54,237 nt of DNA, taken from NCBI GenBank assembly GCA_001567305.1, contig JYPD01000010.1, positions 1 to 54,237 on the forward strand, given 5' to 3'. The DNA comes from a candidate division WS6 bacterium OLB21. Its GTDB lineage: Bacteria > Patescibacteriota > Dojkabacteria > B142 > OLB20. Shown here one piece after another: positions 1 through 54,237 of the stretch. Below the pieces are notes generated by a model that saw only the letters and a program-made list of their open reading frames with translations, was not told the DNA's origin and did no database searches. Each line of letters starts with the position of its first letter. Positions within the stretch are counted from its first letter, which is position 1. Made by a program: the position numbers and the translations under genes.

Positions 1-966
1 TTGTCAGACTGCAGGATCAATTCCTAGCAATGTTTTCTCGGATAGATTAAGGTCAGACGGTGAGATTGAACAATCTACACTCCTAAGAACAATAACCGAG
101 TCTGTAGTACCGCTTGTTCTCGTTTCATCTGCATTCGCTCTTCTTGCCGCCAATACTATTGCTTATCCACAGGTCGGTTTGTACGCACTTGCTTGGATTA
201 AAGATAGAAAACGCTACTTACCTTGGGGTATTGTCTACGACTCAAGAAATAAAAAACCAATTCCGTTTGCTGTCGTTCGGCTTTATCAGGAAGGAATGCT
301 AGTAGTTGAAAGACTAACTGATATGTCAGGAAGATATGGAATGGTGGCTGATCCAGGTAGTTATAATCTGGTTGTCGAGCATACAGACTATGCTCGTATT
401 GCCAGGAAGCTGGAAATTACAGAAGAAGATTCAACAGTTAGTGAAGATTTCGCTCTAAGTATCGGCGAAAATAGCTCTGCCGCAACAAGAACTAAACTAA
501 GAGAGGTCTTAAGAACCATTAATAACCTTGTGGTTTTATATCGGATTTGTGTTTGCGATTGTGATCACAGTCATCTCTCCTGTACTGATTAATTTCTTGG
601 TTGTTGGCATTTTATATTGTTCAGTTTGTTATTGTTGCGATTCTGGAAAATCTATCTAAGCGAAGATGGGGATACATATTTGATTATCAAAGCAAAAGTA
701 GGATTCCTAGAGCCTTTGTGCGCTTGTTTAGCGTTGCTGAAGAAAGACAAATTGATGTTCAAATCGCGGATGATCAAGGAAGGTATGGATTCTCTGCGGA
801 ACCGGGGGAATACAGAATCAAGGTTGATGCAGACAACTATCAGATGGCAGGAATCAAAGACGGTTTTCTTAGGGTTAGTATCGATAAGGCCGAGAAACTA
901 AACAAGAATATTGCTATGGAAAGATCTTTGCAGAAAGGTGCAAGCAAAGGTTTCCTTTCTACCTAG
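1..966 (+). CDS. Membrane protein with carboxypeptidase-regulatory-like repeats (5' partial, frameshifted)
   Basis: The reading frame is open from the window edge, so the start lies upstream. The visible part holds a hydrophobic stretch (about 107-172), a soluble domain (about 215-470), two more hydrophobic segments (about 525-650) and a second soluble domain (about 660-930). Both soluble domains open with the same pattern, W-G-x-x-x-D-x(3)-K-x-x-I-P-x-A-x-V-R-L, and carry S/G-R-Y-G followed by P-G-x-Y. This is typical of carboxypeptidase regulatory-like (Ig-like beta sandwich) folds, here repeated between membrane spans. The frame changes near 535 and near 616, probably sequencing indels, because the protein pattern continues across both. 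It meets the minus-strand neighbour tail to tail with a 4-base overlap. Function is unknown; a cell-surface or envelope role is inferred. Confidence 0.6.
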
Positions 967-1607
967 CTGTAAAATAAGGCAACTTGATTAGTGAAGGCTG
1001 AGTGTTTCTTTAGAATTGGCTTCCATGCAGCTTGATTACTGGCAACCAAATCAAGGCTAAATTCGGCTTGTGGTCTTCTGTAGAACTCGACAATTCTCAG
1101 CTCTTTATCGTTCTCGGAATCCGTGAAATCAGGGTGACCTTTATAACCGTAGTCAGGGAAGTCAGGATTATCGATTTTTACAAAATGACCAAAACCAGCA
1201 ATAACAGCCATTCTTGCCGTCCAGGAATGAGGCATATTTCTAGCTAAAACCCTTTTGTTATCCGAGTATAAATTATAGCTACTTGTGCCTTCTAACCATC
1301 TTCCCTGTATTACGCTTAATTGATAATTTGGTAAGAAATGTAACATCGAAGATCTAAATAACTCACCGGCTTTTAAGTCACATACAGATATGTTTGGATT
1401 GTCGGGATTTCTTGTGGATACATCTATACGGAGTCTTGATTTACCTTCAACCCAGAAATGCGCATGATAAGGTATACCAAGGACTTCTTGTTGAAAACAG
1501 ACATCATCGCTTGTGATCGTGTATTTTATAGAACCACGCTCAGATCCGTACTCGCCAGAATATCTGTTATTCCCAATGATTGTATAGAAAGGATCGGAAT
1601 TAATCAC
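963..1607 (-). CDS. Hypothetical protein, 214 aa
   Basis: Intact frame starting ATG at 1607 and ending TAG at 965-963. I do not recognise the family. The protein is soluble-looking, with no clear membrane segment or signal peptide, and is rich in aromatic residues and histidine. Its N-terminal third resembles a beta-rich fold, with alternating short strands and turns (G-N-N-R-Y-S-G-E-Y-G). It diverges from the csoR-like gene at 1695 across an 87-base spacer that holds the regulator's promoter and operator, and it overlaps the preceding plus-strand gene by 4 bases at its 3' end. Codon use matches the neighbours. No function is assigned. Confidence 0.5.
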   Translation of the reverse strand: MINSDPFYTIIGNNRYSGEYGSERGSIKYTITSDDVCFQQEVLGIPYHAHFWVEGKSRLRIDVSTRNPDNPNISVCDLKAGELFRSSMLHFLPNYQLSVIQGRWLEGTSSYNLYSDNKRVLARNMPHSWTARMAVIAGFGHFVKIDNPDFPDYGYKGHPDFTDSENDKELRIVEFYRRPQAEFSLDLVASNQAAWKPILKKHSAFTNQVALFYS

Positions 1608-1658
1608 GATTAAGCCTGTATGTAGTGATTATATAACAAAAGGATGCTTCGACAAAAC

Positions 1659-1688
1659 TTTACACCCCCTAGGGGTATATGATATTAT
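1659..1688 (+). promoter_or_regulatory. Promoter with CsoR-type operator in the spacer
   Basis: A -35-like TTTACA (1659-1664) is separated by 18 bases from TATTAT (1683-1688). The spacer contains the G/C-tract palindrome ACCCCCTAGGGGT (within 1661-1679), the kind of site bound by CsoR/RcnR-family repressors. The ATG of the csoR-like gene is at 1695, about where transcription should start, so the mRNA may be leaderless. Confidence 0.6.
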
Positions 1689-1694
1689 TTATTT

Positions 1695-1931
1695 ATGAAA
1701 AGCACAGAAAAACGGATAAACATCATTACTGGACAACTTGAAGGCATTAAAAAGATGATCGATGAAGGAAAAGATCCTTTATCTGTGTTAACTCAATTTA
1801 AAGCAGCAAGGTCAGCTTTAGATTCATGTATGAGTTCGTATATTAACGAGCATTTTTGGCAGATTCTTGAATCTTGCGATGATAAAGAAGCAACATGCAA
1901 ACGCTTTCTTGAGGAATTAATTATTTCTTAA
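1695..1931 (+). CDS. CsoR/FrmR-family (DUF156) transcriptional regulator lacking the Cu ligands
   Basis: The 78-residue all-helical protein has the family's length and pattern: R-I-x-x-I-x-G-Q-L-E-G-I at the N terminus, Q-x-x-A-A-R-S-A-L in the middle and E-H-x(3)-I after it. Canonical CsoR binds Cu(I) through Cys-His-Cys. Aligned to that pattern, the first Cys is Pro28, the His is kept (His53) and the second Cys is Ile57. Three other cysteines are present (45, 61, 68). It probably represses its own promoter through the palindrome at 1661-1679. It is followed after 17 bases by thioredoxin and then by thioredoxin reductase, so a thiol or redox signal is a reasonable inference, not shown. A canonical paralogue is encoded at 32667. 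Confidence 0.8.
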   Translation: MKSTEKRINIITGQLEGIKKMIDEGKDPLSVLTQFKAARSALDSCMSSYINEHFWQILESCDDKEATCKRFLEELIIS

Positions 1932-1948
1932 TTATTATTACAAAGCCT

Positions 1949-2290
1949 ATGGCATCCACAGTAGTTGTTGATGAAAAGAATTTTAGTTCTGCTGTTCTTA
2001 AGGCAGACAAACCGGTGTTGGTTGATTTTTGGGCTAGCTGGTGCCAGCCGTGTTTAATGATGGAACCAGTTCTTGAAGAGCTAGCAGACGAAATGAAAGA
2101 AGATCTTATAATTGCAAAGCTGAATACTGAATCACCTGAAAGAGGTATGCTAGCATCACTTTATAATGTAATGAGTATTCCTAACATGAAACTCTTTAAA
2201 GATGGTAAAGTTATTTCAGAATTTGTTGGTTTTCGTCCCAAACCTGTTCTAAAAAAAGAATTAGAAGAGGCCCTGAAATCAACGAAATAA
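1949..2290 (+). CDS. trxA: Thioredoxin
   Basis: This 113-residue protein is full length for thioredoxin. The redox active site is W-C-Q-P-C at residues 31-35, where the usual sequence is W-C-G-P-C, so Gly is replaced by Gln. The cis-proline loop S-I-P-N and the downstream F-K-D-G-K turn are also present. It reduces protein disulfides in the cytoplasm and would be recycled by the thioredoxin reductase encoded 27 bases downstream. Together with the CsoR-like regulator upstream these genes form a likely three-gene operon. There is no Shine-Dalgarno sequence; the start is preceded by an A/T-rich spacer. Confidence 0.93.
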   Translation: MASTVVVDEKNFSSAVLKADKPVLVDFWASWCQPCLMMEPVLEELADEMKEDLIIAKLNTESPERGMLASLYNVMSIPNMKLFKDGKVISEFVGFRPKPVLKKELEEALKSTK

Positions 2291-2317
2291 TTTAGCTCAA
2301 TTATTATTATTTTGCTG

Positions 2318-3247
2318 ATGGCAGACATTCATAATGTTGTTATTATTGGTTCCGGACCAGCAGGCCTAACGGCTGCTATTTATCTTGCTCGTGCCAATCT
2401 AAAGCCTGTTGTAATCGCTGGTCTTGAATTTGGTGGACAACTTATGAATACAACCGAGGTTGAGAATTTTCCGGGTTTTCCTGAAGGTATTATGGGTCCA
2501 GAATTAATGCAAAAGATGCTCAAGCAAGCCGAACGCTTCGGCGCAGAAATCAAATTCATAAATGCCGATAAGGTGGATTTTTCATCTGACGAAAAGAAGG
2601 TATATTCCGGAGAACAAGTATTTAATGCCAGATCAATTGTGTTGGCAACAGGTGCTTCACCAAAAAAATTAAATTTAGAAAGTGAATCCAAGTACTGGGG
2701 TAAAGGCGTTTCAAGCTGTGCAACCTGTGACGGAGCTTTCTATAAAGGTAAAGTTGTAGCAGTAGTAGGTGGTGGTGATAGCGCTATGGAAGAAGCACTT
2801 TTCTTAACCAGATTTGCCTCAAAGGTTTATGTCATTCATCGCCGTAACGAATTTAGAGCCTCGCAAATCATGCAAGATAGAGTCCTTAAGCACGAAAAAA
2901 TTGAACCTATTTGGGATTCAGAGGTAGTCGAGGTTCTTGGAAATGAAAACATTGTAACAGGTCTTCGCCTAAAGAATATCCAGACATCTAAGGAGTCAGA
3001 ATTGTCCGTAGATGGAATGTTTCTTGGTATAGGTCATATTCCTACAACATCATTTTTGCAGGGTTCTGTGGATTTAGATGAACAAGGCTACATAAAAGTC
3101 TCCGATAATACCCATACCAACATAGAAGGAGTATTTGTGGCTGGAGATGTCCACGACCATAAATACAGACAAGCGATTACTGCGGCAGGTATGGGTTGTA
3201 TGGCAGCATTAGATGTTGAGAAATGGCTAGAATCTAAAGGCTATTAA
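2318..3247 (+). CDS. trxB: Thioredoxin reductase (NADPH, FAD)
   Basis: Flavoprotein disulfide reductase of the low-molecular-weight bacterial type. It has the FAD-binding G-S-G-P-A-G near the N terminus, the redox pair C-A-T-C-D-G near residue 135, the NADPH-binding G-G-G-D-S-A with the downstream H-R-R pair, and the C-terminal G-D-V-H-D FAD motif. An in-frame TTG lies two codons upstream; I prefer the ATG at 2318. It should transfer electrons from NADPH to the thioredoxin encoded just upstream. Its 3' end overlaps the convergent Nudix gene by 14 bases. The G-D motif is followed by K-Y-R-Q-A, the usual FAD-contacting end of the enzyme. Confidence 0.95.
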   Translation: MADIHNVVIIGSGPAGLTAAIYLARANLKPVVIAGLEFGGQLMNTTEVENFPGFPEGIMGPELMQKMLKQAERFGAEIKFINADKVDFSSDEKKVYSGEQVFNARSIVLATGASPKKLNLESESKYWGKGVSSCATCDGAFYKGKVVAVVGGGDSAMEEALFLTRFASKVYVIHRRNEFRASQIMQDRVLKHEKIEPIWDSEVVEVLGNENIVTGLRLKNIQTSKESELSVDGMFLGIGHIPTTSFLQGSVDLDEQGYIKVSDNTHTNIEGVFVAGDVHDHKYRQAITAAGMGCMAALDVEKWLESKGY

Positions 3248-3740
3248 TTAGTCCATTCATTGCTTCGGCAATGATGCTAGTGTCTCTTCTTATAACGAAA
3301 TCAATTTCTTGGTAATTTGATTTACTATTATTGATAAGTTCTAGTGCTTTTGCGGGGCTTACCCATAATAGTTCAAAACCATCAGTTTGTTCAGCTTTTG
3401 TGAAGTTTGTTTTCTTGATTTCACCCGATACAACACCGGTAAAACAGTATGAGGTTTGTATTAGTTTGACTCTACTTCTAACCTCATGAACATAGCCAAG
3501 TATAAAAACTTCATCGATTTTGCAGCCTGTTTCTTCGAGTATTTCTCTTGAGATCGCTTCGATCAATGACTCTTCAGATTCAAGGCCTCCTCCGGGAAGT
3601 TTATAATAGCCTTGGTTTTTTACATGCATTAGTGCCATGTCTCCGTTCTTATTTAAGATGATACCTCGTACCGATACTCGAAATACTGCATCTAATAATT
3701 GATCATCTGCAGAATCGGAAATGCTTGTAATTAATTTCAT
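3234..3740 (-). CDS. Nudix hydrolase
   Basis: A 168-residue protein with a complete Nudix box: G-G-G-L-E-S-E-E-S, then seven residues, then R-E-I-L-E-E-T-G. The glutamates of R-E-x-x-E-E bind the catalytic divalent metal. The strand before the box (Y-Y-K-L-P) is typical of the NTP pyrophosphohydrolase subgroup. It hydrolyses a nucleoside diphosphate linked to another moiety, but the substrate cannot be told from sequence. The gene is convergent with trxB and lies just downstream of the minus-strand membrane protein genes' 3' side, with its own ATG at 3740. A housecleaning role is an inference. Confidence 0.85.
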   Translation of the reverse strand: MKLITSISDSADDQLLDAVFRVSVRGIILNKNGDMALMHVKNQGYYKLPGGGLESEESLIEAISREILEETGCKIDEVFILGYVHEVRSRVKLIQTSYCFTGVVSGEIKKTNFTKAEQTDGFELLWVSPAKALELINNSKSNYQEIDFVIRRDTSIIAEAMNGLINSL

Positions 3741-3759
3741 AAGGTTACTTTTAACATTT

Positions 3760-4904
3760 TTATCTACCTAATTTGGGGGCAATATCAATTTCTGGCAAGG
3801 AGGATCCAATGGTTTCAGATATCCTTTTTTCACTTTCTGTTTTTGGAATTGCTTTGGCCGTTATATATAATAGGCTCGAAACCAATATTACCGCACCTCC
3901 GGAGTATAACATCATCTCAAATAAGAGTTCAAAAAGTCTTTTTAGAAACAAAGCTATGGCAGCAGACATTTCTGTTGATAGGGCAGACTGTTGAAGTATA
4001 TCCGGAAGAAACAAATTAATTATTAACTGAGGCGAATTACTTCCAAGAAAGCCTATTGCAAAAACTACAACCCCAGTAACGATGAAAAAGCCGGCGAAAG
4101 TTGATAAGGCATTTCTGATGCTAAATGAACCTAAGAATATTGTTAAGACTAGGATTGAAATTGCAGCTACAATTAGGCAGATACCAAGAATCAAAGATGA
4201 GGTTGCGGCATCCTTTAAGGCCATGATCGAACTTAATAGGCTGTCTCTAGTTTCTTCTTGTTGCGCATCGAGAATTTGCAGAAAATACACTTCCGAAGTA
4301 AGATCTCGGGTAGTTCAAGATTGTTGAAAAAACCTTATTGTTATTATAGTTGCTACTTTGAAGTGTATCTAGATACGAGGTGATTTGGTTTTGTATTAAC
4401 TGTTGTCCTGGAGCAGTGAGCTCTTCTCTGCAGATAGGAAATATCTTATTCTTCTCAATTGTTTCGTCAGTGCATACGGGTAATTCTCTGCTATAGCGTG
4501 CAATCTGATCAAAGGTGATCATACTAAGATCAAGCTCTTTGATTTCTTTGTCTATTAGTTGGTCAGGAATATAAAATCCGTAGTTCATTGTTTTTGCCAT
4601 TAATCCAGTCAAATAGTCTATCCACATTTTCTTCTGCAGCTTCTACGGTAATAGTAGGAAAGTCTATCAGAGAAACGATATACTCAGCAAAAGATGTTTC
4701 AAGAGCTTCTTCACCAATGGTGTCAATAATAAATTGGTCTTCAATTGAAAGGCGGATTTCTTTATAGATTCCCGAAGGTGCAAGTGATCTCTTGTATGTC
4801 GCACTGTCAAGGGCGCGCAATCTAAAAGTAAGAATGCTAATACCAGTTGTGGCAAGAAGAAGTGCCAGAAACAGGAGGACTAGACGAATGCTTTTACTTA
4901 TCAC
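3760..4904 (-). CDS. Membrane protein, paralogue B of a tandem pair (frameshifted)
   Basis: The joined product starts at ATG 4904. It has one N-terminal membrane helix, then a Y-K-R-S-L-A-P-S-G-I-Y element, an extracytoplasmic region of roughly 200 residues with cysteines (V-C-T-D and I-C-R-E), and three C-terminal membrane helices. The architecture and the Y-K-x-S-L...G-I-Y element match the upstream neighbour, so the two are tandem duplicates. Frame changes near 4593, 4333 and 4305 interrupt it; the first two sit at homopolymer runs and are probably sequencing errors. The start overlaps the neighbour's end by 11 bases, which suggests coupled translation. The family is unrecognised; a structural or transport role in the membrane is possible. 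Confidence 0.55.
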
Positions 4905-5965
4905 TTTTTATATTTGCGTTAATAAATAATAAAGCTATTCGAAGTAGAATGGTAAACAATAACATTGTAATACCAATATAGAGAGGTGGCTCTAATAGTC
5001 CTTTTATAAAATGTGTAGCAAGAATTGATACTCCATAAGGCTCGCTAATCAATTGCGATACGACATCTTCGGCAATTAATCTGGGTATCAATGCTGCTAA
5101 AGTTAATAATAGCGCAGTAAAAAATGAGATCGAGCTTAATGTGGCTACAAGTACTCGCAAGTTAAAATCCTTCTGTGATAAGGCAATAATGGTAAAGAAA
5201 ACCGATGCCAAAATTAATAACAATGGAATAATTACTCGAAAAGAGAAAATCGCTCTCGTCAGGTCTAATGAGTCTCTAATTTGTGCTAATTGTGATTCGT
5301 CTCTAATTAGTAATGCGATTGGTGTGTTTTCGTTTAGGTCGCCAAGACCAGATTCATCTAATATCGTTGCAAGTAAGTTTTCATTATCAAGTGTAGTAAC
5401 TGCCTTTTGCTCAATTGCATTTAGAATATCTTCTCTAAGTTTTTGATCAGAGGGTAGGCATGAAGGTATAAGCAACTGTTCTCGATTACTAAAGTCTTCA
5501 ATAATTATTTTTTCCTGAGTTACTGTACAGGCTTCAAGCATAACGAATTCCCTCTCTATAGCCTGAAGAAAACCCTTGGCAATTTCTGAAGAGTTGTAGT
5601 TGGATTGAAGTCTTTCTTTTGGGAAATAGAATTCAAGTGACTCGCTTCTAGAATCAATGAATGATAACGCCCTCTCAATATTTTCTTCTGCTATTTCTTT
5701 AGCGATATCATCGAATTCAATACTTCTGATTATTGGTCGAAGCAGAACGAAAGCGCTACTATCTTGTTGCTCTTTATCTAACTGTGACAGAAGCCGAGCT
5801 TGAATCTGTGAATCGATTTGATAATAGATGCCACTTGTTTTCTAATGACTGTTTGTAAAGATTTGGATTTAACAGCTGTTGTGATACGGTTAAAAGAAAC
5901 AGTCCGAAGAAAGCTGAAGCCACGGCCATGGCGCAAAAGACTGTTTTAATGATAGATGAAACCAT
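4894..5965 (-). CDS. Membrane protein, paralogue A of a tandem pair (frameshifted)
   Basis: The product begins at ATG 5965 with one membrane helix followed by N-P-N-L-Y-K-Q-S-L-E-N-K. The frame changes near 5841 and resumes with T-S-G-I-Y-Y-Q-I, giving the same element as paralogue B. An extracytoplasmic region of about 200 residues follows, then three C-terminal membrane helices (about residues 235-335). The stop is at 4896-4894, inside the start region of paralogue B. The single frameshift is at a short A run and is probably an error. I do not recognise a named family. The shared topology (one helix, soluble region, three helices) is the best description available. Confidence 0.55.
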
Positions 5966-6017
5966 CTGATGGTATTTTGCTAAAGTTTAGCTTAAGCAGT
6001 AGGATCGTGCAACAATT

Positions 6018-6839
6018 CTATACCGCCATTGGTGCCTTTAAGGCAGAGTCGTGTTTGTAATCAATGAGTTCAATATCGTCTTTCGTAAATTTATTAATAT
6101 CATTGATCTTCGGATTAAGCTTTAATACTGGTAATGGATGAGGTTTTCGCTTGAGTTGTTCTTCTACTTGACTGAAATGATTTTGGTAGATGTGTGTATC
6201 ACCCATTACATGAATAAATTCACCTGCTTTTAGATTAGTAACTTGTGCAACCATATGTGTTAAAAGCGCATAGGAGGAGATATTGAAAGGTACTCCTAAG
6301 AACATGTCACAACTTCTTTGATACATTTGCAAAGACAACCGATCGTTGTCTACATAAAATTGAAACATGATATGGCATGGAGGTAAGGCCATTTGATCGA
6401 GCTCTCCGGGGTTCCATGCTGAGACAATGATTCTTCTATCAAAAGGATCTTCTTTGATTTTGCGAATCGCTTCGGCAAGCTGATCTATAGTTCTGCCGTC
6501 GGGGGCATTCCAGCTTCTCCATTGAACTCCGTAAACTCTTCCAAGGTCTCCTGGGAACTTTGCTTTGGGTTTCCAGTAATCAGCCTCTGCATTTGCATCC
6601 CAGATATGTGTTCCAAGTTTATTCAATTCATTATTATCTGAACTACCAGAAATGAACCATAAAAGCTCGGCAACAATTGAATTGAAATTTACTTTTTTTG
6701 TGGTGACAATTGGAAATCCTTGAGAGAGATCGTAGCGGATTTGCATGCCAAAAACTGACCTAGTGCCGACTCCGGTTCGATCTTTTCTATCCTTACCATT
6801 TTCATACACATATTTTAGGGCTTCGAGGTATTGCTTCAT
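6018..6839 (-). CDS. thyA: Thymidylate synthase
   Basis: This 273-residue protein is close to the usual ThyA length. The catalytic cysteine lies in L-P-P-C-H; the phosphate-binding arginines are seen in D-R-T-G-V-G-T, F-D-R-R-I and Q-R-S-C-D; N-I-S-S-Y-A and D-T-H-I-Y are also intact. It methylates dUMP to dTMP using methylene-tetrahydrofolate and releases dihydrofolate. I chose the ATG at 6839 because M-K-Q-Y-L matches the family's N terminus; the frame is open further upstream. Nearby genes supply its substrate (dCMP deaminase, dcd), recycle its cofactor (DHFR) and use its product (tmk), so the block is a dTTP pathway. Confidence 0.96.
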   Translation of the reverse strand: MKQYLEALKYVYENGKDRKDRTGVGTRSVFGMQIRYDLSQGFPIVTTKKVNFNSIVAELLWFISGSSDNNELNKLGTHIWDANAEADYWKPKAKFPGDLGRVYGVQWRSWNAPDGRTIDQLAEAIRKIKEDPFDRRIIVSAWNPGELDQMALPPCHIMFQFYVDNDRLSLQMYQRSCDMFLGVPFNISSYALLTHMVAQVTNLKAGEFIHVMGDTHIYQNHFSQVEEQLKRKPHPLPVLKLNPKINDINKFTKDDIELIDYKHDSALKAPMAV

Positions 6840-6852
6840 ATTATAAATAATT

Positions 6853-7347
6853 TTACTTATTTGAATATTGTTCTTCGCTGTCGTTGAGAACGACAAGCTC
6901 AACATTAGCCATTTTAAAAATCTCTCGACTTCGTTGTGCTCTATGGTAGAGATTGTTACAAACTACTCTAATTATTCCAGCGTTGATTATTAGTTTTGCA
7001 CATGTGTAACAAGGCTCCATTTGGCAGTACACTGTTGCACCGTTTATGGCGATTCCTTCTCTGGCGGCATTAACAATAGCATTCTGTTCTGCGTGTGTGG
7101 TGCGAATACAGTGATTGGAAACTGATCCGTCTTCGTTGGTGACCTGATGCATTTCGTGTCCCACTTCGTCGCAATGAGGAAGACCAGCAGGGGCACCGAC
7201 ATAGCCAGTTGAAAGGATTCGTTTATCTCTGACGATGATTGATCCGCTGTAACCTCGATCACAGGTTGCCCGGGTGCTTACAGTTGCAAGAATTTGCATA
7301 AAATACTCATCCCAGTTGGGTCTGGTTCTTTGGCTTTTCTTGTTCAT
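6853..7347 (-). CDS. dCMP (deoxycytidylate) deaminase, ComEB-like
   Basis: Zinc-dependent deaminase of the cytidine/deoxycytidylate family. The catalytic H-A-E is followed downstream by P-C-Y-T-C, which supplies the zinc-binding histidine and two cysteines and the proton-shuttling glutamate. Extra Cys/His residues in the first half (C-D-R-G, H-C-D-E, H-E-M-H) match the dCMP deaminase subgroup. It converts dCMP to dUMP, feeding thyA, which starts 13 bases downstream on the same strand. The start at 7347 (M-N-K-K-S) is preferred over an upstream in-frame ATG at 7386. The gene diverges from DHFR at 7427. Confidence 0.92.
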   Translation of the reverse strand: MNKKSQRTRPNWDEYFMQILATVSTRATCDRGYSGSIIVRDKRILSTGYVGAPAGLPHCDEVGHEMHQVTNEDGSVSNHCIRTTHAEQNAIVNAAREGIAINGATVYCQMEPCYTCAKLIINAGIIRVVCNNLYHRAQRSREIFKMANVELVVLNDSEEQYSNK

Positions 7348-7426
7348 GATGCGTAAAATATAGCAGTTATGATTTACCTTCGGCAATAATTATATGTATA
7401 TTGTTCTTAATTAATTCTTTTGACTT

Positions 7427-7969
7427 ATGAAACCCAAATTAATAATGATTATGGTTTGTAGCCTTGACGGAGTGATCGCAACAGATAAGAACACAGACAG
7501 CTTCTCTTGGAATTCTCCGGAAGATAAATCGCACTTTCGCAAGCTCACAAAAGAAATTGGTACTGTTATCATGGGCAGTAAAACTTTTCAAGAGGTGGGC
7601 ATGACTCCTTTAAAAGGAAGGAAGAATATTATAGTTACATCCAGGCCAGATGATTACAAAGTGACAGAAGATACATTTTTTATATCTGGAAACGCAGAAG
7701 ATGTCGTCTCCTATTTACAGATTAACGGAATTAAAACCGCAGCTGTAGTGGGTGGTTCATCCGTTAACTCCCAGTTCTTGCAAGCGGGATTAATCGATGA
7801 GTTGTATATAACCGTTGAACCAATACTTTTTGGAAAAGGTCTCCATCTTGCGGAGTCGATTTCAGACCAAGTTAACCTGCAACTAATTGATTCTCAGAAA
7901 CTCAACGAGCAAGGAACAATGCTTTTACATTATCAGGTGCTAAACAATCATGATTCTAAGCAAAACTGA
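7427..7969 (+). CDS. folA: Dihydrofolate reductase-like protein
   Basis: A 180-residue protein with the DHFR/RibD C-terminal fold. The N-terminal strand I-M-V-C-S-L-D-G-V-I-A is followed by W-N-S-P-E-D, where the acidic residue takes the place of the catalytic aspartate. The T-V-I-M-G-S-K-T-F and V-V-G-G-S-S motifs bind NADPH. It should reduce dihydrofolate made by thyA back to tetrahydrofolate. A RibD-type reductase is the alternative, but the thymidylate context favours DHFR. The last 20 bases overlap dcd, so the two are probably translationally coupled. No frameshift was seen. Confidence 0.8.
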   Translation: MKPKLIMIMVCSLDGVIATDKNTDSFSWNSPEDKSHFRKLTKEIGTVIMGSKTFQEVGMTPLKGRKNIIVTSRPDDYKVTEDTFFISGNAEDVVSYLQINGIKTAAVVGGSSVNSQFLQAGLIDELYITVEPILFGKGLHLAESISDQVNLQLIDSQKLNEQGTMLLHYQVLNNHDSKQN

Positions 7970-8612
7970 TATCTTGTCGCGGCTCAAAGAAGGCGAAATT
8001 ACTTTCAGTCCTGCCTTAGATGGCTTTCAGTTGCAACCACATGCGGTAGATTTAAGACTTGGGACTGAATTTCACATTCCTAAAACTTGGGAAATTACAA
8101 AGTACGGGAGACAAGCAATCTCTATTGATCCTCTTGATTCGCAGAAGAAAAAAAATTTTGAAAAGGTCGAGTTGAAAATGGGACAGTTTTTTGAACTATT
8201 GCCCAAAGAAGCTGTAATTGGAACAACTTATGAACAAATTGGATTGCACGCTAAAGACATTATGTGTGTTCTCTATCCAAGATCTTCCATTAACAGAAGG
8301 GGGCTAAGTGTTGCTTTGTCTGGGATTGTCGATGTCGGCTACACTGGTCATCTAATGATTCCGATAGTCAATAATACAGATCAACAAATTATCAGAATTT
8401 ATCCCGGGGAAAGGGTCTGTCAGCTCGTTTTCCACGAGATCAGTTCTTCACTTACTACAGAAGAAGCCTTATTGCACGGGCTTACTCAGCCCAAGTACAA
8501 CAAGGCAGTGAAGGGTTTCATTGCGGGAAAGTCAGATGGAAGGGCAGAAATTGATCTGATAAAAGCCGGAAAAATCACCTTACTAAAGAAAAAATTCAGC
8601 ATCAAATACTAA
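7950..8612 (+). CDS. dcd: dCTP deaminase
   Basis: The trimeric dUTPase/dCTP deaminase fold is visible. The motif P-R-S-S-I-N-R-R-G-L carries the catalytic serine and arginine pair, and D-V-G-Y-T-G-H and G-E-R-V-C-Q-L-V-F follow in the expected order. The N terminus (M-I-L-S-K-T-D-I) is typical of Dcd. It deaminates dCTP to dUTP; whether it also hydrolyses dUTP, as bifunctional enzymes do, cannot be read safely. At 220 residues it is longer than the E. coli enzyme because of a C-terminal extension with several lysines. It overlaps folA by 20 bases and is followed by a Nudix gene 7 bases downstream. Confidence 0.88.
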   Translation: MILSKTDILSRLKEGEITFSPALDGFQLQPHAVDLRLGTEFHIPKTWEITKYGRQAISIDPLDSQKKKNFEKVELKMGQFFELLPKEAVIGTTYEQIGLHAKDIMCVLYPRSSINRRGLSVALSGIVDVGYTGHLMIPIVNNTDQQIIRIYPGERVCQLVFHEISSSLTTEEALLHGLTQPKYNKAVKGFIAGKSDGRAEIDLIKAGKITLLKKKFSIKY

Positions 8613-8619
8613 TATTGAT

Positions 8620-9210
8620 ATGAATCGTCCAATCTGGTGTATAAAATCCGATACATTATTTAGAAAAAACAAGTTCTTAGGTTTCAAAACCGATGACCCT
8701 GAAGACTATCTTGACCTAATAACCAATTATTCTGAATTCCGCGAAAGAGATCTTTTAGAAACTGATCCAAGTTATAAGCAGATTATTCCGCAGATAATCA
8801 TTAGGCATAAAAATAAATATCTTTTACATAAAATTGATTCCAAAGGTAACGAATCAAGACTACATAATTTGTGGCCAATATTTGTTGGCGGCCATGTAGA
8901 TCTTATCGATTCTGAGTCAGACAATATTGTTGAGGCCGCCATCAATCGAGAACTCGCAGAAGAGGTTACGATAAACGGCTCGATTACAACAAGAAAGTTT
9001 CTAGGTTTGATATACATCGAAAATGACAACCCCGTAAATCATGTGCATATCGGATTGGTTTACATTTACGATATCGACACATTCGATGTCGTTTCTAACG
9101 AAGAAGAAATTGCAGATATGCGCTTTGTAACCTTAAATTATTTGCAAAAAAATATTTCCCGATTAACCTATTGGTCAAGGGTTGTAGTTGAGTCGGGTAT
9201 TTTTGTCTAA
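8620..9210 (+). CDS. Nudix-family hydrolase next to dcd
   Basis: The 196-residue protein contains a modified Nudix box: G-G-H-V-D-L-I-D, an insertion of several acidic residues, then A-I-N-R-E-L-A-E-E-V. The R-E-x-x-E-E core that binds metal is intact. An N-terminal region of about 55 residues precedes the Nudix domain and contains W-C-I-K-S-D. Its position 7 bases after dcd suggests action on a deoxynucleotide, perhaps removing dUTP or a damaged nucleotide; this is inference from context. It differs clearly from the Nudix gene at 3234. Confidence 0.75.
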   Translation: MNRPIWCIKSDTLFRKNKFLGFKTDDPEDYLDLITNYSEFRERDLLETDPSYKQIIPQIIIRHKNKYLLHKIDSKGNESRLHNLWPIFVGGHVDLIDSESDNIVEAAINRELAEEVTINGSITTRKFLGLIYIENDNPVNHVHIGLVYIYDIDTFDVVSNEEEIADMRFVTLNYLQKNISRLTYWSRVVVESGIFV

Positions 9211-9229
9211 GAAAAATATACAAAAAGTG

Positions 9230-9258
9230 TTACTCTCTTCTTAATTTCCCGTTATACT
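9230..9258 (+). promoter_or_regulatory. Promoter of the zinc-ribbon gene
   Basis: TTACTC (9230-9235) and TATACT (9253-9258) are separated by 17 bases. They lie upstream of the small gene at 9287 in a 76-base spacer. Confidence 0.45.
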
Positions 9259-9286
9259 ATTTATAAATATAATAGTTATCTCCACT

Positions 9287-9475
9287 ATGCAAAGAAAATA
9301 TCAGCAAAGTTGGAGGGATCTCCAGGTTAAACTGGAGCGCCGGCTAGAAGATAGCAAGCAGAGAGCAAAAGGAAGCAGATGTCCTGATTGCATGAACAGG
9401 CTCTACTTTCTCGAAGGTGGATTTCTCTGCCCGGTGTGCGGATTTTCCGCAGAATCGGTTTATACCGACCTCTAA
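9287..9475 (+). CDS. Small zinc-ribbon protein, 62 aa
   Basis: A charged helical N terminus (about residues 1-30, rich in R, K, Q and E) is followed by a zinc ribbon made of C-P-D-C and C-P-V-C with 14 residues between the pairs. The protein probably binds nucleic acid or a protein partner, but no specific family is recognised. It has its own promoter-like sequence upstream and is convergent with tmk, with 51 bases between them. Codon use matches the neighbourhood, and the paired CxxC motifs argue that it is real despite its size. Confidence 0.6.
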   Translation: MQRKYQQSWRDLQVKLERRLEDSKQRAKGSRCPDCMNRLYFLEGGFLCPVCGFSAESVYTDL

Positions 9476-9526
9476 GCAAAGTGGTGACTATTTTTACTGG
9501 AAAGCAACTTGCACTTGCACCATTAG

Positions 9527-10192
9527 TTAAATAAGAATGTCGTTAAGGACAGTAATAATGTCTTGAGTAACTTGCTCTATTGTTTGATCGGCATCTATTA
9601 TCGTCCACTCTTGCTTAACTGCAACCTCTTTATAAGCTTTCGCAGCTTTACTTAAGTGATCTATACTGTCTTCGTGGATATCGCTTTTCTTCCCTTTTAA
9701 ATATGATCTGTAGCCCTTTTTTCCAACTCTTTTTTGTCCAACAGCCGGATCTAGATACAAAAGAATGGTTTTGTCTGGAACTGGGAGTTTAAGAATATCG
9801 TATTCCAAATCTAGAAGCCATTTAATGAACTTTTCTCTTTCGGTTTTGTTCTGGATCTTTCCGGCCTGATGACCGATATTTGATGAAGTATAACGATTAG
9901 CGATCACGATTTTATTTTCGCTCAAATACCTTCTAATCTTGGTTGCGGCGCTAAATCTGTCTATAGCAAAAAGGATGGATGCTTGGTAGGCGTCAATGTC
10001 TTCAAGCTTGCCGAGTCTGCCATTAAGATATTCTTCTACCATTGCTGCCCCGGGAGAGCCATATTGAGGAAAGTCCATTAATTCGACATCGAATTTACGA
10101 GTCAGAAGATGATCTTTAATAATTTTTGTTTGGGTAGCTTTTCCGCTTCCGTCTGTGCCATCAATAACTATGAATAATCCCTTATTCTTCAT
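9527..10192 (-). CDS. tmk: Thymidylate (dTMP) kinase
   Basis: The P-loop D-G-T-D-G-S-G-K lies near the N terminus, with the dTMP-binding F-P-Q-Y-G and the N-R-Y-T-S-S-N motif in place of the usual D-R-Y. At 221 residues the length is normal. It phosphorylates dTMP to dTDP with ATP, the step after thyA in dTTP synthesis, and lies in the same region as thyA, the dCMP deaminase gene and dcd. The product has the lysine- and glycine-rich lid region (G-K-K-G-Y-R-S-Y-L-K-G-K) expected between helices. Its start faces the dus gene, with divergent promoters in a 56-base spacer. Confidence 0.9.
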   Translation of the reverse strand: MKNKGLFIVIDGTDGSGKATQTKIIKDHLLTRKFDVELMDFPQYGSPGAAMVEEYLNGRLGKLEDIDAYQASILFAIDRFSAATKIRRYLSENKIVIANRYTSSNIGHQAGKIQNKTEREKFIKWLLDLEYDILKLPVPDKTILLYLDPAVGQKRVGKKGYRSYLKGKKSDIHEDSIDHLSKAAKAYKEVAVKQEWTIIDADQTIEQVTQDIITVLNDILI

Positions 10193-10221
10193 TTTATACT
10201 GGAGAAGATCTTAGATATAAT
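10193..10221 (+). promoter_or_regulatory. Promoter of dus
   Basis: TTTATA (10193-10198) and TATAAT (10216-10221) have a 17-base spacer. The dus ATG is 28 bases further on. Confidence 0.5.
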
Positions 10222-10248
10222 GATCAAGCTTAGTCAGTTATAGCACGA

Positions 10249-11347
10249 ATGAATTTTTGGCGACAACTTAAAAAACCAATAATTGGATTGTCTCCTATGG
10301 ATGGTGTTACAGATGCGCCATTTCGCTACATTGTGGCAAAATATTCCAAACCCGATGTAATCCTTACAGAATTTATCAATGTTCACGGAATTCATTATGG
10401 GGCAGAAAAAACTGTTTGTAGATTTCTTGTATCATGAGATTGAAAGACCAATAGTTGCTCAAATATACGGTAAAGAACCAGAGTATTTCTATACTGCAGC
10501 TCAGGTGGCTTGTGAACTGGGATTCGATGGCGTAGATATTAATATGGGTTGTCCTGCAAAGAATGTTGCCTCGAGCGGATCCGGAGCAGCCCTTATTAAA
10601 ACTCCGGACTTAGCTAGAGAAATAGTACTTATGACAAAAAAAGGTGTCACGGATTTTCTAGAAAAAGGATTTAATCCCGACTCGGCAAAACTTAAACGCA
10701 AAGTAGAAGAAACAAAAAACAAGTTATCTGAACTTGGAGTAAATTTCGGAGATAAAAACAAACAGATTCCTGTGTCAATTAAGACCAGAATTGGGTACGA
10801 TTCAGATATTACCGAGGAATGGATTGGTAATTTATTAAAGGTCTCTCCAGATGCCATTACTCTTCACGGAAGGACACTCAAACAACTTTATGGAGGAAGT
10901 GCCAATTGGGGGTCGATTGCTAGAGCCGTTGAACTCATCAAAAGGAATAATCTTGAGACCGGTCAGGAAACTATCGTTCTTGGGAATGGAGACATTAGTA
11001 GCAGAAATGAGGCTCTAACAAGAATTACAGAATCAAAGGCAGACGGAGCCTTGGTGGGCAGGGCGGTCTTTGGAAATCCAATGTTTTTCAAGGGCGAAAA
11101 TCTGAATAACAAAATTGAGGCGTTTAAGATTGCTCTTGAGCATTCTTATTTACAGGAAAAAGTTAAAGGTAAAGATTCTTTTGTGCAGATGCGAAAACAT
11201 CTTGCTTGGTATGTTAAAGGATTTGCTGGTGCTGCTTCACTTCGCGCCAGTTTAGTCAGAACTTCAAGCGCAGAGGAAGTGAAGCAGATACTAACTGAAG
11301 AATTAAATAATTCAGAAGGCATTGACAATTCAATTTTGACTGAATAA
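10249..11347 (+). CDS. dus: tRNA-dihydrouridine synthase (frameshifted)
   Basis: FMN-dependent enzyme that reduces uridines in the D-loop of tRNA. The N terminus contains L-S-P-M-D-G-V-T-D, typical of Dus. Later come D-I-N-M-G-C-P-A with the catalytic cysteine, K-T-R-I-G, the H-G-R-T substrate motif and G-N-G-D-I near the FMN phosphate site. The frame changes at the A6 run near 10408: the first part reads through H-Y-G-A-E-K and the second resumes with L-F-V-D-F-L-Y-H-E. This is most likely a sequencing indel. A long charged segment between K-T-P-D-L and K-T-R-I-G is an insertion relative to short Dus proteins. It is followed by a small acidic gene. Confidence 0.85.
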
Positions 11348-11373
11348 TCTTATAAACAATTAATGAATATGCA

Positions 11374-11523
11374 ATGAATGACCCTTATGATGATGATGAA
11401 ACTACAGTACCTTCATACTACGGAAACGAAGATGCAGATGTAGACGAAGATGCTTTAGATAGTCTGGCTGACGAATTTCAAGTCGAAGACGACGAAGAAT
11501 TTAGTTCTGAGCAATCTGAATAA
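11374..11523 (+). CDS. Small acidic protein, 49 aa
   Basis: An ATG-initiated frame ends TAA at 11521-11523. The product is extremely acidic, with runs of D and E (D-D-D-E, D-V-D-E-D, E-D-D-E-E) and no hydrophobic segment, so it is probably disordered. Spacers of 26 and 21 bases separate it from dus and the YibE/F-like gene, and all three run in the same direction. No family is recognised. The regular codon pattern and its fit in the spacer support it being real, but it could also be chance. Confidence 0.5.
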   Translation: MNDPYDDDETTVPSYYGNEDADVDEDALDSLADEFQVEDDEEFSSEQSE

Positions 11524-11544
11524 ATTCTCAATAATAGAAAATAG

Positions 11545-12657
11545 ATGACAAGTTCACAAAAACTGTTTTCTCTGCAAACTATCGGTCTGATAGTATTTGT
11601 GCTTATAGTCATTTTGGTATCAGCTCTTGGTGCAACTTATAGGGAACAAAGCCAAGATATCTATAGTGCAACTGTCGTGCGAGTGCTTGATCTTGTTCAA
11701 GAAGGGGGAATCTATTATCAGAATGTCGAGGCAAAGATTGATGATTCCGGAAAATTAATCAGTTTGCGTATCCAGGTTCGTGACTTAAATTTAGAAGAAA
11801 TAAATAGCGGAGACAATATTTATGTCAGAGACGCACAGACTTCCATCAGCGATATCTATAGCTTTGCCGGACATAGGCGCAGCAATATTCTTTTTTGGGT
11901 AAGCATCGTTTTTTTTGCAGTAATGTCAGTAATACTTGGTAAGGAGGGCTTCAAGTATATTGTCCCAACAATGCTCACATTTCTGCTTGTGTTTTCAGGG
12001 ATACTAGAAGCACTATTTAGTATTAGCAATCTCTATGTAATTGCCTTGTTGATATTGGGTCTTCTCGCCTTTATTAGCATGCTGATTCAAGTTCGTAATG
12101 TGCGTATTGCCATTACTGTTGCAATCTCACAAATGATTACGCTGTTCTTAATCCTTCTGATTAATGTAATGCTCTTTAAAACGACATTTATGACAGAACT
12201 ATTTTATACCAATGTGACTCTTATTTCATCGCAGGTTCGTCTTATAGAGTTCTGGAATCTTATAAATGTTGCAGTTCTGTTTATTGCTTTCGGTGCAACA
12301 ATTAATACGACATTAGATGTAGCCCAGAGCATTGTAAAAAAGAAAAGAACTTATCCAAAAACTTCAACAATTAACCTTATTCGAGAAGGCACAGTTCATA
12401 ATCAACTTGCTGTAGGTCGAGTTGTAAACAGCTTCTTTTTCGTTTTTCTAGGAGTCACACTATCTTCGATTGTATTGTCTTCAGGCTCTGGGTTACCGTT
12501 TTGGGAGGATCCCTATGTGGTTCAAGGTGTTCTTTGGTTCATGGGGGCATCACTTGCTGCTCTATTAGTAGGCCCCATAACTGCCTTGATCACTGCGATT
12601 TCTTTAAGTCAGGGCGAGAGTCCTATTCAGTTAGCACTTCGAGAAGGTAAAAACTAG
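11545..12657 (+). CDS. YibE/F-like membrane protein
   Basis: A 370-residue integral membrane protein. One N-terminal helix (about residues 11-30) is followed by an extracytoplasmic beta-rich domain (about 38-108) and then some seven hydrophobic helices. The order and the motif G-A-T-I-N-T-T-L-D-V-A (about residue 250) resemble the YibE/F family, in which a D-V-A-M-S segment occurs at that point. The molecular function of that family is not established. The gene follows the small acidic gene by 21 bases and precedes the tig promoter. The assignment rests on topology and one motif. Confidence 0.6.
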   Translation: MTSSQKLFSLQTIGLIVFVLIVILVSALGATYREQSQDIYSATVVRVLDLVQEGGIYYQNVEAKIDDSGKLISLRIQVRDLNLEEINSGDNIYVRDAQTSISDIYSFAGHRRSNILFWVSIVFFAVMSVILGKEGFKYIVPTMLTFLLVFSGILEALFSISNLYVIALLILGLLAFISMLIQVRNVRIAITVAISQMITLFLILLINVMLFKTTFMTELFYTNVTLISSQVRLIEFWNLINVAVLFIAFGATINTTLDVAQSIVKKKRTYPKTSTINLIREGTVHNQLAVGRVVNSFFFVFLGVTLSSIVLSSGSGLPFWEDPYVVQGVLWFMGASLAALLVGPITALITAISLSQGESPIQLALREGKN

Positions 12658-12674
12658 AAAATCCCTTTATAATT

Positions 12675-12703
12675 TTGGAAGGCTGTCTTAAATGAGTTAT
12701 AAT
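12675..12703 (+). promoter_or_regulatory. Promoter of tig
   Basis: TTGGAA (12675-12680), a 17-base spacer and TATAAT (12698-12703). The tig ATG is 22 bases after the -10, giving a very short leader with no Shine-Dalgarno sequence. Confidence 0.6.
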
Positions 12704-12725
12704 TCAGCGTCTTAATAATAATAAA

Positions 12726-13799
12726 ATGTCAAAAGGCTATACATACAAAGTTAATCGTCAAAAAAACGGAGAGGTTGAATTAGTTATCCAGGTAGATAAG
12801 AGTAAGTTCAACGAAGAAAAGGCAAATACATTTAAACGAATGTCTACAGAAGTATCTTTGCCAGGTTTTAGAAAAGGAAAGGGTCCTCAAAATCTACTTG
12901 AAGCAAAACTAGGAACTAGATTATACGAAGAAACCCTAAACAGGATTGTACCAAGTGTTTCTGTAAGTATTCTCGAAGAAGAAAACTTAAATCCAATTAC
13001 GCAGCTAAACTACACAGTAAAAAAGGTGTCTGAAGACGAAGGTATTGAATACACAGCAACATTTATTGATTTTCCCGAATTTAAGCTTGGAGATTTTTCC
13101 AAAATCAAATTACTTGAAGAAGAAGTTACGGTCTCAGATGAAGAGCTTGCAAATTCAATACAACGCCTTTTTCAAATAAATCACCAACAAAAAAGGATAA
13201 GAAAGAAGATAAGAAAAGAGGGTAAAGAAGAAAAGAAAGAGACTGATAAGTTCGAAGTCACAGACGAATCCGTCAAAGATCTAGGCATGGGACTAAACAC
13301 TGTTGCAGAACTTCAGAAAGAGCTTAAAGAAAGGTTATTGGTCGACAAGAAACGAGCTTTTGAAAACAAAAAGTACGGAAAAATGATAGACGATGCCATC
13401 AAGGCATCAAAAATTTCAGTTCCGGAAGCACTAATTGATCAAGAGGTTAAAGCCAGAATGGCAGATTATCAAAAACAAGTCGAAGACCTAGGACTTAAAC
13501 TTGAAGACTTTCTTAAATCTCAAAATACTTCAACCGAAGAAATGGAAAAGGGCTGGAGAGAAGAAGTTAGAACTAGGGTTGCCCAAGAGCTTCTTTTCGT
13601 GAAAATTTCCAAAGAAAATAATTTGAAAGTGTCTTCCTTAGAAGTAGAATCAGAGATCAATGCCATTATCGATCCGGAAATGAAGAAAGAATACGACAAC
13701 GACAGAGGCAGAAGATATATTTCGGCAGTAATTCTGCAGCAAAAATCTGCGTTATGGTTACGCGAACAGATCGAAGGCAAAAAGAAGGAGTCAAAATAA
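12726..13799 (+). CDS. tig: Trigger factor without PPIase domain
   Basis: Ribosome-associated chaperone. The N-terminal domain carries the ribosome-docking motif G-F-R-K-G-K-G-P near residue 47. After L-G-D-F-S-K-I-K-L, the FKBP-type prolyl isomerase domain of E. coli trigger factor (roughly 100 residues) is absent. A charged linker stands in its place (about residues 145-185, rich in K, E and R). The helical C-terminal arms follow. Length is 357 residues against 432 in E. coli, consistent with loss of one domain. It should still bind nascent chains at the exit tunnel. It is followed by recF after 47 bases. Confidence 0.88.
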   Translation: MSKGYTYKVNRQKNGEVELVIQVDKSKFNEEKANTFKRMSTEVSLPGFRKGKGPQNLLEAKLGTRLYEETLNRIVPSVSVSILEEENLNPITQLNYTVKKVSEDEGIEYTATFIDFPEFKLGDFSKIKLLEEEVTVSDEELANSIQRLFQINHQQKRIRKKIRKEGKEEKKETDKFEVTDESVKDLGMGLNTVAELQKELKERLLVDKKRAFENKKYGKMIDDAIKASKISVPEALIDQEVKARMADYQKQVEDLGLKLEDFLKSQNTSTEEMEKGWREEVRTRVAQELLFVKISKENNLKVSSLEVESEINAIIDPEMKKEYDNDRGRRYISAVILQQKSALWLREQIEGKKKESK

Positions 13800-13846
13800 G
13801 TAACAATATGCCGGCGTGCTAGAATAAGTCCGAAGTATATTGCAAA

Positions 13847-14938
13847 TTGATCGAGTCCATAACATTACAAAATTTCCGAAATTTACAGGGTAATTATCTT
13901 CCTACCACCGGTATAAATCTTATCGTGGCCAGAAACGGTGCCGGCAAAAGCAATTTCTTAGATGCTATTTACCATTTAAGTCGGGGAAAATCCTTTCGAA
14001 CAATAGCAGAAGGCAATGCCATTAATTGGGACTCCAGTCTGCCTTTTGCCAGAATCGAATCTCATATATCAGGAAGTAAAAAATTAGCATTGATTTTGAG
14101 TCAATTAGAAGGTCAAAATCGTAAGCGTTTTGAAGTCGACGGCTCTCCAAAAAAAAGGTTGACCTTTGTTTCCAATATTATAACTGTCTTATTTGCCCCA
14201 CAAGACTTAGATATTGTCAGTGGTTCTCCGGATATAAGACGGGCAGAGATTGATGATTTTCTCAGTCAGTCGAGTAAGGTCTACGAAGAAAATTTGCGCG
14301 AGTATAAGCAAGTTATCGTAAGAAGAAATAAGCTCCTGCAAAGAATTGCAGAACGAAAAGCCAACGAGAAGGAATTAAAGTTCTGGGATGAGAAACTGGT
14401 TGAATCTGGAACTGGATTAATCAAGATGCGTTACGATACATTAAACAGATTTGCCCCATCTGTAATTAAGTATTCCAACGATCTGTTTGCAGGAGAAATC
14501 GGGAATCTTAGGATTGAGTATTTAAGTCGTTTTGCTGACTCACCTGAAGCCGATAACATCGCAGATGAATTTCTTAGTACTATCATAAAAGGAAGGGTAA
14601 AAGAACTTGCGGCAGGCAGAACATTATATGGTCCCCACCGCGATGACTTAAACATTGTTTTTGACAATAGACCAATTCGAATATTTGGATCTCGTGGGCA
14701 ACAAAGGATTGCGGCACTGATCATTAAGTTTGCTATGCTTAAATACCTTTCGGAGAATAATCAACAAAGCCCAATCCTATTGCTGGACGATATTATGAGT
14801 GAACTAGATCCCAAGCATCGACATAACCTAGAGGAGTTCATTCAGGAGCTTGGCACACAATGTTTTATTACAGGAACAGATGAGTCTCAATTTAGCAGGA
14901 ACTTTATGGGAAAGAATAACAACCTTCGGTTACAGTAA
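13847..14938 (+). CDS. recF: DNA replication and repair ATPase RecF
   Basis: SMC-like ABC ATPase. The N terminus (S-I-T-L-Q-N-F-R-N) and Walker A (A-R-N-G-A-G-K-S-N) are typical of RecF. The central region carries G-P-H-R-D-D, and the signature segment S-R-G-Q-Q-R and Walker B L-L-L-D-D-I-M-S-E-L-D follow. It helps load RecA at single-strand gaps together with RecO and RecR. The start is TTG at 13847, placed at the family's N terminus. The 363-residue length is normal. Usually recF lies near dnaA/dnaN; here it follows tig. Its end overlaps the convergent zinc-ribbon gene by 9 bases. Confidence 0.92.
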   Translation: MIESITLQNFRNLQGNYLPTTGINLIVARNGAGKSNFLDAIYHLSRGKSFRTIAEGNAINWDSSLPFARIESHISGSKKLALILSQLEGQNRKRFEVDGSPKKRLTFVSNIITVLFAPQDLDIVSGSPDIRRAEIDDFLSQSSKVYEENLREYKQVIVRRNKLLQRIAERKANEKELKFWDEKLVESGTGLIKMRYDTLNRFAPSVIKYSNDLFAGEIGNLRIEYLSRFADSPEADNIADEFLSTIIKGRVKELAAGRTLYGPHRDDLNIVFDNRPIRIFGSRGQQRIAALIIKFAMLKYLSENNQQSPILLLDDIMSELDPKHRHNLEEFIQELGTQCFITGTDESQFSRNFMGKNNNLRLQ

Positions 14939-15247
14939 TAAATCTCTGATTGCTTTTTGGTCAAATTCGGCATCAATTTCGTTGTATGTATCGATAGCTT
15001 CGTTTTGAGTAACGGGATCCTTTCCGGCGAATAGCTGTATTTCTTCTGAACCGCGCAGGTCAATATTGATTGGGGTTCTTTGCGAACCAACCATACCGTT
15101 AAGAGGGTTCATAACATTAAGCATGTAGGCATTACCGCAAACATGACACTTAAGATGAAGAACAGTATTTACAGCAGAGCTGCGAACTATTCTGAAATCG
15201 TCTTCTGCATATTTGGAACCACAATTATCACAAATGTTTAGGGGCAA
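14930..15247 (-). CDS. Zinc-ribbon protein, 105 aa
   Basis: One pair of cysteines near the N terminus (C-D-N-C) and a second at about residue 34 (C-H-V-C) form a predicted zinc ribbon. The rest is polar, with an acidic C terminus. It lies 93 bases downstream of sufU on the same strand and may be the last gene of the Fe-S cluster transcript. I recognise no named family; small zinc-ribbon proteins are common in CPR genomes. A role in metal or nucleic acid binding is inference only. Its 3' end overlaps recF by 9 bases on the opposite strand. Confidence 0.5.
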   Translation of the reverse strand: MPLNICDNCGSKYAEDDFRIVRSSAVNTVLHLKCHVCGNAYMLNVMNPLNGMVGSQRTPINIDLRGSEEIQLFAGKDPVTQNEAIDTYNEIDAEFDQKAIRDLLL

Positions 15248-15340
15248 CAGCCAAAAGATTTTTTATGAGGTTTTTTGAATCTGCTTTATTGTGCATTGTT
15301 TACTAAGTATAGCTTTATCTAGAAAGATTGGTCAACAACA

Positions 15341-15712
15341 CTAATTATTTTTCTTGATTAATAGAGCCTTCTCTAAAGCATCTATGCTAAGGGCTGCACA
15401 TTTGCTTCGAGAAGCGGTTAATTCAACTTGCAGAAGCTGCATCAAATCATCTAGCTTAAAATCTTCTGCCTCTTTAATTGTTCTGCCTTGCAGCCATTCT
15501 GTCATTATTGAAGCACTAGCTATTGCTATGGCACAACCTTCTCCGGTAAAACCAGCTTCAGTTATTATATCTCCATTCCGTTTAAGGAATAGTTTTAAAG
15601 TGTCTCCGCAGCTAAGGTTTTCTGCTTCAATGATAACATCTGCGTCAATAACTTCTCCGTAATTTCTCGGATTTTGATAATGGTCAAGTAAGAATTCCCG
15701 ATAAATATCCAT
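15341..15712 (-). CDS. sufU: Fe-S cluster scaffold/sulfur acceptor SufU
   Basis: IscU/SufU-type protein of 123 residues. It has D-H-Y-x-N-P-R-N near the N terminus and the three conserved cysteines in S-C-G-D, E-G-C-A-I-A and S-R-S-K-C-A. The gap between the second and third cysteine (about 40 residues) is longer than in IscU and typical of SufU. SufU takes persulfide sulfur from SufS, whose gene ends 37 bases upstream on the same strand. No housekeeping IscU is in this window. Confidence 0.9.
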   Translation of the reverse strand: MDIYREFLLDHYQNPRNYGEVIDADVIIEAENLSCGDTLKLFLKRNGDIITEAGFTGEGCAIAIASASIMTEWLQGRTIKEAEDFKLDDLMQLLQVELTASRSKCAALSIDALEKALLIKKNN

Positions 15713-15749
15713 AAATCAATATCTTGCAGATGTATTCTATCACGAAAAG

Positions 15750-16967
15750 CTATTTTCTAAATTTTTTTATGGACTCAACGAGCGTCGCTGCAAGTTTGTC
15801 GATATCTTGGTAGTCGTTGTAGAGGTAAATTGAGGCTCTAACAGTAGCAGAAGTTTTTAATACATCTCGCAATAATATTTGATTGCAATGATGTCCTGCA
15901 CGGACTGCGATGTTCCTTTCTGCTAACAGTTGGGCAATATCATGTGCATGGACTTTATCAACATTAAAACTTACAACTCCACCTCGATCCTGTGAAGATT
16001 CGGGCCCCAAGATGCTAACTCCTTCGATGCTGATTAATTTTGCGATCAAATAGCTTGTGAGTTCTTCTTCGTGGGCAACAACCTTATGCATGCCAATTTT
16101 TTGCAGGTATCGGATAGCTTCTGCCAGAGCAATAGCACCTGCAATATTTGGAGTTCCTGCCTCGTGTTTGGCTGGAATATCTGCCCAGGAGCTTTGCAGG
16201 TAATCCACCTTGTTGATCATGCCACCGCCAACAATTGCAGGATTCATCTTTCTAAGCAGTTCAGATTTTCCATATAAAACACCTATCCCCGTAGGACCGA
16301 GCATTTTGTGTCCAGACAGGGCATAAAAATCCACATCGAGTTTGTGTAAATCAAGCTGATAATGAGGAGCGTATTGAGCTCCATCAACAATTATTATTGT
16401 TTCGGGGGACAAGAGCCTGACAAGTTTTACAACAGTTGCAATAGGTGTGATTGTCCCTAGTACATTGCTCATATGAGTAAGGGCAAGTGCTCGAACATTG
16501 CCTTGTTTAAGTTTTGCTTCTAGTTCTTCTAGGTCAAGTTGATAATTGTCGTCAAGCCCAAGATAGTCAATTTTGATGTTGTTGTTAACTGAAGCCTGTT
16601 GAATTGGTAGCATGCTGGCATGATGCTCCATTTTACTTGTTAAAAGAACATTTTCTTCACCTGCAATGATTAAATCAGGTATCAGGCTTAAAGATACATA
16701 ATTCAGGCCAGCAGTTGTGCCGGAGGTGAAAATAATTTCTTCAGGGCTTACTCCGAAATGTTTGGCAACAATAATTCTTGCTTCTTCGTATTTAGCTGTG
16801 GCTTGTTCAGAAAGAGAATATAATCCACGATGAACATTTGCATTTTCGAATGTATAGAAATTTGTAAGCGAGTCAATGACTACCTGCGGCTTTTGCGATG
16901 TAGCAGCGGAATCTAAATAGACTAATTCATTATGAAAATTTAGTATTGGAAAATCCTCCTTATTCAT
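15750..16967 (-). CDS. sufS: Cysteine desulfurase SufS
   Basis: PLP-dependent class V aminotransferase fold, 405 residues. The PLP-binding lysine lies in S-G-H-K-M-L-G-P-T-G, the H-H-A-S-M region stacks on PLP, and D-G-A-Q supplies the aspartate. The catalytic cysteine that carries persulfide lies in R-A-G-H-H-C-N-Q near residue 360. It converts cysteine to alanine and passes sulfur to SufU, encoded just downstream. Its ATG overlaps the end of the methyltransferase gene by 8 bases, so the two are probably coupled. No frameshift is seen. Confidence 0.95.
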   Translation of the reverse strand: MNKEDFPILNFHNELVYLDSAATSQKPQVVIDSLTNFYTFENANVHRGLYSLSEQATAKYEEARIIVAKHFGVSPEEIIFTSGTTAGLNYVSLSLIPDLIIAGEENVLLTSKMEHHASMLPIQQASVNNNIKIDYLGLDDNYQLDLEELEAKLKQGNVRALALTHMSNVLGTITPIATVVKLVRLLSPETIIIVDGAQYAPHYQLDLHKLDVDFYALSGHKMLGPTGIGVLYGKSELLRKMNPAIVGGGMINKVDYLQSSWADIPAKHEAGTPNIAGAIALAEAIRYLQKIGMHKVVAHEEELTSYLIAKLISIEGVSILGPESSQDRGGVVSFNVDKVHAHDIAQLLAERNIAVRAGHHCNQILLRDVLKTSATVRASIYLYNDYQDIDKLAATLVESIKKFRK

Positions 16968-17640
16968 TTTCTTCTCTTTTTCTTATTGTACATGAATATA
17001 CTCCTCTGTCGTCTGTCTTAAAGAAATTTATTAGCTCTGCTGCAGATGGTAAAACATCTCTAAGTCTAAAGGGATTATATCTTTTTAAATCAGGAGTCCT
17101 GGCATAAAATACTAAATCAAGATACATACTTAGATTGAACAAGGAGTCGTCTGCATACCTATGAGAACTTCTTGCCCCGCGAAAATAGCCTCCATCATAC
17201 AGAGTGAACATTAGCTGTCCGTATGGTCGTATCACCCTTATAGCTTCTGAGACTCCTCTGCAAACATCTTCTTTGTCTCTTGCATAACAGGCAAGAGCAT
17301 AGGTTGACATGGCGAGATCAAAAGAATCGTTTGCAAATGGTAGGTGAGTGAAATCTGCTACAATCAATTTGTTCGGATTAGATTTCTCGGGAGAAAGGTC
17401 AAGATTGAATACTTGCAAACCACGATGAATTTGATCCAGTTCGGTTGAGAATCTGCCTGTTCCTGCGCCAAGATCGAGAATGTTCTCGAATCCATAGGCA
17501 TGGATATATTTTACAAATTCTCTGGGGGTTGGAAAGCCATGCAAACTACAAACAACGCTCGCACTTCTTTCACGATTGATTCTTTTGGCAGATGCCATTA
17601 TTCTTCTGTATTCGTCATCAGATAGCCTCTGTTCTATCAT
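16960..17640 (-). CDS. Class I SAM-dependent methyltransferase
   Basis: The SAM-binding motif I, L-D-L-G-A-G-T-G-R-F, is near residue 57. Motif II-like L-D-L-S and the downstream F-D-L-A-M-S-T-Y-A-L and R-P-Y-G-Q-L elements complete the Rossmann methyltransferase fold of the Methyltransf_11/UbiE-like type. The substrate is unknown. It lies between the PP2C-like gene and sufS on the same strand and overlaps sufS by 8 bases, so it is probably co-expressed with the Fe-S genes. Whether it has any role in that pathway is not known. Confidence 0.8.
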   Translation of the reverse strand: MIEQRLSDDEYRRIMASAKRINRERSASVVCSLHGFPTPREFVKYIHAYGFENILDLGAGTGRFSTELDQIHRGLQVFNLDLSPEKSNPNKLIVADFTHLPFANDSFDLAMSTYALACYARDKEDVCRGVSEAIRVIRPYGQLMFTLYDGGYFRGARSSHRYADDSLFNLSMYLDLVFYARTPDLKRYNPFRLRDVLPSAAELINFFKTDDRGVYSCTIRKREENE

Positions 17641-17661
17641 TCTCGAATAGTAATCCCGGGA

Positions 17662-17690
17662 ATTATAGCCTAGAGACTAGGATTCTGTGA
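17662..17690 (-). promoter_or_regulatory. Candidate internal promoter for the methyltransferase-sufS-sufU segment
   Basis: On the minus strand, TATAAT (complement of 17667-17662) is preceded about 18 bases upstream by a TTCACA-like -35. The methyltransferase ATG is about 22 bases downstream of the -10. This would split the suf cluster into two transcription units. Confidence 0.4.
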
Positions 17691-17705
17691 AATTTTTGAC
17701 GACCG

Positions 17706-18801
17706 TTAGTAGTTTCGACTTTGCCAAGATTTAACAGATCCCTCGAGTTTAGTATCTGTCGGTGGTTGGTATTTATTGTTTCCCATTGGATCCCAAGCTC
17801 GCCTTATATTATGAGCAGGAAGCTGTATATGTACCATGGTTCTATCGTCTGGGTTTTCTGGTCTTATTCCTGATCTCCCAGGTCTCATGGCTTGCAAATC
17901 AATAATCCATGGAGGAGTGGATACTTCGGCTTCATCATCTCTGTAGGCAGAATAATATCCATCTGTCGTAAGTGCGAATTCATATCCACATGGGAAAGCA
18001 TCAATTTGGACAACACCTAAGAGATGGTTTAATCTGCTTGCCTCGACCATATTTCTATTACCATCAGGGTCTGCACCAACTGGAATCGCTTGGTTCGTAT
18101 TTTTGTTGGGTTGGCAACAATACTGGTGCAACATCAGTTCTTGCACCGATCGTTGCAACTTGAAGAATATAAGGGTACTGACCTGTAGCATCAGGAAGTG
18201 CCATCGCAACTTGTAATGTTGAAGCCCCTTCAGATAGTCTTAATTTCTGAATATTCTCTATGACTTTACCAATTAGAAATTCAAAAGCTCTATGTCTGGC
18301 CTCTGGACGATCTGGAGAGCCTCCTAATCTTGGCCTATTCGCTTGTCTATCTTGATATACAATTAATCCTGCAAAGAGATCATTTGCAACATTACCAGTC
18401 TTCGACTGTTCTGTGGCAGGATCTGTATATGTGTAATTACTGAACAAATTTTCTGCTATCACCATTGTAGCAATCGAGGTAATTTGTGAAGCGATTTTTG
18501 CAGATTGGTCCGTTTTTTGCCCTTGGACATCAACAGATCCACCGTCGGCAATTGCTGCTATTGGTATAACAACACCTAGTCCACCTTCTAGGACAGCTTC
18601 TATCGATCTTGCTGAGGCAGCATCCTGCGCATCTTGTCCTTTTTCTGCGACTATCGTTACCATTCCTGGATTCTGTTCATCGCCAAAGGGTAGTTCGGCA
18701 GTATAATTGGATCGGTTCCTAAAGAATCCAAAATCACTTGTGTCAAATTTCACTGACTTGTAAATTGGAGGCATAACACCATCTTCTCGTTCGCTACTCA
18801 T
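17706..18801 (-). CDS. PP2C-like protein in the suf cluster (frameshifted)
   Basis: The joined product (about 365 residues) starts at ATG 18801 and shifts frame near 18100, next to a T5 run. Several segments resemble PP2C-family serine/threonine phosphatases in order: E-K-G-Q-D-A-Q-D early, A-I-A-D-G-G-S at the place of the D-G-x-G-G metal motif, S-T-L-Q-V-A-M-A followed by a Q-V-A-T-I-G-A-R strand, N-H-L-L-G near the middle, and L-T-T-D-G-Y-Y-S as the late aspartate motif. The match is divergent and the metal site looks incomplete, so it may be inactive. It lies 35 bases after sufD on the same strand. Target unknown. Confidence 0.45.
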
Positions 18802-18836
18802 ATTGAAATAGTTAATTTTCTTAAGAATACCACAAA

Positions 18837-19325
18837 TTAAGAATTTTGTAGCTGATTTGTTGAAATTCGATCTAATATGTCCTTGATGAAGCCTTCGACA
18901 AGCATTTTTTCTGCCATATTTGCAGATATACCTCGGCTTTGCAGATAATAGAGATATTCATCGTCGATATTTCCAACCGTGGCTCCGTGACCACCTTTTA
19001 CGCTTTCTTCGGTAATTTCTAGGCTGGGTATGGCTCTGGCCGATGCCTTGGTACCAATAATCAACACATCAATTCGAAGATAGGCGTCTGTGTTTTCTGC
19101 ACCTTTGTTAATGATAAGAAGCCCTTCCAGATCAAATCTGGACTTATCATAGACAACAGCTTTGATTCTGGTTAAGGATTTTAAGTTCGGACTGTTATGA
19201 ACAACAGATATCTTATTACTTAATAGATCATCATTTCTACCGATGAATAAACCCAGAAGTTCTGTGTCTTCAGTAATTTCAATTATTTGATCTGGAATTG
19301 TTAGATCAATGACTTTTGTTTTCAT
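18837..19325 (-). CDS. sufD: Short SufD-like Fe-S assembly protein
   Basis: At 162 residues this is far shorter than SufD (over 400 in E. coli). It keeps the C-terminal signature: [21 protein letters not shown], followed by A-x(3)-L-V-E-G-F-I. The N-terminal part is a reduced beta-helix core. The ATG overlaps the sufB stop (ATGA), a sign of translational coupling and of a SufBCD complex. No frameshift was found inside it, so the short form appears genuine. Confidence 0.8.
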
Positions 19326-20786
19326 CCTACGCTTCCTGCCATACTCATTTGAATAAGTGCGTTCATTTCCATGGCATATTCCATGGGAAGTTCTTTAATG
19401 ATTGGTTCAATAAAGCCAGATACAATTAGATAGGCTGCATCTTCTTCTGATAATCCACGACTCATTAAATAAACAACTGTTCCTCGTTCACTTTTGAAAC
19501 GCTTGCCTCGTGACCAAGATTAACATCTTTTTCGTCAATATCATTGTATGGATATGTGTCCGTTTGAGATTTATTGTCGAGAATAAGTGCATCGCAAATT
19601 ACTTTAGATTTTGATTTTTTTTGCTCCTTTAACTATCTTAAGAAGTCCGCGATAGCTTGTTCTTCCTCCATCTTTGCAGATAGACTTGGATTGAATCAAG
19701 CTTGTTGTGTGAGGGGCTCGGTGGATAATTTTGGCTCCCGCATCTTGATGTTGAGATTTTTGAGCAAGGGCAATAGACAAGACTTCTCCGTGTGCACCAG
19801 GTTCAAGTAAATAAACAGAAGGGTACTTCATGGTTACTTTTGAACCAAGATTGCAGTCAATCCATTCCATTCTTCCGTTAGCAAGAACGGTGGCTCTTTT
19901 TGTGACAAGATTGTATACATTGTTTGACCAGTTCTGAATAGTGGTATATCTGACCCTTGCATTCTTTTTGACGATGATTTCGACAACGGCGCTGTGCAAT
20001 GAATCAGAGCTATAGATTGGTGCGGTGCAGCCTTCGATGTAATGAATATCGCTGCCTTCTTCGGCGACTATCAAAGTTCGTTCAAATTGACCCATGTTTT
20101 GGGCATTAATTCTGAAGTAGGCTTGAAGAGGAATATCTACCTTTACGCCTTTTGGAACATAAATAAAACTGCCCCCGCTCCAGACCGCACTGTTAAGAGC
20201 GGCAAACTTGTTGTCTGATGAAGGGATTACGGTTCCGAAGTATTGATGAAATATTTCTGGATACTGTTTATATGCCGAATCTGTATCTAAAAAGATTACG
20301 CCCTTTTCGTTAAACTTTTTTTGCAGATTGTGATAAACAACTTCTGATTCGTATTGTGTAGCAACTCCTGCTAAGAATTTTCTTTCTGCCTGCGGAATGC
20401 CTAATTTTTCGAATGTATTTTTGATCTCTTCGGGGACACTGTCCCAACTTTGTTCGTTTCTATCGGTAGCTCTTACAAAGTAATGTATGTTGTCGAACTT
20501 GATGTCAGATAAATCTGCGCCCCATGTCGGCATTTCTTTTTTTTAAGAATATGTCGTATGCCTTGAGTCTATTGTTTAACATCCAGTCATCTTCGTTTTT
20601 TAGTTTCGATATTTGCTTGATGATTTTTTTATTGATTCCCTTACCTAGATCAAAGCTGTTTTTAATATTGTCTTTGAATCCGTATTTCTTTTCGTAATCT
20701 GAGTTAATTGTATTAACAACAGCAACTTCTTCTGCGATTATGTCCGAAGCATTGGTTTTTTGTTGCTGAAGGTTTTTATTGCTCAT
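19322..20786 (-). CDS. sufB: Fe-S cluster assembly scaffold SufB (frameshifted)
   Basis: The joined product is about 487 residues, close to family length. It has the N-terminal Y-E-K-K-Y-G-F segment, A-D-L-S-D-I, the P-K-G-V-K-V strand, Y-I-E-G-C-T-A-P and L-G-H-E-A-S near the C terminus. SufB is the scaffold on which clusters form in the SufBC2D complex. Frame changes occur near 20530 (T-run), 19620 (T-run) and 19465. All interrupt conserved sequence that resumes at once, so they look like sequencing indels. Start and stop both show ATGA overlaps with sufC and sufD. Confidence 0.88.
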
Positions 20787-21519
20787 ATTGTTTTGTAACC
20801 TTTTTGGTTTATTCTTTCGACTATGTCTAAGTCGCCAGACTCTACAATTTGGCCGTTACGCATGACATGTACTTTATCTGGGGAGATGATTTCGAAGATC
20901 CTTTGATAGTGGGTGATAATTAGAACTCCCATCCTTTTTTGGAGTTCTTGTATCTTTTTGACTCCGTTGAAGACAGTTTTTTAGAGCATCGACATCTAGT
21001 CCTGAATCAGTTTCGTCAAGTATAGCGTATTTAGGCTCTAGAACTGCAAGTTGCAAAATTTCTGATTTCTTTTTTTTCGCCACCTGATAGTCCTTCGTTC
21101 AGATTTCTATCAAGCATCTTTTCATCGAGTTCTAGCAAAGCAGCTTTTTCTTTTAATAGCTTACGAAAAGCAAATACCGGTAGTTTTTTATCTTTTGGCA
21201 ATCTTGCGTTATAAGCCATTCTTAAGAAGTTGCTGTAATTAACCCCTGGGATCTCGGTGGGGTATTGAAAGGCCATAAACAGACCCTGCAAGGATCTTTC
21301 GTCTGGTTCTGCATCTGTGATGTCGAAATTGTCGAGTTCGATCTTTCCAGTTTCAATTTCTAAAAATGGATGGCCACTAAGTGCTTTTGCTAAGGTTGAT
21401 TTTCCTGATCCGTTTGGTCCCATGAGTACATGTATTTCACCTGCCGGCAGAGATAGATTAACTCCGTTCAGAATTTTGTTGCCTTCAACTGAGGCATGCA
21501 AGTTTGTTATTTTAAGCAT
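20783..21519 (-). CDS. sufC: Fe-S cluster assembly ATPase SufC (frameshifted)
   Basis: ABC-type ATPase of about 245 residues. Walker A is G-P-N-G-S-G-K-S-T, the Q-loop lies in A-F-Q-Y-P, the signature is L-S-G-G-E-K-K, and Walker B ends in [10 protein letters not shown], followed by the H-loop I-I-T-H-Y-Q. The extra Asp after the Walker B Glu region (D-S-G-L-D) is typical of SufC. Frame changes lie at the A8 run near 21070 and the A6 run near 20980 (minus-strand sense). It energises SufB/SufD. It is the first gene of the cluster and its stop overlaps the sufB start. Confidence 0.9.
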
Positions 21520-21594
21520 GATTGCATTGCTAGAAAATACATTTTAACAGACAAACAGAATTACACCTTGGGTTTTTCTAAATTTTAGTGCTGA

Positions 21595-21708
21595 TCATTT
21601 GGAACGAGCTTTGATGATCCTTTTCGCAAACCAGATAAAATCTCGTGGTTCGTTAAGATTCTTAAGTATAAGCATGATTAATCCGGTTTGTGGTTTTGCC
21701 TCTTTCAT
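21595..21708 (-). CDS. Small basic protein coupled to the Clp ATPase, 37 aa
   Basis: An ATG at 21708 overlaps the stop of the Clp gene as ATGA, and the frame ends TGA at 21597-21595. The product has a short hydrophobic stretch (G-L-I-M-L-I-L) and a basic C terminus ending K-A-R-S-K. No family is recognised. The tight start-stop overlap, seen at several true junctions in this region, is the main support. It could be chance. Confidence 0.4.
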   Translation of the reverse strand: MKEAKPQTGLIMLILKNLNEPRDFIWFAKRIIKARSK

Positions 21709-23954
21709 GGTGTGTATTTCCAATTAATTACAGTACCTGCAGGAATATCTGCCGATATGATTTGTTGTGCAATTGGTGTTTCGATGTAATCTTTTATACT
21801 TCTTTCGATTGGTCTGGCTCCGAATCTTGGATCGTAAGCTGCGGTAACCATCTTTATTAGCTCCTCGTCGGGGGTAACTAGAGCTATTTGTTTAGCAAGT
21901 AGGTTATTTTGGATGCGTTTAATTTTTAGTTTGGCGATTTGAAGAAGATCCTCGATAGCAAGGGGATTAAAGGGAACTATCTCGTCAAATCTATTAATAA
22001 ATTCGGGGCGAAAATGCTTAAGTAGTTCAGGCAAAATTTGATTTTCAAGGAACTGTTTTTTATCTGCTTTGAATTGTGAATTTTCTGAAGACAAATCTTT
22101 AAAAATTGCGTCGGAGGCAATGTTACTTGTAAAGATTAGGATTGCGTTTCTATAATCTGCGAGTTTGCCTCTGCTGTCGGTAAGGCGACCTTCATCCAGA
22201 ACTTGTAAAAAGATATCAAAGATTTTTGGATGAGCTTTCTCGATCTCATCGAGCAGAATGAGCGAATATGGTTTCTGTTGAATTGGGTTGGTAAACTGGC
22301 CTCCTTCTTCGTAACCTGTGTAACCCGGCGGTGACCCTATTAGTCTTTGGCTGGTGTGTTGCTCGCCGTATTCACTCATATCAAGACGAACAAAGGCTCT
22401 TTCGTCGTCGTAATAAATGTTGGCAAGTTGTTTAGCAAGTTCTGTTTTTCCAACTCCACTGGGACCAAGAAATAGAAAGGAACCGATCGGTTTCTTTTGA
22501 TCTTTAAGTCCTGCTCGTGATCTTTTTATTGCTTCGACAACAACAGAGACTGCTTGGTTCTGTCCGATTACAACTGATCTAAGGTTTTCGTCGAGTTTTA
22601 TCAATTTTTCTCTGTCGGTAACAGAAATCGATTGCAAAGGTATGCCAATTTTCTCTGATAAAACTCGACGAATAGTCTCAGATTCCACCACATTTGATCC
22701 AGCAAAGGCAGTTGCGGTAAATGATTCTTCTAGCAGGGCAATTGCCTTCTGGGGGAAATAAAGACTGGCGAGATATCTTTTGCAAAGCTCAATAATTTCA
22801 GTAAGTAGTTCCGGAGAAATACTGATATTTTGTGCTGTTTGAAGTTCCTGTGCTTTAATCGCTAATATGTTTGCCAGATCATTTTTATCTGGTTCGGAAA
22901 CTTGAACAATATCAAAGTTTTCATTGAATAATTCGTTTTTCTCTAAGGTTGAACGATAGAACGAGGGCTCTGCACCTATCAAGACTACAATTTCTTTATT
23001 CCTAAACACCAGATTGAGAAAACTATTTAAGGCGAATCCTTCTTGTGAGATTTCGCTGAATCTGATTCCCTCAATGAAAAGAATTAGTTTTCCAAGCTTA
23101 CTCAATTCTTCCATAAATTCCGGTAGGTTGGAGCCGGGATATTCGGCACTGGCAATCAGTGAAGAGAAATTGATTTTCAAAATTCTATATGCTGCCAAAT
23201 TTGCAGGAACATTGCTATTATGAACCAGCTCAAAGGCAAGGCCTTCAACTATTGCAGATTTGCCGACACCATTTTCACCTATCAGCAGAACACTGCTTTT
23301 TTCTTCTCTGGTGATTATTCTAAGAATCTGATTAAGTTCTTTTTCTCGGCCAACAATAGGTCGTGTATTTGTTTTTTGGGCTTCGAGTGTCAAATCTTCG
23401 CATAATTTGGCCACATTTGGCGCAACATCTGCGATACTGCCGGCTGTTTTTCTAGTTCTCTTATCGCTAGATTCTGATTTATTTATAAGTGGATTCGATC
23501 CTTTAATTGCCAGTTGAAGAGCTTCAATTTCTAGTGATGCTTGCCAAAGATGGACTAGTTCGACAAATTCATTATCACCGGCTTTAATGCAGGCATTAAG
23601 GATCAATGCTCTCGCATCTGGACTGAAAATAACTTTACCAGAAAAAGTAACTTGCTCCGCCTGCGCTGTTCTGTATCTAATGGCGGCTTCTTCTGCAGTT
23701 CTAGGTTCAATTTTTAGTTCGATTAATCTTTGCCGATATTGTGCTTTTGCGACTAAGGCTAAGAATATGTCGTAGTCTGTCAGGATTCGTTTTCCCTGAT
23801 TTCGTAGCTTTTCTCCTAGTTCGAGTAAGAATTTGTAGATTTCAGTTGATAGCTTTTCGGAAACAAGGATTGAGCTTCTAGCAGAATTAGATTGCGTCGG
23901 TTGCTTCGCAGGATTTACTGTTCTGATTTGTGGCTGTGGCTGCAATTCTGTCAT
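21705..23954 (-). CDS. ClpB/ClpC-like double AAA+ ATPase with degenerate first module
   Basis: The 749-residue protein has an N-terminal region of about 190 residues and two AAA+ modules. Module 1 keeps Walker A (G-E-N-G-V-G-K-S, 226-233), but Walker B reads I-L-F-I-E-G instead of hhhh-D-E (291-296), sensor 1 reads I-G-A-E-P, and the R-R-F arginine-finger segment reads N-E-N-F (344-347). Module 2 is intact: G-P-S-G-V-G-K-T (497-504), pore loop G-Y-T-G-Y-E (544-549) and Walker B L-I-L-L-D-E (565-570). It should unfold or disaggregate proteins using module 2. I see no clear ClpP-docking I/L/V-G-F tripeptide, so a ClpB-type role is as likely as a protease partner. Confidence 0.85.
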   Translation of the reverse strand: MTELQPQPQIRTVNPAKQPTQSNSARSSILVSEKLSTEIYKFLLELGEKLRNQGKRILTDYDIFLALVAKAQYRQRLIELKIEPRTAEEAAIRYRTAQAEQVTFSGKVIFSPDARALILNACIKAGDNEFVELVHLWQASLEIEALQLAIKGSNPLINKSESSDKRTRKTAGSIADVAPNVAKLCEDLTLEAQKTNTRPIVGREKELNQILRIITREEKSSVLLIGENGVGKSAIVEGLAFELVHNSNVPANLAAYRILKINFSSLIASAEYPGSNLPEFMEELSKLGKLILFIEGIRFSEISQEGFALNSFLNLVFRNKEIVVLIGAEPSFYRSTLEKNELFNENFDIVQVSEPDKNDLANILAIKAQELQTAQNISISPELLTEIIELCKRYLASLYFPQKAIALLEESFTATAFAGSNVVESETIRRVLSEKIGIPLQSISVTDREKLIKLDENLRSVVIGQNQAVSVVVEAIKRSRAGLKDQKKPIGSFLFLGPSGVGKTELAKQLANIYYDDERAFVRLDMSEYGEQHTSQRLIGSPPGYTGYEEGGQFTNPIQQKPYSLILLDEIEKAHPKIFDIFLQVLDEGRLTDSRGKLADYRNAILIFTSNIASDAIFKDLSSENSQFKADKKQFLENQILPELLKHFRPEFINRFDEIVPFNPLAIEDLLQIAKLKIKRIQNNLLAKQIALVTPDEELIKMVTAAYDPRFGARPIERSIKDYIETPIAQQIISADIPAGTVINWKYTP

Positions 23955-24238
23955 AGAAGATTAATAGTTTGAAAACCAAGAATTATGAACAGCAACAACA
24001 AGGTAGATATTGAACAGATCGAAAGCACAATAGCAAATCTTCTGGTTAGCTTTGTAAGATCATGACCACGGAAGTCAAAGAATGCAGGTAGATCCCAAAA
24101 GATTATTTGGTCCTCTTTCTGCAGTTGGATAGATTCTCCTTTGCATGCTGGGCATAACAAGGATGAATTTGAAATAGGAAGAGGAGAATATCCCCATCCT
24201 TGGCACTCTGGACATTTTACGATGTTTTGATCAGACAT
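23951..24238 (-). CDS. Small membrane protein with DnaJ-type zinc-finger motifs
   Basis: A 95-residue protein. The N-terminal part has C-P-E-C-Q-G-W-G and C-P-A-C-K-G, spaced like a single DnaJ-type C-x-x-C-x-G-x-G zinc centre. A hydrophobic helix of about 22 residues (about 68-90) ends the protein. The stop overlaps the Clp start by 4 bases (ATGA), so translation is probably coupled. A membrane-anchored partner of the Clp ATPase is a fair guess from the context, but nothing else supports it. Confidence 0.6.
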   Translation of the reverse strand: MSDQNIVKCPECQGWGYSPLPISNSSLLCPACKGESIQLQKEDQIIFWDLPAFFDFRGHDLTKLTRRFAIVLSICSISTLLLLFIILGFQTINLL

Positions 24239-24293
24239 TTCTTTAATATCTTAGCATTTACAGAAATGCCTGCCTACACAAATTGCGGTTCGT

Positions 24294-24578
24294 TTATGAA
24301 GCTTCTGGAAAAATCTGCATACCAGTTTCTGCGTCCTTAATGATAATGCAGAATACAGGACAGCTCTGTGCAGCAGCGAGAATCACATCGTCTTGATCCC
24401 AATCTGTTTCAAGGATATAGGCATTGTTTTCTTCGTCGAGCTGAAAAGTGTCTGCGGCAATAGCCACGCAACTAGCAGCACCAATACAAAGGTCTTGTAA
24501 GACTTCGACAATGTATTTGCTTTTGCCGGGATTAGTTCCTGTTTGGTTACTTCCGTCGATTTTTACTTTTGCAGGCAT
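24294..24578 (-). CDS. Single-cluster ferredoxin
   Basis: A 94-residue protein with C-I-G-A-A-S-C-V-A-I-A and a later S-C-P-V. The spacing C-x(5)-C plus a distant C-P, with no cysteine at the usual second position, is typical of [3Fe-4S] ferredoxins or of [4Fe-4S] forms with a replaced ligand. The acidic segment between the motifs (D-E-E-N-N, D-W-D-Q-D-D) is typical of ferredoxins. It carries electrons in the cytoplasm; the partner is unknown. It is the only obvious Fe-S protein near the suf cluster and lies upstream of the Clp gene on the same strand. Confidence 0.82.
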   Translation of the reverse strand: MPAKVKIDGSNQTGTNPGKSKYIVEVLQDLCIGAASCVAIAADTFQLDEENNAYILETDWDQDDVILAAAQSCPVFCIIIKDAETGMQIFPEAS

Positions 24579-24635
24579 TTAATTAGGATAAAACTTTATG
24601 ACCTGATGATACTTTAAGTGACCTTGTTTGGCAAA

Positions 24636-25860
24636 CTAATAAGCATATCTCTCTTCTGGGGATGGTCCGGTGTCAACGATAGCAGGAGGGTCTTCTGGTT
24701 CTTTTGATCTTTTGACAATTTTAGTTCGGGATACCGCACGGTTACGAATAGATATGAATGTGAACAGTATTAGGATTAGAGCGATAACTATTAATCCGGT
24801 TGTTAGTGCATTGTTAAAATCCCCAAAGTAGAAGGCTACAACTGCAATTATTGCCATAGCAGAAGTTTCTACATAGAGTGTTTGTTTTGTTGTTAGGCCT
24901 GCTACCATCAACCGGTGATGTAAATGCACTCTTCCACTGATAGATAATAGTTTGAAGATATTAATTGTTTTATTTTCTTTCATTCTATTGATTAACACCC
25001 AGATCATATCGAGTATAGGTATGCTCAAGATAATGATGCTTGTGGTTAATTTAGGCCCATTACCGGCTGTGGCTACAGAACTAATCATGATAGAGAGAAC
25101 TGCAATTATGAAACCGTAACCATGACCTACCGTTCCGCCAATTATTTTGGAAGGAGGGTAGTTGTATAGAATGAACCCCAGAATTCCAAATGCCAGAACA
25201 AATGGAATAAATGCCAGGTCTAACGCTCCAAAACGAACACTTAAGATTGACATAACTAAGGCTGCGATTATCGCCATTCCTTCTCCAAGCGCGTCGATTC
25301 CACAAACCCAGTTTAGTGCGTTGACTATAAGTAGAATCCAAATAACCGTGATGATGTCGGCTGGAAGGTTCATATAATAGACCAATGATCCGAAATTGAT
25401 AGCAGTAGAACTTGCTACAAAATCGAGGTCAAGTCCTGCTACAGAGATTCCGGTTATTGTAGAGCCTGTTATTACTACTATTACTGCTGCAATGAGTTGA
25501 AACAGAAGCTGTACTTTTCCAGAAAGTTCGTATTTATCATCTAATATTCCCACAATAGTCAGTATTGCAAGTCCAACAAACATTCCGCCCATCTGAGTAG
25601 ACATATGAACAGTACCGGCAGCTATAATCATAAAAGGGATTATTACTGCTAGAGCTCCAAGTCTGGGCTTTACATTATCATGTAGTCTTTGACTTATTGT
25701 TTTATCGGTTCTTTTTGCGCATAGTTGCAGGAAGATCAACAAAGTCAAACTTCTCTGCAATTACTCCAATGATTGGTGTAAGGATTACCGCTGCCAAGAA
25801 TGCTAGAAGTGCATAAGGCAACATATTAATGTATGGTTCTAGGCTAACTATATCGGTCAC
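24636..25860 (-). CDS. WecA/TagO-like polyprenyl-phosphate GlcNAc-1-phosphate transferase (frameshifted)
   Basis: Polytopic membrane enzyme of the MraY/WecA superfamily with about ten helices. The cytoplasmic motif G-I-L-D-D-K-Y-E-L supplies Mg-binding aspartates, and the H-L-H-H-R-L-M loop is typical of the WecA/TagO branch. The N-A-x-N-x-x-D-G motif reads N-A-L-N-W-V-C-G-I-D, so its first Asp is Cys. The N-terminal helix and F-V-D-L-P segment are in another frame; the join is near 25720 at an A5 run. The start is either GTG at 25860 (overlapping the upstream TAG) or ATG at 25824. It would start synthesis of a cell-surface glycan on a lipid carrier. Confidence 0.75.
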
Positions 25861-26385
25861 TAGTAAATTACTAATAATGAAACTAATTGATAAAATCCAA
25901 CAATACCAAGCATATTAAATACCGCTAGACCACTGTTAAGCATAAACGAAAAGACGACGATCGAACTTATAGATTGAACTGCTAAGATTAATTAGCATAA
26001 CTTGTGCAGCACCAACAACAACAGGAAGGGCAATCAGAAACTCTTTGTCCACAAGTTCCCAGCTTTTTGTGGCCTGCTTATAGACTAATGGAACTTCTGT
26101 TATGTTGTCGAAGGTTGATCCCGCTATCATATATAGCATCACCAATATCAAAAGAACTGAAGAGGTAATTGCAAGGCTTGTGTTTAGGTTTCGCCAGTAG
26201 GGGAAGACCTGAGCGACATTACCGGCTTTGTTGATTTGATTTTTAAGATTGTAGTACCACTCGAGACGAGATTTTTTTAGCGGCAACGAATATTGATCTT
26301 CTGAAATCAAGATGCTTTTTTCTTGGTTAATTTGAACCAAGGCAGAGGTTGTATTTGCTGTTTTGTTTTTCTTCCTGAAGATCAT
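25860..26385 (-). CDS. Small membrane protein upstream of the WecA-like gene (frameshifted)
   Basis: The product starts at ATG 26385 with a polar, lysine-rich N terminus of about 65 residues, then three or four hydrophobic helices. The frame changes near 25955 after D-R-R-L and resumes with F-M-L-N-S-G, giving one more helix and a TAG that overlaps the GTG of the next gene. Joined length is about 175 residues. No family is recognised. Co-transcription with the WecA-like transferase suggests a part in surface glycan synthesis or export; this is inference. Confidence 0.5.
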
Positions 26386-26423
26386 TGCTAGATTATAGCA
26401 CTATCTTTTAGTCCCGCCATTAT

Positions 26424-26452
26424 TTGAAAAAAAGCCACTCCTTTGGTATTAT
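26424..26452 (+). promoter_or_regulatory. Promoter of nusA-ylxR
   Basis: TTGAAA (26424-26429), a 17-base spacer and TATTAT (26447-26452). The nusA ATG is 82 bases after the -10, leaving a leader that contains the hairpin at 26475-26492. Confidence 0.6.
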
Positions 26453-26474
26453 CAAGTGAAGGAATGGTACTTGT

Positions 26475-26492
26475 GGTGAGCGAATGCTCACC
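26475..26492 (+). promoter_or_regulatory. Hairpin in the nusA leader
   Basis: A perfect 7-bp stem, GGTGAGC and GCTCACC, with the loop GAAT, followed by a T-rich stretch. It sits between the predicted promoter and nusA. It may be an attenuator by which NusA limits its own expression. Confidence 0.5.
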
Positions 26493-26534
26493 ATTTCGTT
26501 TCTAACCTTCCTCTAAATTTTTAGTAATAACATT

Positions 26535-27815
26535 ATGTCATCACAAACAGATTTTCTGTCTGCGATTAACCAGATTGCGGCAGAAAGAAACATTGATCCA
26601 GACGAAGTACTCGAGGCCATTAAACAGGCTGTAAAAACCGGTTTTAGAAGAGACTATCCAGAGGAAGAAGAGGGTTCTGTACTTGAGGTCGAAATTGATC
26701 CAACAATGGGCGCGATTCGCGTATTCGCAGATAAAAAAGTCGTTGACAAGGTAACAAGTCCTGCAACTCAAATCAGTCTTAGCGATGCCAAAAAATTAGA
26801 AAAAAAGCTTAGCATCGGAGATCACCTATTAGTCGACATTACTCCCTCAGGAGATTTCGGCAGGGTAGCTGCACAGGCTGCCAAACAGGTAATCCTACAG
26901 AAAATACGAGAAGCCGAAAAAGAAGCAGTGATGGTTGAGTTTAAGGATAAAATTGGAGAAATCGATTACGGAGTTGTTCAAAGAATGGATGGAGAGAATG
27001 TGATCTTCGAAATCCGCAGAGCTATCGCCTTAATGCCAATAGACGATCGAATCCCATCAGAATTCTACAGAAGTGGCAGTAGATTGAAAGTATTGCTTAA
27101 GGAGATATCAACGGGTCCAAGAGGCAAACAATTAATTGTTTCCAGAGCCGCTCCTGAATTCTTGGTTGGATTATTCAAGATTGAAGTCCCAGAAATATTA
27201 AGCGGTTCAGTAGAGATTAAGGCTATTGCTAGAGAGGCAGGTTCTCGTTCAAAGGTTGCAGTAGTATCAAACTCGGACGGGGTTGATCCAATCGGTTCTT
27301 GTGTTGGACAAAAAGGAGTCAGAATCAATGCAATTATGAACGAACTAAAATTCGGACCGGTAGAAGAAAAAATTGACATTATACTTTGGGACGAAGATAT
27401 CCAGCATTTTATCGCTAATGCCTTAAGTCCAGCACAGGTTATTAGTGTCGAAATTACAGATTCACAAAATCACGAAGCAAAAGTTATTGTCCCAGATGAT
27501 CAACTTTCACTTGCTATCGGAAAAGAGGGGCAAAATGTTCGACTTGCAGCAAGACTTACAGGATGGAACATCGATATACAAGGGGAAACTCTTAAAGCCA
27601 ACGACCAGGAACAACACGGAAAAATCGACTCCGAAAATACTGCTGAAAATGCTGATTCTCTATCCTCACTAAAATTGTCTACAAGAATTCTTAAGGTTCT
27701 CGAAAAGGCTGGGATCACTTCTGTATCTCAGTTAAAAGAATCGATTGAACAAGAAAAAGCTATTGCAGGAGTTGGTGAGAAATCATTAGAAGAAATAAAG
27801 GCTGCTCTAAGCTAA
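26535..27815 (+). CDS. nusA: Transcription elongation/termination factor NusA
   Basis: A 426-residue NusA. The N-terminal RNA polymerase-binding domain (about 1-110) is followed by an S1 domain (about 125-195) and two KH domains with V-G-Q-K-G-V-R and I-G-K-E-G-Q-N-V-R-L as their GxxG loops. The C-terminal 60 residues hold a helix-hairpin-helix module (I-L-K-V-L-E-K-A-G-I-T-S, then A-G-V-G-E-K-S-L-E-E-I) like the alpha-subunit C-terminal domain, after a polar linker. It controls pausing, termination and antitermination. The stop overlaps the ylxR start by one base. The usual neighbour infB does not follow. Confidence 0.95.
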   Translation: MSSQTDFLSAINQIAAERNIDPDEVLEAIKQAVKTGFRRDYPEEEEGSVLEVEIDPTMGAIRVFADKKVVDKVTSPATQISLSDAKKLEKKLSIGDHLLVDITPSGDFGRVAAQAAKQVILQKIREAEKEAVMVEFKDKIGEIDYGVVQRMDGENVIFEIRRAIALMPIDDRIPSEFYRSGSRLKVLLKEISTGPRGKQLIVSRAAPEFLVGLFKIEVPEILSGSVEIKAIAREAGSRSKVAVVSNSDGVDPIGSCVGQKGVRINAIMNELKFGPVEEKIDIILWDEDIQHFIANALSPAQVISVEITDSQNHEAKVIVPDDQLSLAIGKEGQNVRLAARLTGWNIDIQGETLKANDQEQHGKIDSENTAENADSLSSLKLSTRILKVLEKAGITSVSQLKESIEQEKAIAGVGEKSLEEIKAALS

Positions 27816-28186
27816 TGAACAAAATTAAAACGGTCAAGAAAAAACAGGCAATGCGTACTTGCATTGCAACAGGCAAGAAGTATCCAAAAAACGACCTTAT
27901 CAGGTTTGTACGCACCTCAGATGGAACTATCAAGGTTGATCTAACTGGCAAGTTGGAAGGCAGAGGTGCGAATATGGCAATGGAAGCAGATAACTTCGAC
28001 TTAGCCATAAAGAAGAAAGCTTTTAATCGCGCTTTCAAGTTAGAAAAGAATTTAACTACGGATGATTTAGCAACATTAAAAAAGGATTTTCTCGCCGCAA
28101 TAGAAGAGAAGCTATTCCGTAAAGGTAAACAGAAAGTTACGATAAAAGTCTCGAGATCTGAACTAGAAAATATAGCAAATAAATAA
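27815..28186 (+). CDS. ylxR: YlxR-family (DUF448) protein
   Basis: The family core R-T-C-I-A-T-G-K-K-Y-P-K-N-D-L-I-R-F-V is near the N terminus, followed by G-K-L-E-G-R-G-A-N, matching the conserved G-R-G-A loop. At 123 residues it is longer than typical YlxR because of a basic C-terminal tail rich in lysine. YlxR proteins are RNA- or nucleoid-associated and are usually encoded right after nusA, as here, with a one-base overlap. Exact function is not settled. The gene is convergent with kbl, with 2 bases between the ends. Confidence 0.88.
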   Translation: MNKIKTVKKKQAMRTCIATGKKYPKNDLIRFVRTSDGTIKVDLTGKLEGRGANMAMEADNFDLAIKKKAFNRAFKLEKNLTTDDLATLKKDFLAAIEEKLFRKGKQKVTIKVSRSELENIANK

Positions 28187-28188
28187 TA

Positions 28189-29437
28189 CTAGATCAGTTT
28201 TACAGATTCACTAACGGCTCCAACGAAAGTTGAGATTTCTTCTGATGCATGAGATGCATTTATCTGGACTCTGATCTCATCTCTGCCTTTAGGCACAACC
28301 GGATAGTTGATTGCTGTAACTAAGTATCCACGCTTGAATAATTCCTTTGTTAGTAATTTCGTTTTTTTCTGTATCTCCGATAAGGATAGGTTGTATCGGA
28401 TGAATTGAATCTGAAGCCATTTCGATGCCGATTTTCTTAATCTCTTCTTTGAAAAGTTGTACATTACTTTCTAGCTTTTGTAGTAGAGCCTGTCCTTCTG
28501 TCGAATCGAGCAGATTAACTGCTTGATTTGCTGCGGCTGCAGTTCCCGGGGTGATAGAATTTGAATAAATATAGGTTGCTGCACTTTCTCGCAGATAATC
28601 AATTACTGCTTGATTTGCAGCAACATAGCCTCCGTCGGTGCCAAAACCTTTTCCTAGTGTTCCAACTAAAACATCAGCTGTTCCAAGACTGACTTCTTCG
28701 GTCCCTCGTCCGGTTTTTCCGAAGGCGGCAACACCATGACAGTCATCGATAATTGTCAGGACTCCTTGTTCATATTCTTTATCGTACATGTCTGCAATTG
28801 CCTGGAGTTTCTGTAAATCTTGATATTCGCCGAGCATGCTAAATACTCCATCAGAGATAATAACTGATCTTGTGAATCGGCTTGCATTGTTTGCAAGAAT
28901 TTCTTCAAGTGCTGCTAAATCAAAATGTGGAAAAACAAGTTTTTGTTCAGAAGGAAGGTTTGCAAGTCTAATTCCGTCAATAATGCTTCTGTGATTTAGT
29001 TCGTCTGAGATAACCAAGGTATTGTTATCTACTAGTGAGTCTTTACTTTGTCCTTTGCTCAAACTAAAGATTGCTGCCAGATTGGCTGCAAAAGCTGAAG
29101 AAAACACGATAGCGTCTTCACGGTTATGGAATTTTGCTAGCGATTTCTCTAATTGTCTATGAATATCAAAAGAACCGGAAATAAATCTGACTGCACCCGG
29201 GCCTGTTCCGTATCTTTCTGAGGCTTCGTGTTCGGCTTCAATTAGGGATCTGTTATGTCTAAGTCCAAGATAGTCGTTTGAGTTGAAGATCGTATACTTG
29301 TTGCCATCGATAATTGTCTGAGTTGGTTTGTCTTTGATAAAGCCACTGATTAGCTTTTCCTGTCGTTTTGTACTGTGGGCACTATCGATTCTGGCAACTT
29401 CTGCTGCTAAGGATTTAAAGAATTTTTGTTTTGACAT
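28189..29437 (-). CDS. kbl: Glycine C-acetyltransferase (2-amino-3-ketobutyrate CoA ligase), frameshifted
   Basis: PLP-dependent alpha-oxoamine synthase. The N terminus has N-S-N-D-Y-L-G-L, the middle has D-D-C-H-G-V-A, and the PLP lysine is in G-T-L-G-K-G-F-G. The C-terminal Y-P-V-V-P-K-G is characteristic of Kbl. The frame changes at the A7 run near 28365, between I-L-I-G-D-T-E-K and K-L-L-T-K-E-L-F; this is a probable indel. It splits 2-amino-3-oxobutyrate with CoA to glycine and acetyl-CoA. The preceding gene on the same strand is a threonine dehydrogenase that makes this substrate, which separates it from BioF. Confidence 0.85.
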
Positions 29438-29458
29438 GTTGTTTTTGTAATTTGTTAA

Positions 29459-30403
29459 TTATTTCTCTAGTTTTGTTTTAATGCCATTGTACAAGGCCTG
29501 AGTCATTTCTGTGATGCCAAAATTGTGTTTCCATCCCCAGTCCGTTCTTGCTTGCGAATCATCGATTGAATGTGGCCATGACTCAGCAATCGCCTGTCTA
29601 AAATCCGGTTTATAAGAAATCTTAAAGTCCGGAGAGATTATTAGAATTTCATCGACAAGTTCTTGAGGAGTAAAGTTAATTGCGGCAAAGTTATAGCTGG
29701 TTCTAATAGAGATCTTTTCAGATGGTGCCTGCATAAGTGCAATTGTGCCAGATATAGCATCATCCATGTACATCATCGGTAGTCGTGTGTCTGCTTTCAG
29801 GAAGCATTGATAGGAATTATTTTGCAACAATCCATAAAAGATATGTATTGCATATTCTGTAGTTCCGTCACCGGGTTTTGCTTTGTAACCGTTTAGTCCC
29901 GGATACCTAAGGCTACGAACATCGACCCCGTATTTCTTGTGGTAGTATTGGCAGAGAAGTTCGCCACTGACCTTATTTACTCCGTACATTGTGGTTGGTT
30001 CAAGTACGGTATGTTGAGGGACATTTGTTTTGGGAGTAGTTGGACCAAAAGCTGCAATTGAACTTGGCCAAAAAACTCGAAGTTTATGTTCTACTGCCAG
30101 ATCCAGTACATATCTTAATCCATTAACATTGACATCCCAAGCTAGGGATGGATTCTTTTCTCCACCGGCAGAAAGAAGCCCTGCTAGATGATATATTTCG
30201 TCAATGTCGTATTTTTTAATTAGCGATTCTAATAAGGTCTTGTCGGTTACATCGCCTTTTTCTAGGATTCCGTCAAATTCTTCACTTATGGTTTCGCGAG
30301 CCAGAGCAACAACACTTTCTTTACCATGTATCTTTTGTAGCTCAGGAACAAGATCGCTGCCTACAAGACCAAATGCACCGGTAACTAGGATTCTGGACAT
30401 AGA
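29459..30403 (-). CDS. tdh: L-threonine 3-dehydrogenase, short-chain (epimerase-like) type
   Basis: An NAD-binding protein of the extended SDR family with G-A-F-G-L-V-G at the N terminus. The catalytic Y-G-V-N-K sits in T-T-M-Y-G-V-N-K, and S-S-I-A-A-F-G-P-T-T-P together with S-L-R-Y-P-G-L match epimerase-type threonine dehydrogenases closely. It oxidises threonine to 2-amino-3-oxobutyrate, the substrate of Kbl encoded 21 bases downstream. The start M-S-R-I-L-V-T-G at 30403 is preferred; the frame stays open to an ATG inside the palindrome at 30420-30447. Length is 314 residues. Confidence 0.88.
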   Translation of the reverse strand, partial: SMSRILVTGAFGLVGSDLVPELQKIHGKESVVALARETISEEFDGILEKGDVTDKTLLESLIKKYDIDEIYHLAGLLSAGGEKNPSLAWDVNVNGLRYVLDLAVEHKLRVFWPSSIAAFGPTTPKTNVPQHTVLEPTTMYGVNKVSGELLCQYYHKKYGVDVRSLRYPGLNGYKAKPGDGTTEYAIHIFYGLLQNNSYQCFLKADTRLPMMYMDDAISGTIALMQAPSEKISIRTSYNFAAINFTPQELVDEILIISPDFKISYKPDFRQAIAESWPHSIDDSQARTDWGWKHNFGITEMTQALYNGIKTKLEK

Positions 30404-30419
30404 TAGAGGATAACAATTA

Positions 30420-30447
30420 AGGTCATGGCGCAATTGCGCCATGACCT
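30420..30447. promoter_or_regulatory. 28-bp perfect palindrome between tdh and the M20 peptidase gene
   Basis: Two 14-base arms (AGGTCATGGCGCAA and its exact complement) with no spacer. It is 17 bases upstream of the tdh start and about 76 bases upstream of the divergent -10 at 30523. No T-run follows, so an intrinsic terminator is unlikely; an operator or mRNA hairpin is favoured. Confidence 0.6.
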
Positions 30448-30522
30448 ATCTTACAACTTACCCAGATTAATTTCCAGTCACTAATAAGTTGCTGAGAATT
30501 AAGCTATTAGGAGAGTTTGTTA

Positions 30523-30528
30523 TATAAT
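30523..30528 (+). promoter_or_regulatory. -10 element of the M20 peptidase gene
   Basis: TATAAT lies 23 bases before the GTG start; the -35 is weak (a TTAAGC-like hexamer 18 bases upstream). Confidence 0.45.
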
Positions 30529-30550
30529 CTGTCTATTAAAATGCATTGCT

Positions 30551-31922
30551 GTGGGAATCGATCGGTTGCTAGGAACTCACAATCAATTATATGAACATAA
30601 GCCTTCAGCAGGTCTTAGTTTGGTTCCGCCAATTGATGCAGATCAGGTCAGAAGCTTTCTTGGTAAAAGTCATTTCTGGGAAGATGAAAATCTTCCTAAT
30701 ATTATTGCGGGTATTCTAGCAAGACTAGCTTTTTTTCGATACCCAAACTACAATATATACTGATCCAAAACCTGGAGAAACAATTGGTAGAAGAAAAGAT
30801 AATATGGTCGGTGGAAGCGACTTTGAAAGAGCTTATCTATTTCTCGAAGAAATATTCGGAATCCACGAAGCTGATTCTGAAGTCGGAATTCAGTATTTTC
30901 CAGGGACGATTAATCCTCAAAGAAAGGGAGCTATTATATATCCCAAAGATTTGGAAGAAATAATCGAAAGGGTTGATAGTGTCTATTTCGCAGATGATGA
31001 AGTTGAGCCAATTGATCTATATCGACCAGTTATCCATTTTCATCTGGATACGGTAAGTGTAAATAATCAGAAAGGAAGTCTAGCGACACTTGAGACTCAT
31101 ATTGATAAGGAAACTGGATTAATCTATACAAGAGGAGCAAATGATATGAAAGGCCAAACTGCACTTGCGGCAGTTGTGATGGAAATGTGCAAACAAAACA
31201 ACCTTCCGTTGCCCGTATTTCTAATTACCACAGACGAAGAGAAGGCAGGCAAAAATGGAGGAACCAAACTAGCAAATTCTGTTAAGGGTAATGTATTCAT
31301 AGATTGGGAGCCGGTTGCCGGGCTTGCAGGATGTTTTGTAAACGAAGTTGAACCAGTGCTGGGCGTAGGGCTAGGCACCTCCAGACAACTGGATTTAAAA
31401 GCTATGAAGCAAATACAATTAACTATCGGTCAGTTCTATTCTTCAGACCCGATAGCAAGTTGTAATGATCATGAGGTATTTGTATCTGTGAATCCTTCAA
31501 ATTTTAATGAGCCTTCTAGAGCTACAATGGGAACCCTGCTTGCGATTCTTAGGAAGTATGCTAAGGGTGTTGAAGATCCAGGTATTTGCTATTATATCGA
31601 TAATGAAAAGAAAAGGACCTCATACCTCAAAAAGCCACTTCTTTCAATTGTCGCTCAAGCTCTCAAGAACCACTATCCTTTACAAAAATCAGATCGACAG
31701 ATCACTCGAGGTTCAAACACTAAGTTGCTAGGTGGTGTTTTTGGTCGTAGATTCAGGAGAGGAGCTTTTACAGGTAACATCAATACAATAGGTTTCTTTA
31801 ATAAAGAGAGTATAAGTAATTATCTTGTCATGGGCGTTGACGAGGCGGGAGGTGGAAGGCACAGTAGTACAGAAGCTGTTTATCTACATCAATTAGTTCA
31901 GCTTCTTTTTTACGACCTATAA
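30551..31922 (+). CDS. M20-family metallopeptidase-like protein (frameshifted)
   Basis: The joined product is about 457 residues, from GTG 30551. The frame changes at the T7 run near 30730 and resumes with T-D-P-K-P-G-E-T-I-G. The metal-binding set of M20 enzymes is visible: H-F-H-L-D-T, then G-A-N-D-M-K-G-Q, then T-T-D-E-E-K-A-G and a late H in G-G-R-H-S-S. M20 enzymes use two zinc ions to hydrolyse a peptide or an acylated amino acid. The substrate is unknown; context next to tdh/kbl suggests amino acid use, but this is only inference. The bulk between the third and fourth sites is unusual and poorly recognised. Confidence 0.7.
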
Positions 31923-31955
31923 GATTATTGAGCTTCTGAAGGCAGAAGATCAGAT

Positions 31956-31985
31956 TTGAGTCTTTGTAAGCAGCCATTGTATAAT
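31956..31985 (+). promoter_or_regulatory. Promoter of tRNA-Glu
   Basis: TTGAGT (31956-31961), an 18-base spacer and TATAAT (31980-31985). The tRNA starts 16 bases downstream of the -10. Confidence 0.6.
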
Positions 31986-32001
31986 GTCCTGCCATGAAGT
32001 T

Positions 32002-32073
32002 GGCCCTATCGTCTAACGGTTAGGACACAAGATTCTCAATCTTGCAATCGGGGTTCGATTCCCCGTAGGGTCA
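32002..32073 (+). tRNA. tRNA-Glu (anticodon CTC)
   Basis: A full cloverleaf is present. The acceptor arms GGCCCTA and TAGGGTC pair (one G-U), the D arm is closed by GTC/GAC, the anticodon stem CAAGA/TCTTG holds the loop TTCTCAA with anticodon CTC, and the T arm is CGGGG/CCCCG. The discriminator base is A and CCA is not encoded. This is the only tRNA gene seen in the window. Confidence 0.93.
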
Positions 32074-32097
32074 TATAATCTTAAAGGTTTAATTAGA

Positions 32098-32610
32098 ATG
32101 GATTACACATTTCTTTTACTGCTTGTCGCTATTGCCTTCCTTGTATTTATTTTTCGAGAAAAGCTTTTGGGATCTAAGGTGCAAGAGCTATTTCCGTATA
32201 GTAAAAAGGAATATTTCTTAAATATTCCAGAGAGGAAGTTGTACTCCGAAATCAATTCTATACTTCCTACTGATTTTGTTATCGTTCCCCAAGTCTTAAT
32301 GAGTAGCATTGTTCAAGTTACGACTAAGAATAAAGATTTCTGGACATACCAAAATAAAATTAATCGGAAAACAGTAGATTTCGTCATTTTTGATAGTATT
32401 TATCTAAAACCAATCTTAGTGATTGAATATGACGGTAAGAGTCACGCTCGAAAAGATAGAGTATCTAGAGATACTTTTGTTGAAACAGTATTACAGAATG
32501 TTGAGATAGAATTTGTACGCATTGCTCACCATAAAAATCTTAACTATAAGGATATCGCTGGACAAATCGTAGATTTTCTAAATAGTGCGGAGCCTCAGCA
32601 AGCTAACTAA
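32098..32610 (+). CDS. DUF2726-domain protein with N-terminal membrane anchor
   Basis: The first 20 residues form a hydrophobic helix (L-L-L-L-V-A-I-A-F-L-V-F), probably a membrane anchor. The rest matches the DUF2726 pattern: L-Y-S-E-I near residue 50, V-P-Q-V-L, then T-V-D-F-V-I-F-D, a V-I-E-Y-D-G-K-S-H segment and a final R-D-T-F. The D...E-Y-D arrangement looks like a restriction endonuclease-type fold, but no activity has been assigned to this family with certainty. It lies between tRNA-Glu and the copper operon and is probably unrelated to both. Confidence 0.7.
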   Translation: MDYTFLLLLVAIAFLVFIFREKLLGSKVQELFPYSKKEYFLNIPERKLYSEINSILPTDFVIVPQVLMSSIVQVTTKNKDFWTYQNKINRKTVDFVIFDSIYLKPILVIEYDGKSHARKDRVSRDTFVETVLQNVEIEFVRIAHHKNLNYKDIAGQIVDFLNSAEPQQAN

Positions 32611-32616
32611 CACCCC

Positions 32617-32664
32617 TTGCATCTTTTTTAGTTAAATAATATTATATCCCCTATAGGGGGATAT
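32617..32664 (+). promoter_or_regulatory. Promoter and CsoR operator of the copper operon
   Basis: TTGCAT (32617-32622), a 17-base spacer and TATTAT (32640-32645) are followed at once by an ATATCCCC/GGGGATAT palindrome (32644-32664). A bound repressor would cover the -10 and start site. The csoR ATG is at 32667, so the leader is at most about 15 bases. Confidence 0.65.
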
Positions 32665-32666
32665 TT

Positions 32667-32943
32667 ATGAATCATAAACACGATAAAAGCGCTAAAACAC
32701 GAGCCATTCACAGGATTAAAATCGTTAAAGGTCATTTGACTAAAATCCAGAAAATGCTGGATAACGATGAGTACTGTGTTGGTATTGTGCATCAATCTCG
32801 CGCTGTGCAAAGTGCGCTTAAAAAAACTTGATAGCCTGATCATCGAAAACCATCTTAAGACTTGTGTAATCGATCAAATACAAAATGGAGAAGAGGATCG
32901 AGTTGTGGCTGAACTGTTAAAATTATTTGATTACAAAGATTAA
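32667..32943 (+). CDS. csoR: Copper-sensing repressor CsoR (frameshifted)
   Basis: The joined 91-residue protein has the canonical Cu(I) ligands of CsoR: Cys37 in E-Y-C-V, and His62 and Cys66 in N-H-L-K-T-C. The N terminus is His-rich. An extra A in the A7 run (32820-32826) breaks the frame between V-Q-S-A-L-K-K and L-D-S-L-I; this is a likely sequencing error. It should release its operator when Cu(I) binds, switching on the HMA-TauE and CopA genes downstream. Unlike the paralogue at 1695 it keeps all three ligands. Confidence 0.85.
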
Positions 32944-32947
32944 TAAT

Positions 32948-34356
32948 ATGTCAAAACTTAAGGAATGCGTGTTATATGTGGATGGAATGCACTGTGCTGC
33001 CTGCGAAGTTTTAATCGAAAAAAAATTACTGGAGCAGTCCGGAGTAGAATCAGTAGATGCCTCCTTGAAGGGCGCAAAAGTAACAGTACACTATTCTGGT
33101 GATAAAAAACCAAGTTTGCAAAGACTTAACAAGGAATTCGCAGGTTCGGGTTATGTGTTTTCTGAACAAAAAAGCTTCTCTAAAAGGCAAAGCTTAATAT
33201 CAATCAAGAACGGTAAGCTGGTTTTGGATAAAGCCAGTTTCTATGGATTTTCAAGAGCTATCCTTCTAGCTGCAATTATCCTTGCTGCTTTCTTTATATT
33301 TGAAAGTCTTCACATCGGTCAGTTTGTAAGTATAGATGCATCATCTTCTCTGCCTGCATTTTTTGTTCTTGGGCTTGTAGCAGGAATATCTAGTTGTGCG
33401 GCTTTAATTGGCGGGTTGCTCTTGTCAATGACCAAGCAATGGCACGAGATTTACGCTCAGGCAGATGCCAGGACAGAAAGATCCAAACCGCATATAATGT
33501 TCCATCTCGGTAGAATAGTATCTTTTGCACTGCTTGGTGGTTTGTTAGGGCTTGCAGGTGAAACTATCTCGTTAAGTAATACAGTAGTTTTCTCTCTGTT
33601 AACTATTCTTGTATCACTTGTAATGTTGATCTTAGCTTTGCAAATGATAGGCGTTGAGTGGGCTCATAAATTTAGGTTAACCACTCCGAAATTTCTTTCC
33701 AGATTTGTTGCTGACGAGACCAATTTTCAAGGAAGGTATATGCCGGCAGTGATTGGAGCACTTACATTTATTCTTCCTTGTGGCTTTACATTAACAGCGC
33801 AAACAATTGCGCTGGCAAGTGGCTCTTTCCTACAGGGATCTCTAATTATGTTGTTCTTTGCACTGGGAACCTTTATTCCTCTAATGGGAATAAGTCTGGG
33901 CGGACTAATCTTCAACTCAAAAAAATCGTTAAGTCATAAATTTAATCTTGTTGCAGGAATCCTGGTTTTGTTTTTGTTGTATACAACATCAATGGTCAGC
34001 TAAATGTCCTTGGACTCCCAAGTCTAAGCGATTTAATGACAACTTCACAGCAGGATCAAGGTGTTGCTGGTAACGATGAGGATGGGGTGCAAATAATTTC
34101 GATTACAGCTCAAGGATTTGAATATACGCCTACCAGCTCTTTAACCATAAAAGCAGGACTCCCAGCTAAATTGATTGTTGATAATCAAGGTATTCAAGGT
34201 TGTGGAGCATTTATTGCCGCAAACGGTTTGATAGATGACTTCGTTGCCTTGAAAAAAGGAATTAATGAAATCGATTTAGGTTTACCTGCCAAAGGAAGTT
34301 ACAAACTTACCTGTTCTATGGGCATGGTTAAGCCACTTACTATAAATGTTATTTAA
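32948..34356 (+). CDS. HMA - TauE/UreH-like membrane - cupredoxin fusion (frameshifted)
   Basis: The N-terminal heavy-metal-associated domain has M-H-C-A-A-C at its Cu site. A membrane domain of about six helices of the TauE/SafE or DsbD/UreH-like type follows, with cysteines in I-S-S-C-A-A and L-P-C-G-F-T. The frame changes near 33985; in the second frame the sequence reads N-I-N-G-Q-L-N-V-L-G, the usual end of this membrane domain, and continues without a stop into a C-terminal domain ending T-C-S-M-G-M, a cupredoxin-like copper site. I therefore read one protein of about 468 residues. If the shift is real, the cupredoxin could be a separate gene starting at 34036. It probably moves or hands over copper. 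Confidence 0.7.
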
Positions 34357-34363
34357 ATGTTAG

Positions 34364-36674
34364 ATGGTTAAAAAGACTTTTCCAGTGATCGGTATTCATT
34401 GTGCTGCATGTAAGCAACTTCTGGAGAAAAGCGTCGGGTCGCTTGACGGTGTGTCCAAGGTCCATGTCAATTTTGCCACAGAAAACATAACCATTGAGTT
34501 CGACGAAACAAAAGTAAGCAATGGTGATCTTGAGCTTGCAGTTAGTAGCGTCGGAAAATACAGGTTGATCATCGAAGACCAACCTAAAGATCATCATGCC
34601 AAAATGCTCAAACAAGATGAATATAAAAGACAACTGAAAATCTTCAGATATGTTCTTCTAGGTAGTCTCCCGTTCTTTGTGATTATGCTCTTAATGTTTC
34701 TATCTCAGCTTGGACTTATAGAACTTGATCATAAACCTTTAGGAAAAATTATGTTCAGCGGAAGTGATTACGAAATCAATCTCTTTTTCCTAATTCAATT
34801 TCTGATTGCCACTCCATTGGTTTTTCTGGGGGGCAGGGATATTTTTGTGAGCGCTTATAATGCCTTGCGTGCAAGGACGGCAAACATGGACAGCCTGATT
34901 GCTCTGGGTACGGGCGCAGCGTGGTTGTTTTCGACTATCGTTACCTTTGTGCCTGATGCTTTTTCCGAAATAAATGCCGATGTCTTCTTTGAAGCTGCGG
35001 TTTTTATCATCCTGTTTATTTTGCTTGGCCGACTTCTTGAAGCTAAGGCTAAAGGGCAGGCAAATGATGCAATCACAAAATTGCTTGAATTGCAGGCAAA
35101 AGATGCGACGGTAATTAGAGATGGCATAGAGGTCAGAATCCCAATCGAGCAGGTAATAGTCGGAGATATTATTGTTGTTAGACCTGGTGAAAAAATCCCG
35201 GTTGATGGTGTTATCACTGAAGGTTCATCTACTCTTAACGAATCAATGGTTACCGGCGAATCTATTCCGGTTACAAAAAGTGCAGGAGATCAAGTAATAG
35301 GCTCCACAATTAACAAAACGAGCAGTTTTAAGTATAAGGCTGAAAAAGTTGGCAGCGATACTATGCTTGCCCAGATTATACAATTAGTTGAAGAAGCTCA
35401 AGGCACTACTGCTCCAATTCAAAAAACTAGCCGATCAGGTATCTTCGGTTTTTGTCCCAATAATTATCCTTATCTCTATTACGGCTTTAGTATTTTGGTT
35501 GCTGATCGCTCCGCAGCTAGGTCTGATATATCCAGAAATAAATCCACTTAGACTTGCAGTTTATATTGCCGTAACAATTCTAATCATAGCCTGTCCCTGT
35601 GCTTTGGGACTAGCAACTCCAACGGCTTTAATGGTTGGAACAGGAAAAGCAGCCAGCAAGGGGATTTTAGTTAAGAATGCTCAGGCCTTAGAATATGCTC
35701 ACAAAATAGACACCTTAATCTTTGATAAGACTGGTACTCTCACCAAAGGGTTCCCCGAAGTAAAAGAATTCATTTCTATCGATTCCAGTAAAAATGATGA
35801 AATCCTAAATCTGGCACATGCGGTAGAACATTTATCCGAACATCCTCTGTCTTTAGCAATAGAGAAATACGCGTTGGCAAATACAAAATCAATAGATAAG
35901 CAATCAAAAGTAAATGATTTTAAAATGCTTGAAGGACTTGGAGTCGAGGGAAAAGTTGGTAAAAACTCTGTTTCCATAGGGAACGCCAAACTAATGAATC
36001 TAAAACAAGTCTCTATTCAGCCAGAACTTGGTAAAAAGTCAGAAGAACTAACAAGACTCGGCATGACAGTTATTTATCTGGCAGTGAATAATAATCATCT
36101 GGCAATTTTTGCCATTGCCGACACTATAAAAGAAGAATCTAAAGAAATAATTGAGAAGATTAAAAGCTTTGGGATTAAAACGGTCATGCTTACCGGAGAC
36201 AATGAAGGTGCAGCAAATTACATTGCCAGGTCGCTTTCCTTGGATCAAGTATATGCAGATGTTTTGCCTGCAGAGAAATCACAGATAGTAAGCAGGTTGC
36301 GAGCAGAAAAAGGAGGGATAGTGGCAATGGTTGGTGACGGGATTAACGATGCTCTAGCACTTGCCAACGCAGATATCGGTATTGCTCTTGGTACAGGCAC
36401 TGATATTGCTATTGAAGCTGCCGATATAGTTCTAATTAAAGGGAATTTACGAAAAGTATTGCAGACAATAGAACTATCGAATTCAACTCTAAGAGTAGTT
36501 AAACAGAACTTGATCTGGGCTTTTTCCTACAATGTTCTTGCGATTCCACTTGCTGCAGGAATATTATTTCCATTCACAGGGATTCTGCTTTCGCCTGTAA
36601 TTGCAAGCGCAGCTATGGCATTCAGCTCTGTTTCGGTCGTTCTAAACAGCATAAGATTAAAAGGCAAGATATAA
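34364..36674 (+). CDS. copA: Cu(+)-exporting P-type ATPase CopA (frameshifted)
   Basis: P1B-type ATPase of about 770 residues. It has one N-terminal HMA domain (I-H-C-A-A-C), the actuator T-G-E-S, the transmembrane Cu-site C-P-C, the phosphorylation motif D-K-T-G-T-L-T, the S-E-H-P-L nucleotide-binding motif and the hinge G-D-G-I-N-D. The frame changes at the A6 run near 35425, between T-A-P-I-Q-K and L-A-D-Q-V-S; this is a probable indel. It exports Cu(I) with ATP, guarding the cell under CsoR control. The start follows the cupredoxin-domain gene by 7 bases. C-P-C marks a monovalent copper or silver pump. Confidence 0.93.
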
Positions 36675-36751
36675 GACTCTAAATAAATCTCAATGAAGCG
36701 ATTATGTTCTGGCGCATCCTCTGGATAACCTGTTCGGTAGGTTCAAAACAG

Positions 36752-37525
36752 CTAATTGGTTCCCTCTTTTTTTGACTTTGCCAATTCTTCCTTTAATTCT
36801 TTCATTTTGAGTTCTCGATGTACCATAGTTTTGGCAATCTCTGCTGATTCAGCCGATACTCTTTCTAACTCCTGATTCTTTTGAAGTAGCTCTGAACTAG
36901 TATACTCAAGTTTCTTGATGTATTCTCCAAGTCGCTTATTTGCTGCAGAAATCTCATCTTTTTGTTTTTCTAAAGATCTCTCGCTTGCCTTCCAAGCAGT
37001 TGCAAGAAGGTATATTAAAACTGCTAAGGATAAGTAACTGGCTAGATATGATAAGAAGGCTCGTATAGAGAATCCGGAAATCTCTGAAATATTAAGAGCG
37101 AAGAAATGTGTTGTAATAACAAACAAATATGTGAATACTGCTAATAGGGATAGGCGATTTCTATTCATAAAGATTACTACTGCCGGAAATAGAAATGTCC
37201 AATAGACATCTTCGCTGAAGAGTCCTCCGGTAAAGTAGATTACAAACGATGAGTAGAAAAAAAGAATTATAAGTAGATATTTCTCTGGTCGTTTGTAATT
37301 ATCTCTGATCATTCTTAGGCTGAGGATTAAGCTTATTACGGTGGATATCCCTATGAGAAGTGCTAGGAAGTAGTCTGAGAATAAGATTGAGATAACGACA
37401 TAAACAACCTGTGATATTGCTCCTATGAGCATGAATATACCGAAATACTTGTTTTGCATTGACTTTATATTGCTTACCACAAATAGTCTAATAATCGTAT
37501 AGAAATATTCTTGCATACAATTCAA
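36752..37525 (-). CDS. Six-helix membrane protein with C-terminal coiled coil
   Basis: About six membrane helices (residues 28-175) are followed by a coiled coil of some 70 residues rich in K, E, L and S. This looks like the sensory half of a histidine kinase or cyclase, but no output domain follows. The start is uncertain: M-N-C-M at 37525, or M-Q-N-K-Y-F at 37462. It is convergent with copA, with 77 bases between the ends, and diverges from the RRM gene. No function is assigned. Confidence 0.5.
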   Translation of the reverse strand: MNCMQEYFYTIIRLFVVSNIKSMQNKYFGIFMLIGAISQVVYVVISILFSDYFLALLIGISTVISLILSLRMIRDNYKRPEKYLLIILFFYSSFVIYFTGGLFSEDVYWTFLFPAVVIFMNRNRLSLLAVFTYLFVITTHFFALNISEISGFSIRAFLSYLASYLSLAVLIYLLATAWKASERSLEKQKDEISAANKRLGEYIKKLEYTSSELLQKNQELERVSAESAEIAKTMVHRELKMKELKEELAKSKKEGTN

Positions 37526-37544
37526 CCGATGTCATTAACGGTGA

Positions 37545-37573
37545 TTATTGTATTTATTGTTTTATGTTATAAT
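37545..37573 (+). promoter_or_regulatory. Promoter of the RRM transcript
   Basis: TTATTG (37545-37550), a 17-base spacer and an extended -10 TGTTATAAT ending at 37573. About 90 bases of leader precede the RRM gene and contain a small upstream ORF. Confidence 0.5.
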
Positions 37574-37603
37574 CTTTTCAGCTACTGAAGCGTGTTAATA
37601 AAA

Positions 37604-37675
37604 ATGACTGCTTTGAGTGAATTCTCCCAAGTAATTTGGCGTAGCGTGATTTTATTTAATTTAGTTAAACGATGA
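37604..37675 (+). CDS. Upstream ORF of 23 codons coupled to the RRM gene
   Basis: An ATG at 37604 opens a frame whose TGA (37673-37675) overlaps the RRM ATG as ATGA. The peptide starts M-T-A-L-S-E-F-S and ends L-V-K-R. The exact start-stop overlap suggests a leader peptide regulating the RRM gene, or chance. Confidence 0.4.
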   Translation: MTALSEFSQVIWRSVILFNLVKR

Positions 37676-37977
37676 ACAGCAAATTATTTGTTGGAAATCT
37701 TAGCTGGAATGTCGACAACGAAATGCTTCGTGAGGCATTCAGCGCCGTAGGTACTGTTGTAGAAGCAGTAGTCATTGTTGACAAATTCAAGAACCGATCA
37801 AAAGGTTTCGGATTTGTTACCATGTCTTCAGCCGCAGAAGCAGAGGCAGCAGTTGCCGAGCTTAATGGCAAAGAGGTAGACGGCCGCCCAATCCGCGTTT
37901 CAATCGCAGAAGAGCGTAAAGACCGTGGTCCAAGAAACAACAATCGTGGAAACGATGGTTTCAGCCTCGAAGGCTAA
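37672..37977 (+). CDS. RRM-domain RNA-binding protein
   Basis: One RNA recognition motif spans most of the 101 residues. RNP2 is L-F-V-G-N-L at the N terminus and RNP1 is K-G-F-G-F-V-T-M near residue 45. A short tail rich in R, N and G follows. This single-RRM, glycine/asparagine-tailed form is like the small cold-responsive RNA-binding proteins of cyanobacteria and other bacteria. It is followed by a strong terminator. A part in mRNA stability is inferred from the family. Confidence 0.92.
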   Translation: MNSKLFVGNLSWNVDNEMLREAFSAVGTVVEAVVIVDKFKNRSKGFGFVTMSSAAEAEAAVAELNGKEVDGRPIRVSIAEERKDRGPRNNNRGNDGFSLEG

Positions 37978-37992
37978 TCCACAACCGCAATT

Positions 37993-38019
37993 AAAAGGCC
38001 GGCTATGCCGGCCTTTTTT
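37993..38019 (+). terminator. Intrinsic terminator after the RRM gene, probably bidirectional
   Basis: The stem AAAAGGCCGGC / GCCGGCCTTTT with a TAT loop is followed by more T residues. The A run before the stem gives a T run on the other strand, so it can also end carD, which stops at 38038. Confidence 0.88.
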
Positions 38020-38037
38020 ATGCTTTACATCTTTTTC

Positions 38038-38505
38038 TTAGAGTTTGTCTGCAGCTCTTTTTCCAAGCACCATTTCAACTTCTAGTTTTAAGAAGTTCTC
38101 TGCTTTTTCGAGCGTATCTTGTTGAAAGCTGTTGAGCTTTTTGTCTTCTTTAGCCCGTTTTTTTGATAGTGATTTTAAAAAAGCAATAACCCAAGCAGCA
38201 TCGGTTAAAGAGCCTGATTTCATTTTTAAGTCGATCTCAAGTTCTATTGCCTCAAGCTCGGAATCTTTGATTCGAAACTGTCTATCTAGTTCTTTAAGAG
38301 CATCTTTTACAGCAGCTTTGCTGGAAAGAGTTCTGATTCCAAAATCTGCAAATTTATCCATAGGCACTGCTACAGATAAATTGGTGTTTTTAAACTCGAT
38401 ATGGCAATAATTTAAAGACTTGTCTCCAACTTCTTCGAGAGATATATCTGTTACGGTGCCTGGCCCGTATATGGGATACATTACGGTCAGTCCTTTTTTC
38501 AACAT
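38038..38505 (-). CDS. carD: CarD-family transcription regulator
   Basis: A 155-residue protein. The N-terminal RNA polymerase-interacting Tudor-like domain (about 1-60) has Y-P-I-Y-G-P-G-T-V and V-P-M-D-K. A helical C-terminal domain with alternating charged and hydrophobic residues follows. CarD/CdnL proteins bind RNA polymerase beta and stabilise the open complex at housekeeping promoters. It has its own start facing fusA across a 197-base spacer and ends at the shared terminator. No DNA-repair helicase domain follows, so it is not TRCF. Confidence 0.85.
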   Translation of the reverse strand: MLKKGLTVMYPIYGPGTVTDISLEEVGDKSLNYCHIEFKNTNLSVAVPMDKFADFGIRTLSSKAAVKDALKELDRQFRIKDSELEAIELEIDLKMKSGSLTDAAWVIAFLKSLSKKRAKEDKKLNSFQQDTLEKAENFLKLEVEMVLGKRAADKL

Positions 38506-38617
38506 AATTCCATATTAATAAATTATTCCGGAAACTTTATTGGGGAGTACTCTTCTATTATACCATAATTTTAAGTAGTAAATTTGTATATCAATAATAG
38601 AATTCATTAAGTTATTA

Positions 38618-38647
38618 TTGTAAATAGGTGACATAGCCTGCTATAAT
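38618..38647 (+). promoter_or_regulatory. Promoter of fusA
   Basis: TTGTAA (38618-38623), an 18-base spacer and TATAAT (38642-38647) preceded by TGC, an extended -10. The fusA ATG is 55 bases downstream. Confidence 0.65.
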
Positions 38648-38702
38648 ACACTGCCTCGAATTTGAGGAATATTGCAATTTCACTTTTTCAAGTCTAAATA
38701 TT

Positions 38703-40856
38703 ATGGCTAATAAGGTTGACTATAACTCGGTTAAAGATTTGCAGCACTACAGAAATATCGGCATTATCGCCCATGTAGATGCTGGTAAAACAACTACCAC
38801 AGAAAGAATTCTTTACTATACAGGTAAAAAACATACAATCGGCGAAGTTCACGATGGTGCATCCGAAATGGACTTCATGGACCAAGAAAAAGAAAGAGGC
38901 ATTACTATTCAATCAGCTGCTACAACTTGTTTCTGGAGTCTTAACGATGTGCTTTACAGAATCAATATTATCGATACTCCAGGTCATGTAGATTTCACTG
39001 CAGAAGTCGAAAGATCTCTTCGGGTTCTCGACGGAGCAGTTGTCATCTTCGACGGTAAAATGGGTGTAGAACCACAATCCAGTAAGGTATGGGGACAGGC
39101 AGACAAATATAATGTACCTAGAATGTGTTTCGTTAATAAGCTCAATCTTGTTGGAGGTAGCTTCGATATGAGTCTTAAATCCATTCAAGAAGAGCTAAGC
39201 GATGATGCCGTCGCAATTACATATCCTATCGGAATTGAGCACGAACTTCGTGGATATGTTGACCTTATCACCATGAAAGCCTATGAGTATGCAGAAGGTT
39301 CAGATAAACAAGAGTTTAAAGAAATCGAAATACCAGCAGACATTAAAGATAGAGTTCACGAATTACACGAAAAGTTGGTCGAAAAGCTTGCAGAAGCAGA
39401 TGATGTCCTAATGGAAAAATATCTCGAAGATGGAGTGCTAGAAGTTGAAGAAATGTATACAGCACTGCGCATCCTTACTCTTGCCAGAAAAGTATTCCCA
39501 GTCACAGGCGGAGACTCCAGAATGGCAGACACAAAGGTTCTTCTTAATAATATTGTCAGATATCTTCCTTCTCCTTATCAAAAGGTTTATGCCTACGAAA
39601 ATGCAGAAACCGGAGAAATGGAAGAATATACAGGTCAAATCGTTGGAATTAATCCTGACAACGACGAAAAAGTTGTTTGGGATGTTTCTGATACATCAGA
39701 ATTCTGCGGTCTTGTCTTTAAAATTGCCGTAGATCCTCATGTCGGTCAAATTGCATTTGCTCGTGTCTATAGCGGAAAGCTTGATGCCGGAAGTTTCGTT
39801 TATAACTCATCCAGAAGAAAGAAGGAAAGAATCGGAAGACTTCTTATGATGCACGCTAACGACAGAGAAGATATAACTTCAGTTAGAGCCGGAGACATTG
39901 TCGCCATTGTTGGACTTAAAGAGTCGTACACTGGAAACACAATATGTAGCGACTCTAAACCAATTTTAGTTGAAAGTATCGATTTCCCAGATCCAGTTGT
40001 TAGCTTGGCAATCGAGCCAAAAACAAAATCTGACCAAGAAAAAATGGGAGAAGCATTACGCAAACTCATGCAAGAAGATCCAACCTTTAAAGCAGAGTCA
40101 GATAAAGAAACTGGACAAACAATTATTATGGGAATGGGAGAACTTCATCTTGATATCAAAGTTGATATCATGAGAAGAACATACGGAATAGATGTCATTA
40201 CCGGTGCTCCACAAGTTGCCTATCGCGAAACCATAGAAGTCGAAACAGAACACCATGAACTCCTCAAAAAACAAACCGGAGGTTCTGGACAATTTGCTGA
40301 CATTACTATTGTAGTTATGCCTCAAGAAAGAGGGAAAGGTTACGAGTTCATCAACGAAATTAAAGGGGGAGCAATTCCTATGGAATTTATTCCATCAGTA
40401 GATAAAGGAATTCAAGAATCTCTACATAGTGGAGTACTTGGCGGATATCCCGTAGTTGATGTGGCAGTTAGATTAACAGATGGTTCTTACCACGAAGTTG
40501 ACTCAAATACTGATACATTTAGAATTGCCGGATCAAGAGGCTTTAAAGAAGCTTGCAGAAAAGCCAAGCCAATCTTGCTCGAACCTATAATGAAGGTTGT
40601 CGTTACAACTCCAGATGATTACGCTGGAGATGTTACAGGTGCGCTATCATCAAAAAGAGGAGTAATTAAAGGAATGAATCCTAAAGGTAAGGTGCAAGAA
40701 ATCACAGCATATGTTCCACTTGCAAATATGTTTGGCTGGATTAACGATTTAAGGTCTATGTCTAAAGGAAAAGCCAATAGTGTCATGGAATTTGGACACT
40801 ACGAGAAGGTACCTGAGAATATAACTAACGAAGTACTTGGGGTTAAGACTAAATAA
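38703..40856 (+). CDS. fusA: Elongation factor G with altered G4 motif
   Basis: The 717-residue EF-G has intact G1 (A-H-V-D-A-G-K-T), switch I (R-G-I-T-I) and G3 (D-T-P-G-H). The guanine-specificity motif N-K-x-D reads N-K-L-N (residues 145-148), so the aspartate that contacts the guanine base is Asn. The C-terminal domains are typical of translocation-type EF-G (G-S-R-G-F-K-E-A, Y-V-P-L-A-N-M-F-G). It moves tRNAs and mRNA through the ribosome using GTP. It is transcribed from its own extended -10 promoter and followed by tuf, as in many bacteria, though tuf has its own promoter. Confidence 0.95.
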   Translation: MANKVDYNSVKDLQHYRNIGIIAHVDAGKTTTTERILYYTGKKHTIGEVHDGASEMDFMDQEKERGITIQSAATTCFWSLNDVLYRINIIDTPGHVDFTAEVERSLRVLDGAVVIFDGKMGVEPQSSKVWGQADKYNVPRMCFVNKLNLVGGSFDMSLKSIQEELSDDAVAITYPIGIEHELRGYVDLITMKAYEYAEGSDKQEFKEIEIPADIKDRVHELHEKLVEKLAEADDVLMEKYLEDGVLEVEEMYTALRILTLARKVFPVTGGDSRMADTKVLLNNIVRYLPSPYQKVYAYENAETGEMEEYTGQIVGINPDNDEKVVWDVSDTSEFCGLVFKIAVDPHVGQIAFARVYSGKLDAGSFVYNSSRRKKERIGRLLMMHANDREDITSVRAGDIVAIVGLKESYTGNTICSDSKPILVESIDFPDPVVSLAIEPKTKSDQEKMGEALRKLMQEDPTFKAESDKETGQTIIMGMGELHLDIKVDIMRRTYGIDVITGAPQVAYRETIEVETEHHELLKKQTGGSGQFADITIVVMPQERGKGYEFINEIKGGAIPMEFIPSVDKGIQESLHSGVLGGYPVVDVAVRLTDGSYHEVDSNTDTFRIAGSRGFKEACRKAKPILLEPIMKVVVTTPDDYAGDVTGALSSKRGVIKGMNPKGKVQEITAYVPLANMFGWINDLRSMSKGKANSVMEFGHYEKVPENITNEVLGVKTK

Positions 40857-40884
40857 TTTTTTTAGCAAAGAATAGCCAAAAGCA

Positions 40885-40913
40885 TTGCACTAAATGGTAA
40901 AATTTGCTATAAA
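40885..40913 (+). promoter_or_regulatory. Promoter of tuf
   Basis: TTGCAC (40885-40890), a 17-base spacer and TATAAA (40908-40913) in the fusA-tuf gap. It leaves a leader of about 130 bases. Confidence 0.6.
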
Positions 40914-40950
40914 GACTACTCAAGTTGTAGTATTAACTGCTTGTTGCCTT

Positions 40951-41011
40951 ATTGAGTGATTACTTTTTTGTATTCTGCCCAATCCGTCTGGCAGAGAAGT
41001 AAATACTCAAT
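40951..41011 (+). promoter_or_regulatory. Long imperfect hairpin in the tuf leader
   Basis: Three nested stems can form: ATTGAGT/ACTCAAT (40951-40957 with 41005-41011), TTACTT/AAGTAA (40960-40965 with 40997-41002) and TCTGCC/GGCAGA (40974-40979 with 40990-40995). That is 19 paired bases with small internal loops and a 10-base end loop. It lies between the tuf promoter and the ATG and has no terminator T-run, so a translational or stability element is likely. Confidence 0.55.
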
Positions 41012-41051
41012 CGGTACAAGCTTTGTAATTTTAATTCTGTATTAACATACA

Positions 41052-42248
41052 ATGGCTGATAAAAAGTTTGAGAGAACAAAGCCTCATGTTAATGTCGGTA
41101 CACTTGGTCATATTGACCACGGTAAAACAACATTAACTGCTGCTCTTATCGCTTATGCAAAGCGATCCGGTCGAATTTCTTCAGAAAAAGGTTACGAAGA
41201 AATTGCCAAAGGTGGAGTCGTTCGTGACAAAACCAAAATTGTTACAGTTGCTTCATCACATGTCGAGTACGAATCAGAAAAAAGGCACTATGCCCATATC
41301 GATTGTCCTGGACACAAAGATTACATTAAAAACATGATCACCGGTGCCGCCCAGATGGATGGTGCAATTCTTGTTGTATCTGCAACTGATGGTCCAATGC
41401 CTCAAACAAAAGAGCATATCATTCTTGCAAGGCAGGTTGGTGTTCAATACTTGGTAGTCTTTATCAATGTCTTCGATGACAGTATGGACGAAGATCTACT
41501 TATGCTTGTAGAAGAAGAGATCAGAGATCTACTTAGTAAGTACGAATACCCAGGCGACAAAATTAAAGTTGTTAAGGGTAGCGCACTTAAGGGATTAAAC
41601 GGTGGCGACGAAGGAGATGCAACCATGAAAGAACTTATGGATGCATTAGATGTAGAAGTACCAGATCCAGTTCGCGAAATTGACAAACCATTCTTAATGT
41701 CAGTAGAAGATGTTTTCTCTATCGAAGGTAGAGGTACAGTTGCTACAGGTAGAATCGAAAGAGGAGTTGTCAAAGTCGGAGAAGATGTAGAACAAATCGG
41801 TCTTGCAGAAGATGTTAAGAAATTAACAATCACTGGAGTAGAAATGTTCAACAAACAGTTAGACGAAGGTCAAGCTGGAGACAATGTCGGTCTTCTAATC
41901 AGAGGTATTAAAAGAGACGAAATTAAAAGAGGTCAAGTTCTTGCTAAACCAGGATCAATCAAACCTCATACAGAATTCGAAGCAGAAGCCTACATTCTTT
42001 CCAAAGATGAAGGTGGAAGACATACTGCATTCTTTACTGGATACAAACCACAGTTCTATATCAGAACAGCTGATGTTACTGGAGATGTTACACTTCCAGA
42101 AGGAACAGAAATGGTTATGCCTGGCGACAATGCAACTTTCGTAGTCAAGCTAAATACACAAGCTGCTATCGAAGAAAAGATGCGCTTCGCAATTCGTGAA
42201 GGTGGCAGAACAGTAGGAGCTGGTGTTGTTACAAAGGTGATTAAATAA
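41052..42248 (+). CDS. tuf: Elongation factor Tu with altered G4 and effector-loop motifs
   Basis: The 398-residue EF-Tu has intact G1 (G-H-I-D-H-G-K-T), G3 (D-C-P-G-H), catalytic His, and G5-like S-A-L-K. Two conserved places differ. The G4 motif N-K-C-D reads N-V-F-D (residues 139-142), so the lysine that packs on guanine is Val. The switch I segment R-G-I-T-I-N reads K-I-V-T-V-A, keeping only the Mg-binding Thr. Domains 2 and 3 look normal ([17 protein letters not shown]). It delivers aminoacyl-tRNA to the ribosome. The reading frame is intact, so these changes are not indel artefacts. It is the only tuf in the window. Confidence 0.95.
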
Positions 42249-42259
42249 ATGATTTTACT

Positions 42260-42285
42260 AAGGGGAGGTTGCAACGCCTCCCCTT
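42260..42285 (+). terminator. Hairpin between tuf and rpsJ
   Basis: A 9-bp stem, AAGGGGAGG / CCTCCCCTT, has a loop that is itself near-palindromic (TTGCAACG), followed by T and A. It could be a partial terminator or attenuator that lowers transcription from tuf into the ribosomal operon. The T-run is short. Confidence 0.6.
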
Positions 42286-42301
42286 TAGATCAACTAATAA
42301 A

Positions 42302-42601
42302 ATGCAGAGAATAAGAATCAAAATAAAAGGATATGACAGCAAAGTGGTTGACAAAGCCACAGAGCAAATAATTGATACAGCAGTTAGAACAGGTGCTAAG
42401 ACTTTTGGCCCTATTCCTTTGCCTACCAAAAGTCGTCGATTTACTGTCCATAAGTCACCACATGTGGATAGCAAATCGAAAGATCATTTTGAACTTAATA
42501 CACATAAAAGGCTTATTGATATTGTAGATCCTACAAGTAAGACAATCGACTCACTGACCCATCTACAGCTTGCTGCCGGTGTGTGGATAGAGATTAAATA
42601 A
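42302..42601 (+). CDS. rpsJ: 30S ribosomal protein S10
   Basis: The protein is full length (99 residues). Family motifs are R-I-R-I-K-I-K-G at the start, G-P-I-P-L-P-T-K and K-S-P-H-V-D-S-K-S-K-D-H-F. The start is the ATG at 42302; the frame is open upstream, but that part encodes the tuf-rpsJ hairpin. S10 also pairs with NusB in antitermination. It opens the S10-spc gene order, here right after tuf. Confidence 0.96.
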   Translation: MQRIRIKIKGYDSKVVDKATEQIIDTAVRTGAKTFGPIPLPTKSRRFTVHKSPHVDSKSKDHFELNTHKRLIDIVDPTSKTIDSLTHLQLAAGVWIEIK

Positions 42602-42621
42602 TTTACTAGATAATTAACAGA

Positions 42622-42646
42622 GTCTTTCGGAATTTACCGAAAAGAC
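42622..42646 (+). promoter_or_regulatory. Hairpin upstream of rplC
   Basis: GTCTTTCGG (42622-42630) pairs with CCGAAAAGAC (42637-42646) with one bulged A and a 6-base loop, 16 bases before the rplC ATG. It might be a leader element for autoregulation by a ribosomal protein; not established. Confidence 0.4.
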
Positions 42647-42662
42647 AGCTAACCGAATAATT

Positions 42663-43274
42663 ATGAAAGCAATAATTGGCGAAAAAAAACAAATGACAAG
42701 AATCTTCAATGAAGATGGTCAAGTTGTTCCTGTAACAATTATTGATGTTAAAGGATCAGTAATAGCCTTAGAAAAAACATTAGACAGAGATGGTTATAAT
42801 GCCGTAGTTATCGGATTTGGTAAAAAGAATAAAGCAACAAAGGCAGAAGCTGGAAAATACAAAAAACTTGGATTTGTTCCAATGGTTTCTATGGAAGCAA
42901 GAGACTTTAAACTAGATGCAGACGCAGGAACAGAATTAAAAGCAGGAATATTTGAAGTAAACGAAAAAATTGATGTTTCAGGTGTTAGCAAAGGAAAAGG
43001 CTTTCAGGGAGTTGTTAAAAAATGGGGTTTTAGCGGAGGACCAAAGACACATGGACAATCAGATAGACACAGAGCTGCTGGTTCTATCGGCTCAGGTACT
43101 ACTCCAGGTAGAGTCTATAAAGGCAAGAAAATGGCAGGAAGAATGGGTGGTGATAACAAAACAGTAAGAAATCTGAGAATTGTTGCTATCGACGAAGCTA
43201 ATGGATTGATTGCAGTTAAGGGTGCAATCCCAGGTGCTAAGGGATCAATAGTTATGGTTAAATCGGTAAATTAA
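42663..43274 (+). CDS. rplC: 50S ribosomal protein L3
   Basis: A 203-residue protein with the L3 core G-K-G-F-Q-G-V-V-K-K-W-G-F and the conserved G-S-I-G-S-G-T-T-P-G-R-V-Y-K-G segment with K-M-A-G-R-M-G. L3 is an early-assembling 50S protein near the peptidyl transferase centre. It is followed by rplD with one base between the stop and the next ATG. The frame is intact. The leader carries a hairpin and no Shine-Dalgarno sequence. Confidence 0.96.
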   Translation: MKAIIGEKKQMTRIFNEDGQVVPVTIIDVKGSVIALEKTLDRDGYNAVVIGFGKKNKATKAEAGKYKKLGFVPMVSMEARDFKLDADAGTELKAGIFEVNEKIDVSGVSKGKGFQGVVKKWGFSGGPKTHGQSDRHRAAGSIGSGTTPGRVYKGKKMAGRMGGDNKTVRNLRIVAIDEANGLIAVKGAIPGAKGSIVMVKSVN

Positions 43275-43275
43275 T

Positions 43276-43974
43276 ATGCAAGCTCAAACATTTACAAAAA
43301 CTGGAACAAAAGCAAAAGAAGCAGTAAAACTTGATAAGTCTGTCTTCGGAGCAGAAATTAATCAAGCCTTGATTGATCAGTCTGTGTATGTATACTTAAG
43401 CAACCAAAGACAGGCTAATGCTCATAGCAAGAATCGTGGAGATGTCAGCGGTGGTGGAAAGAAACCTTGGAGACAAAAAGGTACAGGCCGTGCAAGACAT
43501 GGATCAAGCAGAAGTCCAATCTGGACAGGAGGAGGAGTCACATTTGGTCCAACCAATAACAGAAACTACAAAAAATCGTTATCTAAAAAAATGAAAAAGG
43601 CTGCTATGAGATCAGCACTTTCATACCTACAGGCGAATAATAAGGTATCTGTTTTTGAAGGATTTGATATTGCAGAAACAAAGAAAACAGCAGGATTACA
43701 AGCAATTCTTAATAAAGCCGGAATAGAAGGCAAAACAATTGTCCTCCAAGGTAAGCTTGATGACGAACTTTTGCTTGCAGCTAGAAACATTAAGTCAGTT
43801 ATTATGAGTCATGTCGGAGAAATTAATGTATACAGTTTACTTAATGCAGATAATGTCATAATAATTGAATCCGCTCTAGAAGAAATAACGAACAAATGGG
43901 GAGAAAAGCAGGCTGTTGTTAAAGAAGAAAAACCTAAAGTAGTAAAAGTATCTAACAAATCAGAAAAGAAATAA
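43276..43974 (+). CDS. rplD: 50S ribosomal protein L4
   Basis: The L4 loop that lines the exit tunnel is visible: K-P-W-R-Q-K-G-T-G-R-A-R-H-G-S-S-R-S-P-I-W. The 232-residue length includes a C-terminal lysine-rich tail (about 20 residues). In E. coli L4 represses its own operon; whether the leader elements here serve that is unknown. The gene overlaps neither neighbour, with rplW starting 2 bases after its stop. Confidence 0.96.
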   Translation: MQAQTFTKTGTKAKEAVKLDKSVFGAEINQALIDQSVYVYLSNQRQANAHSKNRGDVSGGGKKPWRQKGTGRARHGSSRSPIWTGGGVTFGPTNNRNYKKSLSKKMKKAAMRSALSYLQANNKVSVFEGFDIAETKKTAGLQAILNKAGIEGKTIVLQGKLDDELLLAARNIKSVIMSHVGEINVYSLLNADNVIIIESALEEITNKWGEKQAVVKEEKPKVVKVSNKSEKK

Positions 43975-43976
43975 TT

Positions 43977-44264
43977 ATGAAAGTGGTACTTATCAGACCA
44001 ATAATTACAGAAAAAACACTTATGCTTGCCGATAAGAATAATCAATTTACTTTCTTAGTAAATTCTAATGCAGGCAAGATCGAAATAGCTAAAGCAGTAA
44101 CCGAAAAGTTCAATGTTAGTGTCCTATCAGTTTCTGTTGCTAACACTCTCGGAAAAAGAGTTAGATTTGGCAAAGCAAGAATAGAAGGACAAAGAGAGAC
44201 AGCTAAAAAAGCAGTAGTCACTTTGAAAAAAGGAGATAAAATCTCAACTTTTGAAATCAAGTAA
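43977..44264 (+). CDS. rplW: 50S ribosomal protein L23
   Basis: The N terminus (L-I-R-P-I-I-T-E-K-T-L) and N-Q-F-T-F-L-V are typical, and the usual loop with V-x-V-A-N-T-L-G-K and R-F-G-K follows. L23 sits at the tunnel exit and docks trigger factor, which is encoded at 12726 and keeps its ribosome-binding motif. 95 residues, intact. Confidence 0.95.
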   Translation: MKVVLIRPIITEKTLMLADKNNQFTFLVNSNAGKIEIAKAVTEKFNVSVLSVSVANTLGKRVRFGKARIEGQRETAKKAVVTLKKGDKISTFEIK

Positions 44265-44266
44265 TA

Positions 44267-45137
44267 ATGGCACTGAAATTATACAAACCAACAACACCAA
44301 CTAGAAGACACACGATTCTTATAGATCACAGCAGTCTTACTAGGAAACAACCAGAAAAAAAAACTGACAACTAAGATCGGTTACAATGCTGGCAGAAATT
44401 CTAGAGGTGTAATCACTATTAGACACAGAGGAGGCAGAGTTAAGAGAAAATACAGGCTTATTGACTTTGCAAGAGATAAGCATAATATTCCTGCAGTCGT
44501 AGAAGCTCTAGAATATGATCCAAATAGAACATCTTTCATTGCTCTATTAAAGTATGCAGATGGTGAAAGACGCTATATACTTGCACCAAACGGAATAAAA
44601 GTCGGGGACAAGCTTATGTCAGGAGACAAGGCAGAAATTAAAGTCGGAAACGCATTGCCATTAAAAAAGATTCCTGCAGCTACATTTGTACATAATGTTG
44701 AAATTCTACCAGGGAAAGGCGGAACGCTTGGAAGATCAGCTGGAACATTCATTCAGATACAAGGTGGAGCTAAGGGGTACATTCAATTAAAAATGCCAAG
44801 TGGAGAAGTCAGACTTGTAAGAGAAGAATGTTATGCTACAATCGGGTCACTTAGTAACGCAGAGAATAAAAACAAGAAACTTGGAAAAGCTGGCAGAAAA
44901 AGAAAGATGGGTTTTAGACCTACTGTCAGAGGTGTTGCAATGTCGGGCGGTACTCACCCTCACGGAGACGGACAGGGTAAAAGCGGTAGACACGGTACAG
45001 GAGGACCAGCAAAAGATAAGTGGGGTAATACAGTTGGTACAAGAACTAGAAAAAACAAGAGAACAAATAAATTCATTGTTCACAGAAGACCAAATAAAAA
45101 GGGTCGAAAAAGTAAGAAATATAAGACCATAATTTAG
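44267..45137 (+). CDS. rplB: 50S ribosomal protein L2 (frameshifted)
   Basis: The N terminus ([14 protein letters not shown]) is in one frame and the rest in another. The join is an A9 run near 44350 that should be A8, which makes this a clear single-base insertion error. The remainder has the L2 core [12 protein letters not shown] and N-V-E-I-x-P-G-K-G-G. The peptidyl transferase-proximal loop reads H-P-H-G-D-G-Q-G, where H-P-H-G-G-G-E-G is usual, followed by an insertion rich in glycine. L2 is essential for subunit association, so a real null is not credible. Confidence 0.93.
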
Positions 45138-45149
45138 TAATAACATAGA

Positions 45150-45458
45150 ATGTCTAGATCAAGTAAAAAAGGGCCATTTGTTGACGAAAAGCTCGTAAAA
45201 AAAATTCATAAAATGAAGCAGACAGCTAAACATATGCCAATCAAAACTTGGGCAAGATCTTCATCGATCTCTCCTGAGATGGTAGGTTTAACTTTCGAAG
45301 TTCATAACGGAAAAGAATTTATTAAAGTATTTGTTACAGAGTCCATGGTCGGTCACAAGCTTGGGGAATTTTCCTTGACTCGCAAATTCCAGGGTCACAG
45401 TAAAAAAGGTAAAATCGCTAAAGCAACTGGTACTGGTGGAAGAGTATTATCTGAATAA
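45150..45458 (+). CDS. rpsS: 30S ribosomal protein S19
   Basis: Starts [12 protein letters not shown], with K-T-W-A-R-S-S and a late [12 protein letters not shown], all S19 hallmarks. 102 residues. It binds with S13 near the A-site of the 30S head. Its stop overlaps the rplV ATG by one base. Confidence 0.96.
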
Positions 45459-45900
45459 TGAACAATACAGTTTACGCTAAAACAAAATATGTCAGAATGT
45501 CTGCACAAAAGGTCAGACTTGTGGTGGATATGGTCAGAGGAAAGAATGCACTAGAAGCACTTGTAGAACTTAAGTTCGTTAACAAGTACGCAGCATTACC
45601 AGTGATTAAAACTATCGAATCTGCTGTTGCAAACGCAGTAAACAACGACGATGCAGACAGAAAATCTCTAGTTATTGTTGAAGCTTTTGTTAACGAGGCT
45701 CCAACATTTAAACGAGGAAGAGCTGTCTCAAAGGGCCGATATCACAAAATTCTTAAGAGAAACAGCCATATTATAATTGGTGTTTCAGATCAAAAAAAGA
45801 AGATACAAAGAAAGTAAAGAAAGAAGTAGCACCAGAAGCAAAGGTCGAAGTTAAAGAAATCAAGAAAAAAACTGAAACAAAAACAAAGTCAAAAAGCTAA
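45458..45900 (+). CDS. rplV: 50S ribosomal protein L22 with charged tail (frameshifted)
   Basis: The L22 core is intact (K-Y-V-R-M-S-A-Q-K-V-R, then A-P-T-F-K-R-G-R and K-G-R-Y-H-K-I). The loop that narrows the exit tunnel lies in the K-R-G-R region. At the A7 run near 45790 the frame is cut by one base. Read in the next frame, the protein continues with about 35 residues rich in K, E and T to a TAA at 45898-45900. I treat the tail as real because it fills the gap before rpsC; the short form ending at 45817 is the alternative. Confidence 0.88.
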
Positions 45901-45933
45901 ATCTAATTCTAATTCTAAGAAGAAACAAGACTA

Positions 45934-46584
45934 ATGGGTCAAAAAGTAAACGCACATGGATTCAGGTTAGGAGTCAATAAAGGCTGGAATTCAGTGTGGT
46001 ACGCACCAAAAGATCAATACGCAGACTTACTTCTTGAAGATGTCAAAGTCAGGGAGTTTATTCGTGAGAAACTGCAGAATGCAGGTGTAGATACCGTAAA
46101 AATCAAAAGATCAATGAATAGAATTACAATAGAAGTTACGGTTGCCAGACCAGGAGTTGTTATTGGTAGAGGCGGAGCAAGTATCGAGGATCTAAAAAAG
46201 AAAGTTAGCAGAATGGTTAAGGGCGATGTAGATTTGAAAATCTTTGAAGCCAAAAGACCAGAAACACTTGCCAGATTAATTGCAGAAAATGTAAAAAATC
46301 AGGTTGCCAGGCGTATAGTTCCCAAATATGCTATGAGCAGAGAAATCGAAAACGCTAGGAATTCTGGACAAGTTAAAGGAATTAGAATTTGGGTCAGCGG
46401 TAGAATTAAAGGTGCAGAAATTGCCAGAACAGAAAAATCACAATGGGGTTCAATTCCATTGCAGACTCTTAGAGCAGATATTGATTATGCATTCACAGAA
46501 GCCCAGGTGCCAAACGCCGGTAAGCATGGTATTAAAGTCTGGGTATATACAGGTGAAAAAATGGGAATAGAGGATTCTGAATAG
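45934..46584 (+). CDS. rpsC: 30S ribosomal protein S3
   Basis: N terminus M-G-Q-K-V-N-A-H-G-F-R-L-G is typical. The KH domain GxxG loop is seen in V-V-I-G-R-G-G-A-S-I, and the C-terminal domain has G-I-R-I-W-V-S-G-R-I. S3 forms part of the mRNA entry channel and helicase site. 216 residues, intact. Confidence 0.96.
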   Translation: MGQKVNAHGFRLGVNKGWNSVWYAPKDQYADLLLEDVKVREFIREKLQNAGVDTVKIKRSMNRITIEVTVARPGVVIGRGGASIEDLKKKVSRMVKGDVDLKIFEAKRPETLARLIAENVKNQVARRIVPKYAMSREIENARNSGQVKGIRIWVSGRIKGAEIARTEKSQWGSIPLQTLRADIDYAFTEAQVPNAGKHGIKVWVYTGEKMGIEDSE

Positions 46585-46602
46585 TTAGTTAATTAAGAAA
46601 TT

Positions 46603-47010
46603 ATGTTACAACCAAGGAAAACAAAACATAGAAAAGAATTCAGAGGCCAAATGAAAGGTCAGGCTATGAAGGGAAACAAAGTTACCGTAGGTGACTTTGG
46701 ACTACAAGCCACTACCAGAAGCTGGATTAATGGGAGACAAATAGAAGCAGCTAGAAAAGTAATCGTTCGCGAGATGAAAAGAAAAGGTAAGCTGTGGATC
46801 AGAATCTTTCCACATAAACCATATACCAAGAAACCAGCAGAGGTAAGAATGGGTAAGGGTAAAGGTGATGTAGAAGGTTATGTAGCAGTTGTCAAACCAG
46901 GAAGAGTTATGTTTGAAATCGGTGGAGTTACAGAAGAAACAGCTCATGAAGCTCTCAGAAAAGCAGCTCAGAAGCTACCGGTTTTAACAAAAATAATTGA
47001 AAAGAATTAA
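46603..47010 (+). CDS. rplP: 50S ribosomal protein L16
   Basis: Begins [11 protein letters not shown], with G-D-F-G-L-Q-A and the [12 protein letters not shown] motif near the middle. L16 helps position A-site tRNA. 135 residues. Followed by rpmC 2 bases after its stop. Confidence 0.96.
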
Positions 47011-47012
47011 TC

Positions 47013-47285
47013 ATGAAATCAAAAGAGCTAATTAAGCAAACAAAATCACAATTGCAAAATAGATTGGCAGACAAAAAGAATGAGCTTGCATCTGTTTTGT
47101 ATGATATAAAGATTGGTCAAGAAACCAACTTTAGTGTTACCAGAAAGATTAGAAAAGAAATAGCTCGAATAATGACATCTCTAAACATGAATACTTTTAG
47201 TAAAGAAGAGGTTAGTGAACCTAAAGAAACAATTAAAAAAGATAGCAAAAAGGTGTCTAAATCTGATAAAATCACGAAGTCCTAA
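47013..47285 (+). CDS. rpmC: 50S ribosomal protein L29 with C-terminal extension
   Basis: The two-helix L29 core is in the first 65 residues (L-x-N-R-L...R-K-I-R-K-E-I-A-R). A lysine- and serine-rich tail of about 25 residues extends it to 90, longer than most L29 proteins. L29 sits next to L23 at the tunnel exit. Assignment rests on gene order and the K-I-R-K-x-I-A-R pattern. Confidence 0.9.
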   Translation: MKSKELIKQTKSQLQNRLADKKNELASVLYDIKIGQETNFSVTRKIRKEIARIMTSLNMNTFSKEEVSEPKETIKKDSKKVSKSDKITKS

Positions 47286-47293
47286 ACATAATA

Positions 47294-47575
47294 ATGAAAG
47301 CAGATAAAACAAAAACAACAACAGAGAATCGAAAGCCAAAGTGGTTTGTAGGCGAGGTTATAAAGAATTCAGCAGAAAATACTATTGTAGTAAAGGTTGA
47401 ATCTAAATATGCACATCCAAAATATGGAAAAATCATTAAAGTGCATAAGACATATCAGGCACACTGTGAAGATAAAACTGTTACAGTCGGTGATATCGTT
47501 ATGATCGAAGAAGGTAGACCAGTAAGTAGACATAAGTCATTCTATTTTAGAAACAAGGTAGAGAAGAAAAGCTAA
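47294..47575 (+). CDS. rpsQ: 30S ribosomal protein S17
   Basis: An OB-fold protein of 93 residues with [17 protein letters not shown] and the late [11 protein letters not shown] motif. It binds 16S rRNA early in 30S assembly. Its stop overlaps the rplN ATG by one base. Confidence 0.95.
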
Positions 47576-47958
47576 TGGTACAATCATTATCCAGATTAAA
47601 AGTTGCAGATAATAGCGGTGCCAAAGAAATCATGGTTATTCAGGTTCTAGGCAGAAAAAAGGGTGGTATGTATCAAAGATATGCTCATGTTGGTGACATT
47701 GTGAGTGCATCTGTAAAGAAAGCTCTACCAAACGGAAACATGACACCAGGTGATGTTGTACACGCTGTTATTGTTAGAACAACAAAAGAGACAAGAAGAA
47801 AAGATGGCTCATATATTCGGTTTGACGACAATGCAGCAGTAATAATTGATAAAGATAAAAAAGATCCAAAAGCAACTCGTATTTTTGGACCTGTTGCTCG
47901 AGAACTCAGAGAAAAAGGATTTATGAAAATTGTTAGTTTAGCACCAGAGGTACTGTAA
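47575..47958 (+). CDS. rplN: 50S ribosomal protein L14
   Basis: V-A-D-N-S-G-A-K-E near the start, V-H-A-V-I-V-R-T and a late [13 protein letters not shown] identify it. L14 contacts the 30S subunit and elongation factor regions. 127 residues. Its stop overlaps the rplX ATG by one base. Confidence 0.96.
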
Positions 47959-48263
47959 TGAAAATTAAAAAAGGAGACACAGTAAAAGTAATAACAGGAA
48001 AAGAAAAAGGCAAAACCGGAAAAGTTAACAGAGTATTTCGTGAAAGCGAAAGAGTTGTTGTAGAGGGTGTGAATATTGCAAAGAGGCACAGAAAAGCAAC
48101 TTCGCAAAATACAAAATCAGGAATAATTGAATTTGAATCACCAATCGCAATTTCCAATGTGATGCTGATCGACTCTAAGACTGGTAAAACAAGTAGAGTC
48201 GGATTCAAGTTTGAAAACAATAAAAAATTTCGTGTAGCTAAGAAATCAGGAGAGAAAATATAA
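47958..48263 (+). CDS. rplX: 50S ribosomal protein L24
   Basis: The KOW motif I-K-K-G-D-T-V-K-V-I-T-G-K-E-K-G-K-T-G-K is complete. 101 residues. L24 nucleates 50S assembly. It overlaps rplE by one base. A GGAG-like sequence sits just before the rplE start inside this gene, one of the few Shine-Dalgarno-like sites here. Confidence 0.95.
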   Translation: MKIKKGDTVKVITGKEKGKTGKVNRVFRESERVVVEGVNIAKRHRKATSQNTKSGIIEFESPIAISNVMLIDSKTGKTSRVGFKFENNKKFRVAKKSGEKI

Positions 48264-48841
48264 TGTCCAAAGATAAATCAAGACTACAACTTAAGTACGA
48301 AAACGAAATAAGACAAGATTTAATGAAAGAGCTTGGTATAACTAATGTTATGGCTGCTCCAACAGTAACCAAAATTGTTGTAAACTCAGGACTTGGAGAA
48401 GCAAAAGTTGATCATGGAGTAATCGATGAAATGGTCAGAGATATTGCATTAATTACAGGTCAAAAGCCAGTAGTTACTCGAAGTAGAAAAGCAATATCAA
48501 ACTTTAAAATCAGAGAAAACATGGATATCGGAGTTAAAGTCACACTCAGAAATGATATGATGTGGCATTTTCTAGATAGACTTATTTCGATTTCTTTACC
48601 TAGAATCAGAGACTTCAGGGGAATATCTGACAGAGCTTTTGACAAGAAAGGAAATTATTCTTTAGGAATCAAAGAGCATACTGTTTTCCCAGAGGTTGAT
48701 GCTACAAAAGTTTCTAAGCTTAGAGGTTTGCAGATAATAATTAATACATCTGCAAGGAACGATAACGATGCTCTACTTCTCTTAAAGAAGCTTGGAATGC
48801 CTTTTGTTAAAAGAGATGAAAAAAATAATCAAGCTGAATAA
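48263..48841 (+). CDS. rplE: 50S ribosomal protein L5
   Basis: Core motifs I-V-V-N-S-G-L-G-E-A, T-R-S-R-K-A-I-S-N-F and F-D-K-K-G-N-Y-S-L-G-I-K-E match L5. It binds 5S rRNA in the central protuberance. 192 residues, about normal length. Followed by rpsN after 9 bases. Confidence 0.96.
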   Translation: MSKDKSRLQLKYENEIRQDLMKELGITNVMAAPTVTKIVVNSGLGEAKVDHGVIDEMVRDIALITGQKPVVTRSRKAISNFKIRENMDIGVKVTLRNDMMWHFLDRLISISLPRIRDFRGISDRAFDKKGNYSLGIKEHTVFPEVDATKVSKLRGLQIIINTSARNDNDALLLLKKLGMPFVKRDEKNNQAE

Positions 48842-48850
48842 TAAATAACA

Positions 48851-49045
48851 ATGTCAACAACAGCTCAAGAAGCAAAAGAAAAAAGATTAAAAAAGAAAAG
48901 CAAATACTCATCCCGAGTATTTAATAGATGTCAAATGTGCGGCAGAGCCAGAGGCTATCACCGTATGTTTAAATTGTGCAGAATTTGTCTTAGAGACAAA
49001 GCACTCGCTGGAGATATTCCAGGTTTGCGTAAATCATCTTGGTAA
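48851..49045 (+). CDS. rpsN: 30S ribosomal protein S14, zinc type
   Basis: The short 64-residue form has two CxxC pairs, C-Q-M-C-G-R-A-R-G-Y and C-R-I-C, that bind zinc (the C+ type). The end R-D-K-A-L-A-G-D-I-P-G-L-R-K-S-S-W is typical. It replaces the longer zinc-free form and sits between rplE and rpsH as usual. Confidence 0.95.
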   Translation: MSTTAQEAKEKRLKKKSKYSSRVFNRCQMCGRARGYHRMFKLCRICLRDKALAGDIPGLRKSSW

Positions 49046-49062
49046 TTAATTAGAAAGAAATA

Positions 49063-49464
49063 ATGGTAAACGATCCAATAGCAGACATATTAACAAGAAT
49101 AAGAAATGCAGTTATGCGAAACCTTAAAGAGGTTAGAGTTCCTAAATCAAGGATGGTTGAATCTATAGTCAAGATTCTTGAACAAGAAAATCTAATTGAA
49201 GGGTTCACTGTTGCTTCTGAAACAACAGGAAATCAAGCAGAATTGGTAGTAAATTTGAAGTACAACGAAGATGGCTCATCTGTAATCAGTAAATTGATCC
49301 GTGTTTCAAAGCCCGGTCTAAGAGTCTATACAGGTTACAAAGATATTAAACCAGTACTTAATAACATGGGAATTGGGATTTTTTCGACACCCAAGGGTAT
49401 ATTGACTAACAAACAAGCAATAGCCGAAAAAGTCGGAGGAGAATATTTGTGTCAAATTTGGTAA
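49063..49464 (+). CDS. rpsH: 30S ribosomal protein S8
   Basis: N terminus M-V-N-D-P-I-A-D-I-L-T-R-I-R-N-A is diagnostic. Later R-V-S-K-P-G-L-R-V-Y-T-G-Y and G-I-G-I-F-S-T-P-K-G-I-L-T are present. In E. coli S8 represses the spc operon. 133 residues, intact. The rplF ATG follows the stop by 2 bases. Confidence 0.96.
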   Translation: MVNDPIADILTRIRNAVMRNLKEVRVPKSRMVESIVKILEQENLIEGFTVASETTGNQAELVVNLKYNEDGSSVISKLIRVSKPGLRVYTGYKDIKPVLNNMGIGIFSTPKGILTNKQAIAEKVGGEYLCQIW

Positions 49465-49466
49465 TA

Positions 49467-50027
49467 ATGTCAAAGATCGGAGAAAAACAAATTAATATTG
49501 ATTCAGCAAAGATTTCTGTAGAAATCACTAAGGGTGGAGATTTCAATCATCTATTGGTGACAATCAAGGGACCAAAGGGAGAACTTAAGCAATCCATAGA
49601 AAAAGGAATTGAAGTCAAATTAGAAGACGGAATATTAACAGTAGAAAGAAAGTCTGAAGAAAAAGAAATAAAAAGCCTACATGGTCTATACAGATCACTC
49701 TTGGCAAATATGGTTGAAGGTGTAACTAACGGATATGAAAAGAAACTAGAAATTCATGGAGTAGGTTTTAGAGGTGTCCAAAAGGGAAAGGCAATTGAAT
49801 TCGCACTTGGATTTAGCCATCCAGTTCTTTATGAAGCACCAGAAGATATCGAGATCACTATGGAAGGTCAAGAAATTGTTATTGTTAGAGGAGTTGATAA
49901 GCAAAGAGTTGGTCAAATTGCTGCCGAAATTAGAGCTATCAGAAAACCAGAACCATATAAGGGTAAAGGCGTAAGATACCAGGGCGAGCAAGTTAAGAGA
50001 AAGGCCGGTAAAGCCGGAGGATCATAA
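49467..50027 (+). CDS. rplF: 50S ribosomal protein L6
   Basis: Two alpha-beta repeats. G-P-K-G-E-L and [12 protein letters not shown] lie in the first, and the C-terminal half has [14 protein letters not shown]6 lies near the GTPase-associated region. I chose the ATG at 49467; the frame is open to a GTG 18 bases upstream inside rpsH. 186 residues. Confidence 0.95.
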
Positions 50028-50043
50028 TCTAGAATTTAAAGTA

Positions 50044-50390
50044 ATGAAAAATCTTAAAACAGAAAAAAGATTAAGAAGAAAAAGTAAGATCAAGAATAGA
50101 ATCAGAGGCACGAAAGAAATGCCTAGATTAACTGTATATAGATCGAATAAGCATATTTATGCTCAATTAATAGATGATTCTATCGGAAAAACAATAGTTG
50201 CCGCTTCTGATGCAAAAGTAAAAAAAAGATCTGCGACAGAAAAAAGCAATTAGTGTCGGAGCTGATATTGCCAAAGCAGCTCTTGCTAAAAAAAGTGAAA
50301 AAAGTTCGATTTGATAGAAACGGATACAAGTATCATGGTAGAGTTAAAGCTTTAGCAGATGCTGCTAGAGGAGAAGGTTTATCATTCTAA
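50044..50390 (+). CDS. rplR: 50S ribosomal protein L18 (two frameshifts)
   Basis: The N-terminal half ([16 protein letters not shown]) and C-terminal half ([17 protein letters not shown]) are in different frames. The changes are at an A8 run near 50222 and an A7 run near 50290; the middle part reads [16 protein letters not shown]. The product ends A-R-E-G-L-like at a TAA (50388-50390). L18 carries 5S rRNA to the ribosome and is essential, so these are sequencing indels. About 114 residues when joined. Confidence 0.9.
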
Positions 50391-50403
50391 ATTAATAATT
50401 AAC

Positions 50404-51021
50404 ATGGCCGATCAAGACAAGAAAAATACAAAACCAGAAGTTAAGAAACCTGATACAAAGGGGACTGCAGAAAATGCTCCTGTAAGAGGTGATAGAAGAA
50501 ATATGCAGACCCAGAAAAGAAGACCAGATTCAAGAGGCAGAAGAGGTAAAAAGGAGAACTCAGACGGTGTAGACAAAAAGATTGTTTCAATTAGAAGAGT
50601 CTCAAGAACATATTCAGGAGGAAAGCGTATGAGACTTAGTGTCTTGGTTGTCGCAGGGGACAAAAACGGAAGAGTTGGAGCAGCCCTTGCTAAAGCTGCC
50701 GATGTTAGAACAGCCGAGGATAAAGCATTCAGTTTAGCCAAAAAGAAGATGGTAAAAGTTTCTCTTCGCGGAGGAACAATACCTCATCAAGTAACTTACA
50801 AAAAAGGTGCAGCCAGAATCTTTATGAAACCAGCAGCACCTGGAACTGGAGTTATTGCCGGTGGAGCAATGAGAGCAGTTTTAGAACTTGTAGGTGTTAA
50901 AGACATTCTTACAAAAGTAATCGGATCATCTAACAATATCTCAAATGTATATGCAGCTATAGAAGCTTTGCAATCACTTAAACCAGTTAAGAGAAGCAAT
51001 AATGTTAAAGAATCTAAGTAA
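50404..51021 (+). CDS. rpsE: 30S ribosomal protein S5 with N-terminal extension
   Basis: About 60 basic, low-complexity residues precede the S5 core, which begins R-R-V-S-R-T-Y-S-G-G-K-R-M-R and has V-V-A-G-D-K-N-G-R-V-G, then G-T-I-P-H-Q-V and G-T-G-V-I-A-G-G. The start is ATG 50404. S5 shapes the mRNA channel and decoding accuracy. The end overlaps rplO by 20 bases, leaving no room for rpmD (L30), a loss typical of CPR genomes. 205 residues. Confidence 0.95.
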   Translation: MADQDKKNTKPEVKKPDTKGTAENAPVRGDRRNMQTQKRRPDSRGRRGKKENSDGVDKKIVSIRRVSRTYSGGKRMRLSVLVVAGDKNGRVGAALAKAADVRTAEDKAFSLAKKKMVKVSLRGGTIPHQVTYKKGAARIFMKPAAPGTGVIAGGAMRAVLELVGVKDILTKVIGSSNNISNVYAAIEALQSLKPVKRSNNVKESK

Positions 51022-51451
51022 ACATTCACAAAAGAAATCAAAAAGAGTAGGTAGAGGCTATGGCTCTGGAAAAGGAGGACACACTTCCTCACGAGGTCAA
51101 AAAGGTCAAAAATCAAGAGCAGGTTATAAACCAGCCAGAAAAGCTTTTGAAGGAGGCTCAATGCCACTTTCCAGAAGATTACCTAAATTCAGAGGATTTA
51201 GAAGAGGATATTTCAAATCAAGATTTAATCAAATAATACTTTCGTTAAGTGATTTAGATGTATTCAAATCTGGCGAAACGGTGTCATTTGAAACACTTAC
51301 ATCTAAGAACATGATTCCTGCAAAGAGCAAAAACAATACAATAAAAATACTTGGAAACGGTAAACTCAACAAAAAACTAAACATTAGCGGTATTGAATTA
51401 TCCGAATCTGCAAAAGGTAAAATCTTGGCAGAGGGTGGCAGTGTCGAGTAA
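51002..51451 (+). CDS. rplO: 50S ribosomal protein L15
   Basis: The glycine-rich R-V-G-R-G-Y-G-S-G-K-G-G-H-T-S and G-Q-K-S-R-A-G segments of L15 are intact, followed by G-G-S-M-P-L-S-R-R-L-P-K. 149 residues. The start overlaps rpsE by 20 bases. The following 85 bases before secY carry no clear promoter. Confidence 0.94.
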   Translation: MLKNLSKHSQKKSKRVGRGYGSGKGGHTSSRGQKGQKSRAGYKPARKAFEGGSMPLSRRLPKFRGFRRGYFKSRFNQIILSLSDLDVFKSGETVSFETLTSKNMIPAKSKNNTIKILGNGKLNKKLNISGIELSESAKGKILAEGGSVE

Positions 51452-51536
51452 TTATTTTAGTGATCGCCAATATTGAAAAAGCGACTAGGATCTATTCTCA
51501 AAGCTCCTTTATTATTATTAAAAACGCCCAGGTGGG

Positions 51537-52946
51537 GTGGTGACAAAGAAATTTGCTAAGGCTACCGGAAGTATCTCTCTTTTTGATTCTCTTAAAAATC
51601 CAAGTATCAGAAAAAAAATCCTGTTCACATTTGGTATTCTTGTTGTTTATAGAATACTAGCAGCTATTCCTTTACCGGGCATTGATGTTCGCTTATTTAC
51701 TGAGGTATTTGGGAATAATCCTTTAACAAATATTTTTACTCTAGTTACGGGCGGAAGACTTGATAATCCATCGCTTGTCGCTATAGGTCTTGGTGCTTAT
51801 ATTAATGCTTCAATTATCATTCAGCTATTACAGACAGTAATTCCTAAGTTCGAAGAACTTTCCAAAGAGGGTGAAAGAGGCAGGCAAACATTAAATCAGT
51901 ACACACGATTACTTGCGGTTCCGTTGAGTGCTGTTCAAGCATTTGTAATATTCACTATTCTGCAAAATGCTGGCTCTTCTGTACCACAGTTGGCAGGTAT
52001 TGTCGATAATATTACTACACTCGAAATCGTAACTATGATTGTTGCTCTAACGGCCGGTAGCATTGTCTTAATGTGGCTGGGTGAATTAATCACAGAAAAT
52101 GGTATTGGTAATGGAATCTCAATTCTAATTACTGTTAGCATTCTAACAGCTGTTCCGGGGCTTATCGCCAGAGATTTCTTTTTTGTTTCTCAAGATTTAC
52201 AACTTCTCGCAGCCGGTAATTTCAATGTACTATTGAATGAAAACTTTACTTTGATATACGCAGTTACTATTGGTCTGGTACTTCTGGTACTAGGAGTAGT
52301 AGCTATCAATGAAGCGGTACGCAAAATATCTATACAATATGCACGCAGGTTTAGAGGAGATGGTGCGCAAAGTAGTTACCTGCCTTTAAAAATCAATCAG
52401 GCCGGAGTTATTCCTGTAATCTTTGCATCAGCTTTGCTTACATTCCCACAAATTATTGCGCAGTTTATGATAAGTTCAGCAGACATGGATTCGTTCATAT
52501 TTAAATTAGGAACTCGGATTAATGAGTCATTTTTAGGTGCTTCGATAGTCGATAGAACAGCAGAACAGGATTTCTATTACTTCGCATTATACGCGATTTT
52601 AATCATAGCTTTCGCTTTCTTCTATACATTCGTAACTTATAAGCCGTCAGAAACTGCAGACAATCTTAAAAAGAGCGGTGGATTTATCCCTGGACTAAGG
52701 CCAGGCAAGGCAACACAAACATTCATTACTAATGTATTAATAAGATTAACATTTGTCGGTAGCATATTTCTTGCAGTTATTGCCCTGATTCCTCAGTTGG
52801 TAACCTTAACTCCCCAAGGAGCTAATCTTACTCTTTTAAGCGCTGTTGGAGGGACGAGTTTGTTGATTATCGTTGGCGTGATTCTTGATACAATCAGGCA
52901 AATGAAATCATTAACCGTTTCGATTAGTTACGATCAGTACAAATAA
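51537..52946 (+). CDS. secY: Preprotein translocase subunit SecY
   Basis: Ten membrane helices are visible. The first helix region F-G-I-L-V-V-Y-R-I-L-A-A-I-P-L-P-G-I and the conserved loop P-L-K-I-N-Q-A-G-V-I-P-V-I-F-A are diagnostic. The cytoplasmic E-G-E-R-G-R-Q-like segment is seen near residue 105. It forms the Sec channel with SecE and SecG. The start is a GTG (51537, or the next GTG), preceded by an unusual G-rich stretch, GGTGGGG. 469 residues. adk does not follow. Confidence 0.95.
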   Translation: MVTKKFAKATGSISLFDSLKNPSIRKKILFTFGILVVYRILAAIPLPGIDVRLFTEVFGNNPLTNIFTLVTGGRLDNPSLVAIGLGAYINASIIIQLLQTVIPKFEELSKEGERGRQTLNQYTRLLAVPLSAVQAFVIFTILQNAGSSVPQLAGIVDNITTLEIVTMIVALTAGSIVLMWLGELITENGIGNGISILITVSILTAVPGLIARDFFFVSQDLQLLAAGNFNVLLNENFTLIYAVTIGLVLLVLGVVAINEAVRKISIQYARRFRGDGAQSSYLPLKINQAGVIPVIFASALLTFPQIIAQFMISSADMDSFIFKLGTRINESFLGASIVDRTAEQDFYYFALYAILIIAFAFFYTFVTYKPSETADNLKKSGGFIPGLRPGKATQTFITNVLIRLTFVGSIFLAVIALIPQLVTLTPQGANLTLLSAVGGTSLLIIVGVILDTIRQMKSLTVSISYDQYK

Positions 52947-52948
52947 TT

Positions 52949-53701
52949 GTGGCCGCAGTAATAAAGACCAAAGCAGAGATTGCATCTATGCGCAAGGGAG
53001 GAAGGCTACTTGCAGAAATATTGTCTGATATAGTTGCAGAAGTGAAACCTGGAATAACTACAGAAGACTTAGATAATCGTGCCAGAGCTCTTTGTAAAAA
53101 ACATAGTGTTAAACCTGCATTTTATGGTTATTTTGATTATCCTGCTTATATTTGTGTTGGGATAGACGATGTTGCTATCCACGGGATGCCAAGTAAAAGC
53201 GATGTGCTAGTCGAAGGTCAGATCATAAGTATAGATATGGGTATTATCTTTGAAGACCTGTATTTAGATCATGCAACCACCGTTGCTGTTGGATCAATTG
53301 ATTCAAAGGCAGAAAGGTTTTTAAGTTCTTCAAAACTTGCTCTTCAGGCAGGTATTAAGAATGCGAAAGTAGGTGGCTATGTCGGTGATATTAGTAATGC
53401 CATCGAGACTGTAGCTTCCATGTCTGGATATTCAGTAATAACCGAAATGACCGGCCATGGCGTTGGACGAAGTCTCCATGAAGATCCTTCAATACCATGT
53501 TTCGGCAAAAAAGGTACCGGAGAAATGCTTAAAGAAGGAATGACACTTGCTATTGAGGCCATGATTAACGAAGGTGACTCAGAGTTAATCCACCTCGATG
53601 ATGGATGGACTACTCTGACAGCAGATGGAAAACGGTCTGCTTTGTATGAACATACTGTTTTGATAAGTAAAAAAGGACCCGAAATTTTGACAATTAGGTA
53701 G
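52949..53701 (+). CDS. map: Methionine aminopeptidase, type I
   Basis: All five metal ligands are visible: Asp in S-I-D-M, Asp in Y-L-D-H-A, His in T-G-H-G-V-G, Glu in A-I-E-A-M and Glu in Y-E-H-T. The I-H-G-M-P histidine is also kept. It removes the initiator methionine from new proteins. Start GTG at 52949, 2 bases after the secY stop. 250 residues. The usual intervening adk gene is absent. Confidence 0.95.
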   Translation: MAAVIKTKAEIASMRKGGRLLAEILSDIVAEVKPGITTEDLDNRARALCKKHSVKPAFYGYFDYPAYICVGIDDVAIHGMPSKSDVLVEGQIISIDMGIIFEDLYLDHATTVAVGSIDSKAERFLSSSKLALQAGIKNAKVGGYVGDISNAIETVASMSGYSVITEMTGHGVGRSLHEDPSIPCFGKKGTGEMLKEGMTLAIEAMINEGDSELIHLDDGWTTLTADGKRSALYEHTVLISKKGPEILTIR

Positions 53702-53709
53702 TATAAGTG

Positions 53710-53738
53710 TTGTATGTGGAAGCCGCATTTGCTATAAT
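53710..53738 (+). promoter_or_regulatory. Promoter of infA-rpmJ-rpsM
   Basis: TTGTAT (53710-53715), a 17-base spacer and TATAAT (53733-53738) preceded by TGC, an extended -10. It starts a new unit after map. Confidence 0.7.
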
Positions 53739-53744
53739 CTGCGG

Positions 53745-53761
53745 AGCGCTTTATTAGCGCT
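53745..53761 (+). promoter_or_regulatory. Hairpin in the infA leader
   Basis: AGCGCT-TTATT-AGCGCT forms a perfect 6-bp stem, about at the transcript's 5' end. It might protect or regulate the infA mRNA. Confidence 0.4.
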
Positions 53762-53806
53762 ATTTCATTTGCGCACCAAGTGATATTTGCTTTTTGTAGA
53801 TTATTA

Positions 53807-54061
53807 ATGGCAATAGTTAAAAACTCAAATAAAAGTTTAGATCCTAAGAAAACCTTCAAGGTTAGAGGAACAATTATTGAAACTATGCCAGGTACCAAAT
53901 TTAAGATAGGTATTAAGCTGCAAGAACAAGAGCACGAAATCACCGGATACATATCCGGTAAAATGAGAATGCACTATATTAAATTACAAGTAGGAGACGA
54001 GGTTGAAGTCGAAATGACACCTTACGATCTCAAAAAGGGAAGAATAATTTATCGATACTAA
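53807..54061 (+). CDS. infA: Translation initiation factor IF-1
   Basis: OB-fold protein of 84 residues with [14 protein letters not shown] and [10 protein letters not shown], then [12 protein letters not shown] and R-I-I-Y-R at the end. The N-terminal extension of about 15 residues is longer than in E. coli. IF-1 binds the A-site of the 30S subunit during initiation. The start is ATG 53807. Its stop overlaps the rpmJ ATG by one base. Confidence 0.95.
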
Positions 54062-54192
54062 TGAAAGTAAAAGCATCTGTAAAAAAACGCTGTGAATATT
54101 GTTACCTTGTTAAAAGAAGAAATTCGAAAGGGGTCACAGTAACTTATGTATATTGCAAGCGCAATGCTCGCCATAAGCAAAGACAAGGCTAA
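54061..54192 (+). CDS. rpmJ: 50S ribosomal protein L36, 43 aa form
   Basis: [11 protein letters not shown] starts it and R-H-K-Q-R-Q-G ends it. The zinc ligands are Cys11, Cys14, Cys32 and His38. The span between the second and third cysteine is several residues longer than in the 37-38 residue E. coli form. It ends 21 bases before rpsM. The frame is intact, so the insertion is real. Confidence 0.93.
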
Positions 54193-54213
54193 TTATTTAT
54201 TATTAATTAATAA

Positions 54214-54237
54214 GTGGCACGTATAGCAGGAGTAGAA
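54214..54237 (+). CDS. rpsM: 30S ribosomal protein S13 (3' partial)
   Basis: A GTG at 54214 opens M-A-R-I-A-G-V-E, the typical S13 N terminus, and runs off the window. Its position after rpmJ is the standard alpha-operon order. Only eight codons are visible. Confidence 0.8.

Follow-up and report, generated by a model that had tools for sequence, protein, structure and literature searches.

A CsoR/RcnR-family regulator lacking both classical cysteines upstream of thioredoxin genes in the WS6 bacterium OLB21

Described sensors related to the locus

CstR is a persulfide-sensing CsoR-like repressor whose targets are rhodaneses, CoA-persulfide reductase and sulfite exporters, and the hallmarks of FrmR are an N-terminal Pro2 and Cys35. 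The copper ligands of Mycobacterium tuberculosis CsoR are Cys36, His61 and Cys65 (positions X, Y and Z). The cysteine at position X has been termed absolutely conserved in the CsoR/RcnR family (PMC5146963). A thioredoxin is involved in the case of TTHA1953 from Thermus thermophilus, a CsoR-family repressor switched by cysteine oxidation, as the first gene of its regulon encodes the thioredoxin SoxW (PMC10318464). In Nostoc, the ArsR-family protein RexT is a thiol repressor of trxA2 and is reset by TrxA2 (PMC8960804). In the literature searched, no paper describing a csoR-like-thioredoxin unit of CPR was found, nor any joining CsoR with CPR and thioredoxin.

The regulator gene, its operon and its predicted operator

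The window, i.e. the whole stretch of DNA that was analyzed (54,237 nucleotides of contig JYPD01000010.1 from candidate division WS6 bacterium OLB21), contains the following features of the locus:

1659 to 1688, + strand: sigma-70-like promoter of the operon, TTTACA-18 nt-TATTAT, 10/12 matches, with TG before the -10 element
about 1661 to 1679, no strand assigned: candidate G/C-tract operator ACACCCCCTAGGGGTATAT, within the promoter spacer between -35 and -10
1695 to 1931, + strand: CsoR/RcnR-family repressor gene, 78 aa, ATG at 1695, stop codon ending at 1931
1875 to 1877, + strand: codon of Cys61, candidate sensing cysteine, 4 residues past the classical Z position
1896 to 1898, + strand: codon of Cys68, candidate sensing cysteine, in the third helix
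1949 to 2290, + strand: trxA, thioredoxin with active site WCQPC (PF00085, E 3.9e-27; TIGR01068, 101.7 bits, cut-off 96.8)
2318 to 3247, + strand: trxB, thioredoxin-disulfide reductase (TIGR01292, E 4.1e-124, 413 bits, above cut-off)

The regulator gene at 1695 has no frame break and its product is MKSTEKRINIITGQLEGIKKMIDEGKDPLSVLTQFKAARSALDSCMSSYINEHFWQILESCDDKEATCKRFLEELIIS. Much of the preliminary description of this locus was confirmed: the family pattern is clear (PF02583, E 6.8e-16, 58.9 bits, cut-off 22.8); Pro28, His53 and Ile57 align with positions 36, 61 and 65 of M. tuberculosis CsoR, and Cys-His-Cys is thus Pro-His-Ile; genes for thioredoxin (PF00085) and thioredoxin reductase (TIGR01292) follow the regulator; and a candidate G/C-tract operator is found in its promoter, at 1661-1679 between -35 and -10. 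The interval given there starts at 1659 and so takes in the operator and promoter, the gene itself beginning with the ATG at 1695.

Besides matching the family profile, the protein has the predicted three-helix fold of PF02583. An AlphaFold2 model based on 32 locus sequences (mean pLDDT 91) shows helices at residues 4-23, 28-63 and 65-77, with Cys61 close to where helix 2 ends and Cys68 shortly after the start of helix 3. All of the top 20 PDB fold matches of this model were CsoR, CstR, InrS or FrmR proteins; the best E value (5.7e-3) is modest, as would be anticipated for a helical protein of this small size, and the best PDB sequence match was 7mq1, described as CstR of Streptococcus pneumoniae. 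The Cys-His-Cys Cu(I) ligands of copper CsoR are absent, as are the two cysteines of CstR at X and Z (Pro28, Ile57 in their place) and the FrmR hallmarks (the N-terminus is MKSTEK and a proline stands at X). The family cysteine at X is a trait of characterized sensors; many PF02583 proteins of the same class are also devoid of it. A sequencing or assembly error as the origin of Pro-His-Ile was ruled out, since the independent genome of WS6 OLB20 encodes Ala-His-Phe in the same operon. The cysteines of the protein are Cys45, Cys61 and Cys68.

The regulator stop codon is separated from trxA by 17 bases, and trxA from trxB by 27. Genes of copper export or chelation, which a copper CsoR controls, are not in this place; trxA and trxB come next. 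The trxB gene is the only thioredoxin reductase copy found in this 87%-complete genome, and a second thioredoxin is encoded on another contig. Matches to the AhpC/TSA and rhodanese families are also present in the genome and fit an oxidant/disulfide or a persulfide inducer alike. The divergent gene at 963-1607 (- strand) matches nothing in Pfam or NCBIfam, and its promoter-like site (1655-1628) adjoins the operator. Further out, at 179-966, two neighboring ORFs in different frames carry similar "GRYG" stretches and are possibly one gene broken by an indel.

The operon promoter (TTTACA at 1659, TATTAT ending at 1688) ranks among the top two promoter-like matches in the stretch, and the G/C-tract pseudo-palindrome that may serve as operator lies near the regulator's own gene, as in the CsoR/RcnR family. 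The pattern CCCCN1-4GGGG occurs at nine separate places in the whole genome (11 matches per strand vs 4 for the reversed pattern used as control), and only two sites are placed in promoters, both in the window, one before each PF02583 gene. The remaining sites are inside ORFs or form a hairpin between ATP-synthase genes; none of the seven other places, checked for a wider regulon, lies in a promoter.

Relatives of the operon and probable ancestry of the regulator

The nearest relative is found in WS6 OLB20 (JYNZ01000007.1), a member of the same family, where a regulator about 55-57% identical is followed by trxA (71% identical) and trxB (73%). The homolog of the 963-1607 gene beside the OLB20 operon is 30% identical, and the Nudix gene after trxB 46%. 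A profile search of 86 class genomes together with a genome-contig scan gave 49 members of the branch in the first tree, and a phylum search of 380 genomes added a few more. Among the 49, 42 distinct proteins have trxA as the next gene, in 10 cases with trxB after it, and three of the seven members without a detected trxA end at a contig edge (L074, L081, L100). The order csoR-like-trxA(-trxB), a survey of which in CPR had been proposed, is therefore widespread and not unique to this genome, its hosts being Dojkabacteria, Falkowbacteria, Shapirobacteria, Moranbacteria, Uhrbacteria and Parcubacteria. A narrow four-sequence profile at E 1e-12 matched only 13 of the 380 phylum genomes and the window-like subtype is therefore uncommon. 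Variant neighbors are trxB alone (L197), glutaredoxin (L192), a SLAC1-type transporter (L188) and an HlyD-type efflux protein (L083); L089 and L029 likewise precede a gene of one of these kinds and not trxA, all six being members of the branch or closely related to it.

Upstream of the regulator, a C3-6/N/G3-6 site was detected in 32 of the 42 trx-linked loci vs about 3% of shuffled upstream regions, the shuffling preserving base content only. In 28 of these 32 loci the C-tract is directly preceded by TTGACA (27 loci) or TTTACA (the window), and the site therefore fills the start of the promoter spacer. This near-constant block of predicted operator and promoter argues for real control of the operon. 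Four trx-linked loci (L009, L046, L019 and L048) have no G/C-tract site, in place of which palindromes resembling CTATACTnnAGTATAG lie at the start codon.

The 42 trx-linked proteins are related, so that the following counts are not independent events: 31 have cysteines at X and Z and a residue other than His at Y (Cys-x-Cys, the CstR pattern), 9 lack X with Z kept, 2 (the window and OLB20) lack both, and none has Cys-His-Cys. A tree was built without the ligand columns (78 columns only, many inner forks being unresolved), in which the CPR trx branch and Firmicutes CstR were split from Cys-His-Cys CsoR with support 98/95, and Firmicutes CstR was placed outside the CPR branch (96/77). The CstR rows in this tree are Firmicutes homologs assigned by fingerprint and, in the case of L095, also by gene context, as a rhodanese-like reading frame adjoins it. 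The predominance of Cys-x-Cys fingerprints among the trx-linked proteins, together with the grouping with Firmicutes CstR rather than with copper CsoR in these 78 columns, indicates that the window regulator is most probably a CstR-like repressor of derived type, from which both classical cysteines have been lost. A copper sensor with recent ligand loss was rejected, as the protein belongs to a separate, mostly Cys-x-Cys branch that groups with CstR. In the preliminary description the protein was regarded as a CsoR without ligand cysteines; the cysteine loss stands and the descent from a copper sensor does not. The split of the family suggested there was upheld for control of copper genes vs thiol-redox genes.

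The CstR proteins of Staphylococcus aureus, Enterococcus faecalis and S. pneumoniae (7mq1-7mq3) share with the window regulator the fold, the family, a G/C-tract operator and local autorepression (predicted here), and their Cys-x-Cys without His at Y also prevails in the CPR trx branch. They differ in their targets (rhodaneses, CoA-persulfide reductase or sulfite exporters for CstR, trxA/trxB for the CPR branch) and in their two cysteines, both missing from the window protein, which has the C61/C68 pair instead. Copper CsoR (Cys-His-Cys), including the second copy in the window, likewise shares family, fold and a G/C-tract operator; however, 37/37 collected Cys-His-Cys homologs are not trx-linked and the operator core differs, being CCCCTATAGGGGG with AT flanks in the copper CsoR vs TTGACA-CCCCNGGGG-TGT in the trx branch. 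Copper-type loci of the class show CCCCTATAGGGG-like cores with AT flanks, and some of the Cys-His-Cys genes precede genes with CxxC-type metal-binding N-termini, like the copper genes of the window.

This second CsoR (32667-32931), claimed earlier to keep all ligands and to control copper genes, does head copper genes, but its ligands are complete only across a frameshift close to 32820, in a run of seven A: the initial half, which holds the first Cys, ends at 32828, and His and the second Cys are in another frame. The frameshift reflects either an assembly error or a pseudogene. The copper P-type ATPase (34364-36674) is also divided into two ORFs (34364-35551 and 35388-36674) that overlap in different frames, probably through another indel; with both genes affected, indel errors in the assembly are likely.

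It can be considered that the window regulator is a repressor of the trx operon that responds to a metal bound at a new site, since His53, Cys61 and Cys68, for example, could form one. His53 (Y) is present in the window and OLB20 proteins, with two conserved cysteines close to it, whereas Glu, Asn or Gln occupies position Y in the majority of trx-linked relatives, and the CsoR/RcnR family is best known for metals. Nevertheless, no metal transport or chelation gene is found in the operon or was seen at homologous trx-linked loci, the copper genes of the window are headed by another CsoR, which is of the copper type and has an operator type of its own, and the same operon occurs in relatives without the His equivalent to His61 of M. 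tuberculosis CsoR (position Y), all of which makes metal sensing quite improbable.

Candidate sensing cysteines and proposed control

From the three cysteines suggested previously as sensors (45, 61 and 68), Cys61 and Cys68 are conserved, and Cys45 was ruled out, as it is Ala in OLB20 and is not conserved in L064 or L065. Cys61 is kept in the homologs from WS6 OLB20, Dojkabacteria Bin_125 (L065, with a one-residue offset) and Uhrbacteria (L064), and Cys68 in these three and in L188, this evidence comprising only four to five sequences. With the window protein, these four homologs form a subclade with support 96/80. The residues at X-Y-Z-61-68 are P-H-I-C-C in the window, A-H-F-C-C in OLB20, C-Q-C-C-C in L064 and C-N-C-D-C in L188; L065 has Y-K-C at X-Y-Z and the new cysteine pair offset by one residue. 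Both the old (X/Z) and the new (61/68) pairs are thus present in L064. The simplest reading of these sequences is that the new pair would have been gained first and the old one lost later, the order within the subclade being unsettled; independent gains of C61 and C68 are possible. In the branch as a whole, a single origin of the loss of the X cysteine was rejected (one clade of all X-less rows, p-AU 0.0046), and X was therefore lost more than once. Tentatively, and at somewhat less than even odds, this CsoR/RcnR branch of CPR may be a dedicated local thioredoxin regulator in which the sensing pair moved and a working thiol switch was relocated.

We infer from the anatomy of operon and operator that the regulator probably represses csoR-trxA-trxB, and we likewise infer the thiols that react, the reacting agent and the feedback loop. 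In the proposed mechanism, the reduced repressor would occupy the G/C-tract operator, which lies between -35 and -10, and would thereby block RNA polymerase. Under oxidation or persulfide load, Cys61 and Cys68 would replace the lost CstR-type X/Z cysteines as the reacting thiols and form a disulfide, a polysulfide or a mixed-thiol adduct within or between subunits. The modified tetramer would then leave the operator, allowing thioredoxin and thioredoxin reductase to be made, and the thioredoxin system would re-reduce the repressor, closing a homeostatic loop. The bridge chemistry known from CstR (X-Z') is impossible in the window protein because the X cysteine is absent. A switch in the Cys61/Cys68 region is plausible since Cys70 in loop 2 of Escherichia coli FrmR can form an inter-subunit disulfide (PMC5146963). 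The inducer may be an oxidant, a disulfide or a persulfide, among which the sequence does not discriminate.

The probability that the regulator is a thiol-switched local autorepressor of csoR-trxA-trxB, freed via Cys61/Cys68 and reset by thioredoxin, is estimated at about 0.55; this reading is favored because it joins the operon, the operator, the kinship with CstR and the conservation of the cysteines. By analogy, its logic of repression, thiol release and thioredoxin reset would be that of RexT, where it is established (PMC8960804), and of TTHA1953, where it is established in part (PMC10318464). TTHA1953 is, as proposed for the window regulator, a CsoR-family thiol repressor tied to a thioredoxin gene, but it keeps two cysteines (C39 and C68 in its numbering), its site of action is distant from the gene encoding it, and what it controls is sulfur oxidation. 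Like the proposed regulator, RexT represses a thioredoxin gene under a thiol switch and is reset by thioredoxin; it differs in its unrelated fold, its vicinal Cys40-Cys41 disulfide and its sensing of H2O2.

Sensing might also have been lost altogether, leaving a ligand-blind autorepressor that sets a low constant level of csoR-trxA-trxB. The fold can persist without ligands, since other lineages of the same class retain PF02583 proteins that lack the classical ligands, yet Cys61 and Cys68 are maintained between the window and OLB20 proteins, which are about 55% identical overall, as well as in two more relatives, and each of the nine X-less trx-linked homologs with trxB contains two or more cysteines (some N-terminal, some in a CxxC with Z), so that this explanation is regarded as unlikely. 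As an observation in its own right, a large group of such ligand-less proteins (L119, L129, L131, L112, L120, L136, L140 and L138) recurs in the class near a beta-lactamase-fold-type gene; most of the loci examined are also near dnaB or ribosomal protein L31-, prfA- and prmC-like genes, and no metal or redox gene was seen beside them.

Redox or persulfide sensing could instead proceed by one-cysteine or mixed-thiol chemistry, e.g. S-thiolation of Cys61, without a Cys61-Cys68 bridge. Two X-less trx-linked proteins of the same branch without trxB (L009 and L046) have one cysteine each, indicating that the branch does not strictly require a pair. In the subclade to which the window protein belongs, however, both cysteines occur together in the window, OLB20, L064 and L065, and a one-cysteine switch in this protein is held to be very improbable.

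To our knowledge, few redox regulators are known in CPR bacteria. If the thiol-switched autorepressor proposed here is true, the CstR-like-thioredoxin unit would be a recognizable thiol-stress regulon recurring across many CPR lineages, and a single 78-residue protein plus a 20-bp site would allow it to be tested in vitro. The lineage of the window breaks the rule of an absolutely conserved X cysteine in the CsoR/RcnR family and, as intermediates with both the old and the new cysteines still exist, would permit a direct test of whether a sensing site has moved within a fold.
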